Shown here: positions 1-57,316 of the stretch, piece after piece | How positions within the stretch are numbered: position 1 is the stretch's first letter | Layout: every line of letters starts with the position of its first letter | NCBI GenBank assembly: GCA_003173865.1 | Contig: PJMF01000030.1 | Span: 1-57,316 of the forward strand | Direction of reading: 5' to 3' | From: Minisyncoccota bacterium | Lineage (GTDB): Bacteria > Patescibacteriota > Microgenomatia > UBA1400 > PJMF01 | DNA: 57,316 nt | Program-made: the position numbers and the translations under genes | Notes under the pieces: model-generated | Told to the model about the DNA's origin: nothing | The model's database searches: none | Seen by the model: the letters and a program-made list of their open reading frames with translations, nothing else

Positions 1-70
1 GGTTAAGGAACCAGTCTTGAAAACTGGCGCCCGCAAGGGCTTGCAGGTTCGAGTCCTGTCCCCTCCGCCA
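1..70 (+). tRNA. tRNA-Ser(UGA), 5' end cut off by the window
   Basis: The anticodon arm is CCAGT-CTTGAAA-ACTGG at 11-27, with anticodon TGA at 18-20. A long variable arm follows (about 28-45), which is typical of class II tRNAs such as tRNA-Ser. The T arm is CAGG-TTCGAGT-CCTG, and the acceptor strand CCCCTCC-G ends in an encoded CCA at 68-70. The 5' acceptor strand and part of the D arm lie outside the window. Confidence 0.93.
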
Positions 71-85
71 ATTTAAAAAATAAAA

Positions 86-820
86 ATGATAAAGAATGAA
101 AACTTTGACCTCACTGTTGCCTTTGTTGCTGAAGATGTCAAGCGAATTCAAAGAACTTTTCAACGCTTAGCAAAATATCTCCCTTCTTATGCACTTACAG
201 GAGGTATTGCTACTATCTACTACTTTGGGAAATATGATTTTCTACTTCAGAAACGAGATTTGAATGATTTAGATGTAGTAACTTCTGACCCGAATGAGCT
301 TTTAAGTTCAGTAAAACAAGATTTCTTAATCTCCCACTATCACCCTAAAAATCATAAGGGAAAATTTCATATAATGTTAGTAGATCCCAAAACTAAACTT
401 AGAATTGATATCTTTCCCTATCTTACAAATGCTCATGCAAGGCTGAAGACTGTAGTTATCAAGGGCCAAAGTTTTTCAATATTGAGTTTGGAAGATCTGG
501 TTTGTCGTCTTCTCTCTAATTGTGTTGATGTTATTAGAGGGAAAACAGTTGATCCCAAATATGTTTTAAACATGTTGTCTCTAATGGGTATTTGTGACAA
601 GTCTTTGGTGCGAGAAGTATGGAATGAATACAAAAAAGAAGAAGAACACTTTGATGTCACGTACTGGAAAGTAGTTACGAGTATTAAGGATGAGCCAAAT
701 CTGCTTCAGAAAACAATTTATTCTCAAGATTTAAACTTCATCTGCGAGGCATGTGATCCCAGGAAAAACTTACCGTTAGCTACCAATCAACAGATATATG
801 ATTTGATAGGTTATGTATAG
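86..820 (+). CDS. Nucleotidyltransferase-fold protein
   Basis: This 244-aa protein carries the signature of the DNA polymerase beta-like nucleotidyltransferase fold. There is a Gly-Gly pair at residues 39-40 (LTGGIATIYYFG), an acidic DLD at 61-63, and a third candidate metal-binding Asp at 108 (RIDIF). A helical C-terminal half follows. The layout resembles AbiEii-type toxins and related stand-alone transferases, but the substrate cannot be assigned. No Shine-Dalgarno is visible in the A-rich leader after the tRNA. The end overlaps the convergent Nudix gene by 10 bp. Two other genes in the window (22591-24219 and 28773-30347) share the layout. The fold call is fairly secure; function is unknown. 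Confidence 0.6.
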   Translation: MIKNENFDLTVAFVAEDVKRIQRTFQRLAKYLPSYALTGGIATIYYFGKYDFLLQKRDLNDLDVVTSDPNELLSSVKQDFLISHYHPKNHKGKFHIMLVDPKTKLRIDIFPYLTNAHARLKTVVIKGQSFSILSLEDLVCRLLSNCVDVIRGKTVDPKYVLNMLSLMGICDKSLVREVWNEYKKEEEHFDVTYWKVVTSIKDEPNLLQKTIYSQDLNFICEACDPRKNLPLATNQQIYDLIGYV

Positions 821-1227
821 ATATCAACAATCTTTTTCTCACTCGTAAATACCTTCACCGCTGCTTCATGCCCAGGTAAAATTCCCTCTGGCAAATCACT
901 CAAATCAATCCATTCCCAACCTTCACATTTTTCAGGCTCACAAAGTACGGGCTTTTGATCAACATCTTTTGCTACAAAAACAAAATGAATGAAGTCGTAG
1001 TCACCTTGATTCTCACGTACTACTCCCAGATACTCTAAGTTGTGTAACGTGAGTCCCGTCTCTTCTTCAACTTCTCGTTGAATTGCCTGCGCAACTGGTT
1101 CATTGATTTCTATTCTTCCTCCTGGCAACCCGTAGAAGCCTGCTTTGTAACTATTTTTTCGTTTTCCGAGGAGGACTTGATTCTTGGAATTTAGTAAAAT
1201 AGCACACGTACCAATTGGTTGAGACAT
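811..1227 (-). CDS. Nudix hydrolase
   Basis: A single-domain 138-aa Nudix hydrolase, an enzyme class that cleaves nucleoside diphosphates linked to another moiety. The complete Nudix box runs from G37 to L59: G-x5-E at 37-43, then REVEEETGL at 51-59, with the metal-binding glutamates present. The N-terminal strand (TCAILLNSKNQVLLGKR) is typical of MutT/ADP-ribose-pyrophosphatase-like members. Substrate specificity cannot be read from the sequence. It is transcribed toward the upstream nucleotidyltransferase-like gene, with a short convergent overlap. Confidence 0.88.
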   Translation of the reverse strand: MSQPIGTCAILLNSKNQVLLGKRKNSYKAGFYGLPGGRIEINEPVAQAIQREVEEETGLTLHNLEYLGVVRENQGDYDFIHFVFVAKDVDQKPVLCEPEKCEGWEWIDLSDLPEGILPGHEAAVKVFTSEKKIVDIYT

Positions 1228-1250
1228 ATCGGCGATAAAAAAGAAGTAAC

Positions 1251-1742
1251 TTAATGCTTCTTTAATACTTTTTTCTTAACAACTGGTCTCTTTGGAGTTG
1301 GCTGAGTGACTGTAATGTCGTTGGTATAACTAAACGTGTTTCTATCTAAAGTTGTTCCTTTTAACGAAATATGGGCTGACTTCACGCGGTGCGGAATAAA
1401 GTATCGAGAAGATTGTGTGCCCGCATAGACACGACCAGAGTATCTGCCTTTAAATTTGCCCTTCAATGGCGCTTTTCCACCACTTTGGAGGCCTTCGGTT
1501 ACATCACCTGCTGTTGAAACACGAACATACTCAATCGTGTAAGTAACGCGTTTGACATTGGGTCCAGCTGTGATTAAAAAATTTGGTGCTTTGTACGTAA
1601 AAGTGACTACTGGATCGGTTGATGGAGCTGTTTGTTGGGTAGTATCTCCAGTCTGCGCATAGACAGGAAGCGTTGCAACTTGCGCCACTCCGACGAATGC
1701 AGAAATACCAAGTAACAAGTGAGAGAACTTCGTAATACGCAT
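1251..1742 (-). CDS. Secreted protein of unknown function
   Basis: A 163-aa protein. The start at 1742 is preferred because an AAGGA Shine-Dalgarno lies just upstream and the protein then begins with a signal peptide (MRITKFSHLLLGISAFVGVA, cleavage probably near VYAQ). A longer in-frame ORF to 1841 would overlap the phosphatase gene and bury the signal peptide. The mature part starts with a Thr/Gln/Pro-rich linker and continues with a beta-rich stretch of about 110 residues (SGRVYAGTQSSRYFIPHRVK). It ends in a basic tail (KKKVLKKH). No catalytic motif is recognisable; it could bind the cell surface or polyanions. Confidence 0.6.
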   Translation of the reverse strand: MRITKFSHLLLGISAFVGVAQVATLPVYAQTGDTTQQTAPSTDPVVTFTYKAPNFLITAGPNVKRVTYTIEYVRVSTAGDVTEGLQSGGKAPLKGKFKGRYSGRVYAGTQSSRYFIPHRVKSAHISLKGTTLDRNTFSYTNDITVTQPTPKRPVVKKKVLKKH

Positions 1743-1780
1743 GCTGTTCCTTTTAATAAATTTATAAAAACAAAGTGAGT

Positions 1781-2584
1781 TTACATTGTAGCATGAATGA
1801 TTGTTTGCAACTGCTCGTGAAGTTGAGGTGCCGCTGCGCAAAACGTAAAATTTTGATCTGCTTTTGCAAACAAAGTTGAGTAATTCATTGATAAACCAGT
1901 GAAATCAGTATACTTGCCACCCGCTTCTTCAATTAATATATGTTGGGCTACGTTGTCCCAAATTTTACTTGTCTGATTCAGTACAGCTCCATACTTTCCT
2001 TTCAAAACCATAGCGACATCAAATACACTATTGCTTGACCGAAGGTTACGAATGCCCAAAACAATTTTTCCCAAAATCTGAACCTCCCTCCGTGTTAACT
2101 GTGGATTTTCTTGATGTCCATCTATCCCGTATGCAACTAAACAAGAGGTTAAGTTACTTTCTGTGGTAACAGCAAGTCTTACATTATTACACCAGGTACC
2201 TTTTCCTTTTTCAGCAGTATAAATTTCTTTGAAAAAAGGAAGTGCGATACCACCTACGATCGGAACATTATTTTCTAACAAACCAATCATGATACCGTAA
2301 TGAGGTAATCCATTTGCAAAATTACTTGTCCCATCAATCGGATCTATTATCCATGTAAATCGGGATTGTTTGTCAATCACGCCGGCTTCTTCATCAATAA
2401 TATTATGTTCTGGGAATTTTTTTTGAACTGCAGCAATAATCGTTTGACCAATTTGCAGATCCGTTGCTGTTAATACTTGGTTGTTATCATTCGCTTTCGT
2501 TGATGCGGTAACTTTCCCAAAAGAATTTTGTGCAATGAAGGCACATTCTTCTAATATTTCTTTCAAAAATAATGTAAAACTCAT
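1781..2584 (-). CDS. Inositol-monophosphatase-family phosphatase
   Basis: A 267-aa member of the Mg2+-dependent IMPase/FBPase/CysQ superfamily, which dephosphorylates small sugar or nucleotide phosphates. Metal-binding motifs are complete: DEE at 64-66, DPIDGT at 81-86, and WD at 209-210 followed by EEAGG. The start at 2584 forms an ATGA overlap with the upstream glycosyltransferase stop, and a purine-rich GAAAGGG lies upstream. This indicates translational coupling in a three-gene operon (GT4, GT2, IMPase). The context suggests a role in glycan or lipid-sugar metabolism, but inositol, PAP or another phosphate are all possible substrates. Confidence 0.85.
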   Translation of the reverse strand: MSFTLFLKEILEECAFIAQNSFGKVTASTKANDNNQVLTATDLQIGQTIIAAVQKKFPEHNIIDEEAGVIDKQSRFTWIIDPIDGTSNFANGLPHYGIMIGLLENNVPIVGGIALPFFKEIYTAEKGKGTWCNNVRLAVTTESNLTSCLVAYGIDGHQENPQLTRREVQILGKIVLGIRNLRSSNSVFDVAMVLKGKYGAVLNQTSKIWDNVAQHILIEEAGGKYTDFTGLSMNYSTLFAKADQNFTFCAAAPQLHEQLQTIIHATM

Positions 2585-3534
2585 AATTTGTGTCCCTTTC
2601 TCCATAATTCAGCTGCTCCATGTATGCTTCCCATTATCACCGCCATATCTGCAGCTACTTGTAAAATTGGAAGCCAATACCAACCATGTGGCACATAACG
2701 AATATTTTTTTTCACTGCCCAACCAAAGTAAAAAACTGCAGACAAAAGGATAAAAAAGAATACGCCAATGTAACTTTTTACTAAAAAGAATACTGCCAGA
2801 ATCGCCATAAAAATGACATAGCGTGCAAATAAAAAAGCCACTTTTGGTCGCAGTATTTGTGCAAAAATGTCTCCACGAGCAAAACGAAAAATCATCCAAA
2901 AAAACTGCCGCAAGTGTTGGCGAGGAACCCAAGTTACTTTTGCTTCTTCACAAAAAAAGATTGGTAATTTGGCTTTTTCTAATCTTTTAGCAAAGTCATA
3001 ATCTTCGTTATCACTCAGACTCTCATCAAATCTTCCTACGTGCTTCCATACACTTTTAGTCATTAACATGGAGCGAGTTGCTGGTAAAAAATTTTGAGGA
3101 TTTATATGATCAGGCATTACCAGAACATAGGGAATAACTGCTTCTTCAAATGGCGTCTTCGGATCAGCATCATAGTACCCGGCGATCGTCGCATCTTTCT
3201 GTTGAATCTTTTCGTACATGTCTACAAGTTTTTGTAACCAATCTACATGAGGAATGCATCCGGCATCTGTAATCGCAATAACTTCGTGCTCGGCAGCGAT
3301 AATCGCCGCATTTCTCCCAACACTTCGGTTACCTTTTTTGATGATTATCTTGAGATTGAGGCGAGGATGCTCTTGCGCGAAGTTGGTAATTAAGTTAGCA
3401 GTTTGATCACTTGATCCCCCATCGCAAATCACAACTTCATTTGGCAAAAGGGTTTGCGCGAGAATAGCGTTGAGGAGCGCAGTTATTGTTTCTTGTTCAT
3501 TCAATACAGTAATGATCAGTGACGTGTTCGTCAT
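2581..3534 (-). CDS. Family 2 glycosyltransferase, membrane-anchored
   Basis: A 317-aa processive-type GT-A enzyme. The N-terminus has the GT2 nucleotide-binding pattern (SLIITVLNEQETI, then CDGGSSD at 37-43) and the metal-binding Asp at 90 (ITDAGC). A later DNEDYDF segment matches the acidic catalytic region. Two C-terminal hydrophobic segments (about 235-255 and 262-282) should anchor it to the membrane. The start at 3534 forms an ATGA overlap with the upstream glycosyltransferase. It probably builds a surface glycan or glycolipid with that partner; donor and acceptor are unknown. Confidence 0.85.
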   Translation of the reverse strand: MTNTSLIITVLNEQETITALLNAILAQTLLPNEVVICDGGSSDQTANLITNFAQEHPRLNLKIIIKKGNRSVGRNAAIIAAEHEVIAITDAGCIPHVDWLQKLVDMYEKIQQKDATIAGYYDADPKTPFEEAVIPYVLVMPDHINPQNFLPATRSMLMTKSVWKHVGRFDESLSDNEDYDFAKRLEKAKLPIFFCEEAKVTWVPRQHLRQFFWMIFRFARGDIFAQILRPKVAFLFARYVIFMAILAVFFLVKSYIGVFFFILLSAVFYFGWAVKKNIRYVPHGWYWLPILQVAADMAVIMGSIHGAAELWRKGHKL

Positions 3535-4565
3535 AGCGTTTTTATACCCCATAATTGAAGATACTGTGCTGTAATTGACTCCCAGGTCTGTGCGTGTGCC
3601 CACTCTACTGCTTTTTCTTGCTGAACAAAGGATGTGATGAGCTGCAGTGCAATCTCTTTTACTGAATAAACAACACTGATCCACGGTGCAAATGGCGTCA
3701 GTGTTAAGTAATCTTTTTTAATTGGAGTATCCACAAATGCAACCACATGCAAGTCTGCGGCAAGACCATCCAAAATCGACAAGTACTGAGAGGAAAAAAG
3801 TAAGTGATAGTTTTCAAAATGAATTTTTTCCTTCGCAGTCCAGCCATGAAACATCACGTGCAGTTGTTGCTCTAAAACCATTTCTTGCAGTTTTTGTCTC
3901 AGTGGCCCATCACCAAAAACATCAAGAGAAATCTCATGACGTTTATCAATGAGGTTCAGGGCTTTGATATAACTTTCAATCCCTGTGTCGTCATCTAACC
4001 GACCAACAAAAAGTGCTTTTTGTGAATGGTGATCTATATTCTTTGCTGTGGTTATTTGTTCAGTTGCGCCATACGTGATAAGTGTGGGCGTTACCCCATA
4101 CCATTTTTGATGAAATTTTCCGACACATATATTTCCTGCAGTAAGTTTGGCGGCAAGTTGGTGCCAAAAAATTTGTTTTTTTGTTAACGGGCCAGGTGCC
4201 TCATACCCATGAAACGTGATGTAAATTTTTTTATTTATTACAAAAGGATAAAGAGGAAGAATCCAGAAAAAAACATCATGAATGTGAATGATATTTGCTT
4301 GTTGTAACAGCCAAAAATGAGTGATGAGCCACTTCCAAACAGTTATTTTCTGCGACGATGTACTTGAAGGAGGAATCCGAAATACTTGAATCCCCTCGAT
4401 GATTTCTTGATCTTTTTCGTCATCAGATTTTTTTTGAGTTACTACGGTCACTGAATGGTGCTTCGCGAGCAAACAACTTATATGAAAAAGATGCCGTTCG
4501 ACCCCCCCAATACTAGGAAAAAAGCTTGGTGATAGGAACACAATTTTTAGTCGCGATTTTGTCAT
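3531..4565 (-). CDS. Family 4-like glycosyltransferase (GT-B fold)
   Basis: A 344-aa GT-B glycosyltransferase. The N-terminal domain shows the family pattern LSPSFFPSIGGVERHLF (residues 11-27) with the glycine-rich acceptor loop. The C-terminal domain contains VGRLDDDTGIESYIKAL and VFGDGPLRQKL, typical of nucleotide-sugar binding. The usual E-x7-E signature near the C-terminus is not evident: the corresponding segment reads SILDGLAADLHV, so donor binding may differ from classic members. It is the first gene of the operon with GT2 and IMPase. Its start at 4565 lies 34 bp from the divergent C39-like gene, so the two share a promoter region. Confidence 0.8.
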   Translation of the reverse strand: MTKSRLKIVFLSPSFFPSIGGVERHLFHISCLLAKHHSVTVVTQKKSDDEKDQEIIEGIQVFRIPPSSTSSQKITVWKWLITHFWLLQQANIIHIHDVFFWILPLYPFVINKKIYITFHGYEAPGPLTKKQIFWHQLAAKLTAGNICVGKFHQKWYGVTPTLITYGATEQITTAKNIDHHSQKALFVGRLDDDTGIESYIKALNLIDKRHEISLDVFGDGPLRQKLQEMVLEQQLHVMFHGWTAKEKIHFENYHLLFSSQYLSILDGLAADLHVVAFVDTPIKKDYLTLTPFAPWISVVYSVKEIALQLITSFVQQEKAVEWAHAQTWESITAQYLQLWGIKTL

Positions 4566-4599
4566 CTTCTTGTTACAGATTGCTGTGTTTAATAGCGGT

Positions 4600-6351
4600 A
4601 TGTTGAAACGATTTCTATGGTTCATTATAGCAATCATCCTTTTCATTTCGGGCACAATCACGGTGTATGCTCAGCAGGTGATTTTCCAAGATGATTTTTC
4701 TAATTTGCTGACAAAATGGCAGATTGTGCATGGATCAGGTATGGAGTGGAGTATTGATCAGCAGCATGCTCGCGTGACTGTTGCTTCACAAAACTCGATT
4801 GCCGAAATTATCCCTCGTGATGTGTATTGGAGCTCAAGTACCAAAAACTATAGTTATGAATTTGAGTACACTCCATTGTCTGGAGTAGATCGGAATATTT
4901 CTTTTGGATACCAAAATGCTTTTGATTGGTACGAGATGCACTTTATTAACAATCAATATAATTTAGTGCGCGTAAAAAATGGCCTCCCCACCCTCAATGT
5001 TTTCAAAACATACACATTAGAAAATGGCCGTACATATCAAATGAAAGTCATTTTTGAAGATGGACACATTCAGTTTTTTGTTGATCAACAAAAAATCGCT
5101 GATGAAGTTGACTGGTCATTTAATCAAAACTTCGGCCGAATTAGTTTGAAAGGCACTGCGGGACTTGCATTTCCAACTGTTGTGCAATTTGGGCATGTCG
5201 TTGTTCGGCCTCTTCCTTCAACTGTTGAAGTTGATCTAAATGTTCCGCTTTTTAAACAAACTGATATTCCGTGGAAAAATGATGAGTATGATCACGCTGC
5301 GTCGTGGTCAACAACCCCCACAATGAGCCGCTGGGGATGCGTTGTCACATCACTGAGTATGATTTTGCAGTACTATGGCATACACCAAATGCCCGGCGGA
5401 CAGCAAATTACACCTGGAACAGTCAATAACTGGCTGAAGTCACAAGAAGATGGTTTCATTGATGGGAACTTAAACTGGATTGCCTTTACCCGATTAACCT
5501 TCGTTCTCAATCAAACATTTCAGACCAAAAAACTTGAGTACATATATGCTGCACCAAATGTAGAAGTTGTTAAAAATGAAGTTCGTAATCAACGACCAGT
5601 CATGGTAGAAGTTCCTAATCACTTTGTCGTCGCTGATGGCATTCCGCTGAACGATCCAAGTGTCTTAATTAGAGATCCTTTTAATAACTACACAAAACTC
5701 AGTCAATACACTCAAACACCGCTTTCAATTCGGACATTTCAACCAAGTAATACAGATTTAAGCTATCTTCTTTTTGCTCATGATGCAAAGTTGCATATTA
5801 TCGTTCGCAATGAACGGAAAGAAATTATCCCCAATGTGCAATCTTTTGCAGAAAAAATTCAAGATCCTTCCAATAGCTCGACTGAAACAACCCCTCCCCT
5901 GCAAATCACTCAAGTTGCTAAACCCGCCCCCGGAAAATACTATATTGAGATCACCCAAGCACAAACCGGCCCATATCGGCTCCGTCTATATGCGTACGAC
6001 AAAGAAGCTAATCCTACACTTGTTGAGCAAAATGGGACTGCAGGTCCGAACCCCACGACATTTTTACTCACTTATTCGCAAACTCAGCCAAGCACACTCC
6101 TGCCCATTATTGATTTTGCGCAGTTTCGCAAAGATTTAAAGACGGCCCGCCAAGGAGCGCAAATCACTCGAGAATCTACGTATCAACAACTAGATAAAAT
6201 GGCACTGTATGCTGACCAAGCAGCACAAGCAGATAAAAAACGCTATGTACCCGTATTACTCAAGTTATTCACACAGTTTGCGCAAGACATTCAAAAACAA
6301 ACAAAAGCGAACTTAGAGCAAGAACTGCATGCGATTGAAGCACTCTTATGA
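4600..6351 (+). CDS. Secreted LamG-like/C39-like cysteine peptidase-fold protein
   Basis: A 583-aa exported protein with a signal peptide or anchor at residues 1-25. Residues about 30-205 form a beta-rich domain resembling concanavalin-like/DUF1080 modules. Residues about 215-390 match the peptidase C39-like family: Cys247 in SRWGCVVTSLSMIL, His341 in VEVPNHFVVADG and Asp359 in IRDPF give a plausible Cys-His-Asp triad. The C-terminal 200 residues hold a PPC-like beta segment (GKYYIEITQAQTGPYRLRLY) and a helical tail. In this family some members cleave peptides and others are inactive binders, so activity is unproven. A start at 4570 is possible. Confidence 0.7.
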   Translation: MLKRFLWFIIAIILFISGTITVYAQQVIFQDDFSNLLTKWQIVHGSGMEWSIDQQHARVTVASQNSIAEIIPRDVYWSSSTKNYSYEFEYTPLSGVDRNISFGYQNAFDWYEMHFINNQYNLVRVKNGLPTLNVFKTYTLENGRTYQMKVIFEDGHIQFFVDQQKIADEVDWSFNQNFGRISLKGTAGLAFPTVVQFGHVVVRPLPSTVEVDLNVPLFKQTDIPWKNDEYDHAASWSTTPTMSRWGCVVTSLSMILQYYGIHQMPGGQQITPGTVNNWLKSQEDGFIDGNLNWIAFTRLTFVLNQTFQTKKLEYIYAAPNVEVVKNEVRNQRPVMVEVPNHFVVADGIPLNDPSVLIRDPFNNYTKLSQYTQTPLSIRTFQPSNTDLSYLLFAHDAKLHIIVRNERKEIIPNVQSFAEKIQDPSNSSTETTPPLQITQVAKPAPGKYYIEITQAQTGPYRLRLYAYDKEANPTLVEQNGTAGPNPTTFLLTYSQTQPSTLLPIIDFAQFRKDLKTARQGAQITRESTYQQLDKMALYADQAAQADKKRYVPVLLKLFTQFAQDIQKQTKANLEQELHAIEALL

Positions 6352-6364
6352 GAGCTTAATCAGG

Positions 6365-6370
6365 TATAAT
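6365..6370 (+). promoter_or_regulatory. -10 box of a leaderless promoter for dusB-like gene
   Basis: A perfect TATAAT lies only 6 nt upstream of the ATG at 6377, so transcription should start at or next to the start codon. No Shine-Dalgarno is present. The -35 region is not well conserved. Confidence 0.65.
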
Positions 6371-6376
6371 AGCGCG

Positions 6377-7444
6377 ATGGAAAGCAATTTTTGGCAAAAT
6401 TTGCCCAAGCCTATCGTTGGCTTATCTCCGATGGATGGAGTTACTGATCATCCTTTTCGTCATATTACGAAGAAATATGGTAATCCAGACATCACCTATA
6501 CAGAGTTCACTAGCGTGGAAGGGGTTTGTCATGGTGCCACACAGTTACTAAAAGATTTTCTGTATGACGAAACCCAGCGACCAATCATCGGCCAAATTTA
6601 CGGCACCACTCCCAAATTTTTTCGCCAAACCGCAGTAATTCTTTGCGAACTTGGCTTTGACGGCATTGATATTAATATGGGCTGTCCAGCGAAAAATGTT
6701 GCTCACAGTGGTGCAGGTGCAGCTTTAATTAAAACTCCCAAACTTGCTCAAGAGATTATTCGCGAAACAAAGGCCGGAATCGAAGATTGGGTCAACGGAA
6801 AAACAAGTAAAGATTGTGAAGATATTACGTCAGAAATTTCAACTCTAGTTGAAAAATATCATCAGCAATTACCTAAAGCAAACCAAATCCGACGAACGCT
6901 CCCAATCTCCGTGAAAACTCGTATCGGCTACGACTCACCAGTTATTGACGAATGGATTCCCAATCTTCTTGAAATGCAACCCGCTGCTATTGCATTACAT
7001 GGCCGTACCTTAAAACAACAATATGGAGGTCAAGCCAATTGGGAAGAAATCGCTCGCGCTGCCGCGCTCGCGCACCAAACCCCTACTCTCCTTCTCGGCA
7101 ACGGCGACATCACATCTCTCCAAGATGCACAGCAAAAAATAACCACATACTCACTCGATGGGGCATTGATTGGTCGAACAGCGATGGGAAATCCGTTTGT
7201 TTTTAAGCCAAAAGAAATGCCATCAGTCGAGCAATTGTTCCGAATAGCTTATGAACACGCTCAGCTATATGAACAATCGTTCCACACAGATCCACGTTAT
7301 AACTTCCTTCCCATGCGTAAACACCTAGGGTGGTACGTGCATGATATTCCAAATGCCAGCCAAATTCGTCAAGCAATCTATCGGACCAATAGTAGCCAAG
7401 AGTTCGCAACTGTAATGAAAGAGTATGGCTTTGAAGTGATATAA
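6377..7444 (+). CDS. dusB: tRNA-dihydrouridine synthase
   Basis: A 355-aa FMN-dependent enzyme that reduces specific uridines in the tRNA D loop with NADPH. Visible motifs are SPMDGVTDHPFR at the N-terminus (FMN barrel), the catalytic Cys103 in NMGCPAKNVAHSGAGAAL, SVKTRIGYD, and ALHGRTLKQQYGGQANW. All are characteristic of the DusB-like bacterial branch. An insertion of about 25 residues after the NVAHSG helix (KTSKDCEDITSEISTL) is slightly unusual. The ATG at 6377 is chosen because it sits immediately after a TATAAT box; the longer ORF would overlap the preceding gene. Confidence 0.88.
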   Translation: MESNFWQNLPKPIVGLSPMDGVTDHPFRHITKKYGNPDITYTEFTSVEGVCHGATQLLKDFLYDETQRPIIGQIYGTTPKFFRQTAVILCELGFDGIDINMGCPAKNVAHSGAGAALIKTPKLAQEIIRETKAGIEDWVNGKTSKDCEDITSEISTLVEKYHQQLPKANQIRRTLPISVKTRIGYDSPVIDEWIPNLLEMQPAAIALHGRTLKQQYGGQANWEEIARAAALAHQTPTLLLGNGDITSLQDAQQKITTYSLDGALIGRTAMGNPFVFKPKEMPSVEQLFRIAYEHAQLYEQSFHTDPRYNFLPMRKHLGWYVHDIPNASQIRQAIYRTNSSQEFATVMKEYGFEVI

Positions 7445-7473
7445 TTTCGAAGTTTCGCAAGAGATTACAGCAC

Positions 7474-7547
7474 GGCCGTTTAGCTCAGTTGGTTAGAGCG
7501 CACGATTCACATTCGTGAGGTCACAGGTTCGAGCCCTGTATCGGCCA
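7474..7547 (+). tRNA. tRNA-Val(CAC)
   Basis: A cloverleaf can be folded: acceptor GGCCGTT/ATCGGCC with one U-U mismatch, D arm GCTC/GAGC, anticodon arm CACGA-TTCACAT-TCGTG with anticodon CAC, and T arm ACAGG-TTCGAGC-CCTGT. The discriminator is A at 7547. The CCA end is not encoded (CTG follows), unlike the tRNA-Ser at the start of the window. Confidence 0.9.
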
Positions 7548-7608
7548 CTGTTTTAACAGAATAAAAAACGCTACACTTTTTGTCATTTTCGCGCGTTACG
7601 CTTGCTCA

Positions 7609-8256
7609 ATGCGTCCCTCACTAAGTAGCACGATTCTCGATTTCTTTTTCCCCCCATTTTGCGCTGGATGTAAAAAAATTGGTTCATTCCTCTGCCAAAG
7701 ATGTTACGACCAGTTGCAGTTCTATACTTTACCTATTCGCCTCTCGCTTCCATCACAGCACTTTGACCACCTCATCGCAGCGGTTGAGTATACTTTTCCA
7801 ATGCGCGAGTTGCTCCAACAATTGAAGTACGATTGTGTGAGAAACATCGCAGATTTTTTAGGCGAGTTTTTATATAACACTACATACTTTCCGTTGACTG
7901 ATCTCATCATTCCAGTACCACTTCATATACAACGTCTTCATCAACGAGGTTTTAATCAAGCGGCTGAGATTGCAAAAGCATTGAGTAGGCAAACGAATAT
8001 TTCGTACCTGCCCATTTTACAAAAAACTTTACCAAGTATGCCTCAAGCTCAGAAAAATAATCGTCTCGATCGTCTGCAAAATTTAGAAAACCACTTCGCA
8101 CTTATTCCTGAAACACAGCAGTTTGTAAGGCAAAAATCTATTTTGCTCATAGATGACGTTTCAACTACGGGAACCACTCTGAATGAATGTGCAAAAGTCC
8201 TCAAAGCGGCTGGCTCTCGAGAGATTACTTGTCTGGTAGTGGCACACGGCCGCTAA
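7609..8256 (+). CDS. comF: ComF-family phosphoribosyltransferase-like protein
   Basis: A 215-aa ComF/GntX-like protein. The N-terminus carries a zinc finger (C18-x2-C21, C29-x2-C32). The conserved PVPLH...RLHQRGFNQA motif follows, and near the C-terminus a PRPP-binding loop (LLIDDVSTTGTTL). In competent bacteria ComF takes part in DNA uptake; in many others its role is unknown, so competence is inferred only weakly. The gene sits between tRNA-Val and the tmRNA gene and probably shares no operon with either. The ATG at 7609 gives full family length. Confidence 0.87.
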   Translation: MRPSLSSTILDFFFPPFCAGCKKIGSFLCQRCYDQLQFYTLPIRLSLPSQHFDHLIAAVEYTFPMRELLQQLKYDCVRNIADFLGEFLYNTTYFPLTDLIIPVPLHIQRLHQRGFNQAAEIAKALSRQTNISYLPILQKTLPSMPQAQKNNRLDRLQNLENHFALIPETQQFVRQKSILLIDDVSTTGTTLNECAKVLKAAGSREITCLVVAHGR

Positions 8257-8262
8257 AATTGA

Positions 8263-8268
8263 TATAAT
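8263..8268 (+). promoter_or_regulatory. -10 box of the tmRNA promoter
   Basis: A TATAAT hexamer ends 10 nt before the first base of the tmRNA at 8279, so the primary transcript should need little or no 5' processing. No clear -35 hexamer is seen. Confidence 0.6.
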
Positions 8269-8278
8269 AAGAAACATT

Positions 8279-8718
8279 GGGGATGTATTGCTTTGACGTG
8301 ATGTGCTCTTTAATATCTGCAGACACTCTTTGATCACTAGAGGTAAACAGGATCAAAACACAAATGTTACTTATGTAGCATCAATTGCATCTGCATTCGC
8401 TTTGGCAGCAATGTATGGCAAACGCCTCATCGCCGCTATTCGCGGAGCCGTAGATGTATCTCCAGCTTACGCTCGCGTTTACGCAGTTTAAGCATCGAAG
8501 ACATTCATAGCGTCGTTCTCACTGATGGCGCGCTATGGGTGACAACCCAGTCAGTGTGACTGCGTGAGTCTCATATCGCTCACGCGCAAGCCTTTGATAT
8601 GGATTGTGTGCGCCGGCTTGAGCACTCCTTCCGCTCACACAATAACAAGAATGCTCTATGTCTGTAGATGATATTGATGATGCCGTTACGGACGGGGGTT
8701 CACTACCCCCCATCTCCA
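8279..8718 (+). ncRNA. ssrA: Transfer-messenger RNA (tmRNA)
   Basis: The 5' end (GGGGATGTATTGCTTTGACG) matches the tmRNA consensus. The 3' end forms a tRNA-like domain: T arm GGGGG-TTCACTA-CCCCC at 8694-8710, and CATCTCC at 8711-8717 pairing with GGGGATG at 8279-8285, then discriminator A. A long helix 2 pairs AATATC/GCAGACA near 8313-8326 with TGTCTGTA/GATATT near 8659-8676. A PK1-like pseudoknot is visible: CTCT/AGAG plus TTTGATC/GATCAAA, ending at 8357. The CCA is not encoded, and the T loop has C instead of A at position 58. At about 440 nt it is long. The likely tag frame contains ALAA near 8399-8410 but stays open to TAA at 8489-8491. It rescues stalled ribosomes. Confidence 0.9.
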
Positions 8719-10246
8719 CACTAGGGGTATTGGTAGTACTAAAAGACGAGAAAAGATTGATTGCTTCGCCAAATTCCATGGTTCCAAAACCACTTTTATA
8801 CGAGTATTGTGGTGGGGTATCAAAGTACATGAACTGAATGGTGCGTCTGTCTTCGACGTAGTCACTCTTCCAGAGTACAAGTGGATTTTCGAGGGTCACA
8901 AGCACCCGATTCAACGCGGTTCCAAACTGTTTTTCGGAAAATTGTTGAGGTTGGGTTTTGGACACCAGTGTTTCTTTTTCTTGAGCGAGTTTTTCAATTT
9001 GCGCTTCATACGCCTCAGCGAGCAATTGCGTCTTTGCCAGACTGACCCGAATCGTTAAATTTTCAATCTGAGTATCAAGGCTAGCAATGTGTTCCTCATG
9101 CTGTTCATATTCCAGTGCGGTTTCTTGCTTTTGTGTTTCCCAAGCATCCTGAAAAATGGCTTTCACCAAGTCACCCATATCGTGACCAACTTTTTTGGTA
9201 CTGAGGATGGTTTCAAACTCTGGCTCAATTTTACTTTTCTGAATGGATTTGTACTGATACTGACACCCATCTTGGTTGCAAACATACGTGGGATAGCGCT
9301 TGCTTCTCCCACTCACCCAGCTGGCTGTGAACGGATGGCCACAGCCAGCACAGACTGCCCAGCCTCGCAGTGGGAAATCCAGCGTATAGTCTTTGCGAAG
9401 TCTGACTTTGGTGCGGCCGGCTAATTTATCCTGCACGCGCTGAAAGGTTTCCGGTGAAATGAAGCCCTTATGATGGCCTTCTCTTCTCGATACATCCCAC
9501 TTCGTGTATTCGATATAGCCAGCATACAACGGGTTTTTGAGTGTTTCTTGGACGCCATGGAGAGAAATGTTTCGTTTAATACCATGTTTTCTATATTCTT
9601 TGGCAATAAACTGTCGCACTTGCTCTTGAGTCACGAACACATTCTTTTCATACCCCTCGATAGCTTCTTTGAAAATGGTGGCATATGGTTGACGGAGCAC
9701 CAGTACTTTGCCGTCACGCTTACTTTTACTGTGTTTGAACCCCAGTGGTGGGCAAAATGGCCAAAAGCCACGTTCTAACCGTGCTCGTTGTTTTTGAATG
9801 ACTTGTCGTTGATTTTGTTTCCGTTCAAGCTCTCCGTGGAGTGCGAGCACCCCTTCAATAAATCCATTTTCCGGACTATTCTCAAAAGTAAAATTGAGGC
9901 ACTCGAGCGTAACATCTCTGGCCATCAATTCAGATTTGATCTTCAAATGGACTGAATAGTCTCGAGCGAATCGCTTGAGATCATCAAAAATGACGACATA
10001 TTGGCGATAGGGATGCGCATCAAGATACGCAATCAAACGCATCATCGCTGGACGATCGAACAGTGCGCCAGAAATGCCGTCATCACGAAACACCTCTTCA
10101 ACCACATAGCCTTTTGCATCCGCGCGATTCTGACAGAGTTTTTCTTGGCTATCTAAACCAGTGCCTTCCTCAACTTGTCGCTTGGAACTCACACGGCAAT
10201 AAATAAGGCAATGTTGTGGTGTTTGGGTGATCTTAGTTGTCATCAT
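8519..10246 (-). CDS. Large serine recombinase (integrase), C-terminus read from tmRNA antisense
   Basis: A site-specific recombinase of the large serine family. The resolvase domain includes catalytic Ser20 in YCRVSS and the RDDGISGALFDRP segment. A recombinase domain spans about 160-290. A zinc ribbon uses C299/C302 and C323/C328, and a coiled coil lies at about 375-440. Residues from about 510 to 575 are encoded opposite the tmRNA gene, so this tail is probably created by integration and the native C-terminus in the excised circle would differ. The start overlaps a 42-aa ORF by 14 nt. It is the gene expected to integrate and excise the 8.7-16.6 kb element. Confidence 0.92.
   Translation of the reverse strand: MMTTKITQTPQHCLIYCRVSSKRQVEEGTGLDSQEKLCQNRADAKGYVVEEVFRDDGISGALFDRPAMMRLIAYLDAHPYRQYVVIFDDLKRFARDYSVHLKIKSELMARDVTLECLNFTFENSPENGFIEGVLALHGELERKQNQRQVIQKQRARLERGFWPFCPPLGFKHSKSKRDGKVLVLRQPYATIFKEAIEGYEKNVFVTQEQVRQFIAKEYRKHGIKRNISLHGVQETLKNPLYAGYIEYTKWDVSRREGHHKGFISPETFQRVQDKLAGRTKVRLRKDYTLDFPLRGWAVCAGCGHPFTASWVSGRSKRYPTYVCNQDGCQYQYKSIQKSKIEPEFETILSTKKVGHDMGDLVKAIFQDAWETQKQETALEYEQHEEHIASLDTQIENLTIRVSLAKTQLLAEAYEAQIEKLAQEKETLVSKTQPQQFSEKQFGTALNRVLVTLENPLVLWKSDYVEDRRTIQFMYFDTPPQYSYKSGFGTMEFGEAINLFSSFSTTNTPSVEMGGSEPPSVTASSISSTDIEHSCYCVSGRSAQAGAHNPYQRLARERYETHAVTLTGLSPIARHQ
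8702..8737. repeat. Candidate attL junction at the tmRNA 3' end
   Basis: Inverted arms ACTACC (8702-8707) and GGTAGT (8732-8737) are symmetric about an even centre at 8719/8720, the geometry of serine-integrase attachment sites, which have a dinucleotide crossover. The left half is the tmRNA T arm and acceptor strand; the right half lies inside the recombinase gene. Inference: this is the tmRNA-proximal junction of the integrated element. Confidence 0.5.
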
Positions 10247-10361
10247 GGTCTTTGATGATTCGTATTATAAGGGTATACAGAAAATTGCGAATCATTTCAA
10301 TTTGTTCATCGGTCAAGCTGGTATTTTTTAAGTACGCTCGGCACTCTTCTACAGATAGCAT
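10233..10361 (-). CDS. Small ORF (42 aa) preceding the recombinase
   Basis: A 42-residue ORF reads MLSVEECRAYLKNTSLTDEQ and continues IEMIRNFLYTLIIRII. It looks like a compact two-helix protein. Its stop overlaps the recombinase start by 14 nt, which implies translational coupling. A TTG two codons upstream is an alternative start. Composition is protein-like and it fills an otherwise empty stretch. It could be a recombination directionality factor or regulator of the recombinase, but this rests on position alone. Confidence 0.5.
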   Translation of the reverse strand: MLSVEECRAYLKNTSLTDEQIEMIRNFLYTLIIRIIKDHDDN

Positions 10362-10443
10362 CGCCAACCCACATATGCGAGGTCGAGCGGTGTGCAGTAA
10401 CCTTTCTGAATAATGTGTGGCTGGTGGTCTACCATACCATGTT

Positions 10444-10689
10444 TCATAGTTTTTGCTTAATAAGCTGCGTGATGTTGACGATTTTGCCGTCTTCTACCAT
10501 CACTTCCAGCGTTTGATATTTTTTCTCAATCAAGAGAGTGTGGAGCGGTGAGCTGGTGACCCTCTTTTTGCCTTCTAAAAACACCACCACTCCTTGTCTA
10601 ATGCGAATCGTAATTTCGCTAAAGTCATTTGCACGAATATGTTGGAGTAACTCCATTTCTTGGGTGGTGAGGGTGGCGATACCTAACAT
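10444..10689 (-). CDS. Small element protein, DUF2292-like
   Basis: An 81-aa protein with two short beta units separated by a linker: ITIRIRQGVVVFLEGKKR and TLEVMVEDGKIVNI. The pattern of a polar helix then a strand-turn-strand ending in a basic residue resembles small DUF2292-type proteins found in phages and plasmids. It overlaps the preceding ATPase gene by 7 nt, so it belongs to the replication operon of the element. Function is unknown. About 80 nt between it and the 42-aa ORF hold no recognised feature. Confidence 0.55.
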   Translation of the reverse strand: MLGIATLTTQEMELLQHIRANDFSEITIRIRQGVVVFLEGKKRVTSSPLHTLLIEKKYQTLEVMVEDGKIVNITQLIKQKL

Positions 10690-11825
10690 GCTGCCCCTCC
10701 TGCCTCAGTTGTTTGGGTGCTTGTTTCATCAGCGATGCTTGAAGGTGCTTCTCCAGATGTGGGTAATACCCCCAATCGCCCCGTTTCTAAGGAGTTGGGA
10801 GTATTGGGGTGATTAAATAACGTATAGACTTTCTCGTTTTTGTTGCCTGATGGGAGAACTTGCAATGTCCCGTTTCGCCTGAGCTGAGCAATGCTCTGTT
10901 CTGCTTTATGTTTTGAAAAACCGGAAGTGATGAGTTTGCTCAATAATGCTGCATAATTGAGATGCTTTTCTTCAAATAACGTCTCCAGCACCATTTTTTC
11001 TAGCTTGGCATCTTCTACTATTGTTTGTGGAGTCACAGCACCTTGGTAGATAAACTGCAAGTGATCAGGGTTGCTGACGAGATTGACCGTGATCGGGGCA
11101 AGCCTCATCCCCAAGCGATTTTTGAGTTGCTGAACTGTAATGGTACTTCCATCCGATTTGAATCCATATTGCAAATCAACTGCTGCCCGAATCTCGCTAC
11201 TGCCCCGCAATGACTGTGCCGTTTGGTTACTGGCATCACTTTTCTTATCGTGATGAATAAAAATGACAGTGACGCCGGCATCTCTGATGCGCGTAATTGC
11301 TTTGGTGACTCGTGCCATTTCAACCGAATTGTCTTCAATCGCCGCATGCATTCGGATCAGCGAGTCGAGAATCACCAGCTTAATGGCATACTGGTCAATC
11401 AATTGCACGACTGCGTCAACACATGATTGCTTTTCTAGAGAAAAGTCAGGGTTCAGAGAAAAAAGTAAGTTTTTGGTATCTGCTGCACCCAACAACTGCA
11501 TCCGTTTTTTGATCAATCGCTCATGATTTTCTAAATCAATAATCAACACCCGACGCTGGAGTGTCGCATAATGATCAAACAGTGGTTGGCCTTGGGCTAC
11601 TGCAAGCGCAATGCTTTGAGCGATAAATGATTTGTAAGATTCCGGTTGACCAGAAAAAACGATCCGTGCATCCTCTGGAATGAGATCTTGTACCAGCCAC
11701 GCTGTTTCTTCGAATTGTTTCTGATTCAGTGTCGTCAGTGACATCACTTGCAAATCGAAACTCGGTTTTGCATGACCAACGAGACGTTGTGATTCACGGT
11801 CAATACGCTCAGGAGAGAAATTCAT
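10683..11825 (-). CDS. RepA-like AAA/RecA-fold ATPase (replicative helicase-like)
   Basis: A 380-aa RecA-fold NTPase of the RepA/AAA_25 type found in plasmids, prophages and satellites. Walker A is SGQPESYKSF at about residues 59-68, Walker B is LVILDSL ending near 156, and FIHHDKK is a sensor-like motif. A winged-helix-like segment follows (LSKLITSGFSKHKAEQSIAQL). The start at 11825 is chosen because AAAGGAG lies 6 nt upstream and it forms an ATGA overlap with the primase-like gene. The C-terminal coding region contains one copy of a CCCAAT palindrome (10763-10815), encoding HPNTPNSLETGRLGVLP, which looks like an insertion into an unstructured tail. Confidence 0.82.
   Translation of the reverse strand: MNFSPERIDRESQRLVGHAKPSFDLQVMSLTTLNQKQFEETAWLVQDLIPEDARIVFSGQPESYKSFIAQSIALAVAQGQPLFDHYATLQRRVLIIDLENHERLIKKRMQLLGAADTKNLLFSLNPDFSLEKQSCVDAVVQLIDQYAIKLVILDSLIRMHAAIEDNSVEMARVTKAITRIRDAGVTVIFIHHDKKSDASNQTAQSLRGSSEIRAAVDLQYGFKSDGSTITVQQLKNRLGMRLAPITVNLVSNPDHLQFIYQGAVTPQTIVEDAKLEKMVLETLFEEKHLNYAALLSKLITSGFSKHKAEQSIAQLRRNGTLQVLPSGNKNEKVYTLFNHPNTPNSLETGRLGVLPTSGEAPSSIADETSTQTTEAGGAAC
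10763..10815. repeat. CCCAAT palindrome, copy 1, inside the ATPase gene
   Basis: An imperfect hairpin: CCCCAAT at 10770-10776 pairs with ATTGGGG at 10803-10809, with inner CCC/GGG and outer TAAT/ATTA pairs. Bases 10790-10814 are a perfect 25-bp reverse complement of 15131-15155, far beyond chance. Confidence 0.75.
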
Positions 11826-12460
11826 AGACTTCTCCTTTCGAGCCACTGCACCGCGTCGCGAAACTCATACCCAAGTGCCTTCTCCACAAACGTAATCACA
11901 TCGCCTTTATTCCCACAGGCATAACAGCAAAACGAATTGGTTGCTGTATAAATCACACATGATGGGTGGCGATCTGGTTCGTGAAATGGACAACGAATGG
12001 TAAGCGAGTTTCGACCGGTGGGTTTAACCATGTCAGTGAATTCGGTGACGATGTCTGCGAGTTGCACTTCTTTGGCATGTTCCACATTGAGGGATTCAGT
12101 ACGCGATTGGGACTGGAGTGGTTGAACGTGTGAGAGTTCATGGTTCAGTCGTACGCGATCTTTTTTAAGCGCCAATATTGTTGGGACATAAATTTGCTTT
12201 ACCAACGCAAGACGAAAGTAGGTTGTGACTTCACCAGTTGTTTCTTGTTGAATCTTCGCGACATGATCGCGGTAGTCATGTTCTAGTTTGGTAATTTCTT
12301 CTGATTTTTCTTTGATGAGCTCTTTGACTCTGGGGAGAGCTTCTGGACAACTCACTAACCACTGGATTTCTTTTTGGGCTTTCCGGTCAGCAGCATCATG
12401 CTTGTGTTCAAGGCGAAGTTCTTCTTCAAATGGGATGGTGGTATTGAGATGGTTGTGCAT
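11822..12460 (-). CDS. CHC2 zinc-finger primase-like protein
   Basis: A 212-aa protein. Residues about 30-125 form a charged coiled coil. The C-terminal 80 residues match the DnaG-type zinc-binding domain: C157-x2-H160 (RCPFHEPDRHPS) and C179-x2-C182 (CYACGNKGDVITFVE). The TOPRIM catalytic domain of a full primase is absent, so this is a stand-alone DNA-binding module that probably works with the overlapping downstream ATPase in element replication. The TGA stop overlaps the ATPase start (ATGA). In satellites and prophages such primase-helicase pairs drive autonomous replication. Confidence 0.8.
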   Translation of the reverse strand: MHNHLNTTIPFEEELRLEHKHDAADRKAQKEIQWLVSCPEALPRVKELIKEKSEEITKLEHDYRDHVAKIQQETTGEVTTYFRLALVKQIYVPTILALKKDRVRLNHELSHVQPLQSQSRTESLNVEHAKEVQLADIVTEFTDMVKPTGRNSLTIRCPFHEPDRHPSCVIYTATNSFCCYACGNKGDVITFVEKALGYEFRDAVQWLERRSL

Positions 12461-12514
12461 GATGATAATGTGTTCTGTTTGTGAATGTGTGTGCGTTTTT
12501 ACATACGACTGCCT

Positions 12515-12790
12515 TTATTGATGACTCTGCCGGAAGTCCGTTTTTTCTTGATAGAGACGTGACTTGAAATACTTCAGCGCCTCAAAGTAACTCAGCGCAT
12601 CGATCGGCAACTGCCGTGCCCAAAATTGTGAAATGATGGCGTCAAAACTGGGATCTTTGGCTCGATCAAAATGAAATGTGGCGCGTGACGTTTCTTGGGA
12701 GAATTCGATGCACTCGAGTTTGGAAAGTGAAACCGTGTGAATAGCGCACGCTAATGCCAGTGATTGTGTAGAAAAAGTCTGTGGTATCAT
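12515..12790 (-). CDS. Small element protein, DUF5659-like
   Basis: A 91-aa protein. The pattern (FSTQSLALACAIHTV, a strand ending in FHFDR, then YFEALKYFKSRLY) resembles DUF5659-type small proteins common in phage and plasmid replication regions. It is the first gene of the leftward operon leading to the primase-like protein, ATPase and recombinase, and faces the terminase operon across a 400-bp non-coding region. No enzymatic motif is seen. A regulatory or DNA-binding role is possible but unproven. Confidence 0.5.
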   Translation of the reverse strand: MIPQTFSTQSLALACAIHTVSLSKLECIEFSQETSRATFHFDRAKDPSFDAIISQFWARQLPIDALSYFEALKYFKSRLYQEKTDFRQSHQ

Positions 12791-13192
12791 ATGATCCTTA
12801 TATTGATTGATAATGTGTGATCTTTATTGTTGCTCTGCTTCAATTTTAGTGTGTTTCAGGTGATTCTTTATACATTTTTGGTTTAATGCAAAAAAATTGC
12901 TCCAAAGAGTCTGCAATTTGACTTTCTCAAAACATTCTATAAATGTTTGGGTGTTTTATTCTGAAATTGGTGTACAAAGCCAAGTGGAGTGGGTTCTAAA
13001 GTCGTTGCGGAAACGCAGGAATAAATAAGGAAATTTTCCAATAAGAACGAAAAAAGATCTTGTCTCGATGGGCGCGATTTGCCCGCGACCACGCGTAGTA
13101 TACCAAAATACTAGAGTTTTATTCTGAAATTGCTTTGGAGAGATTTTGGAGAAATGTATAAGAAAACACTGCCATTTCAGTACAATAGAAAT
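12791..13192. other. Divergent control region and possible origin of the element
   Basis: About 400 bp without a convincing gene, between the leftward replication operon and the rightward terminase operon. It contains a 17-bp direct repeat GTTTTATTCTGAAATTG (12953-12969 and 13116-13132). Hairpins include TGCG-GAAA-CGCA (13006-13017) and GGGC/GCCC (13070-13084), with a GGAAATTTTCC palindrome near 13029 and TAGTAT/AATACTA near 13096-13112. The density of repeats at the divergence point suits an origin or an operator region. A short in-frame extension of the terminase ORF reaches back to 13130. Confidence 0.5.
13181..13186 (+). promoter_or_regulatory. -10 box upstream of the small terminase gene
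   Basis: TACAAT ends 6 nt before the ATG at 13193, the same leaderless spacing as at the dusB-like gene. No strong -35 is visible. Confidence 0.45.
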
Positions 13193-13723
13193 ATGAGTGA
13201 TATTTCTGAAAAAAATTCCACCAATTTGACTCCTCGCCAGAAGTTATTTTGCGACTGGTACCTCAAGCTAGGGAATGGCACCGAGGCTGCGGTGAAGGCA
13301 GGCTATAGCGAGAAGACCTCTCGTTTCATTGCCAGCGAAAACTTAACAAAACCCAACATTCAAACGTATCTCGCACATAGGCGTACGGAACTGGAAGAGT
13401 TACTGGGGTTCAATAAAGCCACCGTCATTCAAGATCTGCTCACAATTAAGGAGCAGTGCATGGTGGCCAAGCCCGTGATGGAGTATGACCGCACCAAGCG
13501 CACATTTTCGCAAGTGATGAAAGAAACTGAGAACGGAGAAGAAGTTGGGGTGTTTGAGTTTGATAGCCTCGGTGCCGTTCGCGCATTAGAGACAATCAAT
13601 AAAATGATGGACTATTACACACCGACCAAAGTGGAAGATGTGACACCAATAAATAAAGAACCCGCCACTATCGTGGTGAATAAATCATATGCTCATCAAG
13701 AACCCGATCACCCTGCTACCTAA
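13193..13723 (+). CDS. terS: Phage terminase small subunit
   Basis: A 176-aa protein of the terminase small-subunit family, which recognises packaging sites. The N-terminal helix-turn-helix region reads LTPRQKLFCDWYLKLGNGTE, followed by AAVKAGYSEKTSRFIASENL and a helical oligomerisation segment. The ATG at 13193 follows a TACAAT box by 6 nt and starts just before the conserved domain. An ATG at 13154 with TTGGAGAA upstream, or the TTG at 13130, are alternatives. It overlaps the large subunit by 35 nt, the usual terS-terL arrangement. Confidence 0.85.
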   Translation: MSDISEKNSTNLTPRQKLFCDWYLKLGNGTEAAVKAGYSEKTSRFIASENLTKPNIQTYLAHRRTELEELLGFNKATVIQDLLTIKEQCMVAKPVMEYDRTKRTFSQVMKETENGEEVGVFEFDSLGAVRALETINKMMDYYTPTKVEDVTPINKEPATIVVNKSYAHQEPDHPAT

Positions 13724-15125
13724 ACAAACCATTGCATGGGATTGTCTTGAACATTCCACTGTGGATGAGTTGGGCTATGGTGGTGGTGCCGGTGGGGGCA
13801 AAACCGAGATGGGGTGTTTACTCGCCATTTTTCTGTCTGACGTTTTTCCAGGTAGCCGTGGAGCGATTGGTCGGTTTGAGCTGAAGAACTTGAAACGCAC
13901 GACCCTGACGAGTTTCTTTGAGGTGGCTAATAAACTGGGACTCAAAGAAGGCAAGGGAAACGATTACATCTACAACCAACAAGATGGCTACATTCGGTTC
14001 AAGAACGGTAGTGAGATTCTGATCCTTGATACCGCTCCATCACCCAAAGACCCGCTCTACACGCGGTTTGGTGGATTGGAATTATCGTGGTGTTGGATTG
14101 ATGAGTCGAATGAAACGCCGTTTCGAGCGATTGAGATTTTGAGCACGCGTGTGGGTCGACGCAACAAAAATCCCGAATGGGAAGACAACCTGAAACAATT
14201 CTTTGGCCTCTACAGTGAAAAAGATAGCTGGGTACTCAAGCCAACTTTCCTTGAAACCTTCAATCCTGAAAAAGGCCACATCTATCAACGCTACTGGAAA
14301 CCATTCAAGGAAGGGACGATGCCCAAGAACAGAGCCTTTATACGGGCATTAGCTTCAGATAATCCACATCTCCCAGAAGCATATTTAGACAGGATTAAAC
14401 GCTCAACCAAAGCCACGATTGAACGCTTACTCTTTGGCAACTTTGATTACGATGATGATCCACAAAAGATCTTTGACTACGACAGTATTGTAAATCTGTT
14501 CACCAATACCCATGTGGAAGGCGGAAAGAAGTACATTACCGGAGACATTGCCGGTAAAGGCAAAGACATGACGGTGATTTATGTATGGGATGGGCTGAAA
14601 GTGGTTCAAATGCATTACGAAAATGTCACAGATCAGCGACTCCTCAAAGAACGCATCCTCAGACTTAAGGACAAACACAAGGTTCCAACGAGCCAGATTC
14701 TGCTTGATTATGACGGCATTGGTGTTGGTCTTGTCGACGAACTGGAATGTAAAGGCTTCCAAAACAACTCCAGCGCAATCACCACACGGGAAGAAGAACA
14801 ACGCGGTTTGAAAGCCAACTACCAAAACTTGCGCTCACAATGCTGGTTCAAACTGGCAGAACTGGTCAATGACACACGCATTCACATTTCCTGCGCTGAT
14901 GAAACAATTCAAACGAAAATCGTTGAAGAGCTCGATGTCATCAAAGAAATCAATGATGGTCTCGATCAAAAAAGGCAAATCATTCCGAAAGGTGGCGTCA
15001 CAGATGAAGGCAGAGTGACCATCAAATCGCTCCTCGGGAGATCCCCTGATTTTGGCGATGGTTTGATGATGCGGATGTACTTTGAAGTTTCCCCAGTCGT
15101 TGAACCGATGATTCGCTGGTTATAA
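13689..15125 (+). CDS. terL: Phage terminase large subunit
   Basis: A full-length 478-aa packaging motor. The ATPase domain has Walker A GGAGGGKTE (residues 32-40) and Walker B with catalytic acid LSWCWIDES (D138, E139). The C-terminal RNase H-like nuclease shows candidate metal ligands D286 and D293 (ITGDIAGKGKD) and an Asp in LLDYDGIGVG near 343. The gene looks intact and functional. No portal, protease or capsid gene follows, which is unusual for a prophage. A CCCAAT hairpin lies immediately downstream. Confidence 0.92.
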   Translation: MLIKNPITLLPKQTIAWDCLEHSTVDELGYGGGAGGGKTEMGCLLAIFLSDVFPGSRGAIGRFELKNLKRTTLTSFFEVANKLGLKEGKGNDYIYNQQDGYIRFKNGSEILILDTAPSPKDPLYTRFGGLELSWCWIDESNETPFRAIEILSTRVGRRNKNPEWEDNLKQFFGLYSEKDSWVLKPTFLETFNPEKGHIYQRYWKPFKEGTMPKNRAFIRALASDNPHLPEAYLDRIKRSTKATIERLLFGNFDYDDDPQKIFDYDSIVNLFTNTHVEGGKKYITGDIAGKGKDMTVIYVWDGLKVVQMHYENVTDQRLLKERILRLKDKHKVPTSQILLDYDGIGVGLVDELECKGFQNNSSAITTREEEQRGLKANYQNLRSQCWFKLAELVNDTRIHISCADETIQTKIVEELDVIKEINDGLDQKRQIIPKGGVTDEGRVTIKSLLGRSPDFGDGLMMRMYFEVSPVVEPMIRWL

Positions 15126-15130
15126 GTGGC

Positions 15131-15180
15131 AATCACCCCAATACTCCCAACTCCTAGGGTGTGGGACGATTGGGATGATT
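15131..15180. repeat. CCCAAT palindrome, copy 2, after the terminase gene
   Basis: A 50-bp imperfect hairpin: AATCA/TGATT outer pairs, CCCAAT/ATTGGG, then CCCA/TGGG around a TCCTAGG-type loop. It begins 6 nt after the terL stop. Its left half (15131-15155) is the exact inverted copy of 10790-10814. It lacks a T tract, so a simple intrinsic terminator is unlikely. Its GTATTGG-type arms also resemble the recombinase-side arm at 8728-8733, so it is one candidate for the right attachment site. Confidence 0.7.
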
Positions 15181-15223
15181 ACAATGAACAATAGAAAATG
15201 ACAAGCATTCAGGCAGCTGAAAA

Positions 15224-15460
15224 TTAAAAGGTAAAGAGCTCTGGCAAATTCACTTTCAACGCATTTGCAATGCGCACAATCACATCAAAGGAAAGATTGG
15301 CTCGCCCCGATTCAATAAGACTGACATAACTTCTATCAACTTGTGCTTTTTCAGCAAACATTTCTTGCGTTAGCTGAGCTTGGATTCTGAGTTGACGAAT
15401 ACGAGCAGCAAACTTTTTCCGTGCCACAGCAGTATAGGTAGAACGTGATTGAAAAATCAT
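15224..15460 (-). CDS. XRE-family transcriptional repressor
   Basis: A 78-aa helix-turn-helix protein. Residues about 18-72 form a typical XRE/Cro domain: ARIRQLRIQAQLTQEMFAEK, then DRSYVSLIESGRANLSFDVI. It is a short single-domain repressor as in phage immunity regions. It is divergent from the 70-aa gene at 15565, and the shared intergenic region contains two palindromic AT-rich sites. This strongly suggests that it autoregulates and controls the rightward genes. Confidence 0.88.
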   Translation of the reverse strand: MIFQSRSTYTAVARKKFAARIRQLRIQAQLTQEMFAEKAQVDRSYVSLIESGRANLSFDVIVRIANALKVNLPELFTF

Positions 15461-15479
15461 GACTTGAGAATATAAAAAT

Positions 15480-15509
15480 GTTGAATATAATGAAACCTTA
15501 TATATTCAA
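15480..15509. promoter_or_regulatory. Operator-like inverted repeat near the XRE start
   Basis: TTGAATATAA and TTATATATTCAA form an inverted repeat about 20 nt upstream of the repressor start. Its half-sites (TTGAATAT) are the same as in the perfect palindrome at 15532-15555. Confidence 0.5.
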
Positions 15510-15531
15510 TACTAAATAAAAATATCAGATC

Positions 15532-15555
15532 TATTATTGAATATATTCAATAATA
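15532..15555. promoter_or_regulatory. Perfect 24-bp palindromic operator
   Basis: A perfect AT-rich palindrome with half-site TTATTGAATA centred at 15543/15544, just upstream of the AAGGAGG Shine-Dalgarno of the 70-aa gene. Likely binding site of the adjacent XRE repressor (inference from position and symmetry). Confidence 0.6.
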
Positions 15556-15564
15556 AGGAGGATT

Positions 15565-15777
15565 ATGAGTACGCTCATCTCCACACTCAATGATTTTTTG
15601 GCTACCCGAAAAGGCCGACATGATCAGCCCACTGAAGAACTACTCATTTTCAACCATCGCATTACGCAAGAAATTATGAAGGCGAGTGACCAACACCGGC
15701 TGTTGGAGTACTTAGGAATGAGAATTCCAGCCAGCAAATCGACTTCTGAACGTGAGCAAACAAAACTGCCGATATAG
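15565..15777 (+). CDS. Small protein under XRE control
   Basis: A 70-aa protein with an excellent Shine-Dalgarno (AAGGAGG, 4 nt before ATG). The sequence (LISTLNDFLATRKGRHDQPT, then FNHRITQEIMKASDQHRLLEYLG) is mainly helical and charged. No family is recognised. Position opposite the repressor suggests an early or antirepressor-type element gene. Codons 4-8 contain CATCTCCACACT, a 12-bp match to the tmRNA/recombinase junction, so the 3' part could lie across an attachment site; this is uncertain. The following 160 nt to the resolvase start show no further gene. Confidence 0.55.
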   Translation: MSTLISTLNDFLATRKGRHDQPTEELLIFNHRITQEIMKASDQHRLLEYLGMRIPASKSTSEREQTKLPI

Positions 15778-15937
15778 ATAAAGGCAATAGTGTGATCTTA
15801 TACTTGATGTGACAAGTTGCAGTAAAAAGGAACGTTTCGTTGCACCGTATCTGATAACAATAGTAAGCGGCTAGCCCTGCAACAGGCAGACGAAAAGAAC
15901 GACAAAATGACCTTTTTCTGGCATCAATCCAAAACCT

Positions 15938-16594
15938 ATGATGAAAACCATCGGCTATATTCGTGTAAGCACTGATCAGCAGGATTTGAGCAAACAAAAG
16001 CATTTGTTGTTGGAATACGCCCAGCAGCATAAACTCGTGATTGATCAGTTTATTGAAATTGAAGTTTCGTCGCGAAAAAGCCCAACCGAACGACGCATTA
16101 CCGAATTATCAGCAGCACTGAGGAAGGGTGATCACTTGCTCGTGGCCGAACTTTCTCGCTTGGGTCGTAACATGCTCGAAACGATGATCATCATTACTAA
16201 TCTTATTGACCGCGGGATTACATTGACTTTTGTCCGCCAACCAGAGCTTTCAACCACTGGCATGTATGGCAAACTCCTTCTTGCCATTTATAGCTATATT
16301 GCTGAAACTGAACGCGAGTTTATTTCTCTGCGCACCAAGCAAGGACTTGCAGCGGTGAAAGCCAAGGGAATACGGCTCGGCAGACCAAAAGGGAGTAAAA
16401 ATAAAAATGGACGAGTTCTCGATCAATGCAAACCGCAAATTGAAGCCTATTTGCGCCTGCATCTCTCGATTGGTGCAATTCAAAAGCTCATCAACCCGCA
16501 ACTCTCAAGACCCCTCACCTACAACAGCTATAAATACTACATCCATGCCGATAGCGATCTATGTAAAGTGATGTCACGTCCCCACGATCTATAA
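15938..16594 (+). CDS. Small serine resolvase/invertase
   Basis: A 218-aa serine recombinase of the resolvase/invertase (Hin/TnpR-like) class. The catalytic domain is intact: YIRVSTDQQ with nucleophilic Ser near residue 11, then LLVAELSRLGRNMLE and a long E helix (YSYIAETEREFISLRTKQGL). GIRLGRPKGSKNKNGR links to a C-terminal DNA-binding segment of about 60 residues. It differs from the large recombinase at 8519 and may resolve multimers, invert DNA, or be remnant transposon DNA. No obvious crossover sites flank it. It marks the probable right edge of the mobile region. Confidence 0.85.
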   Translation: MMKTIGYIRVSTDQQDLSKQKHLLLEYAQQHKLVIDQFIEIEVSSRKSPTERRITELSAALRKGDHLLVAELSRLGRNMLETMIIITNLIDRGITLTFVRQPELSTTGMYGKLLLAIYSYIAETEREFISLRTKQGLAAVKAKGIRLGRPKGSKNKNGRVLDQCKPQIEAYLRLHLSIGAIQKLINPQLSRPLTYNSYKYYIHADSDLCKVMSRPHDL

Positions 16595-16598
16595 AATT

Positions 16599-17297
16599 TT
16601 AACGTACCCTATCTCCATATTCAAAACGGGCATTTTGTGATTGTTGCAAAATTGGGGATACGTCAATGCCATCATCTTTTAGCCTCATAAGATATGCTGT
16701 TGCAATCCAGCAATCGGTATTGGGAGAAAAATTGTTAGGAACGCAGAGAAAGCATGTGAGTTTTTCCGTGCCATCAACGATGGCCTTTAACAACCTGCCA
16801 TTCCCGTCATGAACATGGAATGTATTGTTTGCATGCCTTTCAACGATTATTTGATCATTAGCTCTTAAACTACTAGGAGTATATTCGTTGCTAACTTTCC
16901 TTTTTGTAGTTTCGTAATCAGCGGGGTGTTGTTGAAGGTAAAGAGATACTTCCCGTGCCGTTTTTCCATTGATAGGAAAATCAGCAATTTTAGTAATATC
17001 AGAAGCAAATCTCAAATCTGCTGTTTCTAGCAGTTCCTCACTCCAGTCGAATCCGCGAGAAGTGATCATTCTGGTGATATTTTTGAGTTTGTAACCCATC
17101 ATCAAAGAATCAACCAGATTCCAGAAATCCCGTACATTATTATTTGTGCCAAAATCTGACCACTTTTTATTGACTTGATGTTTTATCTGCTCGTAGTCGG
17201 ACTCAGGTAGCAGCTTGTATAACTCGTGGGCAATGAGTAATCTACCAATTTTTAATCTTATTTCCTCTATCAGATTCGTTGTGAAGTCCATAGACAT
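16599..17297 (-). CDS. Unknown protein paired with HEPN-like gene
   Basis: A 232-aa protein of unknown family. The N-terminal half is helical; the C-terminal half contains RANDQIIVERHANNTFHVHD followed by GNGRLLKAIVDG, a pattern reminiscent of ParB/sulfiredoxin-like domains. The resemblance is weak and the Fic motif HxFxxGNGR is not present. The start at 17297 has CAGGTAT upstream and falls 14 nt after the preceding gene's stop. It is the last gene of the 9.5-kb minus-strand run. It could be an antidote or partner of the HEPN-like protein. Confidence 0.5.
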   Translation of the reverse strand: MSMDFTTNLIEEIRLKIGRLLIAHELYKLLPESDYEQIKHQVNKKWSDFGTNNNVRDFWNLVDSLMMGYKLKNITRMITSRGFDWSEELLETADLRFASDITKIADFPINGKTAREVSLYLQQHPADYETTKRKVSNEYTPSSLRANDQIIVERHANNTFHVHDGNGRLLKAIVDGTEKLTCFLCVPNNFSPNTDCWIATAYLMRLKDDGIDVSPILQQSQNARFEYGDRVR

Positions 17298-17310
17298 ATA
17301 CCTGTTTTTG

Positions 17311-18030
17311 TTATTCAGCCAATAAATTTTGCTCAAAAAGATATTTCACAATCATGTCGGCAAAACTGAACACGCCGAAGACAAGTTTTTTATCAACAAA
17401 AGTTTTTGCGAAACCCCAAATGATAGGGTTATCCTCCGCAAGGAAAACCACTTCATCAACTTTTTGGGTAACAATGTCAAATTTCTTGACTTTACTCGCG
17501 CCAACACCTTTGGTTATTTTCTTAATGTTGTAGTGAAGGTATGGATTCCGAACTGTGTCCTTAAAATTTTTTAGCTTTTTTTCAATTTCCTCGCTTAAAA
17601 TACCAAGCCTTTTTGCTTCAACGATGGTTGAGCCCAGCTCCATTCCTTCAACGCGATCCCATTCGGCTTTGTCATATGTATCACCCTTACGTTTTTTCAC
17701 GATTGCATATTTCAGGCAAAATTCCACAAGAATTGCACTTAGTGATATTGCCGCTCCATTCAATCCAAAAAGCATGGCCTCACGAATTTCATCGTAAAGA
17801 AAACCCACTGTAGGGATAGCAGCTTTTGGTGCTGTCGGAAATAACTTTATGACATTATTTGCTTCTTTTCTTCGTTGAGCAAACAGATCATCTAGCAACT
17901 CGGTTCCAGACTTTTTCACTGTATCAAAGTGAGCACCTTGTTTTTGAAGGGCATCGATAGTTTTTGGGTTAGCAATCATGTGTGTTGACCCCTGAGCCAA
18001 ACTGGCAAGAAAGTCGTTGATGTTTTTCAT
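17311..18030 (-). CDS. HEPN-like protein
   Basis: A 239-aa all-helical protein. A long helix pair (EIREAMLFGLNGAAISLSAI, then VEFCLKYAIVKKR, residues about 81-113) precedes RNPYLH at 161-166, which fits the R-x4-6-H motif of HEPN ribonucleases. HEPN proteins are common toxins and antiviral RNases and usually sit next to an antitoxin gene; the adjacent 232-aa gene could fill that role. The domain call rests on the motif and helical context only. It is 25 nt downstream of the tandem-Nudix gene and apparently in the same transcription unit. Confidence 0.5.
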   Translation of the reverse strand: MKNINDFLASLAQGSTHMIANPKTIDALQKQGAHFDTVKKSGTELLDDLFAQRRKEANNVIKLFPTAPKAAIPTVGFLYDEIREAMLFGLNGAAISLSAILVEFCLKYAIVKKRKGDTYDKAEWDRVEGMELGSTIVEAKRLGILSEEIEKKLKNFKDTVRNPYLHYNIKKITKGVGASKVKKFDIVTQKVDEVVFLAEDNPIIWGFAKTFVDKKLVFGVFSFADMIVKYLFEQNLLAE

Positions 18031-18054
18031 AAAGAAAAAGGTTTGTTTGAAGTT

Positions 18055-19323
18055 TTATTCCTCAATCTTAAAATCCAGTTGCTCAGCAGGGATACCCAGC
18101 TTTTTGCCATACTCAACAGCCTTCTTCCAAGTTTGCGGTTGGCTGTGCTTGAAAGAAAAAGTTTTCCCTGGAAAAACAGCGATGATGTTGTCACCACTCC
18201 AAAAATGGGCATACCATTTTTCTGGTTTTAAGGTGTGAGCGAGTTTTTGGATGATGTCTTTGTCTGCTTCCACAAAGTACAAGTGCCAGCGAGCTGACGG
18301 ATTTTCATCATTTGTCACTCTGAAGCCAGTAATTTTGAAGTCATTGAGCATCCGATTGTCGAGTAAACTTTCTTCAACAATGGTTCCCTTATATGGCCAA
18401 AAGCTGCTGAGATATTCTTGAATCGAAGCTACAACGGTTGGTGATGCTGCCAATTGAACTGATTTTCCAATCTTTTCGATTGGCACAAATGCTGTTTCTT
18501 CAATGTCGGGATCACTAGCTTTTCCGACCTCGCCCACAATATTGGCCTGATAATACAGCTGCAGCGTTTGGTAAAATTTTCCCTTCCGGTGATAGAACCA
18601 ATCAACAGCCGTAAAAAGAAGTTTTCCCAATTTGATGCGCACGCCACCTTCTTCAAGTGCCTCACGCGTGAGGGCATCTTCAATTGTTTCTCCAAGATCA
18701 ATGCCACCGCCAATCACATCATAATTTTTCTCATGCTTACTCCTCGCCACAAGTAACTTTCCATCTTGAATGATTAGCACATACACTGAGACTCGCCAAG
18801 TAATTTCTGAACCATCATAGGCAACCGGTTCGAGATTCGCATTTCGAAAGTCACGTTGCTTGAGTGCTTCATCTGCTGTGAGCCAACCCATCCGCAAAAA
18901 GAGTGACAGTGATGGTGGGGTTTGTGGATATTGTTTAATGTCTGGAATCGGTATCCACTTCAGCTGCGCAAAGTCATCACCAGGAGTCGCCACTACTTCA
19001 TCTGCCTTTTGATCCAAGACGACTTTATAGACATAAAACTCCATTTCACACGGCACAATTTCTCCATCGGGCAATTTCTTTGGTGTAATCATTTTGCCAA
19101 TACTATCGAAAGGCTCAATTCTTGCATTTGTAATGTCTATATTGGTCTCTTCTCGTATTTCCCGCTTCAACGCATCAAGCTGTGTTTCATCCTTTTCAAT
19201 GCCACCACCAGGAATGTGCCACTTATCCATGTACACGCCACCACGCTTTGGATCTTTTTTACCAAACAGAACTTTATTGTCGGTGGAAATGACGATGGCT
19301 GAGACAATGGTTCTATGTAACAT
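18055..19323 (-). CDS. Tandem Nudix protein with C-terminal accessory domain
   Basis: A 422-aa fusion. Nudix domain 1 has its box at residues 40-62 (G-x5-E, then REIREETNI, where the usual Gly is Asn). Nudix domain 2 has a complete box at 206-228 (G-x5-E, REALEEGGV). A third domain of about 90 residues contains RWHLYFVEADKDI and WYAHFWSGDNIIAVFPGKTF, which looks like an independent small module. Two intact metal-binding boxes suggest two hydrolase activities or one regulatory copy; substrates are unknown. It lies between the kinase-like and HEPN-like genes with gaps of 20-25 nt. Confidence 0.8.
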   Translation of the reverse strand: MLHRTIVSAIVISTDNKVLFGKKDPKRGGVYMDKWHIPGGGIEKDETQLDALKREIREETNIDITNARIEPFDSIGKMITPKKLPDGEIVPCEMEFYVYKVVLDQKADEVVATPGDDFAQLKWIPIPDIKQYPQTPPSLSLFLRMGWLTADEALKQRDFRNANLEPVAYDGSEITWRVSVYVLIIQDGKLLVARSKHEKNYDVIGGGIDLGETIEDALTREALEEGGVRIKLGKLLFTAVDWFYHRKGKFYQTLQLYYQANIVGEVGKASDPDIEETAFVPIEKIGKSVQLAASPTVVASIQEYLSSFWPYKGTIVEESLLDNRMLNDFKITGFRVTNDENPSARWHLYFVEADKDIIQKLAHTLKPEKWYAHFWSGDNIIAVFPGKTFSFKHSQPQTWKKAVEYGKKLGIPAEQLDFKIEE

Positions 19324-19343
19324 ATTTTTTTGTTCTTATCTCT

Positions 19344-21170
19344 TCATGCTCTCCTAAAACTCTCATCAAGTGTCTGCAAACTTTTGATGGCCATTTCAGT
19401 TTGGTTCGTTGCATGACTATCAAGCAAGGGAGATTGAAAAGGATATCTCTTATCAAATACCTCGAGAACAGCTTTCCCAATTTTGATGACAAGGATGTTA
19501 CTTTGAGAATGATCCTGGGTGCCTTCCCAGTCGTAAGTAGGGTCGTATTGTTCGCCAGTCAATTCGTTTTTGCCAATTTCAACGATCGAATCGATGGAGA
19601 ACAATTCTGTGTTGCCGTCACTTCCGATAGCTACTTTTAATCTTGGGTGAGGATGCTCGGGTTGACTTGCCACTATATCAATCTTAATCGGTGTGTGATG
19701 CCGTTCCGCCAGCTTATTTATGATGAGTGCAGTCATGATCGTTGCCAGCTTACAGTCGAGATGCTTGCGAAGCTCTCTCTTTGCTTCATCAGTAAGCGAC
19801 CTGCCATCTGCTTTCTGTTGGGCATGACGATATGCATCAAATTGTCTCCCTAGTGTCGCGACACCGCTGCCTTGGATCGTAAAACTAAAATCTTGATTGA
19901 CCATATCTGCAACACGTTGGAGAAAGTCTGTATCAAAGATGACGTATTGCTGATCGAGAGTCGCCTCAATTTTTTCAGCATACTGCGTGGCTAAACTCTG
20001 CAATTCGTCCAAATTTTGCTCATTGAACGGAGCATCAGTTTCGGGGTTGGGCATCTCCTGTTCAAAAACGATGGGTTGCACTTTCCGTCTCCCAACAATA
20101 TGTACGGCGTTTGGCTGTTCAACAGTATCGATAGGCACCACTTCATGGGGAACCGGTTTCTTATTCAGCAAGTTCCTTACTCTTTGCAGCAGGGGTGTCC
20201 CAGCGCTTTTTGTTTCTGCTTGAGTAATGTCATTTACTAACGCCTCATGAAGCCTTTTCTCAAGCTGAGGGTAATAATCGAGTGTTTGTATATCAGTTTC
20301 GTTCGTTGAAACGTACCCTGCCAGCTCACGTTCTATACGGGGAAAGTGTTGTGCTCCTGCCAAAAGAATTGCCTCATGGGCAATATTAGCCTCATTGAGG
20401 GTAAGGTACTGACGTAGGTTTCTATCGTTGTGCGATGCAATTTCACCGATAACTTTTTTAATAAACTCATTTCGGACATCGCGTAGATCAAAGTTACGCA
20501 TCAGTAATGACTTACTTGGATCAAGCTGTTCATATTTTTGAATAATTCTTCTCATTTCTGCCAGAATACCGTCAATGACCTCAGGGCCAAGTAGCAGGGT
20601 TGAGATAACTTCGGTAAACCACTCCTTATCTTTATAGACATGTCGCAGGTGTGGTCGTGTTGAAGCCCAGTCCGCAATATAAAACTCGCCATGGTCGAGT
20701 AGAATTTGATCACTTTTGAGTTCTCGATGTGAAAAACCCAGTTGTGAGTGAGCAACCTGAAATGCTCTGAGCACACCATGGATAAATCGTTGTACTTCAT
20801 CTTTACTCAAGAAGGCTTGACCCAAAATGCGATCTGTTTTTTGCTGAAGACGTTGGTTATCTGCGAGAAGTTGTCCTAGATCTCCACCATGGAGAAAAGG
20901 AAAAATGAGCTCGAGATGCTCTTTCTCATCCTCAGCCACACGATGGTACGCAATTGGAATGACAATATGCGTGTCATGAAAATCCCTATCACCAATCGCT
21001 CTGTAAAATTGCGCTTCTTCAAAATGCTCAAATCGTTCAGGCGTCACATTGATCAATCTTTTGGCTGCGTACTGCTGTGCGTCAGGACGATCAAGAATTT
21101 TGGCTTGCCGCACTTCTTGGAAAGGATTGCCTAATTTTTTCTCGTAGTGAAGTGGGACTGGTTCGGTCAT
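19344..21170 (-). CDS. Protein kinase-like protein with degenerate active site
   Basis: A 608-aa protein with an N-terminal kinase fold: Lys37 in YAAKRLI and Glu in the following helix. The catalytic loop reads SHRELKSDQ (148-155, where canonical is HRDxKxxN) and the metal loop reads ADWAS (167 on, for DFG). Catalytic Asp and Asn are thus replaced by Glu and Gln, so it may be a pseudokinase or use altered chemistry. The C-terminal 400 residues are helical then alpha/beta and unrecognised. Translation is coupled to the upstream deformylase by an ATGA overlap. It could sense a ligand or modify the product of the neighbouring lyase-like gene. Confidence 0.65.
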   Translation of the reverse strand: MTEPVPLHYEKKLGNPFQEVRQAKILDRPDAQQYAAKRLINVTPERFEHFEEAQFYRAIGDRDFHDTHIVIPIAYHRVAEDEKEHLELIFPFLHGGDLGQLLADNQRLQQKTDRILGQAFLSKDEVQRFIHGVLRAFQVAHSQLGFSHRELKSDQILLDHGEFYIADWASTRPHLRHVYKDKEWFTEVISTLLLGPEVIDGILAEMRRIIQKYEQLDPSKSLLMRNFDLRDVRNEFIKKVIGEIASHNDRNLRQYLTLNEANIAHEAILLAGAQHFPRIERELAGYVSTNETDIQTLDYYPQLEKRLHEALVNDITQAETKSAGTPLLQRVRNLLNKKPVPHEVVPIDTVEQPNAVHIVGRRKVQPIVFEQEMPNPETDAPFNEQNLDELQSLATQYAEKIEATLDQQYVIFDTDFLQRVADMVNQDFSFTIQGSGVATLGRQFDAYRHAQQKADGRSLTDEAKRELRKHLDCKLATIMTALIINKLAERHHTPIKIDIVASQPEHPHPRLKVAIGSDGNTELFSIDSIVEIGKNELTGEQYDPTYDWEGTQDHSQSNILVIKIGKAVLEVFDKRYPFQSPLLDSHATNQTEMAIKSLQTLDESFRRA

Positions 21171-21739
21171 GCTGGTGTTATTTTTTTCCTAGCGATAATT
21201 TTTTGGTATTCCTTTTCCATAAAAATATCTTTTGTTGTCTCTAATCGGTCGAAAAAGACAATGCCATCAAGATGGTCTGATTCATGCTGGAAAATACGAG
21301 CGAGGAAATCTGCATATTGTGTTTTGACACGTTTTCCATCTCGATTTAGATACTCTACCTCAATTTCTTTATAGCGCGGTATCAGCCCACGGACACCTGG
21401 GATACTTAAACACCCTTCCCAATCTTTTTCAGTTACGTCACTGTGAGTCAGGATGTTCGGATTTATTACCGCTGTCGGCGGCATATCTGGTGCATACGGG
21501 TAGCGTGCGTTTGGGTGTGACGCAATGATGAAAATTCGGTAGGGTGCATAGACTTGCGGTGCTGCTAGTCCCACCCCATCAACATCCATGACAGTGGCAA
21601 TCATATCGTTAATCAATTGCTGGATATTCTGCTCTTTGATGTCTCTTATTTGGTGAGCCTTTTCGCGCAACACAGGGTGCCCGAGCTGAGCAATTTGTAG
21701 GAGGGTACCATCATGTTTTTTAACTGTTGGTTCTTTCAT
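21167..21739 (-). CDS. def: Peptide deformylase
   Basis: A 190-aa metallo-enzyme that removes the formyl group from nascent proteins. All three signature motifs are intact: GVGLAAPQV (55-63), EGCLSIPG (108-115, metal Cys110) and QHESDHLDG (151-159, metal His152/His156, catalytic Glu153). It sits inside a run of unusual genes and overlaps the kinase-like gene by 4 nt (ATGA). Whether it is the only deformylase of the genome, or a second copy dedicated to a peptide made by this locus, cannot be seen here. Confidence 0.93.
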   Translation of the reverse strand: MKEPTVKKHDGTLLQIAQLGHPVLREKAHQIRDIKEQNIQQLINDMIATVMDVDGVGLAAPQVYAPYRIFIIASHPNARYPYAPDMPPTAVINPNILTHSDVTEKDWEGCLSIPGVRGLIPRYKEIEVEYLNRDGKRVKTQYADFLARIFQHESDHLDGIVFFDRLETTKDIFMEKEYQKIIARKKITPA

Positions 21740-21787
21740 AACTTTTTATTACTCGATAAAACTGCAGCCGTAAATAGCATATAAAAC

Positions 21788-22582
21788 TCAATTTTTTGAG
21801 GAATATAGCGTAATACCCCCACCAAAATAATCACCATATTCTTCTTGGGCTTTTCTTTTGGCAGCTTCGACATCATTACTCCAATTGAGTAAAGTCATTC
21901 CGTTGACGCAGCGCTTTTTTCGAAAAAGCTGCGCGCCACCTACGAACCGGCCAACAATACGCGGAGCGTATGCCGCCTCACCTGCTGCGGTTGGTGGAAG
22001 CAGTAGTTGCTCAATTCCATCTGATATTTCTTGTACAATCATTTCGGTATTGCGCTTTGATCCGGTATATACCGTAAATATCTTGCCGGATTCGACTTCA
22101 CTTCCATCAAGATATTTGTGATGGTAGCCGTGTCCGATGAGAAATTGAGAAACTGCTCGCACATCTTCCGGCGCAACGTTCAAATGAAATTTATATCCCG
22201 CTTGTCCCGATTGAAAAATTTGACTATCATCTTTTCCTGGTTCGCCTGATTGTTCATATTCTTCTAGTGCTTCTCGGTAGGGCGCATACAGTTGGTCGAG
22301 ATGTCCTGCTTTTTCTGGATTTTGCGCAGGGATTGCCCAGTCTTCATTGGTTTTGGTAGATGCTAATTTTGGACTAGGCAAGCTCCAATCGGTTTCTTGC
22401 GTAGACGAGCTACCGACAAGTGATTCATCTACAGGTGTGCTGAGGATGCGTTGTTTTTGACTCACAAGTGGTTTCGGTGTGCTTTCTGGAAGTGACCAGT
22501 TATCGTCTTGAGAATGATCTTTTGGCAATTTTTCTTGACCACCAAGTCCCAATACTTGGTTCCAATTATCTTTATTCGCCAT
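21788..22582 (-). CDS. Protein resembling the phosphothreonine/lanthionine-lyase fold
   Basis: A 264-aa protein. Residues 1-95 are disordered, with three short repeats around a Trp (NWSLP, DWSLP, DWAIP). Residues about 129-225 recall the lyase domain of OspF-type effectors and class III/IV lanthipeptide synthetases: Lys131-x-His133 (YKFHLN), an HKYL at 155-158, GKIFTVY (166-172), and Arg at 208 and 212. In that family the Lys-x-His pair abstracts a proton and eliminates phosphate from phospho-Ser/Thr. The neighbouring kinase-like protein would be a logical partner. The assignment comes from motif spacing only and needs a profile or structure search. Confidence 0.4.
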   Translation of the reverse strand: MANKDNWNQVLGLGGQEKLPKDHSQDDNWSLPESTPKPLVSQKQRILSTPVDESLVGSSSTQETDWSLPSPKLASTKTNEDWAIPAQNPEKAGHLDQLYAPYREALEEYEQSGEPGKDDSQIFQSGQAGYKFHLNVAPEDVRAVSQFLIGHGYHHKYLDGSEVESGKIFTVYTGSKRNTEMIVQEISDGIEQLLLPPTAAGEAAYAPRIVGRFVGGAQLFRKKRCVNGMTLLNWSNDVEAAKRKAQEEYGDYFGGGITLYSSKN

Positions 22583-22590
22583 GTTTTCCT

Positions 22591-24219
22591 TTATTGGTTT
22601 TTGTCGCTTAATTTGTCTATGGCATTGCCTAAATGTTGCTCTGATAAGTGCTGATCGTCTTTCTCAAACCACCGCTTATCGAATGGTGAGTAGCCTATTT
22701 TTGGTTCACTACTTACGGGGATAAAGAACAATTGTTTCTGCGCTGCCAATTCAAACTTGAGGAATAATCTTTGAGAGCTCTTTTTTTCTGCATTCTGTTT
22801 GATTTCTCTGCCATCCACGGTCGTGACGGAAATGCGCCATTGTCTACCATTTACACCATGATCTTGTACTATCGCTAATAAATTCTGTGCAAGCTGAACA
22901 TCATTTTCGCCAAACAACTGTTGGAATGCATCTTCCGACATCGTAGACGGTTTTGATGCGTGGAGCGTATCGTAGTTGGGGACGAACACAATAATATCTT
23001 GTGGCTCATACCATTCTTGGGTTTTAGCTTTGTAGCGGCGTGTGCGACCGTCAGGAAGTAAATAATACCGTGAACCATGGTCGGTGCAGAAATACAGTTC
23101 ACCTTTTGTTTTGTCTTCTTTGGTTTCCGCTGCCATCAATGTACTGTCAATAAGGGCATGTACTTGTTCCGACTCTTGAATCTCGTTTTGTTGTGCTAAT
23201 GCGATTTGCGCACGTGTGCGATTCCGATAGTCTTCATTGATCACTAGGCCAGTTTGGTCAACATCTTCTGATGAGAGTGGTACGTACCAAGCAGTATGAA
23301 CACCATACCATTGCGTTGGAGTGGATTGAGTTGCGACATCGTGATTGAGTCTGATCACAACTTCTTCTACAGTAGGTGAGTGTTCAAGTTCGTCCGACAA
23401 ATGGCTAGAAGTAGTTCGGAACGCTTTACCAACACCGCTTAGTTGCTTGCCGAGTGCTCCCTCATAAACAGCAAGAATACGAGTTTTTTCTGGAGTGACG
23501 ATGAATTGCTCAGCATAGTCGTGCAGTTTGGCAGCATCAAGTTGGTATTTCTTGGCCAACAAAAATGCGTCAATGCCTTCTTGTCTTGGTGTGGTTTCTT
23601 GCTTCATGAGTTTATCCAAAAATAACAATTCGAGTTCGGGTACCAAGACCTCAACACCACCCAAGTTGATAGTTTGAGCAGTTGCATGAAGAAAACCTTC
23701 TGGTAGAGCACTTAGCCCTTTTGTCTTTGCAGAAGGATAATATTCTTGACCACCAAAAATAGGATTCCCTTGATAGTTTGATAATGCAGATTCATCCATA
23801 CCGTACAGGTCAAAATCACTATGGCTACGATACGGAATACGTTCAGATTTGATAATGCGACCAACGGCAGTACCTTGTAAAGCAACTTCCGTACCTTGAC
23901 CTTTACCAAATAGATATTGAATTTTGTCATCTTTATGTTGAGGAGAGAAGGCTACAGCTGCAAGTGTCCGTTGATAAAAACTTTCTCGTGTTGGCATATC
24001 AACGCCATTCGCGGCAGCAAAAGTTTCTCTGCGCCATTGTCGTAATTGTTCAATCTGTTCGGGTGAAACTGGCTGAGTCAGGTGGCCTGTCTCATCAATT
24101 GAGATACTAAACCGTTGTGCAAAAAAATCCCTTGCTTCGTTCATGTACTCAATTGGCAATTTTTCTTTTGCCGTGGTGACTTCATTTTCAATGGCTGGTT
24201 GTGGTGCTGTTTCTGACAT
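22591..24219 (-). CDS. Nucleotidyltransferase-like protein with C-terminal extension
   Basis: A 542-aa protein. An N-terminal region of about 100 residues precedes a nucleotidyltransferase-like signature: LQGTAVGR (114-121) and SDFDLYG (134-140, acidic D135/D137). A helical part follows (VLVPELELLFLDKLMKQETT near 193-212) typical of AbiEii-like proteins. The remaining 280 residues are unrecognised. It lies 9 nt upstream of the lyase-like gene and 31 nt downstream of the ABC transporter gene. It may modify a nucleotide, RNA or protein as part of the locus; the substrate is unknown. Confidence 0.5.
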   Translation of the reverse strand: MSETAPQPAIENEVTTAKEKLPIEYMNEARDFFAQRFSISIDETGHLTQPVSPEQIEQLRQWRRETFAAANGVDMPTRESFYQRTLAAVAFSPQHKDDKIQYLFGKGQGTEVALQGTAVGRIIKSERIPYRSHSDFDLYGMDESALSNYQGNPIFGGQEYYPSAKTKGLSALPEGFLHATAQTINLGGVEVLVPELELLFLDKLMKQETTPRQEGIDAFLLAKKYQLDAAKLHDYAEQFIVTPEKTRILAVYEGALGKQLSGVGKAFRTTSSHLSDELEHSPTVEEVVIRLNHDVATQSTPTQWYGVHTAWYVPLSSEDVDQTGLVINEDYRNRTRAQIALAQQNEIQESEQVHALIDSTLMAAETKEDKTKGELYFCTDHGSRYYLLPDGRTRRYKAKTQEWYEPQDIIVFVPNYDTLHASKPSTMSEDAFQQLFGENDVQLAQNLLAIVQDHGVNGRQWRISVTTVDGREIKQNAEKKSSQRLFLKFELAAQKQLFFIPVSSEPKIGYSPFDKRWFEKDDQHLSEQHLGNAIDKLSDKNQ

Positions 24220-24250
24220 TTAAGTTCAATGATCTATTTTTAACATGGTA

Positions 24251-26074
24251 TCATTGATACCCTTTCGCTTGCAGTGTAAATAATTCTGCGTACTTGCCGT
24301 TCTTTTTAATTAACTCGCTGTGACTCCCGCTCTCGATGATTTTGCCTTGCTCAATGACATAAATTTTGTCTGCATTGCGGACAGTGGAGAACCGGTGGGA
24401 AATAATAATTACACTTTTATCACTGGATAATTTTTCAACGCTCGCAAAAATTTCCGCTTCTGCCTTCGCATCAATTGCCGCGGTCGGTTCATCTAATACC
24501 AATATTGGTGCATTACGGAAAAAGGAACGGGCTAACGCAATTTTTTGCCATTGACCCGTGGAAAGTTCAATGCCTTCTTCAAATGTCTTACCCAATACTT
24601 GATCGTATGTTTTTCCTAATTTTTCAATTACTTTGGCAGCACCCGCAGCCTGTGCAGCGCTGAGCACTTTTTCTTCTGGGTTGCTGGCAGAAATATCTCC
24701 GAAAGAAATATTTTCGCGTGCGGTATGCTGATACCGATTGAAATCTTGAAATAAAATGCCGAGATGTTTGTGCCAACTGGCCTTATCTAATTCTTTAACA
24801 TTGATACCATTCACAAAAATTGCACCATCGTCCACATCATAAAAACGGGCAAGCAATTTGATGATGGTGCTTTTGCCTGCGCCATTTTCACCGACCAACG
24901 CAACTTTTTCACCAGCATTGAGTGTAAGAGAGAAGTTCTTCAAAATTGGTGATTTTTCACCAGGATAGGTGAACGTGACATCACGAAACTCAATCGTTGG
25001 TGCTTTTTCCATTGTCACCATAACTGGATTCTCGGCTTGTTTGACAAAGGGCTGTGCATCAAGCAGTTCAAAAACGCTTTTGACGTACAAACTTGCCTCA
25101 AAAACGTTACCAAGGTTTCGCAGTAGTCCACCGAGCCCATTTTGAAAGTTGCTAATGACGCCAGAATAAAAACCAATGTCACCGATTGTAAGTTGGCCAA
25201 TGAGTGCGCGGGAAATGACAAAAACTTCGACACCAACAGAAACCACAGTCGAAAGAAAGCCGGTGCCACTTTCAATGAGCAGGTTCCGCTGCGCAATCTT
25301 TTTTGTTTCTGCAAAAAACTTGCGTTGTACTCGCATTACCTCTCTAACAAAGTATGATCCTAACTGGAAAATTTTGATTTCCTTAATGCTGGCGGGATCT
25401 TGCAGGAGCCAGGAGAGGTAGTTGAATTTGACTCTGTCAGCGGAGTTACCCCACCAAATACCCCATTCTACTTCGGCTTTGGTGACTTGGTGAATAAATT
25501 CAATAACAGTTGCAAACAAAATGATGACAATGAACACCCAATGCACCGTAGCGATTGCAACACAAGCAATGACCAGTTGCACCAAACTCTGGAAGCTATA
25601 CATCAAAAAATCGAGAAGGTTTAACGTGCGGTACCGATAGGTTTCGTCAATGTTTTTGAGGAGTTCCCGAAACTGGCTATCTTCAAAGTAGCGCATGTCC
25701 AAGGAGTTGAGTTTGCCAAGCACTAGTTCCGAAAGTGTGATGGGCACTTGCAACCACAACACGTGATTTAAGTAATTTTGAACACGATACGACAATTCTT
25801 GTAGATAAAACGTGACAATGCGAATTGTCAGCAAAACAAAAAGTTGATGGAAATCTGTCTGGTGATGAGTCGCCGATTGGACAACGAGGTCAATGATGAG
25901 TTTGTAAATGTAAATATTGACGAATGGTAAAACGCTTGGCAACAAAAACGCAACGATATTACTTATGAGTAAAAAAGGATTGATTGACCATGTGAGTTTG
26001 AGAATACGCCAGGAGGTTCGTGTGGCGATTTTCAGCTCTTTGATTTTAGGAAGTTTTTTCTTCTCGCTTGCCAT
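24251..26074 (-). CDS. ABC exporter, fused permease and ATPase
   Basis: A 607-aa half-transporter with an N-terminal membrane domain (hydrophobic segments near 35-65, 75-95, 157-195 and 275-310). The nucleotide-binding domain has Walker A GENGAGKST (395-403), Q-loop LFQDF (441-445), signature LSTGQ (504-508, variant of LSGGQ) and Walker B LVLDEP (525-530), plus an SHR switch His. No N-terminal C39 peptidase domain is present. It should work as a homodimeric exporter of a lipid, drug or peptide. It is the first gene of the 16.6-26.1 kb run, so its cargo might be made by the downstream genes. Confidence 0.88.
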   Translation of the reverse strand: MASEKKKLPKIKELKIATRTSWRILKLTWSINPFLLISNIVAFLLPSVLPFVNIYIYKLIIDLVVQSATHHQTDFHQLFVLLTIRIVTFYLQELSYRVQNYLNHVLWLQVPITLSELVLGKLNSLDMRYFEDSQFRELLKNIDETYRYRTLNLLDFLMYSFQSLVQLVIACVAIATVHWVFIVIILFATVIEFIHQVTKAEVEWGIWWGNSADRVKFNYLSWLLQDPASIKEIKIFQLGSYFVREVMRVQRKFFAETKKIAQRNLLIESGTGFLSTVVSVGVEVFVISRALIGQLTIGDIGFYSGVISNFQNGLGGLLRNLGNVFEASLYVKSVFELLDAQPFVKQAENPVMVTMEKAPTIEFRDVTFTYPGEKSPILKNFSLTLNAGEKVALVGENGAGKSTIIKLLARFYDVDDGAIFVNGINVKELDKASWHKHLGILFQDFNRYQHTARENISFGDISASNPEEKVLSAAQAAGAAKVIEKLGKTYDQVLGKTFEEGIELSTGQWQKIALARSFFRNAPILVLDEPTAAIDAKAEAEIFASVEKLSSDKSVIIISHRFSTVRNADKIYVIEQGKIIESGSHSELIKKNGKYAELFTLQAKGYQ

Positions 26075-26156
26075 CCTATCATTTTAACATTAAGTACTTC
26101 CAAAATCGTTGAGGCCAACAGAAAATCAAGGTGATAACAAATGACGGTAAGTTGAG

Positions 26157-26184
26157 TTGGAAAAAACTTGTGGTCTGTTATACT
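26157..26184 (+). promoter_or_regulatory. Promoter of the metalloprotease-like gene, leaderless
   Basis: TTGGAA (26157-26162), a 16-bp spacer and TATACT (26179-26184) form a good sigma-70-type promoter. The ATG follows the -10 box by 7 nt and no Shine-Dalgarno exists, so the mRNA should be leaderless. Confidence 0.6.
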
Positions 26185-26191
26185 TTTCCTC

Positions 26192-27286
26192 ATGAGAGAC
26201 ATTATCCCTGTTGGGGAAATTCCTGTAATAAATGCTCAGAAAACTCAAGAAAAAATTCGTCAAAGGAACTTGCATGGATTTTTTAATGAGATTTACGATG
26301 TAGTAGCACAAAGGGCTTTTTTTCATTTACAGACTGTAGATCCTGAGTTCCGTTTTTCCGCAGATACTGCTGGAGGATTTTTAGATGATAAAAATCGAAT
26401 GATGATTGATGTTCCACTTGAGAGTTTGTATACGATGATTGTTCCTTTTTTTCAAAGGCACCCAGATTTAATTTCCCAGTACATTCCAAATTATGAGGAG
26501 CATCTATTCGGCGAACCATTAACACCACAGAATATAGAGTCTGTAGCAGTCAATGCTCTTTTCCAAGCTGGAGATAAAGCAGCGGCAAATGATCCCCAGA
26601 TTCAGCATACCAACTTCATCGGACTGACAGAGCAACTATTAGCTGATCCCGAAGCGAAGAAAAAAATGGATGACCTCATTCAAAAGATGACTATGACGAT
26701 CATACATGAAAACAGTCATGCTTTATTCAAGAGACTCCAACACTATTACGGTCTCCAAGTGGATGATCATATTTTTGATACAGTTAAAAATGTGTTTACT
26801 GTCCCTCAGTTAAAAGAGCAATATTTTCGAATGCTTGATGATTTTAATAAGGGAACAAGAGACGCTCATGCAATGAGACAGTTCAATCAGGATTATAATG
26901 CACTCTTAGCCGCCGAAATCCAAAAAATGTATCCAAAACACACTGAAGATAATGACGAACCAAAAGCCTTTGCATATTACAAAACACTCTATGGTATAGG
27001 CATAGAAGAGATTGCTGCTCGGTTAATTGAAGCAAACATGAATCGTACTTCCCCTGAAGATGTCATTGCAGCAATACATTCAGAGTTATATGAAAACTCA
27101 GGCTATATGGTAGAACAACCTACAGGATTTATACTTCCTGATGAGGAAGAAATAAGTCAGATAATTAGGTCGCACTCGATTAAAGATGCGTACCACATAA
27201 TCATGAAAAGTTTTTATAGTGATACCGGCTTTCTTCGTTGGGTAAACAAACATGGTGTTCATTTGAACTTGATTCGACCTTCTTAG
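26192..27286 (+). CDS. Putative zinc metalloprotease (HExxH)
   Basis: A 364-aa, mainly helical protein without signal peptide. Residues 172-176 are HENSH within MTIIHENSHALFKRL, a HExxH zinc site. GIEEIAARLIEANMNR at 271-286 offers a Glu as third ligand about 98 residues later, as in gluzincin-like proteases. No known protease family is recognised overall. It stands alone, divergent from the ABC exporter, with its own leaderless promoter. A maturation role for the exporter's cargo is an attractive but untested idea. Confidence 0.5.
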   Translation: MRDIIPVGEIPVINAQKTQEKIRQRNLHGFFNEIYDVVAQRAFFHLQTVDPEFRFSADTAGGFLDDKNRMMIDVPLESLYTMIVPFFQRHPDLISQYIPNYEEHLFGEPLTPQNIESVAVNALFQAGDKAAANDPQIQHTNFIGLTEQLLADPEAKKKMDDLIQKMTMTIIHENSHALFKRLQHYYGLQVDDHIFDTVKNVFTVPQLKEQYFRMLDDFNKGTRDAHAMRQFNQDYNALLAAEIQKMYPKHTEDNDEPKAFAYYKTLYGIGIEEIAARLIEANMNRTSPEDVIAAIHSELYENSGYMVEQPTGFILPDEEEISQIIRSHSIKDAYHIIMKSFYSDTGFLRWVNKHGVHLNLIRPS

Positions 27287-27323
27287 ATTCACATCTCTTT
27301 TTCAAATGAAATAGTGAGATACA

Positions 27324-28637
27324 TTATTCTTTCTTGCTCATCGAAGCAAGCACCCGATAATCATCAACAATTTTTCTAAATCCCGCAAATTGTTTGCGAG
27401 AGTTTTCGCCGTATTGTGGATTGCTTAAAATACTTCGTTCGTCTTGATCGAAGCGTTCCGAAAGAGGACGCATAATACGATCATTAAAAGCTGTCACTGC
27501 TCGGTCAATTTGTTCAGAACTCTTTGCTTGTTCAACCTTTTCATCTAAATCACGGAGTTGTACACGAATATGATCAATATCATTCATGTAGTTATTTAAG
27601 CCTCGTAACCTAGCATCCTGTCCATTGTCAAAACGCAAAAGGGTTTGCAATAAATTGCGGACTTGCTCGGTCATTTCCCCATATAATTGATATTGTTGGC
27701 GAGCGTACTTATCAATATCTTCTGCACGTTGATAAGAAAAGGCCAGTAGTTTGGCGAAGTCGTCAACTACAGCTCGAGCTTGTTGCTTCATCTGTTCCAT
27801 GAGCGCTGTTTCTTGTTCTTGGTTTTTCTGTCTTTCTTGTATCTCTTGTCGTACTTCGTGTTGCGGATCAAGATATTGCAACGCAACACCGATTTTTCGA
27901 CGTAAATTTTCATCGCCTGTTGCTAATTTCCCATATCGGTCAAGAAAATCGACAATCGTCTGAAATGCTGGGGATTGTTTCAGGTTATCCAAGTTGCCTG
28001 ATAATTGAGTGCCTAGCTGACTACGTACTGCTTCCGGTAAACTGGAAAAAAAATTACCTTCTTCCGTATTGTGCTGAATTTGCTCTGAGTCAATCCAATG
28101 GATGGCTTGCTCATTAGTGGAACGAGAAAGGATGTCTTCAACAAGCACCTGCACGGTACCAGGACTTTGCCGTTGTGCTTCTGCTATTGATTGCTGTGCA
28201 GCGGCCTCATTCTGGTACGGTTTCCCATTTGCTCCAACATAAAACGTCTCTCCGGACTGGTGTGTCAATCGTTCTGCTCGTTCGGCTGAAATTGGTTGCC
28301 ATTCACTCGATTCTTGGTCATCTTGTTGATGGTTGATCGCCTCTGGTGTGGAAGACATGGAATCTCCGTTCTGGGCAGACTCGGAAATAGGTTGTGTTTC
28401 AGATGCTTCATGATTCATACTTGGCACTTGAGATGTTGAGATTATTTCTGCGCCATGATTTTCTCGTTGTCGACGTGTTTGCATTGCTTCGCCACGACGC
28501 ATGTTCTCCTGTTGTTTGGTCTCTTCTTTTCGTTTTTTCTCTTCAGCATCTGCTCGCCAGCCGCCGGCAACATTGTTAGGATTAAGTGTTTGCTCTCCGT
28601 CCCTATTGATACGTACATCGCTATTTCTGTCAACCAT
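27324..28637 (-). CDS. Large disordered/coiled-coil protein
   Basis: A 437-aa hydrophilic protein with no membrane segment. The first 150 residues are low-complexity and Gln/Glu/Asn-rich. A short conserved-looking segment (SGETFYVGANGKPYQNEAAA, about 129-148) follows, then about 260 residues of helix with coiled-coil character (EIQERQKNQEQETALMEQMK). The family is unknown. Its convergent end lies 37 nt from the metalloprotease-like gene. It could be a structural or scaffold protein; no enzymatic motif is present. Confidence 0.55.
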   Translation of the reverse strand: MVDRNSDVRINRDGEQTLNPNNVAGGWRADAEEKKRKEETKQQENMRRGEAMQTRRQRENHGAEIISTSQVPSMNHEASETQPISESAQNGDSMSSTPEAINHQQDDQESSEWQPISAERAERLTHQSGETFYVGANGKPYQNEAAAQQSIAEAQRQSPGTVQVLVEDILSRSTNEQAIHWIDSEQIQHNTEEGNFFSSLPEAVRSQLGTQLSGNLDNLKQSPAFQTIVDFLDRYGKLATGDENLRRKIGVALQYLDPQHEVRQEIQERQKNQEQETALMEQMKQQARAVVDDFAKLLAFSYQRAEDIDKYARQQYQLYGEMTEQVRNLLQTLLRFDNGQDARLRGLNNYMNDIDHIRVQLRDLDEKVEQAKSSEQIDRAVTAFNDRIMRPLSERFDQDERSILSNPQYGENSRKQFAGFRKIVDDYRVLASMSKKE

Positions 28638-28772
28638 ACTTGCTCCGCTTCTTAAAGATATTTAAGTCAAAATGTTCATATTTCCTGAGTATATCAAAAA
28701 AGGGCGAGCTGATCTTGGTTGAGTAGTGTGCCGTGAATCTTCTTGCATTTGTATCTGTTAAAATGTATCGAT

Positions 28773-30347
28773 ATGAGCAATCTCACAAGTGAACCCCAAA
28801 CAAATCATCAAGAAGGGCAAAGAATTGAACAAGAAAAAAGAAAAGCCGCACTTGGCGCAATCGTTCAGTTTCTTACAGAAAGGTATCCATTTTTTGATTC
28901 CAACCAACAACTTGTGTACTGCATTGCAGGCTCATTTGCACTGCAAGCACTGATGGTTGCGGATGAGATGGAGCTTGTTCGTTTCGATGAAAATGACAGA
29001 ATTACAAGCAATGAAAAAATCCCAGATGAGTCTTTCCAATGGGTGCAAGCGATAGCAAATCACTATCGCCGGTTGATGAAAGATGTTGATAATGTGCGGT
29101 TGAGACCACAGAACAAAACGTCTCAGGGGCCAGCAAACAAAAATCGCATCGAACTTCCCCCAGAACTCTAAGCTGCACGTGCCACACTATTTGAAGGATC
29201 ACCCGAAAAAACCTACATCATCACTGAAGCAGAAGATACTCAAGACATTCCAGAAATCATGAGATTGAGAATTGATGATAAAGAAATTTATATCCCATCA
29301 CCTATGGCACTCTTCGTTCATAAATTTCATCAAATGCAAACTGGTTGGTTTGATAATGAACACTTTACACAAAAATTTATCAACGATTTACGAGGATACA
29401 TTGACATCATCAACAATTTATACGGTCCAGAAGCGATGAGTAAGTTTCGTTCCATGGCGTATCAAAATAATCCTCCGGCCATGGGCGATTTTCGCTTCCC
29501 TTTTCACCACCCAGATCTCCCTCAATATTTACTCGACTTTTATGAGACAGTTGTTTCTGGAGACCCTGACTATCACTTTATTCAAGATGTTCCCGAGGAA
29601 CTCAAAGAGCGCCGATTAGATCTGCTGAGAGCGCTCTATCAGCATCCAGACGGAGAAGTAAAAAAAGCAATTGTCGAATTCTGTCGCCGTAATGCCGGAT
29701 TTATTCAAAAGGAACAACGCCCTTCAGCACATGCACACAATATCCGCTTGATTGCGGAGCTGATCATGCGTTCTCCTGAAATGTTGGCTAAAGTAAAAAG
29801 TCGCGCTCTTCCCACAGACCAACTGGAAACGTCGGAGGATATGTTTCGTCACATTAAAAGTACCGCGGCATGGGCCATAGACTATGGGAAACTCATTCAA
29901 GATGAGCTCATTCATGTACCGGAGTCATCACAAATTCTCGAATTCCTTGCCATTGGGTTGGACGATCGAAATTATGCCCAAGAGTTGAAAGTGGTCGAGA
30001 AGTCGCTGCCACTGACCGGTACGTATCTTTGCCATAAATTACTTTGGGAATTACTTTTTCGACCATACACAAAGGCGCGCCTGGAGAATCGACAACGTAT
30101 ATTCACTCTTATTGATCAAGCCTGTGATGCATTGAAACCTGATCAAATGAATGCGTTTCTCAAAAAACTCGATTACGCACTTGGGGGAGAGATTCCTGGA
30201 GAGCCAGATGATCCGGCTTGGGAGGCACTCAGCATCAATGATGTCATTGATGCGTCGACTCAAAGATCGCACGACCGAAGAGAAAATAGTGAGTGGGTGG
30301 AAACTGAAATCAGTCACGTCGCTTCGGAGTTTGGTTTGGGATATTGA
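28773..30347 (+). pseudogene. Nucleotidyltransferase-like gene interrupted by an in-frame TAA
   Basis: One reading frame runs from 28773 to 30347 (525 codons) but has a TAA at 29169-29171; sequence on both sides is coding-like and in the same frame. The N-terminal part has YCIAGSFALQAL and KDVDNVRL, like a nucleotidyltransferase fold. The C-terminal part begins with IYIPSPMALFVHKFHQ, resembling the helical segment of the 22591-24219 protein. Either the gene is freshly inactivated, or two proteins are made, with a restart at the ATG at 29259. A TAAAAT box 8 nt before the ATG suggests a leaderless promoter. Confidence 0.6.
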
Positions 30348-30454
30348 TGAGAAGGGTTCATTGCACAGCAGTTTGTGACCTTCCCAACTCCTCACCCCAC
30401 TTCATAATCCACTCCGTGACGCGGTTCCAACTTTTGAGTACGATGTCCACAATT

Positions 30455-31732
30455 TTACCCAAATTTTTGTGTCATGACTGACTGTAGAACACCCCAAAAG
30501 AATGTGGCTTGCTCGCCGATGTTTTCTGAAAGTAAATGCTTGCGTGCAAGTCGCGGATGCCCCCACTCGTAGGCGCCCTGCCAACTCGTCCGTTGATCAT
30601 GTAGATTGCGCAATCCAGGAAACTGTGCACCACTCACCAGAATTTGCTCAGGATGCGCTTGAATAGGCTGAGACGCAAGTTGAGTCATGCTTTGCAGGAG
30701 TGCCAACATGGTCAAAAGATCCGTCTGCGTGACAATTTCCGGAGTAAATTCTCCGTCTTCCGTAAAATTGTGTTTATTTCTGCAGGGAACTGTGAGAGAC
30801 ACAATGTTTGGGCACTGTGAAAAGAGGGTGTACGAAGTTGCGTCGCAGTTACTAATCAGCGGTCCATGTTGCATAGCTCCACCAACGCGATCACGGGAGT
30901 GCAATGCCAACGCTTCAGCAAAGTTTGTTTGGCCATTTACTTGATATGGTAATGCGGCATCGGCAATGCGAATGACCACACCATCGTCATAATTGGTCTC
31001 TGTATCTGCAACAGTACGCGAGAGTGCTGTTTGGCCAACGGCGGCGGCTTCTAACATAATAATATGTGTATGTTCGTCAAATTGCCCAAATGGTGTGCCA
31101 TTTTTTTTCGCGATCCCAGTGGCAGAAATTTGGCGAATTTCTTCAAGTTTCGTAAAAATGAACGTAACATCAGCTTCGGGTTGTTGTGCAAATAACCAGT
31201 CCAAAAAGACCAATCCCACCGCAGTGACAGCTAAGTTATCAGCAGAGCGCAGGCGCAAAAGATCTTCTCGGGGTTCACCGCTGATCCACGGCACAACCTG
31301 GCTATTGCGTGGAAGCGCGTTTTTTTTCAACACATCTTGATCAACAAGTTTGGGGTCACCACCAGGAGCATACTCAACTTGGCTGCTAGTCAGATACTCG
31401 CCATTCGCTTGATACAACCGCACTGGCATGATCATTGATTTTTTCGCTTTCGCAGCCTCAGCAGGAAACAGCGACCCTAACGTAATCAGTTTATCTGGAC
31501 GATAGGCTAAGCCTGGATGATCTAAATGGGTATCAATCACTAGTCTATTGGTTGGCTTTCCGTGTGTGTATCGCGCATATATTGCTAGTTCATCTTCCAC
31601 AACCTCCAAATTTGGATATGCACTCAAGAGCTCTCGTATTTGTGTTTCACTTGCTTGAGGATAATAAGGAACATTTGGCGTACGATCTAAAGATAATACC
31701 TGTGTTATGACTTTCTCTCTTTCCGAATGCAT
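30455..31732 (-). CDS. M42/M20-like zinc aminopeptidase
   Basis: A 425-aa cytosolic peptidase-like protein. Metal-ligand candidates are His69 and Asp71 (DTHLDHPG), bridging Asp165 (SADNLAVTAVG) and the Glu pair 197-198 (KLEEIRQ), with further acidic and His residues in SNCDATSY and CRNKHNF. The order matches di-zinc M42/M20 aminopeptidases, which degrade small peptides. The gene begins 23 bp from the divergent acetyltransferase gene and shares an overlapping promoter with it. The last 100 residues, with many aromatic residues, are less typical of the family. Confidence 0.7.
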   Translation of the reverse strand: MHSEREKVITQVLSLDRTPNVPYYPQASETQIRELLSAYPNLEVVEDELAIYARYTHGKPTNRLVIDTHLDHPGLAYRPDKLITLGSLFPAEAAKAKKSMIMPVRLYQANGEYLTSSQVEYAPGGDPKLVDQDVLKKNALPRNSQVVPWISGEPREDLLRLRSADNLAVTAVGLVFLDWLFAQQPEADVTFIFTKLEEIRQISATGIAKKNGTPFGQFDEHTHIIMLEAAAVGQTALSRTVADTETNYDDGVVIRIADAALPYQVNGQTNFAEALALHSRDRVGGAMQHGPLISNCDATSYTLFSQCPNIVSLTVPCRNKHNFTEDGEFTPEIVTQTDLLTMLALLQSMTQLASQPIQAHPEQILVSGAQFPGLRNLHDQRTSWQGAYEWGHPRLARKHLLSENIGEQATFFWGVLQSVMTQKFG

Positions 31733-31738
31733 TGATCT

Positions 31739-31746
31739 ATTATAAT
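31739..31746. promoter_or_regulatory. Overlapping divergent -10 boxes
   Basis: The plus strand has TATAAT at 31741-31746 (8 nt before the ATG at 31755). The minus strand has TATAAT at 31744-31739 (6 nt before the ATG at 31732). The two boxes share four base pairs, so the two leaderless transcripts should compete for polymerase. Confidence 0.55.
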
Positions 31747-31754
31747 CTAGATTT

Positions 31755-32506
31755 ATGGACAGAAGAGAAATTAAATTTCTTCCTTTTGAGAATCTTGATG
31801 ATCTGTTGCAGCAAAAAGCTATTGCGATGCTGGCAGCGGAATTCTATGCACACCGCCAAGTTTCGGAAGGTGTAGAAGTATTTGATCAAAGTTTGCATGC
31901 CGGAAAAGAATTGGCGATCGCGCTGATGGGTGAACTGGACATGATTGGCGTGACAACGTATAAAGTGTTCGATTTTCCAGCAATTCAAAGGCAACTGTAT
32001 ATTGAGCCCCAGTTCTCTCAAGGTTCGCTCAGTCAAATACGACTGCGCAGTTTTCAACATCTGCTCGAAGATGCTGGGTTATTGAAAAGTACCAGTCAGC
32101 GGTCGAATTGGCATACACCGTCGTTGAGCCTACGCTCCGTGGATGTGGGTATGGCAGAGATTTGTTTGATCAAAGACTGGCAAAGATAGCAGAAGTTCCT
32201 GACAATGTGATTCTCTTCGATCTTGCCCGAGGCATCTACGCACAGAGAAGCGGCCTTGCGAAAACCGTCACCACATTTTTGCTTGACCACGAAAAACAAG
32301 TGAATGGTCTGAAAGAAGACGGGAGTGTCAATGTTCAAGGAGCGTGGACAAGTATTAATCAATTGAGTGATGTAACTAGTGTGGACTTATCAATGCTGAG
32401 TCCAGAGTCAGGCGCGCACGCCACCGTGCACCAATGCAAAGGTGCGGGCTTTCATTTTATTGGATTCTCAAGAAACTTTTCGCCAGTGTGGTGCAGAGAA
32501 AAGTGA
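31755..32506 (+). pseudogene. Frameshifted GNAT-like acetyltransferase
   Basis: The N-terminal 110 codons are in frame from 31755. Around 32085-32100 the coding signal moves to another frame, which continues VELAYTVVEPTLRGCGYGRD to 32506. RGCGYG within that stretch matches the acetyl-CoA loop (Q/R-x-x-G-x-G/A) of GNAT enzymes. Neither half alone would be a complete enzyme. A real frameshift mutation, a sequencing error or programmed frameshifting are possible; no classic slippery heptamer is obvious, although GAAAAGT lies at the switch point. Confidence 0.55.
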
Positions 32507-32559
32507 TTGATCATTGTAATCAATAACTTCAAAAACAAAGTTTTACTCAGTCAGTTACT

Positions 32560-33570
32560 TTAGCGCCAACCACTCACAATGTTGAAGGTTATATAGGGAA
32601 TAGCATTCTGGGGCTCTCTAAACGCCACCCTTTGCTGTTCTCGAAGATTATCGAGAGCTTCCTTACTAAGATTAGCTCTTCGACAGATTGCTTTTTCTAA
32701 TTGAGGATCAGTAAACCCCTGACTATTACTTTCGGCAAGAATATTGAAAAGCGTATTGCCTAATTCCGAGCCACCAAGCTGTAGCGTTTTACGCTGAGAA
32801 GTAACATTTCGATAACGGGCTTGGCGGAATAACTGGGGAAGCTTTGAGGCTATATGAGGACTTTGACCATTATCTTCCAAAACTCCTATTAAATTAGTGT
32901 TAAGAATCTGGTGAGCTTCGTTGTTGGGGCGCCATTTAAGAACATCATCTAAGTCTGTTTCAATAGCAACATGACCTCCACCAGGAATCAGTCGATCATA
33001 ATTAATCTTCAACAAATCAAGTATTTCTTGTTCAGTCAAATATGGAAAAAGTAATGATTCATGAAACATGCCAATAGGTCCGACTGGCACTCCATCAATT
33101 TCTTTCGGGAAGCCCTTCTTTACGTCAGTCTGTAGATATACAGGTGGATTTGGGTTTTTACCCCGAGTCCGCACATTTTCTACTCGAGCTGCTGCCAGAA
33201 TGTTTGGGTCACTATCTACACCAAACGTTGGTGATGTTGAATATTGTCGAGATAAATAGTCTGTCATGAAACCAAAACGACATTGTAGATCTACTATAGG
33301 TGTCCCCACTGGAAAACCTGAGGTAGAAATTGCCCTCACCACCTCAGGTCCCAAGGTGTGCATTAAGTAAAGACCTTGATACTTCTTTCTCTCCATTTGG
33401 TTTTCTCCTCCAAAAAGAAGTGTGTCTATTTCAGGTCCGCTTTTGCCTTCTAAATTAAGTTGAGATTCTATTAAAGAAGAAATGTGTGAATCTGAAGGAA
33501 GTTGACCCACTGATCTATCATCAGGACTAAAATATTGACGTAGAAGAGTTCCTTCTGGTGAAATTATCAT
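32560..33570 (-). CDS. SAM-dependent methyltransferase-like protein
   Basis: A 336-aa protein. PIVDLQCRFGFMTDYLSRQY followed by FGVDSDPNILAAARV resembles motifs I and II of class I methyltransferases, although the usual DxGxGxG glycines are replaced (DLQCRFG), which may weaken SAM binding. Later segments (LLFPYLTEQEILDLL, IPGGGHVAIETD) fit motifs IV-V. The start at 33570 is supported by a GGAG Shine-Dalgarno; the ORF extends to 33651 without support. The substrate is unknown. The gene stands alone between pseudogenes and small ORFs. Confidence 0.6.
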   Translation of the reverse strand: MIISPEGTLLRQYFSPDDRSVGQLPSDSHISSLIESQLNLEGKSGPEIDTLLFGGENQMERKKYQGLYLMHTLGPEVVRAISTSGFPVGTPIVDLQCRFGFMTDYLSRQYSTSPTFGVDSDPNILAAARVENVRTRGKNPNPPVYLQTDVKKGFPKEIDGVPVGPIGMFHESLLFPYLTEQEILDLLKINYDRLIPGGGHVAIETDLDDVLKWRPNNEAHQILNTNLIGVLEDNGQSPHIASKLPQLFRQARYRNVTSQRKTLQLGGSELGNTLFNILAESNSQGFTDPQLEKAICRRANLSKEALDNLREQQRVAFREPQNAIPYITFNIVSGWR

Positions 33571-33757
33571 TTTTTCTCCTTTTTCACGCTCCTCATTGGA
33601 GCCTGAGTGGTATGCATTGATATAAAAAAAATCGAAAGAGTGCTTTTGCAAAATTCTAATATTGAATTTAAAAATGGCAATGGTGAGTTTCTACCCAAGG
33701 AATTTTTGACTTTGATCACTGTTGACAGTATGCTTTAGCAAAGCTAATACTTTATAT

Positions 33758-34099
33758 ATGATATATATCGCCAGTCCCGTTGCGATGATGGTAGGTATAA
33801 GACAACGTAAAGGTGTCCAATACTTACTTGATCACGATGCAACTTCTCCTGAAAGTGCCATACGCTTCAGTCCAGAACAAGTAAAGGAATTTTGGTTGAG
33901 TGAACGCACGCTGCTCTTCCCTTCTATTGATCAAATTCAAAGGACAGAGGATGGAAAGTTTTGGATTGATGTAGAAAAAAGAAAAAGATTTATACGTTTT
34001 AAAAACGCAATACTAGCACTAGTAATCTTGGGATGTCTCATTATTATTTTAGGAGCCCTAAAAATCTACTTTACTATCCTCTCTATACCTTCTTTTTGA
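33758..34099 (+). CDS. Small tail-anchored membrane protein
   Basis: A 113-aa protein with a soluble, charged first part (GVQYLLDHDATSPESAIRFS) and one strong hydrophobic segment near the C-terminus (AILALVILGCLIIILGALKI). It probably sits in the membrane with the N-terminus inside. The ATG at 33758 follows an AT-rich TAATAC/TATAT stretch and has no Shine-Dalgarno; 33785 is an alternative. Its 3' end overlaps the aspartase gene by 34 bp. No family is recognised. Confidence 0.45.
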   Translation: MIYIASPVAMMVGIRQRKGVQYLLDHDATSPESAIRFSPEQVKEFWLSERTLLFPSIDQIQRTEDGKFWIDVEKRKRFIRFKNAILALVILGCLIIILGALKIYFTILSIPSF

Positions 34100-35418
34100 T
34101 CAAACTCTTCTTCCGTCAGCAAGTGTTTATTCAATACTACGGTGCGCAGGGACATTTTCGTTTTTACTGCTTCTTTCACTGCTTCACTGACTACGTCGTA
34201 ACCAAGCATGGGTGTTAAGGCAGTTGCGTAGGCGGTTGAGTGCTCAAGGAGTTCGAGGCAGCGATCAGTATTTACAACTAGAACATCAATACATTTCAGA
34301 CGAAACACACGAATTACTGAGATGCTTAACTTCAGCGAAGAGAGTATGCTTTCGGCAACTGCCGGAAACATAACAGCCAGTTCCAATGACGCCCCTTCAC
34401 TTGCTTGGAGAATGCTCAAGTTTTTCCCCGAAATAAAGTAAAACGATTGATTAATGCTTTCTGCCGCAACAGGATTTACCTTTCCCGGCATTATAGAAGA
34501 ACCAGGTTGTAAATTGGCCAACGTGATTTCACCAATTCCACCACGCGGCCCACTCGAAAGTATACGTAAATCGGTCGCAATTTTGGAAAGATCCATAAAG
34601 AGAATTGTTAACGAAGCACTCAGGGCACAGAAATCAGCAGTACTACTTGTCAGTGCCATTTTATTTGTCGCAGCTTCTATTGGTAATCCAGATACTTCGC
34701 GCAGTTTTTCATACACGTGTTTTATATATTCCGACGATGCATTTATTTGATTACCCACGGCAGTGCCCCCTAAATTCAATTGAGTGAGGTAAGGGATACA
34801 ATCCATAATGCGCTTCAAGTCACGCTCAACTACATCTGCGTAAGATGAAAACTCATCTCCCACAGTAATCGGAACTGCATCTTGAATGTGGGTTCTGCCT
34901 AATTTTTTCACTTCTTTGTACATCTCGCTTTTTTGTCGAAAAGACTTGATTAATTGAATAACTTCCGTTTGCAGTTCTTGTACAAAGCGCAGACAAGCAA
35001 TGCGTAATGCAGATGGATTGACGTCATTGGTGGATTGACTCAGGTTAACGTGATCATTAGGGTGAACCTGAATTGCTTTTCCGTTTGAACTCAGAAGTTC
35101 CGTTGCATGTTCGGCGATGACTTCATTTACATTCATGTTAATTGAGGTACCCGCCCCACCTTGAATTGAAGGCGTAACAAATTGATCATCGAATTTTCCC
35201 GCTAAAACTTCCTTACAACTCTCCTGAATTGCCTGCGCAATATCTTCTTCAAGTTTTCCAGCTTGAGCGTTCGCAAAAGCGGCTGCTTGTTTCACTTCTG
35301 CAATTGCGTAAATAAATTCCACTGCCACGCGTGGCAGTGGAAAAGGAAAGTTCGTCAGAGCTTGTTGGGTTTGTGATCCAGTTTGGTGCATGTTCGTCAT
35401 CGTAACGGATGCATGCAT
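34066..35418 (-). CDS. aspA: Aspartase/fumarase superfamily enzyme, probably aspartate ammonia-lyase
   Basis: A 450-aa homotetrameric-type lyase. Conserved regions are visible: HPNDHVNLSQSTNDV, GRTHIQDAVPITVGDEFSSY, NLGGTAVGNQIN and the superfamily signature GSSIMPGKVNPV near residue 315. NPV after GK favours aspartase over fumarase (NPT), but GRTH and HPND also occur in fumarases, so specificity is not settled. The N-terminus begins at TGSQTQQALTNF without the usual 15-20 preceding residues and may be shortened. A 26-bp perfect palindrome (35317-35342) lies inside the 5' coding region. Confidence 0.82.
   Translation of the reverse strand: MHASVTMTNMHQTGSQTQQALTNFPFPLPRVAVEFIYAIAEVKQAAAFANAQAGKLEEDIAQAIQESCKEVLAGKFDDQFVTPSIQGGAGTSINMNVNEVIAEHATELLSSNGKAIQVHPNDHVNLSQSTNDVNPSALRIACLRFVQELQTEVIQLIKSFRQKSEMYKEVKKLGRTHIQDAVPITVGDEFSSYADVVERDLKRIMDCIPYLTQLNLGGTAVGNQINASSEYIKHVYEKLREVSGLPIEAATNKMALTSSTADFCALSASLTILFMDLSKIATDLRILSSGPRGGIGEITLANLQPGSSIMPGKVNPVAAESINQSFYFISGKNLSILQASEGASLELAVMFPAVAESILSSLKLSISVIRVFRLKCIDVLVVNTDRCLELLEHSTAYATALTPMLGYDVVSEAVKEAVKTKMSLRTVVLNKHLLTEEEFDQKEGIERIVK
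35317..35342. repeat. Perfect 26-bp palindrome inside the aspartase gene
   Basis: Two 13-base arms, TTCCACTGCCACG and its exact complement, meet without a loop. It encodes part of FPLPRVAVEF. A perfect palindrome of this length is very unlikely by chance. Confidence 0.85.
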
Positions 35419-35505
35419 CGAAAACTGTAATCTGCATTACGGAGATTTGACACTCCCTCCAGAAAGTGAAACACTTTATACAGTATCAATAAGAAGGGAG
35501 GAGTT

Positions 35506-35673
35506 ATGACTGACAAAATGAAAAAGTGCTTCACACCACATGTGATCATGCACAGCGTGGTTGGCTTAGGGATTGGTCTGGTGATTGCTTCCCTTCTCCC
35601 GGGATTGCCACTCTTATGGATTGGTTTGGGAGTGATCGTTGTGGGGACGGTGTTGGATGTCATGCAGAAGTAA
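35506..35673 (+). CDS. 55-aa hydrophobic membrane peptide
   Basis: A short ORF with a strong Shine-Dalgarno (GGGAGGAG, 3 nt before ATG). The product has a short basic start (MTDKMKKC) then two hydrophobic stretches (VVGLGIGLVIASLLPGLPLL and GVIVVGTVLDV), so probably one or two membrane helices. It lies in the gap between the aspartase and HAD genes, and its last 60 nt overlap the end of the HAD gene convergently. Similar tiny membrane proteins are frequent in Patescibacteria; function is unknown. Confidence 0.6.
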   Translation: MTDKMKKCFTPHVIMHSVVGLGIGLVIASLLPGLPLLWIGLGVIVVGTVLDVMQK

Positions 35674-36303
35674 AATGTGTTGCAACCCATCGAGATCTCT
35701 TACAACATAATCGGGATTACTTTGAGTAATTTTTTCGCCCTGAAAGCCGTATGTAACGCCGATTGTGTGTGTGCCTGCATTTTTGCCAGCGAGAATATCG
35801 GCATCTGTATCACCAATCATAACTGCATTTTGAGGTTTAACATGTAATTTCCTGAGTGCCAACAAGAGTGGCTCTGGATCAGGTTTAATTTTTTTGACAT
35901 CTTCGCCAGAAATAATGACATCGAAATAGTGTGCGATTCCTGCACCTTCAAGCGTTTTCGCGGATGTTCGTCGTGAACGGGTTGTGATTGCTGCCATTTT
36001 TATTTTATTTTTATGCAGTGTGCGGAGTATTTCTTCGACTCCTTCAAATGGGAAAGATAAATCCAAATGTGCTTCTTGAAATGTACGATGCACCTCACAG
36101 AGCAGTTCCGGTGTGTACTGCGGAGCTAAACGTTGATAAATTGATTCGAGAGATTGACCCATCACATTTGAAAGTTTTTCTCGAGGAAAAACTGGCAAAT
36201 TATATAACTGCAATGTGTGCTCGTATGCTTGAAAAATAAACTCTGTTGTATCTAAAAGAGTGCCATCAATATCGAAAAGAATTGCTTGAATCTCATTGCT
36301 CAT
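35614..36303 (-). CDS. HAD-family phosphatase at the end of the riboflavin operon
   Basis: A 229-aa HAD hydrolase of the phosphoglycolate-phosphatase-like class: motif I FDIDGTLLDT, motif II AAITTRSR, motif III Lys in KKIKPDPEP, motif IV VMIGDTDADI, with an alpha-helical cap. It overlaps ribD by about 11 nt, so it is translationally coupled to riboflavin synthesis. HAD enzymes such as B. subtilis YcsE and E. coli YigB/YbjI remove the phosphate from the pyrimidine intermediate between RibD and RibH. That role is a reasonable inference here. The C-terminus overlaps the 55-aa gene. Confidence 0.8.
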   Translation of the reverse strand: MSNEIQAILFDIDGTLLDTTEFIFQAYEHTLQLYNLPVFPREKLSNVMGQSLESIYQRLAPQYTPELLCEVHRTFQEAHLDLSFPFEGVEEILRTLHKNKIKMAAITTRSRRTSAKTLEGAGIAHYFDVIISGEDVKKIKPDPEPLLLALRKLHVKPQNAVMIGDTDADILAGKNAGTHTIGVTYGFQGEKITQSNPDYVVRDLDGLQHILLLHDIQHRPHNDHSQTNP

Positions 36304-37387
36304 CCACATACCCCCAAGTTAAAACATCATCATCAAAGTATCTTCGCTGAATATCTTTGAGTTTTATCGCTTTCGCAATTTGATTAATTCCTTTTCCCGC
36401 AATAGCGTTTGGAGCGTTTTTGCCACCCACAATAATTGGGGCGTGAAATGTATACACTTTATTCACCATGCCTGAATCAAAAAAACTGCCAATAACTTCA
36501 CTGCCACCTTCGATGAAAATGCTGTTGATATTCAACTTACTCAGTTCGGTGAGTAACTCGGGAACTCCAATTTTTTCTTTAAAAACAAGAACGTGAATTC
36601 CGCGCTCTTGTAACTCTGTGATTTTTTGAGAAGGAGCGAAGTTGGTTGTCGCAATAATAACTCTTTCGTCGCGAAATACCTGAAAATCTGAAGGGATTTC
36701 GAGTTTTGAATCTAAAATAATTCGCAAAGGATCTTTGTAACGAGGATCACGCGATCCAAGATGGGGATTCTCTTTAAGAACAGTATTTTTGCCAACCAAA
36801 ATTGATTGGTATTGCGCGCGCAACGCGCGCGCAAACATTCGCGATTTTTCATTTGTAATCCATTGTGACTCGCCTGTACTAGTAGCGATTTTCCCATCTA
36901 AACTCGTTGCAAACTTGACGGCAATCAACGGCCGCTTCGCTGTGTGAAAGTACACAAAATTTTCGTTTATTTTTTCTGCTTCTTTCGCTAACACACCAAC
37001 TTCTACGTGCACACCCGCAGCGCGCAACTTTTTAATACTTTTTCCAGCCATCAAAGGATTGGGATCTTCGTGTGCTACTACTACTCTCCCAATGTTGTGA
37101 CGCAAAATGGCATCGACGCACGGCGGCGTTTTACCAAAGTGATTGCATGGTTCGAGAGTGACATAGAGCGTTGCATCGCGTAAATCAGGTGATCCTTTCA
37201 ATGACTTCAATGCATCAACTTCAGCATGATCTCCACCAAACTTATGATGATACCCTTGACCAATGATTCGATCATTTTTGACTATGATTGCCCCAACTAA
37301 AGGATTTGGTGCTGTCCAACTCATCCCTTTTTTGGCGAGCTGCAGCGCTTTTTTCATAAAAAAAATGTCGCGATCGGTATTGTTCAT
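36293..37387 (-). CDS. ribD: Riboflavin biosynthesis bifunctional deaminase/reductase
   Basis: A 364-aa enzyme performing steps two and three of riboflavin synthesis. The N-terminal cytidine-deaminase-like domain has zinc ligands His54 with catalytic Glu56 (HAEVDAL), Cys81 and Cys90 (EPCNHFGKTPPC). The C-terminal reductase domain starts near 148 (RPLIAVKFATSLDGKIATST) and includes FIEGGSEVIGSF. Both domains look intact. It overlaps ribA by 4 nt (ATGA). A GCGCGC palindrome (36812-36834) lies in the coding sequence. Confidence 0.95.
   Translation of the reverse strand: MNNTDRDIFFMKKALQLAKKGMSWTAPNPLVGAIIVKNDRIIGQGYHHKFGGDHAEVDALKSLKGSPDLRDATLYVTLEPCNHFGKTPPCVDAILRHNIGRVVVAHEDPNPLMAGKSIKKLRAAGVHVEVGVLAKEAEKINENFVYFHTAKRPLIAVKFATSLDGKIATSTGESQWITNEKSRMFARALRAQYQSILVGKNTVLKENPHLGSRDPRYKDPLRIILDSKLEIPSDFQVFRDERVIIATTNFAPSQKITELQERGIHVLVFKEKIGVPELLTELSKLNINSIFIEGGSEVIGSFFDSGMVNKVYTFHAPIIVGGKNAPNAIAGKGINQIAKAIKLKDIQRRYFDDDVLTWGYVDEQ
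36812..36834. repeat. GCGCGC palindrome inside ribD
   Basis: TTGCGCGCGC and its exact complement are separated by AAC. One of three strong GC-rich palindromes within 5 kb, each inside a conserved gene. Confidence 0.75.
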
Positions 37388-37986
37388 AGATCAAGCAAGT
37401 GTCCTAACTTTTGCTGTTTTGTACGTAAGTACTCTTTATTAAACTCGTTGGGCTCGATAATCAAAGGAACGCGTTCGACTTTCACTTCTCCCATTTGTTC
37501 CAAAGCACTCACTTTATCTGGATTATTTGTTAGTAACTTCACTGAATGCACACCAAACTGTTTCAGTAAAATAGCTGCGGGATGATAGTCACGACTATCT
37601 ACCGGCAGTCCCAATTTTTCATTTGCCTCAACAGTATCGAAACCTTGTTCTTGAAGCGCATACGCTTTAATTTTATTCACGAGACCAATTCCGCGCCCCT
37701 CAGTTTGGAGATAAATGATCAAACCACGACCGGCCTCTTGAATGAGCTTCATTGATGTTTGCAACTGTTCACGGCAGTCGCATTTCAAAGAAAGGAATGT
37801 CTCACCAGTGATACATTGGCTGTGGACGCGAACCAATAATGGCTTAGTAACTTGAGAAATATCTCCATATTTCAGAAAGATATGTTTCTTTTCTTCTCCT
37901 TCCATTTGAAAAACACCAAACTCAAACGTACCAAATTGAGTAGGAAGATGAGTAGAAGTTAAAATAGTAATTGGTTGAGCTTGCAT
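37384..37986 (-). CDS. ribA: GTP cyclohydrolase II
   Basis: A 200-aa enzyme that opens GTP to start the pyrimidine branch of riboflavin synthesis. Zinc ligands are Cys58, Cys69 and Cys71 (CITGETFLSLKCDC). The catalytic region YLQTEGRGIGLVNKIKAYAL and the C-terminal LLTNNPDKVSAL are all conserved. In many bacteria RibA is fused to RibB; here they are separate genes whose stop and start share one base (TAATG), so translation is coupled. Confidence 0.95.
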   Translation of the reverse strand: MQAQPITILTSTHLPTQFGTFEFGVFQMEGEEKKHIFLKYGDISQVTKPLLVRVHSQCITGETFLSLKCDCREQLQTSMKLIQEAGRGLIIYLQTEGRGIGLVNKIKAYALQEQGFDTVEANEKLGLPVDSRDYHPAAILLKQFGVHSVKLLTNNPDKVSALEQMGEVKVERVPLIIEPNEFNKEYLRTKQQKLGHLLDL

Positions 37987-38606
37987 TATGTAGTCTCCAA
38001 GTAATTCAGAATGTCATCAATAGTAATAATGTTGAGGTTATGTTCCAGTGCAAACTGAATTAACCGCTCACCACGTCGCATCTGACCATCATCATCAATG
38101 ATCTCACAAATCACCCCACTTGGATCAAGACCAGCGAGCTTCGCCAACTCCACTGCTGCTTCCGTGTGACCTTGACGCTCTTTCAGTCCACCTTTTTTAG
38201 CAATCAGAGGAAAAATATGGCCGGGATGCACCAAATCATCGGGAACAGATTCAGAACTACAAAGAATTTCGATTGTTTTTGCTCGATCAAAAGCAGAAAT
38301 TCCTGAGCGAATTCCATTTCGAGCATCAACTGGTATCGTGAAACTGCACTTGGTAAACTCTTGATTTTGATCAGGAGGGACCATTAACGGCAAATTCAAT
38401 TGCTGAGCACGCTTTTCAGTAATGGGCATGCAAAGCAAACCTTTCGCAAAAGTGATCATAAAATTAACGACTTGGGGCATTGCAAAAACAGCTGGGATAT
38501 AAATATCCCCTTCATCTTCGCGCTCACGATGATCTTGAACGATGAGCATCTTCTTTTGACGAATTTCTTCTACTGCTTCTTGAACAGAAATGTACGGTGA
38601 AGACAT
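37986..38606 (-). CDS. ribB: 3,4-dihydroxy-2-butanone 4-phosphate synthase
   Basis: A 206-aa enzyme that makes the four-carbon unit from ribulose 5-phosphate. Motifs are DHREREDEGD (25-34, metal and substrate acids), LCMPIT, the TKCSFTIPVDARNGIRSGIS region and HTEAAVELAKLAG near 146. Its substrate could come from the Rpe/RpiB enzymes encoded at 49-50 kb. The gene begins 2 nt after the ribH stop and shares one base with ribA. Confidence 0.95.
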   Translation of the reverse strand: MSSPYISVQEAVEEIRQKKMLIVQDHREREDEGDIYIPAVFAMPQVVNFMITFAKGLLCMPITEKRAQQLNLPLMVPPDQNQEFTKCSFTIPVDARNGIRSGISAFDRAKTIEILCSSESVPDDLVHPGHIFPLIAKKGGLKERQGHTEAAVELAKLAGLDPSGVICEIIDDDGQMRRGERLIQFALEHNLNIITIDDILNYLETT

Positions 38607-38608
38607 AT

Positions 38609-39091
38609 TTACTGAATACTTTCTAATGTTTGAAATACTTTGAGCGCTGCAGTTGCAGCTTCAATTCCTTTATTGTGCTCATCATCGCCAGTTCGTGCCG
38701 CGGCATCCTTCATGTCATAAACTGCTAATACTTCATTAATCACTGGAGTGCCATACTCAACTGCGATCTGCATCATTGCGCGTGCACATTCATTGGCAAT
38801 CATCTCAAAGTGAAAAGTTTGTCCTTTGAGAATGACACCAAAACAAATAATCACATCAGCTTTTTTTAACGCCGCAACTTTTCTTGCTACCACAGGAAGT
38901 TCCCAACTACCTGGAACGATGTACGTTTGGATGTTTTTCTCTGGGACAGCGTTTTGGATTAAGGTTTCGCGACAAGCTTTCTCCAAACTCATCAGCATTT
39001 CTTTGTGATAATCTGTGCGCACAATTGCCACACGAATTTTTTTTGCAACGTCAGAACTCACACTTGTTTGCGTGCTTAATTTTTTGATCAT
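38609..39091 (-). CDS. ribH: 6,7-dimethyl-8-ribityllumazine synthase
   Basis: A 160-aa lumazine synthase that condenses the pyrimidine with the four-carbon unit. Conserved substrate-binding motifs are PGSWELPVVARK, GVILKGQTFHFEMIANE with the catalytic His, and ARTGDDEHNKG near the C-terminus. The N-terminal 18 residues are an extension before the core (KKIRVAIVRTDYH). It overlaps ribE by 4 nt (ATGA). Confidence 0.95.
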   Translation of the reverse strand: MIKKLSTQTSVSSDVAKKIRVAIVRTDYHKEMLMSLEKACRETLIQNAVPEKNIQTYIVPGSWELPVVARKVAALKKADVIICFGVILKGQTFHFEMIANECARAMMQIAVEYGTPVINEVLAVYDMKDAAARTGDDEHNKGIEAATAALKVFQTLESIQ

Positions 39092-39669
39092 ACGCGCAAC
39101 CTTTCTAAATATTTTGCTAATATGTCGACTTCAATATTGACGAAATCCCCTACCTTCATCGTATGCAACATCGTAACTTCCCAAGTATGCGGGATGATTC
39201 CTACAGTAAAAAAATCTTCACCAACTTCAATCACAGTGAGCGAAATTCCGTTCACTGTAATCGATCCTTTTTCGACAATATATTTTGCGATTTTTGGATT
39301 GATGGAAAATCGAAACACTCGACTATTCCCATCATTTTTAATTTCTTGAATTTGTGCCACATCATCCACATGACCTTGGACAATGTGCCCTGCAAACAAT
39401 GTCTCGGCAGTCACCGGTAATTCTAAATTCACTAAATCTCCATCGTGCAAATGTTGGATGTTCGTCCGATGAGCCGTCTCCGGCATATAATCGATCGAAA
39501 AGACATTTTCTTTCGCCGAAAAAGAAGTCACCGTCAAACAGATCCCGTCAACCGCAATACTCATACCTAAGCTAAGTTTTTTAATGAGATCCTCGGGCGC
39601 AGTAATAATTAGTTGGTCCGTTTCCTTACGAGAAATACTGCCAAGATGCGAAATAATACCAGTAAACAT
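39088..39669 (-). CDS. ribE: Riboflavin synthase, alpha subunit
   Basis: A 193-aa enzyme that dismutates two lumazines to riboflavin. It starts with the canonical MFTGIISHLGSI and contains two repeated lumazine-binding barrels, each with a GDLVNLE/GDFVNIE end. GHIVQGHVDDVAQI is the conserved inter-barrel segment. The ATG at 39669 has a GGAG Shine-Dalgarno and gives family length; the upstream in-frame extension has no support. It is the first gene behind the FMN riboswitch. Confidence 0.95.
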   Translation of the reverse strand: MFTGIISHLGSISRKETDQLIITAPEDLIKKLSLGMSIAVDGICLTVTSFSAKENVFSIDYMPETAHRTNIQHLHDGDLVNLELPVTAETLFAGHIVQGHVDDVAQIQEIKNDGNSRVFRFSINPKIAKYIVEKGSITVNGISLTVIEVGEDFFTVGIIPHTWEVTMLHTMKVGDFVNIEVDILAKYLERLRV

Positions 39670-39719
39670 ACTACTCCAATTTAAAATTCGGGGGAAAAGA
39701 AAAAAGAATTGCACAAACA

Positions 39720-39743
39720 ACTCTTCTCAGCAACGAGAAAAGC
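39720..39743 (-). terminator. Expression-platform hairpin of the FMN riboswitch
   Basis: On the minus strand CTTTTCTC-GTTGCT-GAGAAGAG forms an 8-bp stem (one G-U pair) followed by TTGTTTGT, directly after the riboswitch aptamer and before ribE. It is a plausible ligand-dependent terminator; the competing antiterminator was not worked out. Confidence 0.5.
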
Positions 39744-39747
39744 CTGC

Positions 39748-39890
39748 GCTCCTTCTTTCATCCAGACTTAGGTCTCCTAGAGAAGACCAATACTGTCGGC
39801 CTCGGAATTGCACCGAATCCTGTTTCACTGCCAGAAGCAGAAAACTCGTGGGCTATACCACCGATCGGGATTCACACCCTGCCCCGAAGG
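39748..39890 (-). promoter_or_regulatory. FMN riboswitch (RFN element)
   Basis: Read on the minus strand the region contains all RFN hallmarks: CTTCGGGGCAGGGTGTGAAT, CCCGATCGGTGGT, AGCCCACGAG, GATTCGGTGCAATTCCGAGG, CCGACAGT and AAGTCTGGATGAAAGAAGG. The conserved stems close correctly. It controls the rib operon in response to FMN, lowering expression when flavin is abundant. Confidence 0.96.
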
Positions 39891-39903
39891 AAAATATCAA
39901 CTC

Positions 39904-39912
39904 ATTCTAGCA
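39904..39912 (-). promoter_or_regulatory. Extended -10 promoter of the rib operon
   Basis: TGCTAGAAT on the minus strand is an extended -10 (TGnTAGAAT) about 14 nt before the riboswitch aptamer and just after the ftsK stop. No good -35 is seen. Confidence 0.5.
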
Positions 39913-39919
39913 TAAAAAA

Positions 39920-42106
39920 TCAGTTCTGTGGCGTCGTCAAGTATTCTCGCACTTTATTCATGTTCACTTCGCGCGGTTTGCTGCCGTCAGCCGGCCCTAC
40001 AAATCCAGCTTCATACAGTTGATCTAAGATGCGCGCTGCGCGCGCATACCCCACTGAAAGTCGGCGCTGAATCAAAGACGAAGACGCTTTGTCATACTGT
40101 GAAAACAGCTTCACCGCTTCGTCAAAGAATTGGTCACGATCTTCTCCATCAGTGCCACCTGAGCCACCTTTAATTGTATTGGATTGATACTTCGTTGTAA
40201 TATCTTCTTCGTACTCTGGTTTCTGGCCTTGCGCCTTAATGAAGTCTATCAATTGTCTAGTTTCTTTTTCCGAAACAAATGTGCCCTGAATGCGTGTCGG
40301 TTTCGCTTGATCTGGGGGGACATACAGCATGTCGCCCTTACCAAGTAATTTTTCTGCACCAGGACTATCCAAAATCACGCGCGAATCCATCATCGAGGAG
40401 ACATTAAATGCAATGCGAGTTGGGATATTTGCTTTGATTAAACCAGTAATAACATCAACTGACGGCCGCTGCGTCGCGAGCACCAAATGAATACCAACCG
40501 CCCGCGCCATTTGCGCAATGCGTGTAATACTTTCTTCAACTTCGGCTGGCGCAAATAACATTACATCAGCAAGTTCATCGATAATAATCACGATACTCGG
40601 CATCGCTTGAAAGCCAGCGAGCTCGTTATAAGAGTCAATATTTTTGACACCAACTTCGGCAAGTTGTTTGTAGCGGCGATCCATTTCGGCAGTCGCCCAT
40701 TTGAGAGCAGAAACAACTTTCTTTGGCTCGACAATCACTGGAGTCAACAAATGAGGAATATCGTTATAGCCTGTCAACTCGACACGCTTCGGATCGACTA
40801 AAATAAACTTCACTTCAGCCGGACTGGCGCGAAACAACATCGAACACATAAACGTATTAATCGCAACCGATTTACCAGAACCAGTTGATCCAGCAATCAA
40901 GACATGGGGCATTTTACCGATGTCTGCAATGATTTCTTCACCGGCGACATTAAGACCTAATGCTACTGCCAACTTCGAAGGATTTTTCTTCATTTTATCT
41001 GACGCCAACATTGTTCGCAGCGTTACAAACTGTGCACTGTGATTTGGCACCTCAACACCTACAAGCGCACGACCCGCAATTGGAGCTTCGATACGAATTT
41101 GTCCTGTTGGCGCAGCGAGCGCCAGCGCAAGATCAGTTGCTAAACCAGTAATTTTAGAAAGCTTAGTACCCAGGGCAATTTCCAATGCGTACTGCGTCAC
41201 TGCCGGACCATAATTGACTTCTGACACCCGAGCTTTAATACCAAATGATCCAAGTGTGCGCTCGATAATTTCAGCATTTGCTTTCACATCACCACGATTT
41301 GCTTCACCCCCCACTTTATCGGCAAGCAGTGACAAAGGCGGATACTCCCAAATAAACGCTGGATCATTTGGCGAAATTGACGTATGCTGGCCAAGTTCTT
41401 GTTGCTGAAGCGGTTGCTGTTTGGCCTCGTTTTGCGCCACCGCTGTTCCAGGATCTTGATTTTGATTTTTATCGTTTTTATTTACTGATATTTTTTGGGT
41501 CGGGTCATTCACGCTAAAACCTTTATCAGCACCGTGACCAAATCCTAGATTTAGTTTTGGCATATTGAAGTTACTATTTCCTGCAGCCGCAAAATTTTGC
41601 TGCGTTTGGTTAGCAACATCTTCGGGACGATATTTTTTCTTTGGCATGAGCGCAGCGAGAATTTCTAGCACCTCGGCCATCGTCAACTGTAGCATCACGA
41701 TAATGCCAATAACGATAAATCCAGCAAAAATGGCGTACGCACCATAATCGGTAACTAGGTTGGCTAGATTCGCAAACGTTTTCAACCCAACAGTGCCCGA
41801 ACGAAACATGCCGAGAGAACCAATCATTAATAAGACAGTGCCTAACAAAACGTGGGGCTTTGACCACGACCATTTCGCTTGAAACAGGACCATCCCAGAG
41901 GAAATAAAAATAAATGGCAGAAAAAACATCGACATACCAAACCGCTGGCTGAGGAATAAGTTGACGGCTGCGAGAAACATTCCCTGGCCCGTAAACGAAA
42001 TGACCACCAAAATGCCAAGCAAAATGAGTACTACTGAAGCAACTGAGAGCAGTGTCTCTTTTTTAATAATCAACTTGAGAGGCTTTTTCTTGCGTCGTCG
42101 AGACAT
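39920..42106 (-). CDS. ftsK: FtsK/SpoIIIE DNA translocase
   Basis: A 728-aa septal DNA pump. About four to five N-terminal membrane segments lie between residues 18 and 150, followed by a short Gln/Asn-rich linker (165-245). The RecA-like motor has Walker A GSTGSGKS (406-413), Walker B VIIIDELADVM, and RPSVDVITGLIKANIP. The C-terminal gamma winged helix (SLIQRRLSVGYARAARILDQ) is present, so KOPS-like polar sequences should be read. The linker is much shorter than in E. coli FtsK, like SpoIIIE. A GCGCGC palindrome (40029-40047) lies in the gamma-domain coding region. Confidence 0.94.
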   Translation of the reverse strand: MSRRRKKKPLKLIIKKETLLSVASVVLILLGILVVISFTGQGMFLAAVNLFLSQRFGMSMFFLPFIFISSGMVLFQAKWSWSKPHVLLGTVLLMIGSLGMFRSGTVGLKTFANLANLVTDYGAYAIFAGFIVIGIIVMLQLTMAEVLEILAALMPKKKYRPEDVANQTQQNFAAAGNSNFNMPKLNLGFGHGADKGFSVNDPTQKISVNKNDKNQNQDPGTAVAQNEAKQQPLQQQELGQHTSISPNDPAFIWEYPPLSLLADKVGGEANRGDVKANAEIIERTLGSFGIKARVSEVNYGPAVTQYALEIALGTKLSKITGLATDLALALAAPTGQIRIEAPIAGRALVGVEVPNHSAQFVTLRTMLASDKMKKNPSKLAVALGLNVAGEEIIADIGKMPHVLIAGSTGSGKSVAINTFMCSMLFRASPAEVKFILVDPKRVELTGYNDIPHLLTPVIVEPKKVVSALKWATAEMDRRYKQLAEVGVKNIDSYNELAGFQAMPSIVIIIDELADVMLFAPAEVEESITRIAQMARAVGIHLVLATQRPSVDVITGLIKANIPTRIAFNVSSMMDSRVILDSPGAEKLLGKGDMLYVPPDQAKPTRIQGTFVSEKETRQLIDFIKAQGQKPEYEEDITTKYQSNTIKGGSGGTDGEDRDQFFDEAVKLFSQYDKASSSLIQRRLSVGYARAARILDQLYEAGFVGPADGSKPREVNMNKVREYLTTPQN
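40029..40047. repeat. GCGCGC palindrome inside ftsK
   Basis: ATGCGCGC and GCGCGCAT flank a TGC loop. Similar in core to the palindrome in ribD. Confidence 0.65.
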
Positions 42107-42237
42107 AGAGTACCAAAAACTATAACATTTTCAGGTTCAGCAATCATCTAGTAGATGACTAGAGTTACTTGAAAATTATTATAGGATATTATTAGCACGA
42201 ACCGCAGCCTCTGGTCAAGGAGCCGCTTCAACCACTT

Positions 42238-43899
42238 CTAGCTCTCCACAATCACTGGAAGAATCATCGGAGCCCGACGAATAATTTTGTAGAGTTTGCG
42301 TGCGAGGCGACGTTCGATTGTTCTTTTAATGTCTTCGTCTTTGGCATCAACACCGAGTTCTTCGATTACATCTTTTGAGGTTTGCTTGAGAAACTCCACC
42401 ACTTCCTGCGCTTCTTTCATAAACACAAATCCACGCGAAATGATATTGATGTTTTTACTATCGAGCTGGCCGTGCACGCGCGGAATCACAATGACCACCA
42501 TCCCTTCACGACCCAAAGCCTGACGGTCAGAAAGCACTGAACGACCAACATCACCAACTCCCAAACCATCAACTAAACGCGGTTGTAAATTAATATGATC
42601 AACTACTTTTGGAACGCCATCCTTAAACTCCAAAATATCGCCCATTCCAGGAATCAAAATTTCATGATCTTTGTAGCCCATTTTCTCGGCGACTAACTCA
42701 TGAAATTTCTCACGATGACGATCTTGACCACCCATCGGAAAAACGTACTGCGGTTTCACCAACGCGAGCATCATTTGCTGTTCCATCGCACCACCGTGAC
42801 CAGACTGATGGAGATCTTTAATAATTTCGGGATACAGCACTTTCACACCATTGCGCGACAGTTCATCGATTGCACCGAAATAAGGAATTTCGTTTCCGGG
42901 AATTGCATCAGAAGAAAAAACGACGCAATCTTTTGGCTTGATTTGCAAAACGGGATGATCGCCATATACCGCACGCATCAGTGATGATCCTTCTTGTCCT
43001 TGGCTTCCCGCGATAATAATACACAGCTCTTCATCACGATAATCTTGCATGTCGCGTTTATTCACAATCATGCCAGCCGGAATAAATAATTTTTTCAAAT
43101 CCATCGCGACTTCGACATTTTGCTCAACTGAACGACCAATAAAAACCACTTTACGATCGAATTTCGCTGCAACGTTGACAGTCTGCTGAATGCGATGGAT
43201 ATGCGAACTCATCAGCGTCATGATGTACTTGCCTTTGACGTCAATCATCGATTCTTCGATTGCGCTATACACTGCCGATTCTGACTTGCTCCAATCTTGT
43301 CGTTCGACGCGTAGACAATCCATTAACATACAGAGCACACCTTGTTTTCCTAGACGCGAAATCGTGTCAAAGTCAGGCAACACATGATCCACTGGCTGCA
43401 GATCAATTTTAAAGTCAGTACCGTGATAAATAGTTCCTTCAGGTGTATGTACCGCAAAGTGCCGCGTGTCCGGCACCGAGTGAGTCATTGGGAAACCTTC
43501 CACTTTAAAGTATGAGCCTATTTCAAATGATTCATTCTCTTTGAAGACTGTAACCTCTCGTTGAACTGGACTATCTTTCATTCGTTGACGAGCAAAACCC
43601 GCCGTCAATGGTGATGCATAAATCGGAAACTCTGGCAGCTCTGGCAAAATATACGGCAACGCCGCAATGTGATCATCGTGACCATGCGTCAGCACCATGC
43701 CAACAATTTTTTTGCCGTGCTCAATTTCTTCCAGTAAATATGTCACATCAGGAATCATGATATCGACACCTGGCATATACTGCGTTGGGAAACCAATTCC
43801 GCAATCAAAGATGAGCATTTCGTCTTCGTATTGATAGACGTACATGTTTTGGGTGACGTTCCCCATCCCACCAATTGGAATAATGCGAAGTCCTGACAT
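42238..43899 (-). CDS. rnj: Ribonuclease J
   Basis: A 553-aa metallo-beta-lactamase/beta-CASP ribonuclease involved in mRNA decay and rRNA maturation. The metal site is THGHDDHIAALPYIL (HGHDDH at 72-77; most homologues have HGHEDH). GTDFKIDLQPVDH, IAGSQGQEGSSLMRAV and HQSGHGGAMEQQMML (motif B/C His) follow, and a C-terminal domain is present. The 131 bp separating it from ftsK contain only a small TCATCTAGTAGATGA palindrome. Confidence 0.94.
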   Translation of the reverse strand: MSGLRIIPIGGMGNVTQNMYVYQYEDEMLIFDCGIGFPTQYMPGVDIMIPDVTYLLEEIEHGKKIVGMVLTHGHDDHIAALPYILPELPEFPIYASPLTAGFARQRMKDSPVQREVTVFKENESFEIGSYFKVEGFPMTHSVPDTRHFAVHTPEGTIYHGTDFKIDLQPVDHVLPDFDTISRLGKQGVLCMLMDCLRVERQDWSKSESAVYSAIEESMIDVKGKYIMTLMSSHIHRIQQTVNVAAKFDRKVVFIGRSVEQNVEVAMDLKKLFIPAGMIVNKRDMQDYRDEELCIIIAGSQGQEGSSLMRAVYGDHPVLQIKPKDCVVFSSDAIPGNEIPYFGAIDELSRNGVKVLYPEIIKDLHQSGHGGAMEQQMMLALVKPQYVFPMGGQDRHREKFHELVAEKMGYKDHEILIPGMGDILEFKDGVPKVVDHINLQPRLVDGLGVGDVGRSVLSDRQALGREGMVVIVIPRVHGQLDSKNINIISRGFVFMKEAQEVVEFLKQTSKDVIEELGVDAKDEDIKRTIERRLARKLYKIIRRAPMILPVIVES

Positions 43900-43920
43900 A
43901 AAGCCTTTCTCTAACTAGGA

Positions 43921-44547
43921 TTACAAAAATGCCTCTTTCAGACCTTTTTCAAGTTGATCAACATCCGCGCGTCCTTTTATCCATTCTAGAATTTTAGGAA
44001 TTTTTTGAAAATCTTGAACAAACGCAGTTTTGGTTTGCGGATTTCGTAAAGCCGCCGCTGGGTGATACATGGGCAGAATATACAGTGGTTTTCCCTGCCA
44101 ATTGACGCGATGAACACGTCCATGCACCTGCGAAATTTTCACTTCAGGTAAAAACTTGCCCATACTGAAGCGGCCAAGGGTCACGATCAAAAGTGGACAT
44201 AAAATTTCAATTTCCCGATCTAAATAGGGTTTATATGCCAGAATTTCTTGGGGCGTTGGATCGCGATTTTCTGGGGGGCGAACTTTGACAATGTTCGTAA
44301 TGTACACAGTTTCACGCGGGTGTCCAACTTCAGCAAGTGTGTTAACAAAAAGTTGACCAGAACGACCCACAAACGGTTTGCGTTGGACCGACTCGTAATA
44401 CCCTGGCGCTTCACCGATAAACATTAATTCTGCGTCGGCACTCCCATCACCAGGGACAGTGGGTTCATTAATGTTACCTAAAGGCAAGTGAGGCAAATCT
44501 TTTTCCAGCTGATCGCGAACTGCTTGAAGCTGCGCGGCTTTGGACAT
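43921..44547 (-). CDS. Family 4 uracil-DNA glycosylase lacking Fe-S ligands
   Basis: A 208-aa DNA repair enzyme. Motif A is GEAPGYYESVQRKPFVGRSG, motif B is MYHPAAALRNP, and ITNIVKVRPPENRDPTPQEI lies between. Classic family 4 enzymes have four Cys binding a 4Fe-4S cluster: a pair before the VPG segment, KCRPP, and a Cys in the following helix. Here these positions hold non-Cys residues (KVRPP; EILAYKPYL), and no N-terminal pair exists. The fold should remain, but the cluster is apparently lost. An extended -10 (TGATACCAT) ends 6 nt before the ATG. Confidence 0.85.
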   Translation of the reverse strand: MSKAAQLQAVRDQLEKDLPHLPLGNINEPTVPGDGSADAELMFIGEAPGYYESVQRKPFVGRSGQLFVNTLAEVGHPRETVYITNIVKVRPPENRDPTPQEILAYKPYLDREIEILCPLLIVTLGRFSMGKFLPEVKISQVHGRVHRVNWQGKPLYILPMYHPAAALRNPQTKTAFVQDFQKIPKILEWIKGRADVDQLEKGLKEAFL

Positions 44548-44587
44548 AGCGTTATGGTATCACAGAATTAGGGGAAAACGTGCCGTT

Positions 44588-45112
44588 TCATTTATCATTT
44601 TCGTTTACTCGTCTGCTAATCAATTCATTATTTGGTTCATAAAGCGCTAAATCAATCGTTTTGTTGGTCCTTCCATCTATTAAATATTTAAGAGGAATAC
44701 TTCTTTTGGTTGTAAAGAAAGGTGGCGGAAAATCTTTATGATTTTCAGTTAGGATGACTCCATTTTCTAGAATGGCTGTGGCAGCTAATATTTTATCACC
44801 TACATCTACATCTTTTCTCTGCTCTTGCACATAAAGACCTTGCAATATTGCTGCCAGTGTTAAAACATGATTAGAAATAACCTTCCACTCAAAACCTTTT
44901 AATCTTGTTGCTACTTTTTTCGCCTGTTGTCCCCATAATCCTTGAAGTGTTTCAAATACTGTAATTTCAGAAATTGCAAGGTTGAACCCTTCCTGATTTA
45001 GACTACTAAAAAGTTCTGAAACAGTTTCTGATTTCGATTTATTTTTATCACCCGAAGCTTGAATAACACAAGAATCCACAAATAAGTAGTGCTTTGGCAT
45101 GTCTGTAGACAT
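44588..45112 (-). CDS. PIN-like domain protein
   Basis: A 174-aa protein with features of PIN nucleases, the commonest toxin type of VapBC modules. There is an N-terminal acid in LFVDSCVI, then ISEITVFETLQGL with a conserved Glu, and DVGDKILAATAILENGVILT with central acids, ending near ENHKDFPPPFF. Spacing fits the PIN fold but sequence similarity is loose. The 57-aa ORF directly upstream may be its antitoxin, though it does not look like a known one. Confidence 0.6.
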   Translation of the reverse strand: MSTDMPKHYLFVDSCVIQASGDKNKSKSETVSELFSSLNQEGFNLAISEITVFETLQGLWGQQAKKVATRLKGFEWKVISNHVLTLAAILQGLYVQEQRKDVDVGDKILAATAILENGVILTENHKDFPPPFFTTKRSIPLKYLIDGRTNKTIDLALYEPNNELISRRVNENDK

Positions 45113-45115
45113 GTA

Positions 45116-45289
45116 CTATTTACTACTTCCTGAAGAAAACGTCCCAGAATTTGAGATTATTCTAAGATCAGTAACTATCTTTTGTATGGAGGAGGTCCCA
45201 ATAGAAGCAGTTGATGTAGGCACAGTTCCTGGACCAGTGTAAACAACACCTGTTGGCAGTTCTAATTTTATCGAAGATTTTTTTTGCAT
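45116..45289 (-). CDS. Small protein upstream of the PIN-like gene
   Basis: A 57-aa ORF ending 3 nt before the PIN-like gene. The ATG at 45289 has AGGGAAG upstream; a start at 45304 with a TTAAAAT box before it is the alternative. The sequence is rich in Ser, Thr and Gly (TGPGTVPTSTASIGTSSIQK) with no known DNA-binding fold. An antitoxin role is inferred from position only. Confidence 0.4.
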   Translation of the reverse strand: MQKKSSIKLELPTGVVYTGPGTVPTSTASIGTSSIQKIVTDLRIISNSGTFSSGSSK

Positions 45290-45313
45290 CTGCTTCCCTT
45301 TCATGGCTTAATT

Positions 45314-45538
45314 TTAACACGAAACACTTACAATCAGTAATTCACTTTTATTAAAAAAATAGTAAATTTTATATGGCCATGCGCGTAAACTTCTCAATCC
45401 CACAAGTTCACCTTTCAGTAATTTTCCTGCCAGTGGACTTTCTGAGAGCAATTTTATTTTGCGCAAAACTTTTTTTTGTTCGCTCTTGGGAAACTTTTTG
45501 AGTTCTTTCTCAGCACTTAATTTAAATGAGATCTGCAT
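45314..45538 (-). CDS. ParE/RelE-like toxin
   Basis: A 74-aa protein of the ParE/RelE superfamily (FKLSAEKELKKFPKSEQKKV, LKGELVGLRSLRAWPYKIYY). The basic residues and the PYKIYYFF strand fit the toxin core. The C-terminus ends at IVSVSC, a few residues short of the usual xHRxxVY ending, so activity may be reduced. It overlaps the upstream antitoxin gene by 17 nt. Confidence 0.78.
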   Translation of the reverse strand: MQISFKLSAEKELKKFPKSEQKKVLRKIKLLSESPLAGKLLKGELVGLRSLRAWPYKIYYFFNKSELLIVSVSC

Positions 45539-45812
45539 CTTTTAATCCCATTTTTTTCATTACTGTAGTTAGTGGAACTTTTTTCTTTTCCCTTAGAGAT
45601 TTTAAAATTGCCTTGTACTCATCTGGATTACTCATAATATCCAACGTTTCCTGCCATCCGTTGAACTCTTCTTTACTCATAATTACTATTGGACTCCCTC
45701 CACGTTGCGTTACTTCATAAGTCTGGAGACCAATACTTGCATCTTTGAGAATCGCATAAAGATTATCGCGTGCTTCACTTGCGGTGTAGACGGTTTTAGA
45801 CTGCTTTTGCAT
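45522..45812 (-). CDS. Phd/YefM-like antitoxin
   Basis: A 96-aa protein of the Phd/YefM family (YTASEARDNLYAILKDASIG, then VTQRGGSPIVIMSKEEFNGW). The N-terminus binds DNA and the C-terminal part should neutralise the ParE-like toxin encoded downstream. The order antitoxin-toxin with a short overlap is typical. The pair probably autoregulates from a promoter near 45820-45850. Confidence 0.83.
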   Translation of the reverse strand: MQKQSKTVYTASEARDNLYAILKDASIGLQTYEVTQRGGSPIVIMSKEEFNGWQETLDIMSNPDEYKAILKSLREKKKVPLTTVMKKMGLKDADLI

Positions 45813-45876
45813 ATGTACTAATTGTACGATTAAACGTACGTGTATGCAAGAGGGGTTTGAGTGTCAAAAATCTGGT

Positions 45877-46311
45877 TCAGTCCTGAAAAATTCTTTTTCT
45901 CAACTCATAAAAAAGAATTGCGGGAGAATAAAACGTGATATCTGCAACAAATTTTCCAATGAGCAGCCCTAGCGTAACATTACCTAATACTGTAGAAAAG
46001 TAATACATTACCGAAGGACGAATAATTAAATCTAAGTACTCAGCAATACCAAACTCAAAAATCGTATTCCTCAAAACTTTAAATAATCCAAGCAAAGTAA
46101 TTTTTTCGTCTTTTTTCTTCCTCAGCTGAATATCTTTGTAGAGAATTTTGCCGTAGAAACCAATGTTTTCTCCCAGTGTACCCAGTAACGCAGTAACGAC
46201 AGGATTATGAAATAAAAAATTCGCTATCGTACCTCCAATAAACACACCAATGATTGCAAAAATTTCTGCTGGAAAGTAACGAAGAAACCACTCTTTGAGT
46301 TTAAAAAACAT
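45877..46311 (-). CDS. Small integral membrane protein
   Basis: A 144-aa protein with about three to four hydrophobic helices (FAIIGVFIGGTIANFLF, VVTALLGTLGENIGFYG, VMYYFSTVLGNVTLGLLIGK). The charged loop (LRKKKDEKITLLG) lies between helices two and three. No family is recognised. It stands alone between the toxin-antitoxin pair and the Lon-like gene. Confidence 0.6.
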   Translation of the reverse strand: MFFKLKEWFLRYFPAEIFAIIGVFIGGTIANFLFHNPVVTALLGTLGENIGFYGKILYKDIQLRKKKDEKITLLGLFKVLRNTIFEFGIAEYLDLIIRPSVMYYFSTVLGNVTLGLLIGKFVADITFYSPAILFYELRKRIFQD

Positions 46312-46336
46312 GATGTGATTATACTGCGAAAGACCA

Positions 46337-47395
46337 CTAATACTGCGGCAGGAAAATCTTGGCGTTATCTTGAGTAATCACGACTTGGGGATAGCCTTTT
46401 TCGACGACAATACGTGCAGCCTTCCGAATCACTCCTTGCAATGTCCGTTGCAGTGTACGAATACCGGCATCATATCCGAGTGGGCGTGTCATGCGGGGCC
46501 AAAGAGAGTCATCAATAATGAGTTGTTCTGGTTTTAAACCAGACTCAGCCAGCAGCTGCGGCATGATATATCGCTGCGCGATCACAATCTTTTCTTGATC
46601 GGTGTACGAAGGCATCGAAATTTTTTCTAAACGGTCCATCACAGCCGTTGCAATGTGTGTCGTGTTATTTGCTGTCGCCAGAAAAATCGCATGAGAAAGA
46701 TCAACCGGATAATCAATATAGTTATCAACGAATGCATTATTTTGTGCTGGATCAAGCAACTCTACGAGCACTCCCATGATATCCATGCGCGCTTCTTCAG
46801 CCATACGGTCTATTTCATCAAGCAAAATAATGGGATTGCGAGCACCTGCGGTACAGATCCCTTTGATCACTGCGCCTGGTTCGGCTTCTAAATAAAGACG
46901 TGATTGACCACGCAAATCTTTTGCCGAACTCATACCACCAAAAGGAATGCGGACAATCTTTCGATTCAGTGCTTCCGCGAGGGAGTAAGCAAAAGTCGTT
47001 TTTCCCGTACCAACTAAACCAACTAATAACAAAATGGGTGCCCGAAAGTTTACGTCATTGCCTTTATCACGATTCAACTTCAATACAGACACATACTCGA
47101 GAAAACGATCCTTCACTTCCTGCATGCCAAAGTGATGTTTTTCAAACACTGCTTTCGTTTTTTCAATATCAAGTGTGTCTTCAGACTCTTTTTGCCAGGG
47201 GATTTTTAAAATCCAGTCAATATAGTGGGAAACTTTTTCGTACTTTTCATCATACGAGCCAAGTTCCACTGAACGCTCGAGCGCCACCACATCTTTCGCA
47301 ACTTTGCGTTTTACTTCATCAGGCAACACAGCACTTGTAACTCTATCTTTGAGTTCTTGAATTTCTTGCTGAAGAATTACTTTATAATCAGTCAT
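46337..47395 (-). CDS. Lon-like AAA+ ATPase without protease domain
   Basis: A 352-aa protein with the Lon linker and AAA+ module: DWILKIPWQKE (61-71), Walker A GLVGTGKTT (126-134), FGGMSSAKDLRGQSRLYLEA, Walker B LLDEID (191-196), and the small domain with YDAGIRTLQRTL. The C-terminal Ser-Lys protease domain (PKDGPSAG region) is entirely missing, and the N-terminal substrate domain is shortened. The stop at 46337 is followed by a separate gene, so the protease is not just frameshifted nearby. It could be an unfoldase/chaperone or work with another peptidase. Confidence 0.85.
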   Translation of the reverse strand: MTDYKVILQQEIQELKDRVTSAVLPDEVKRKVAKDVVALERSVELGSYDEKYEKVSHYIDWILKIPWQKESEDTLDIEKTKAVFEKHHFGMQEVKDRFLEYVSVLKLNRDKGNDVNFRAPILLLVGLVGTGKTTFAYSLAEALNRKIVRIPFGGMSSAKDLRGQSRLYLEAEPGAVIKGICTAGARNPIILLDEIDRMAEEARMDIMGVLVELLDPAQNNAFVDNYIDYPVDLSHAIFLATANNTTHIATAVMDRLEKISMPSYTDQEKIVIAQRYIMPQLLAESGLKPEQLIIDDSLWPRMTRPLGYDAGIRTLQRTLQGVIRKAARIVVEKGYPQVVITQDNAKIFLPQY

Positions 47396-47408
47396 ATTTT
47401 AAAAAAAT

Positions 47409-48329
47409 TTATATTCCTAAATCCTTTCGACGTAGCAATCCTTTTTTAGCTCCCATCTGTTGCACGACGCTGGCTGCATTACGCTTACCCCACTCCACAC
47501 ACTCCACTAAGTCTTTTCCTAACAAATGCGCTGAGACAAATCCCACGATAAAACTATCTCCGGCGCCAGTTTCTTGCATCACTTTTACTTGATGAGGTTC
47601 GTAAGTAAATTGGTAACTCCCTTTTAAGTATACTTCGCCACCACGTGCGCCGTCAGTGACGATCACGTACGGAATGTGACGTTGAATGCTCTGTTGGATA
47701 TTTTTTACTACAGCCCACTCTTCTTTATTGACTACAAAAACATCACATTGAATGTGTTCTATTTTTAATTCTTCCTTGGCTAAAAGTTCAAGTTCATGAG
47801 AACCAGGATTCCAAGAGAGCCCAACAAGTGAGGTTTTTAAGTGATCGAATAATCGCAACAATAACTCTTTATTCCCACTGACATTAGACAAATGAATCCA
47901 ACGTGTTTCGGTCAGTGCTTGCCATGGCATATCTCGAGCTTCGAGCATTGATGCTGCTCCACGATGTGTCAACGCTGAACGTCCACCATCACGAGAAATT
48001 AACAGCACTGACACAGCGGTTTGTTCACTTTTTTCGGTGATAATAAAGTCAGTATCAACTTGTTCTCGTTTGAGTTCATCCCAAATGATTTGCCCTAAAA
48101 AATCCTTGCCGACTTCGGCGACTGAGGCCGTGTGGAAGCCCATCCTTCGAAAACCAACAGCCGTGTTAGTACTCGCACCACCACTATGGATCTCAAATTC
48201 TTCTATATCAATTTTTCCGCCATATGCCTCACAAAGCAGTAATCCTTCTTGAGCGGACTGCAGATGAAACTGAGAAGACTTCATCAAGATATCAACTGTA
48301 GCTGAACCAATAGTAATAACGTCATGCAT
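47409..48329 (-). CDS. PfkB-family carbohydrate kinase
   Basis: A 306-aa ribokinase-fold kinase. Signature 1 region: GGASTNTAVGFRRMGFHTAS. Signature 2: QETGAGDSFIVGFVSAHLLG with the catalytic Asp, near residues 253-272. Sugar or nucleoside specificity is not clear. It lies 3 nt from the LOG-family gene, upstream of Rpe and RpiB homologues, so a role in ribose or nucleoside salvage feeding the pentose phosphates is plausible. Confidence 0.85.
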   Translation of the reverse strand: MHDVITIGSATVDILMKSSQFHLQSAQEGLLLCEAYGGKIDIEEFEIHSGGASTNTAVGFRRMGFHTASVAEVGKDFLGQIIWDELKREQVDTDFIITEKSEQTAVSVLLISRDGGRSALTHRGAASMLEARDMPWQALTETRWIHLSNVSGNKELLLRLFDHLKTSLVGLSWNPGSHELELLAKEELKIEHIQCDVFVVNKEEWAVVKNIQQSIQRHIPYVIVTDGARGGEVYLKGSYQFTYEPHQVKVMQETGAGDSFIVGFVSAHLLGKDLVECVEWGKRNAASVVQQMGAKKGLLRRKDLGI

Positions 48330-48332
48330 AAG

Positions 48333-49118
48333 TTAAGCGGCTTTACTTGGTAATCCTCTTCTACTGCGAGCTGTCGAAACTAAACTCATTAAACTTGAAG
48401 GTTGCTTCGTTACTGGCGGTTCGATATCTGTAATGGTAGACGACTCAATATACGGAGTTGGTTCAGTTGCAGAATACAGCGAAGAATCTTGCTCAAGAGT
48501 CGGACGAGGCAAGTTACATCGTTCTTCAAGTTCTTTTTCAAAAGTATCTAAAACAGTGATTAACTCTTCTTCGTTTTTGACAATTTTGTAGACTTCTTTT
48601 TCGTGTTCACCTATGAAGAAATTCTCGTTAATCACTCCCATCACTTTGTGCCAAAAATCACCGTAAAGAATCAACGGCTTATGATGACCATAATAAAGAT
48701 GTGCAAGTAACCATGCCGTCGCCCATTCACTTAAAGTCCCCGTGCCACCCTGGAAAATAATAAACGCATCAGCGTGATTCATCAGACCAAACATGCGCTC
48801 GATGTAGTTTGCGGTTTTGATTTCTTTATCGACATGATTCCCAATGAAACGTCCTTCGAAATCTGGCATATCAGTCGGATAGAAAGTCACTGCAAGCGTT
48901 TCACCACCGGCAGCCTGTGCACCAGCAGTTGCTGCGGCCATCACCCCTGGCCCGCCACCGTTAACAACGATCTTATCGTGGTATGCAAGATAACGTGCTA
49001 CCACAAACACTTCGTGATAGAGTGGATGCTGCTCATCAATGTCAGCGCTCCCGAATACTGCAACATACTTGATGCCACAATGTTGTTTTGCCTTGGGAAT
49101 GGTAATCTGAGTTTTCAT
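48333..49118 (-). CDS. LOG-family (lysine decarboxylase-like) protein
   Basis: A 261-aa protein with the Rossmann-like LOG fold: VFGSADIDEQHP, VVNGGGPGVMAAATAGA and IIFQGGTGTLSEWATAW (for PGGxGTxxE). Members are cytokinin-type phosphoribohydrolases or nucleotide 5'-monophosphate nucleosidases that release ribose 5-phosphate. The 70 C-terminal residues after about 185 are an unstructured extension. The neighbouring sugar kinase, Rpe and RpiB fit ribose-phosphate recycling (inference). Confidence 0.82.
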   Translation of the reverse strand: MKTQITIPKAKQHCGIKYVAVFGSADIDEQHPLYHEVFVVARYLAYHDKIVVNGGGPGVMAAATAGAQAAGGETLAVTFYPTDMPDFEGRFIGNHVDKEIKTANYIERMFGLMNHADAFIIFQGGTGTLSEWATAWLLAHLYYGHHKPLILYGDFWHKVMGVINENFFIGEHEKEVYKIVKNEEELITVLDTFEKELEERCNLPRPTLEQDSSLYSATEPTPYIESSTITDIEPPVTKQPSSLMSLVSTARSRRGLPSKAA

Positions 49119-49180
49119 AGGTTTGATTCAAACCTGGGCAGGAATGAATAGCTTTATTTAAACATAAATGAAGGAAATCA

Positions 49181-49846
49181 TCACCGTGCACTTAGACTCA
49201 GAAAATCCTCAATTGTCCCAATCGGATCGTTGCTTTTCCAAATAGCGTTACCAATCGCTACTTCATCGGCGCCTGCCTTCATCACTTCTGCAACATTTTC
49301 CAGTGTGATGCCTCCATCAACCAAAATATGCAAATCACTCGTCTTAGGAAATTGTTCACGGAGTCTTTTAATTTTATCAAGTACAAGCTTATTAAAAGTC
49401 TGTGCTTGCCAGCCAGCTTCAACACTCATCAATAACACATACTTTAGATCGGCCCATACCTCTTTTTTTATTTCTTCTAGAGGCGTAAATATGTTCAGGG
49501 CCAAACCAGCCTGCCAAACATTTGTTTTAACTTCTTGGAGAAAATCAACTTGGTGACTCATTCTTTCTATTTGGCCATAAATGCGACGGATCGGGAGATA
49601 TTCTTTGAGTCCCTCGGCTTCGTAGACAAAATCCATTGGTTCTTCAGTCATCAGGTGCAAATCAATTTTGAGTGGGTCAAACTCAGCAACTGTCAGATCA
49701 ATTGGTGTTACAGTGATATTATCAGCAAACAATCCGTCAATCACATCTATTTGAACTGCCTCAATTGCCGACGAGTAGCGCACTGACTCAAGTTCTCTTT
49801 GAAATGTTGCGAACGAATCAGTAAGAATAGCTGGCGTAACCTGCAT
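49181..49846 (-). CDS. rpe: Ribulose-phosphate 3-epimerase-like protein
   Basis: A 221-aa TIM barrel. VQIDVIDGLFADNITVTP corresponds to the HxDxMDGxFVPN metal/substrate motif (His replaced by Gln), with DLHLMTEEP and LHILVDGGITLENVAEV also conserved. ADEVAIGNAIW matches the phosphate loop. It interconverts ribulose and xylulose 5-phosphate if the altered metal site is functional. The gene is near rpiB and could supply ribulose 5-phosphate to RibB. Confidence 0.82.
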   Translation of the reverse strand: MQVTPAILTDSFATFQRELESVRYSSAIEAVQIDVIDGLFADNITVTPIDLTVAEFDPLKIDLHLMTEEPMDFVYEAEGLKEYLPIRRIYGQIERMSHQVDFLQEVKTNVWQAGLALNIFTPLEEIKKEVWADLKYVLLMSVEAGWQAQTFNKLVLDKIKRLREQFPKTSDLHILVDGGITLENVAEVMKAGADEVAIGNAIWKSNDPIGTIEDFLSLSAR

Positions 49847-49863
49847 ATGTTTCCTTTAGTACT

Positions 49864-50319
49864 TTAATTGCAATTTTCGTAATCAATAATTTTTTGGACT
49901 CGGCGACGATGACGCTCAGCATCTGAAAATGGCGTGTCCAGAAAAACCTGAATTGTTGGCTCAATTTCCGCTTCGGAAATCCAGTCACCAGCTAAACCAA
50001 TCACATTTGCGTTATTATCGTTGCGTGCATGTTGGGCGGCTGTAGCGTTCTGCACATTTGCCGCGCGCACACGTTTGACCTTATTTGCAGCAATGACTGC
50101 TCCTGCACCAGATCGACAAATTAAAATTCCACGTGAGTTATTAGTCTTATCGGCGCTGACTTTTTCTGCTACTGCAAAACTAAAATCAGTGTAATCATCT
50201 TCTGGATCTAGTTCAAACGCACCACAGTCTTCAACCTCATAGTTGTTGGAAAGCAACCAATGTTTGATTTTTTCTTTTAATGCAAAGCCACCATGATCTG
50301 CCCCAAGGTAGATTTTCAT
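49864..50319 (-). CDS. rpiB: Ribose-5-phosphate isomerase B
   Basis: A 151-aa RpiB/LacAB-family isomerase. MKIYLGADHGGFALKEKIKH is the typical N-terminus. ILICRSGAGAVIAANKVKRV carries the catalytic Cys region, and NDNNANVIGLAGDWI matches the HNxANVL segment. It converts ribose and ribulose 5-phosphate. It overlaps the upstream 94-aa gene by 4 nt. Confidence 0.92.
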   Translation of the reverse strand: MKIYLGADHGGFALKEKIKHWLLSNNYEVEDCGAFELDPEDDYTDFSFAVAEKVSADKTNNSRGILICRSGAGAVIAANKVKRVRAANVQNATAAQHARNDNNANVIGLAGDWISEAEIEPTIQVFLDTPFSDAERHRRRVQKIIDYENCN

Positions 50320-50600
50320 ACATGAGCCTCATGTGAAGTATCAGAATTGTCTGAATCTGCTAGATTTTCATCCTCAAGAGCGTTTCTAAGATCGTCAAAT
50401 CGAACAAGATATTGCTCTCCTAGTTCTCCCAAAGCACCAATAACTGCTACCCAAACTGTGTTCGTTGGCGTATCCCCATCTATTTGTATTTTTAATTTAG
50501 TTCCTCTATCAAACACTTGTTCGGCTTCATGTGTTGCTAATGATTGTTTAATAGTTATTTCTCCCAGATTAAGTAACTTTGCTATATTCAGTTGCTCCAT
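50316..50600 (-). CDS. Small conserved-looking protein upstream of rpiB
   Basis: A 94-aa acidic protein (LGEITIKQSLATHEAEQVFD, then TNTVWVAVIGALGELGEQYL). The ATG at 50600 has a near-perfect AAGGAGG at 3-nt spacing, so the ORF's TTG start 15 nt earlier is rejected. No family is recognised. Translation is coupled to rpiB by overlap. Function is unknown. Confidence 0.6.
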   Translation of the reverse strand: MEQLNIAKLLNLGEITIKQSLATHEAEQVFDRGTKLKIQIDGDTPTNTVWVAVIGALGELGEQYLVRFDDLRNALEDENLADSDNSDTSHEAHV

Positions 50601-50676
50601 ATTCCTCCTTTGCAAAATTTGTATTTTTTAAATTTCTCTACGTGCGTTCTCGCACTTGAGAAATGTGAAACTCGAA

Positions 50677-51000
50677 TTAATCAAACCCCAGCTCCGCTCG
50701 TGCTTCTTCGTCCATCATATCAGGAATCCAAGGGGGGTCAAAAGTTAATTCGAGTGAAATATCTTGATCAACGTCCAAATCTGGTAAACCGTACAAGGCA
50801 TCACGAACCATTGAGTCAAACATGCCGGCTAAAGGACAACCAGGCGTAGTGAGTGTCATGACAATATGCACTTTTGTTTTTCCTTGTACTTCTGAAAGTG
50901 ACACATCGTACACCAGACCAAGTTTTACGACATCAATACCAAGTTCAGGATCAATGACTTGTGCAAGACGTTGATACACATCATCTTTTGTCAAAGACAT
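50677..51000 (-). CDS. MIP18/DUF59 family Fe-S assembly protein (SufT-like)
   Basis: A 107-aa protein. VIDPELGIDVVKLGLVYDVS and MTLTTPGCPLAGMFDSMVRD are the two hallmarks of the MIP18/SufT/PaaD family, with the conserved Cys in TPGCPL. These proteins help in iron-sulfur cluster maturation, consistent with SufS and SufU a few kb away. The ATG at 51000 follows a TATAAT (51016-51011) by 10 nt, a very short leader. Confidence 0.9.
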   Translation of the reverse strand: MSLTKDDVYQRLAQVIDPELGIDVVKLGLVYDVSLSEVQGKTKVHIVMTLTTPGCPLAGMFDSMVRDALYGLPDLDVDQDISLELTFDPPWIPDMMDEEARAELGFD

Positions 51001-51025
51001 ATACCTCTGTATTATATCGTAACAA

Positions 51026-51055
51026 AAGGCCCCCAGTCGCAAGACTGGGGGCCTT
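51026..51055 (-). terminator. Intrinsic terminator after the 73-aa gene
   Basis: A perfect 13-bp stem (AAGGCCCCCAGTC and its complement) with a 4-nt loop, followed on the minus strand by TTTTGTTACG. It ends the transcript of the gene at 51076-51297. It also precedes the promoter of the MIP18-like gene, separating the two units. Confidence 0.85.
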
Positions 51056-51075
51056 CATCACTTCAATTTTTTAAT

Positions 51076-51297
51076 TTATTTTTTCCCAGAACGCTTCAAG
51101 ACTGGCATACCCGTGCGCTCAGTTTCCATGACCATGTAACCAGCTGGCACTGCTTGCAAAGCATATTGAGGACGGACATCGCGAGCAAAGAAGAAAATCG
51201 TTTGTTTGCGGCCGTTCTTTAATGTGACTTCACGGGTGTGAAGGTAGTAGGTTTGACCCTTTTTATTTGTGTAGCTGAATGCTCCTGCATCTGCCAT
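51076..51297 (-). CDS. Small conserved-looking protein (73 aa)
   Basis: A 73-residue protein: FSYTNKKGQTYYLHTREVTL, then GRKQTIFFFARDVRPQYALQ and a basic tail. It looks like a compact beta-rich domain with many aromatic residues. Similar short proteins are common in Patescibacteria as far as I recall; function is unknown. It has its own strong terminator. Confidence 0.65.
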   Translation of the reverse strand: MADAGAFSYTNKKGQTYYLHTREVTLKNGRKQTIFFFARDVRPQYALQAVPAGYMVMETERTGMPVLKRSGKK

Positions 51298-51375
51298 GTT
51301 GCTCCTTTTCCCTGTTTAGAGGGTTGTATAAATTAATAATGAGCGCCATTAAGCGTATCACACTCGAGGGCGGTA

Positions 51376-51903
51376 TCAAGAAGGAGAATTTGAATCCTTT
51401 TGGATCACTCCACTCAAGACTGTAGCTCCCATCGCCGCATCATCTGCTGTCTTCTGTTTACTCACTACAACTTCGAAAGGAAGCATGTCGGCTGAAACAG
51501 CCGCACTTCCCACGTATCCACCTTTTGCATTTACCAAAGTAAATGCTTTTTTCTTTGACTCACCATTCACGTCCTTAAACCACACTTGATAGATACTTTT
51601 TCCAGCATCTGGCAAACTTGCAGTCAAAGTCATGTACACTTTACCATTCGTGACGTCGTAACGAACTTGACCTTTTGCATCACCTGCCCCACTCAAGTCA
51701 ACACTTTTTTCATCTTGAGCAGGGTGTTTTAGACGACTTGAATCTGAAGCACTTAAGTTATCAATTTGTGTGGTGTCATCAAATTGAGCAATTTTTGCTT
51801 GTGTCCCTTCACGACTCGTTTTGGAGTTATACCACCGCATCGCCAAGAAAAGCACCAAACAAATTGCAATCAGAGGAAAAACAAATGGAATGAATTTTTT
51901 CAT
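51376..51903 (-). CDS. Membrane-anchored RskA-like (anti-sigma-K C-terminal) protein
   Basis: A 175-aa protein with one N-terminal membrane helix (FVFPLIAICLVLFLAMRWY) and an external beta domain (TASLPDAGKSIYQVWFKDVN, LVNAKGGYVGSAAVSADML, FEVVVSKQKTADDAAMGATV). The latter resembles the C-terminal domain of RskA-type anti-sigma factors, but no sigma-binding domain is present. Probably an envelope protein; function is unknown. It lies 40 nt downstream of the DsbA-like gene. Confidence 0.65.
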   Translation of the reverse strand: MKKFIPFVFPLIAICLVLFLAMRWYNSKTSREGTQAKIAQFDDTTQIDNLSASDSSRLKHPAQDEKSVDLSGAGDAKGQVRYDVTNGKVYMTLTASLPDAGKSIYQVWFKDVNGESKKKAFTLVNAKGGYVGSAAVSADMLPFEVVVSKQKTADDAAMGATVLSGVIQKDSNSPS

Positions 51904-51943
51904 ACAGCCCCTTTTATTTTAGTAGCTCACAGTAACGAAGTAA

Positions 51944-52588
51944 TTACTGACGACTACTCTTTAATGCAGACTCGACAGTTGTGATCAACTCCGGGGCAGA
52001 AGTCTTTTGTCCATTTACATAAAACGTCGGTGTGCCATCGATATTTAATTTTGTACCGTCAGCAACATCTTCGGTAATTTGTGTCTGGACTTCTTGAGAA
52101 TCTATTCTCTTCTTGAATTCCTTTTTGTCAATCTGCAATTTACTCAAGTATTCATCAAATTTTGCCTTCACATCTTTATCGGATAAATCGGCCCATTCAT
52201 CTTGTTTGTCAAAAAGAAGATCATGAATTTCCCAGAACTTCCCCATCTGCGCAACCGCTTCTGCTGTAAGAGCTGCCTGTTGTGCATTCTTATGAATTTG
52301 GACTAATGGAAAGTAACGATACACTAAACGCACATCACTTGGGTGATCTTTCAAAATTTGCTGGACTGTTGGCTCAATTGCCTTACACGCTGGACATTGA
52401 AAATCACTAAACTCCACTAAAGTAACTTTTGCATTCTCAGGACCTTTAACGTTATGCGTTTTTCCTAACACAGTTGCTGAATCGACAGGCTGTGGTTTAG
52501 TGGATGGACTTGAGAACGTTAAGGCAATAAATGCAATTAACGCGACAGTTCCAACTAAAGTGCCAATTAATAGAGGTACATTTTTCAT
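51944..52588 (-). CDS. DsbA-like membrane-anchored thiol oxidoreductase
   Basis: A 214-aa protein with an N-terminal membrane anchor (VPLLIGTLVGTVALIAFIAL) and a thioredoxin/DsbA domain. The active site is CPAC in FSDFQCPACKAIEPT, and the cis-Pro is in DGTPTFYVNGQ. It should catalyse disulfide formation or exchange outside the membrane. The ATG at 52588 has TAGGAG at good spacing; the longer ORF overlaps ferredoxin. It closes a redox gene run with ferredoxin and its reductase. Confidence 0.88.
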   Translation of the reverse strand: MKNVPLLIGTLVGTVALIAFIALTFSSPSTKPQPVDSATVLGKTHNVKGPENAKVTLVEFSDFQCPACKAIEPTVQQILKDHPSDVRLVYRYFPLVQIHKNAQQAALTAEAVAQMGKFWEIHDLLFDKQDEWADLSDKDVKAKFDEYLSKLQIDKKEFKKRIDSQEVQTQITEDVADGTKLNIDGTPTFYVNGQKTSAPELITTVESALKSSRQ

Positions 52589-52595
52589 AGTGCTC

Positions 52596-52871
52596 CTAAC
52601 GTGGCCAAACCTGCTCACCTGTTTCTGTATCTGTAACTATAATAGCAGCAGTGGGACAACTTTGGGCAGCAAGTAGCTTCGTTTCATCATCTTCACCATC
52701 TTGTGAAAGAATAATTGCGATTCCTTCTTCATCAAGATCAAAAACTTTTGGAGCAATTGCTACACAACTCGCCGCGCTAATACATTTTTCATTGATCACT
52801 TCAACTTTATACTTACCAATTTGTTTTGTCTGGACTACTGCTGGTTTTTTTTTCGGTTGTGTTGATGGCAT
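52596..52871 (-). CDS. Single-cluster ferredoxin, probably 3Fe-4S
   Basis: A 91-aa ferredoxin. Ligand candidates are the two Cys of KCISAASCVAIAPKVFD and the Cys of AAQSCPTAAI. The middle position of the CxxCxxC motif is Ala (C-I-S-A-A-S-C), which in known single-cluster ferredoxins goes with a 3Fe-4S cluster. A basic Lys/Pro-rich tail of about 15 residues precedes the fold. The start at 52871 follows the reductase stop by 1 nt, so reductase and ferredoxin are very likely partners. Confidence 0.85.
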   Translation of the reverse strand: MPSTQPKKKPAVVQTKQIGKYKVEVINEKCISAASCVAIAPKVFDLDEEGIAIILSQDGEDDETKLLAAQSCPTAAIIVTDTETGEQVWPR

Positions 52872-52872
52872 A

Positions 52873-53580
52873 TTAATAAAATTTCTCCCTGTGGATATTT
52901 TCTTTTGGAATATTTTTTTCTTTGAGAATTGTCTGCACGTCATCAACCATTGCTGTACCTCCACACAAAAAGTAGTGGGCATTGGGCAGCAACTCATGGC
53001 CTAACAAACAATCAGTCACGCGGCCACGGCACAGCGGCCACGGCCCTTTTGCTTGAGAAATCACCGGATGAAACTGAAAATTGGGAAAATCTGCAATCAA
53101 ATCTTCAATCTCATCTTCCCAAAAAAGTTCCTCTTCATGACGAAGTCCCCAGTGGAGCACGATCTTTTGTGTATTTTTTTTATTTTGAAGCTGGTCAAGA
53201 ATCATGCTTCGCATTGGCGCTACGCCTGATCCAGTGGCAACAAACACCAGCGGATTCTGTATCCCATCTGGAACTGTAAAAAACCCAAGTGGTGACAAAA
53301 ACTGCACTTCTTGGCCAAACTGTAGACCATTTAAGTATCGAGAACCGATTCCTTGGGGAGTAATATCCAGCAACACCTCAAAACCATGCGTATTATCCGG
53401 CGAACTGTATATCGAGTAAGAACGACGCTCAAGAGAGTTTGCAATCGAGAGAGAAATATACTGCCCAGCAACAAACTCCATGTGGTTCGGTAGTATTAGT
53501 TCAAAATTGAGTTGGACGTACTTAGAGTTCAACTCAACTTTATCAGCAAGCTTCGCGGTAAAGTTTTGGGGCTTAATCAT
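52873..53580 (-). CDS. Ferredoxin-NAD(P) reductase-like flavoprotein
   Basis: A 235-aa FAD-dependent oxidoreductase. ERRSYSIYSSP binds the FAD. VFVATGSGVAPMRSMILDQL forms the NAD(P) pyrophosphate loop, and YFLCGGTAMVDDVQTIL is the C-terminal signature. No plant-type 2Fe-2S domain is attached; the separate ferredoxin downstream should be its electron partner. Direction of electron flow is unknown. Confidence 0.88.
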   Translation of the reverse strand: MIKPQNFTAKLADKVELNSKYVQLNFELILPNHMEFVAGQYISLSIANSLERRSYSIYSSPDNTHGFEVLLDITPQGIGSRYLNGLQFGQEVQFLSPLGFFTVPDGIQNPLVFVATGSGVAPMRSMILDQLQNKKNTQKIVLHWGLRHEEELFWEDEIEDLIADFPNFQFHPVISQAKGPWPLCRGRVTDCLLGHELLPNAHYFLCGGTAMVDDVQTILKEKNIPKENIHREKFY

Positions 53581-53635
53581 AGGTTTATAAAAGTTCTTCG
53601 ATCATAGCTGACGAGCCAGTACTTGTCGAGCAATA

Positions 53636-53944
53636 TTAATTATCATCGTTTAATTTTCGAGATATCCTCAAGTTTTCACTCGTTAGATACGCTTGCCAAA
53701 AACTTGTAGATGTAAAGATCAAAACAATTGCAACAAAAAAATTGGGATTTCCCTTTATCACATTGAATTGAGTTTCAATAATAAAAAGCAGAGCAGTAAC
53801 AAGTAACTTCGCCAAATGATCTTTTGATTCTTCATCAAAATGTTTTATTAACTCTAATCTCGCCTGTTCATTCTCTGGGAGACCTCTCAAAGTCTCGATA
53901 AAAGCATCTTCTGGAGATAAACCTCGTAGTTTAATTTCTCTCAT
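53636..53944 (-). CDS. Small membrane protein
   Basis: A 102-aa protein with a soluble acidic N-terminal half (LRGLSPEDAFIETLRGLPEN) and a C-terminal half with two hydrophobic stretches (LLVTALLFIIETQF and FFVAIVLIFTSTSFW). The start at 53944 is chosen because the longer ORF would overlap the NTPase gene, and a TACAAT lies about 13 nt upstream. No family is recognised. Confidence 0.5.
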   Translation of the reverse strand: MREIKLRGLSPEDAFIETLRGLPENEQARLELIKHFDEESKDHLAKLLVTALLFIIETQFNVIKGNPNFFVAIVLIFTSTSFWQAYLTSENLRISRKLNDDN

Positions 53945-53972
53945 ATTATTTGAGGTGTATTGTAACAAAACA

Positions 53973-54524
53973 TCACAAGTTTTTCTGCCAATCTCTCCCA
54001 TACCACTGGCCAATCGCCATTTTAGCGATGCTCGCATACTCTTCAGTGCGACTGACAAAACCTGCTGTGATCACACCAAACATACCATGGCGTTGGCGCA
54101 AATTTTTAATCTTGGTCATTGCTTCAATAATCGGTCCCATCTCTTCTCCATTACGGATCCTTTCTGCAATTATTTCTGGAACCGGAATACGTGCACCATT
54201 TGCTGAAAAAATTTGATTGTCTTGTGTAATGACTATACCCCAAACTGTTGACCACATGATATTTTTTTCTTCATATACACCGCCTTCCAAACCTATTCCT
54301 AAACATTCAGTTTCTTGTCCATACTTTTCGAGTCCTGCTGCCAGAGCTCCACGAGCACGATTTTCTGCACCCTGACGCGTTTCCTCATCACTCATCGGTT
54401 GGTGACTCACTTCACTAGACACAGCAAAACCTTCAACCAGCGAATGAAGATACTTCTCTTGAACTGCCAATGTAACTGCATTTACTTTTGTTTGATTGGT
54501 CGAACCCACAAAAAATTGAGTCAT
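53973..54524 (-). CDS. Inosine/xanthosine triphosphatase, YjjX-like
   Basis: A 183-aa house-cleaning NTPase. VGSTNQTKVNAVTLAV is the N-terminal nucleotide loop; HQPMSDEETRQGAENRARGA and IGLEGGVYEE are conserved in the YjjX/DUF84 family, which hydrolyses ITP and XTP. The start shares bases with the sufU stop (TAATG). Confidence 0.87.
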   Translation of the reverse strand: MTQFFVGSTNQTKVNAVTLAVQEKYLHSLVEGFAVSSEVSHQPMSDEETRQGAENRARGALAAGLEKYGQETECLGIGLEGGVYEEKNIMWSTVWGIVITQDNQIFSANGARIPVPEIIAERIRNGEEMGPIIEAMTKIKNLRQRHGMFGVITAGFVSRTEEYASIAKMAIGQWYGRDWQKNL

Positions 54525-54919
54525 TATTTTGATTCCTTATTTTGCAATGCTTTTTTAAACGCTTGGACTCCAAGCAATAAACATTTTATGCGACCAATGG
54601 AAATTTCGTCTAATCCTAGGAGCTCTTCGATTGGTGACTGAGTCAACGTGGTAACGTGCTGGGTTGTCATACCTTGTTGTTTTATTGTCGCCGAAAGTAC
54701 ACTCATGGCCGCTTGACTAATTGCACATCCTTGACCTTCCCACTTGATATCAGTAATTTTTTGCTGACCATTTTCGTCACAAACTTTTAAATAAATTGTA
54801 ACTTCATCGCCACAAGATGAGTTGCGCTCGCGCAGTATCAAATCTGCATCTGCAATTGATCCATAATTTTGTGGATGTTTAAACTCTTCGAGAATAACTT
54901 CATGGTAAAGATCGGACAT
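54524..54919 (-). CDS. sufU: SufU-type iron-sulfur scaffold/zinc sulfurtransferase
   Basis: A 131-aa member of the IscU/SufU family. Conserved ligands are Cys36 with Asp38 (SSCGDE), Cys65 (GQGCAISQA) and Cys113 (IGRIKCLLLG). The SufU-specific insertion between the second and third Cys is present. It accepts sulfur from SufS. It starts 1 nt after the sufS stop. Confidence 0.93.
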   Translation of the reverse strand: MSDLYHEVILEEFKHPQNYGSIADADLILRERNSSCGDEVTIYLKVCDENGQQKITDIKWEGQGCAISQAAMSVLSATIKQQGMTTQHVTTLTQSPIEELLGLDEISIGRIKCLLLGVQAFKKALQNKESK

Positions 54920-54920
54920 A

Positions 54921-56165
54921 TTATTGACCAAACACTTTCTGCACTTTTTTTAAGCCTTCAATTAATGCATCAATATCTTCGCTGGTATTATAGAGTTGAA
55001 AACTCGCTCGCACAGTTGCTTGCCACTCAAACTTGGTATGAAGTGGCATTGTACAGTGGTGACCACTACGAACTGCGATCCCTTCCGAATCAAGTATCTG
55101 CCCCACGTCGTGAGCGTGTACTCCTTTATATAAAAACGCGACTGATCCAACTCGTTGTGTTGCAGAAAGAGGACCAACAATTTTAATCTGAGGGATTTCT
55201 CGTAAGCGTCGTAACGCATGCTCAACCAATGTTTGATCATATTCTTGCAGAGTATGCATGCCCATCTTCCCCAAGTATTCGCACGCAGCTGCCCACCCAG
55301 CTAATCCAGCTACATCTGGAGTCCCAGCTGTAAATCGTTCTTCAAGATCTTCAGCAAAAGTGGTTTTTTCTTTGGTAACCTCATTAATCATGCCACCGCC
55401 AAATAAAAATGGCTTCATTTTTTTTAAGAGATCGCGACGAATAAATAACCCCCCCATCCCCATTGGGCCCAACATTTTATGAGCTGAAACCACATAAAAA
55501 TCAACATTAAGACGATGAAAGTCGATTGCGAGATGAGGGGCTGCTTGTGCACCGTCAACAAGAACTTGAGTTTCTGGCGAGTCAGCATGAATAATTTCAA
55601 CTACTTCCTTGATTGGATTGAGTGTGCCAATCGCATTGGAAACATGAGTCAGCGCGACCAGTTTAAGTTTATTTCCATAAGTTTTGATCTGGATTCTTAA
55701 TTGATCCAGACTCAATCGACCCATTTGATCAACATCTAGATATGCTAATTGAGCATGTTTACGGTGTGCCAGTTCTTGCCAAGGCACAATATTGCTGTGA
55801 TGTTCCATCTCGCTGATCAGAATAACGTCACCTGCAGTCAGATACTCCTCACCCCAGGTATAGGCAACTTGATTGATTGCCTCTGTCGTGTTGCGTACGA
55901 CGACAAATTCTTGAGGATCAGTACCAAAAAATGTGGCAATCGTCTTGCGCGCCGCATGAAAGATTTTTGTACTTTCATCCCCAAGTTGATGAATGCCACG
56001 ATGTACGTTGGCGTTATGTTGAGTATAGTACTCGGTGATGGTATCAAGGACCTGTTGAGGCTTCTGCGAAGTAGCTGCATTATCCAGATAAATGAGTCTT
56101 TTGTCGCCATGAATCTTGCGCTGCAAAATGGGAAAATCTTGAATGTACGCTTGGGGATCAAACAT
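54921..56165 (-). CDS. sufS: SufS-type cysteine desulfurase
   Basis: A 414-aa PLP enzyme supplying sulfur for Fe-S clusters. YLDNAATSQKPQQVLD is the N-terminal signature. SAHKMLGPMGMGGLF contains the PLP lysine, and VRSGHHCTMPLH carries the catalytic Cys in a short loop as in class II desulfurases. No sufB, sufC or sufD genes are visible in the window, so the cluster-assembly complex must lie elsewhere or be absent. The start at 56165 gives family length; 56180 is possible. Confidence 0.94.
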   Translation of the reverse strand: MFDPQAYIQDFPILQRKIHGDKRLIYLDNAATSQKPQQVLDTITEYYTQHNANVHRGIHQLGDESTKIFHAARKTIATFFGTDPQEFVVVRNTTEAINQVAYTWGEEYLTAGDVILISEMEHHSNIVPWQELAHRKHAQLAYLDVDQMGRLSLDQLRIQIKTYGNKLKLVALTHVSNAIGTLNPIKEVVEIIHADSPETQVLVDGAQAAPHLAIDFHRLNVDFYVVSAHKMLGPMGMGGLFIRRDLLKKMKPFLFGGGMINEVTKEKTTFAEDLEERFTAGTPDVAGLAGWAAACEYLGKMGMHTLQEYDQTLVEHALRRLREIPQIKIVGPLSATQRVGSVAFLYKGVHAHDVGQILDSEGIAVRSGHHCTMPLHTKFEWQATVRASFQLYNTSEDIDALIEGLKKVQKVFGQ

Positions 56166-56297
56166 AGTGTATTTTACCATTACACTAGAGCGTAATTCAA
56201 AACTTCTTGAGACAAATTAAAATTCATGCTTAGGGAACCAATTGCCTCAAAAAGTTTCCCTTTTGACAAGCCAAACTGTTTAAACCAAAATAGCTCC

Positions 56298-56888
56298 ATG
56301 AAATCACCCAAACGGCGAACTCATAAACCACCAGTGCTTGGAATGATGGCGTTGATTCTAGTGGTTCTCGTGGGAGTGATTAGTGTATTTAGACAGCTAC
56401 CTCACAAAAGCGAAGTTGATACTGCAAACTGGAAAACGTATTCTGGACAACACTTTACTTTCCAGTACCCGTCAAACGCAGTTTTTGAGGAACCAACTGC
56501 TCCAGATTATTTGTTGACAATCCGCTACTCAGATCCCACTCAACATACTCCAGAGCCCCATGACGGTTACGTATTTTCTGCGGCATACCTGGAAGATATA
56601 AAAACTTCCTATGATGATTATGTGAAGCAACAGTATGATGCGAATAAAAGAATATGCCGCACCACTGCAAAAATAGGCGATCTCCAAACTGCTAACCTTG
56701 CTGGTATGCAGGGCAAGATGTTCACTATGGACAACTGTCTTTATACTTCTCAAACCTCTGAGTATTATTTTTCTGGACCACATTACGTCATGATCGTAGA
56801 TAAAACGGTTTTTGCTACTCCGCAAAACTCAGATAAATATTCCAGTGTTTTGAACAAGATTCTCTCTACTTTTCAGTTTAGGAAGTAG
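56298..56888 (+). CDS. Membrane-anchored extracytoplasmic protein
   Basis: A 196-aa protein. A basic N-terminus is followed by one membrane helix (LGMMALILVVLVGVISVF). The external domain begins NWKTYSGQHFTFQYPSNAVF, a PsbP-like strand pattern, and two Cys residues near ICRTTAK and DNCLYT may form a disulfide. The ATG at 56298 is preferred because it directly precedes the basic/hydrophobic anchor; 56226 is an alternative. Function is unknown. Confidence 0.6.
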   Translation: MKSPKRRTHKPPVLGMMALILVVLVGVISVFRQLPHKSEVDTANWKTYSGQHFTFQYPSNAVFEEPTAPDYLLTIRYSDPTQHTPEPHDGYVFSAAYLEDIKTSYDDYVKQQYDANKRICRTTAKIGDLQTANLAGMQGKMFTMDNCLYTSQTSEYYFSGPHYVMIVDKTVFATPQNSDKYSSVLNKILSTFQFRK

Positions 56889-56902
56889 GATGGGACCTAA
56901 AC

Positions 56903-57250
56903 TTACTCCATCAAAAGTTTCCAGGTAGCGTTGAATAATAGGGAGAGCGCTTCAGGATCTTGGCCAAGGCGTTTATAAGCGTGAGCAATTTCCCATTTCC
57001 TTCGTCTTTGAATCACATGGAGCAACTGATCATCTTTTCTCTCTAAAGCAATATTGTCTAAAAACGAACCGTTTTCAAGAGGACCTCTATTTTGATCATT
57101 TTTGATCATTTTCTTTTTAAGAAGTTCGCGTCCCTTTTGAATATGTGCAATTACTGTCTCTGCTTTTTGATGTACTGCATTAAGATCAGTATAAGTATCA
57201 CACTCACTCGTTGCACTTAATACTCTTTGAGTTGTTTCCACAGCTACCAT
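56903..57250 (-). CDS. Small helical protein of unknown function
   Basis: A 115-aa hydrophilic protein, mainly helical (AETVIAHIQKGRELLKKKMI, then WEIAHAYKRLGQDPEALSLL). The C-terminal segment resembles a single TPR-like helix pair. Convergent with the preceding membrane protein gene. The last 66 bases of the window, upstream of it, show no further gene. Confidence 0.5.
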   Translation of the reverse strand: MVAVETTQRVLSATSECDTYTDLNAVHQKAETVIAHIQKGRELLKKKMIKNDQNRGPLENGSFLDNIALERKDDQLLHVIQRRRKWEIAHAYKRLGQDPEALSLLFNATWKLLME

Positions 57251-57316
57251 AAATCTCCTTTATCGAAATAGATTTGGCCAGATTATACATGAAAAATGAA
57301 CAACACGAGCGTTATT

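Follow-up and report, generated by a model that had tools for sequence, protein, structure and literature searches.

A 6.9-kb capsidless element with both terminase genes in the tmRNA gene of a Patescibacterium, a candidate phage satellite

We describe a small element in a 57,316-nucleotide contig of a Minisyncoccota bacterium (PJMF01000030.1), the whole of which was analysed and is called the window below. The segment 8711-15587 carries a serine integrase, replication genes and both terminase genes, with no recognised gene for a virus particle. It is probably a mobile element that has remained intact and functions in the manner of a phage satellite. Judged by its genes, the element appears to be part of a broad set of small elements in reduced-genome bacteria that combine integrase, RepA, DUF5659-like and terS genes. 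This group is apparently widespread and undescribed, and its members probably travel in the shells of real viruses.

The element is bordered by an exact 12-bp repeat, CATCTCCACACT, with copies at 8711-8722 (attL core) and 15576-15587 (attR core). Exactly two copies occur in the 57 kb of the window, where 0.01 would be expected, and in a Markov simulation the probability of a chance copy in the 20 kb downstream is 0.3%. The integration target is the tmRNA gene (ssrA, 8279-8721, + strand; Rfam RF00023, 69 bits). CATCTCCAC, the 3′ end of this gene, serves as the attachment core; it is kept in 13 relatives, which diverge directly behind it, and the attL copy of the repeat is this family-conserved tmRNA end. 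The gene order tRNA-Val-ComF-tmRNA is seen again in relatives. An independent element in genome G119 (L144) sits at this tmRNA position too: its 18-bp repeat, CCCCCATCTCCACCAAAC, has copies 4,989 bp apart. The tmRNA site is used by three related integrases, those of the window, L144 and L145.

Together, the repeat with only two copies, the conserved tmRNA end and the L144 repeat define an element of 6,865 bp between the att cores and leave the neighbouring resolvase gene outside. The first-pass annotation had placed the borders at 8719 and 16594 and had counted the resolvase as part of the gene set. Both points have to be corrected: the left end is at 8711, inside the tmRNA 3′ end, and the right end is at 15587. 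The resolvase (15938-16594, + strand) is a real gene (HMM 3e-33), yet it lies beyond attR, and we rejected it as an element gene. The predicted attP of the excised circle reads ...AGTACGCT-CATCTCCACACT-AGGGGTATT.... A serine-integrase integrative element is recognised by a large serine integrase, a flanking att core repeat and a conserved target gene, and all three are found here.

The integrase (8519-10246, − strand; PF00239, PF07508 and PF13408; phrog_95 1e-67) has an ORF that crosses attL into the antisense strand of the tmRNA. It is 575 aa long as integrated; the excised form is computed to be 525 aa long and to end in ...SVEMSVLIILLIIEYIQ. Going by these reading frames, the end of the 575-aa ORF is a product of integration. 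The L144 integrase is 48% identical and likewise ends in the tmRNA. Single-sequence searches of IMG/VR returned no close relatives of the window integrase, and none of RepA.

Between integrase and RepA lies the gene of an 81-aa protein of unassigned function (10444-10689, − strand, from the ORF list), which overlaps the end of repA. HMM scans gave it no family match, and we tentatively regard it as a candidate directionality factor. The replication module consists of a RepA-like AAA_25 ATPase (10683-11846, − strand; PF13481 5e-29; aligned with 10 relatives), whose C-terminal tail is private, and a CHC2 zinc-finger primase domain protein (11822-12460, − strand; PF01807 8e-15). Next to it is a 91-aa DUF5659-like protein (12515-12790, − strand; 15-member alignment across elements). 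With homologues at 14 other loci, among them one in L183 that matches PF18903 at 5e-10, it is a recurrent marker of such elements. The genes of the 81-aa and 91-aa proteins both belong to the leftward operon. The divergent intergenic region that follows (12791-13192) contains a 17-bp exact direct repeat (12953-12969 and 13116-13132) and is a candidate control or origin region.

At the other end of the element sits an XRE/Cro-type regulator (15224-15460, − strand; PF01381 6e-16). Upstream of it, between XRE and attR, three TATTSAATA palindromes start at 15503, 15535 and 15544, all within 50 bp (15503-15552); the window contains five copies of the pattern TATTNAATA, where 1.3 would be expected. 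They are putative operators, as had been proposed. A second kind of palindrome, 52 nt long and imperfect, is found in the 3′ coding tail of repA (10763-10814) and, as an 81% inverted match, directly 3′ of terL (15131-15182), where it forms a strong hairpin (z = -3.9 on − strand DNA). It is private to the element: there are two copies in the whole genome, which has no further copy of the 19-nt core, and nine related loci that were searched contained no repeat of this kind. The palindrome could be a packaging site, a replication site, a terminator or a recombination scar.

Both terminase genes appear complete. The small subunit, terS (13193-13723, + strand), encodes 176 aa from its ATG, matches PF03592 (3e-24) and phrog_51 (2e-28), and was aligned with phage and element TerS proteins. 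The large subunit, terL (13689-15125, + strand; phrog_2 7e-21), is full length. In a comparison of 39 family members, it has every invariant position (E139, D286, D293, D340, D454, D457 and others) as well as the near-invariant K38, and the alignment shows its ATPase and nuclease residues to be intact. The family profile hits a phage TerL of solved structure, Sf6 gp2 (PDB 4idh), at 1e-12. HMM scans hence bear out all six remaining genes of the first-pass annotation: integrase, RepA-like ATPase, CHC2 primase-like protein, terS, terL and XRE.

The nearest TerL proteins belong to tailed phages in IMG/VR (L002, L005, L016 and L034), with up to 46% identity over the alignment; TerL of Flavobacterium phage 11b is 39% identical, and relatives of TerS occur in phage contigs L034 and L026. 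The proposed search for a phage with a similar terminase found relatives but identified no helper. By terL, there is no copy of the same element in 137 relatives or in 380 phylum genomes, and the only distant terL genes in the latter are those of G485 and G253. Among related elements terL is found in the window element alone, most others carrying terS alone or no terminase gene, so the full terL is as unusual as had been supposed. The window element has no close relative that would speak for recent mobility.

Genes for a virus particle are missing. When all gene-sized ORFs were scanned with HMMs, none between the att sites was recognised as encoding a portal, capsid, protease, tail or lysis protein, which upholds the earlier description of the element as capsidless and sets it apart from a functional tailed prophage. 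No capsid-size or interference gene was recognised in the element either. Coding sequence makes up about 87% of it, and all its genes are intact. The rest of the genome contains no match to the PF04860 portal or PF05065 capsid families and only this one terL; by terL, portal or capsid family it harbours no resident helper, which a satellite would not require.

To place the element among its relatives, we drew RepA loci from 380 phylum genomes and 374 class genomes and obtained 22 readable loci. The sampled phylum has reduced genomes throughout, about 0.5-1.7 Mb, consistent with Patescibacteria. A serine integrase adjoins RepA in 19 of the 22 loci, and the integrase genes of this family often run at their 3′ ends into the antisense strand of a tRNA or tmRNA gene. 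Four loci sit at a ychF-like GTPase gene instead, which was identified in L183 and has homologues in L149, L151 and L152. Four elements are bounded by repeats: L144 (5.0 kb, 18-bp att repeat, tmRNA site), L150 (7.96 kb, 12-bp repeat, in a single-contig genome), L182 (7.94 kb, 17-bp repeat) and L178 (~11.5 kb, with a weaker 11-bp repeat). Besides integrase and RepA, none of these four has an ORF of at least 300 aa. Hence, a head-tail module cannot be present in them.

Many integrase-RepA relatives have no terminase gene. Others carry terS only: L150, which is repeat-bounded, and L158 encode a TerS of the phrog_4102 type, and L183 one of the window's type (phrog_51 2e-16, PF03592 1e-12). The proposed search for the same gene set in other genomes found small capsidless relatives with integrase and RepA, in part with terS; for terL, the 380 phylum genomes gave distant relatives only. 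Relatives with capsid genes after terL, which would have pointed to a simple deletion, were not found among integrase-bearing elements.

Solitary terS genes were surveyed separately. A PF03592 search of the 374 class genomes matched 27 genomes, 21 of them above the curated cut-off (the window included), and we examined 20 terS neighbourhoods, leaving out the window and L183. A complete serine integrase lies at most 7.5 kb from terS in 13 of these neighbourhoods, and a fourteenth has a fragment only. At a generous rate of 7 integrases per Mb, 13 of 20 would arise by chance with P about 1e-8, in a rough binomial estimate that ignores shared ancestry. The integrases frequently end in a tRNA; DUF5659-like and XRE genes are frequent beside terS, and several loci carry replication-initiation genes. 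No recognised terL stands next to terS in any of the 20 neighbourhoods; a 361-aa ORF in L246 is the only large same-strand ORF soon after terS that might hide one.

In a PHROG scan, 61 proteins from around terS match replication helicases, DnaD-like loaders, O-like initiators, primase and methyltransferases, and the best 25 of the 74 families matched include neither a large terminase nor a portal, capsid or tail family. The best solitary TerS proteins (L183, L231, L232, L236, L243 and L245) align with phage TerS well past the helix-turn-helix (HTH). Many others match PF03592 over the N-terminal HTH only; some solitary TerS proteins may therefore be regulators. At the tRNA end of these loci no convincing att repeat of at least 10 bp was seen; core repeats of serine integrases can be shorter than 10 bp. 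The small capsidless relatives and the solitary terS genes near tRNA-embedded serine integrases lend comparative support to the satellite reading first put forward, in which a helper would package the element.

Whether these elements form an undescribed satellite lineage is, in our estimate, evenly balanced. Such a lineage would be marked by a tRNA- or tmRNA-targeting serine integrase, a DUF5659-like gene, variable replication genes and terS, and the window element would be a "terminase-autonomous" member that borrows only the procapsids and tails of its helper. In the proposed cycle, XRE would keep the element silent until a tailed helper phage infects the cell or is induced and repression is lifted; the helper may also provide the excision factor. 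The element would then excise and replicate, probably as concatemers. Its own TerS and TerL would choose element DNA, dock on helper portals and fill helper procapsids. After arrival, the integrase would re-insert the element into the tmRNA.

The helper types could be phages with a RepA of the window's family, whose modules run CHC2-RepA-terS-terL-portal. Viral contigs L189, L194 and L201 have CHC2, RepA, small genes, terS and terL followed by a portal-sized gene, without an integrase of this kind, and contig L181, from a genome of the same class, encodes RepA, TerL (phrog_2 4e-18) and portal (phrog_64 1e-11).

The main rival explanation draws in part on the same phages. The element may be a prophage remnant: a temperate phage with this integrase, replication and terminase module would have entered the tmRNA, and a single deletion would have removed all that followed terL, so that the packaging genes are intact but useless. 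Its closest terL relatives sit in ordinary phages with a portal soon after terL (as in L002, L010 and L034, the three contigs checked), phages with a related RepA share the modules of the element and their order, and the gap between terL and XRE has a partial match to the repA tail, possibly a recombination scar. We nevertheless consider a remnant unlikely. No ORF is broken and terL is fully conserved, and the replication genes point away from terS and terL, an arrangement that these phages do not have. Furthermore, none of the 69 terL-related phages has a relative of the window integrase or RepA, and the integrase type is absent from 15 RepA viral contigs, in contrast to the 19 capsidless loci at which a serine integrase accompanies RepA.

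Alternatively, the element could be a non-viral, plasmid-like integrative element transferred in other ways (natural uptake, or conjugation in trans), with terS and terL as accidental or regulatory cargo. The many relatives without a terminase gene suggest that the integrase-RepA core may not need one, and several solitary TerS proteins match mainly in their HTH part. This explanation seems to us quite improbable: the occurrence of two TerS types, PF03592 in the window and L183 and phrog_4102 in L150 and L158, suggests repeated selection for packaging, terS is found near serine integrases far above chance (13/20), and the window also has a terL with its catalytic residues. Retention of terminase genes without nearby capsid genes would also fit a gene-transfer-agent-like or domesticated packaging module that serves the host. 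Such a module is hardly credible here, where the integrase and the mobile-element borders are intact, the rest of the genome gave no match to a capsid or portal family, and the absence of terL from 137 relatives argues against a conserved host function.

Among known satellites, phage-inducible chromosomal islands (PICIs, including SaPIs) are compact islands of ~12-15 kb with an integrase, a master regulator and a replication module and without structural or lytic genes (PMC6092414). They are further defined by a unique att site that is never occupied by prophages, PICI-exclusive genes, phage-dependent induction, packaging in helper particles and interference with the helper (PMC6092414). The window element shares with them the integrase, the rep/primase module, att repeats, the optional terS and the lack of structural and lytic genes, and XRE is the putative regulator. 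It differs in its 6,865 bp, its terL beside terS, its serine integrase and the lack of recognised capsid-redirecting or interference genes. PICI integrases are usually of the tyrosine type. The element probably works like a PICI, yet it is smaller, and its induction, packaging and any interference are putative; we therefore leave it outside that class.

Capsid-forming PICIs (cf-PICIs) also encode both TerS and TerL, but they have their own capsid, protease, portal and connectors, none of which is found here (PMC10690885). PICMI is similar in size (6.1 kb) and in its minimal gene content without capsid remodelling genes, whereas its insertion site lies beside fis and it lacks terS, in contrast to the tmRNA site and the terS-terL pair of the window element (PMC10803314). 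By analogy, headful packaging of concatemers, as in the PICMI model, is plausible for the window element. The PLE of Vibrio cholerae shares a large serine recombinase, and its excision, driven by a directionality factor that the helper encodes, offers a model (PMC6002521). Otherwise, the gene content of PLE is unlike that of the window element, in which no directionality factor was identified.

The unusual feature is terL, which provides a whole packaging motor without a capsid and places the element between PICIs and cf-PICIs. In the literature searched, we found no satellite with both terminase subunits but without a capsid and no description of a phage satellite in Patescibacteria; two recent papers on patescibacterial phages do not use the term satellite. 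If the satellite reading is true, satellites occur even in bacteria whose genomes measure ~1 Mb, and a solitary terS beside a tRNA-embedded serine integrase is a simple key to search for them. A capsidless terS-terL element would then be the missing combination between PICIs with terS only and cf-PICIs with a whole head module. Helper phages would be predicted whose portals accept a foreign TerL.

Two further loci deserve mention. In genome G485, terL (37%) lies within a phage-like region with a weak major-head match; we did not use it as a full prophage with the window's integrase type, as its serine integrase, at 65 kb, faces the other way. The terS-only locus L183 adjoins a Gabija pair (GajB 6e-131), and accessory defence genes such as Gabija are the sort of cargo that satellites carry.

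Members of the serine integrase family recur at two kinds of site. In the window and at seven loci of related reduced genomes (L144, L145, L148, L150, L154, L156 and L157) the 3' end of the integrase gene lies antisense within a tRNA or tmRNA gene. Because these integrase genes read antisense into tRNA or tmRNA, their annotated products carry spurious C-terminal tails (for example, VEMGGVEPP). A second recurrent target of the family is a ychF-like GTPase gene, whose beginning is overlapped by the 3' end of related serine integrases at L183, L149, L151 and L152.

Integration also creates a hybrid product. A 70-aa ORF (15565-15777), preceded by a good ribosome-binding site, takes its start codon from element DNA, and its body lies past attR, the right 12-bp repeat core. 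In the computed excised circle the ORF from 15565 would encode 45 aa, antisense to the integrase end.

An imperfect 52-nt palindrome is private to the element and occurs twice. The copy at 10763-10814 prolongs RepA past the end of its relatives. The copy at 15131-15182 forms a strong hairpin immediately 3' of terL.

Just right of attR, a resolvase and two proteins without assigned function (245 and 239 aa) occupy 15938-18030, possibly a separate, older mobile or defence-like island; an AbiEi match there is weak (E 0.008).

Candidate defence genes also adjoin related elements. A Gabija-like pair, GajB (6e-131) and a GajA-like protein (L183:14460-19000), borders an integrase element with terS and is candidate anti-phage cargo of a satellite. 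A candidate defence protein, PDC-S01 (2e-71; L155:8808-10058), adjoins a RepA/CHC2/integrase element.

LOOT RNAs (RF03000) lie close to two RepA-integrase elements (L148:11087-11210 and L149:12280-12397), and the window carries an FMN riboswitch on the minus strand (39746-39895; Rfam RF00050, 91 bits).
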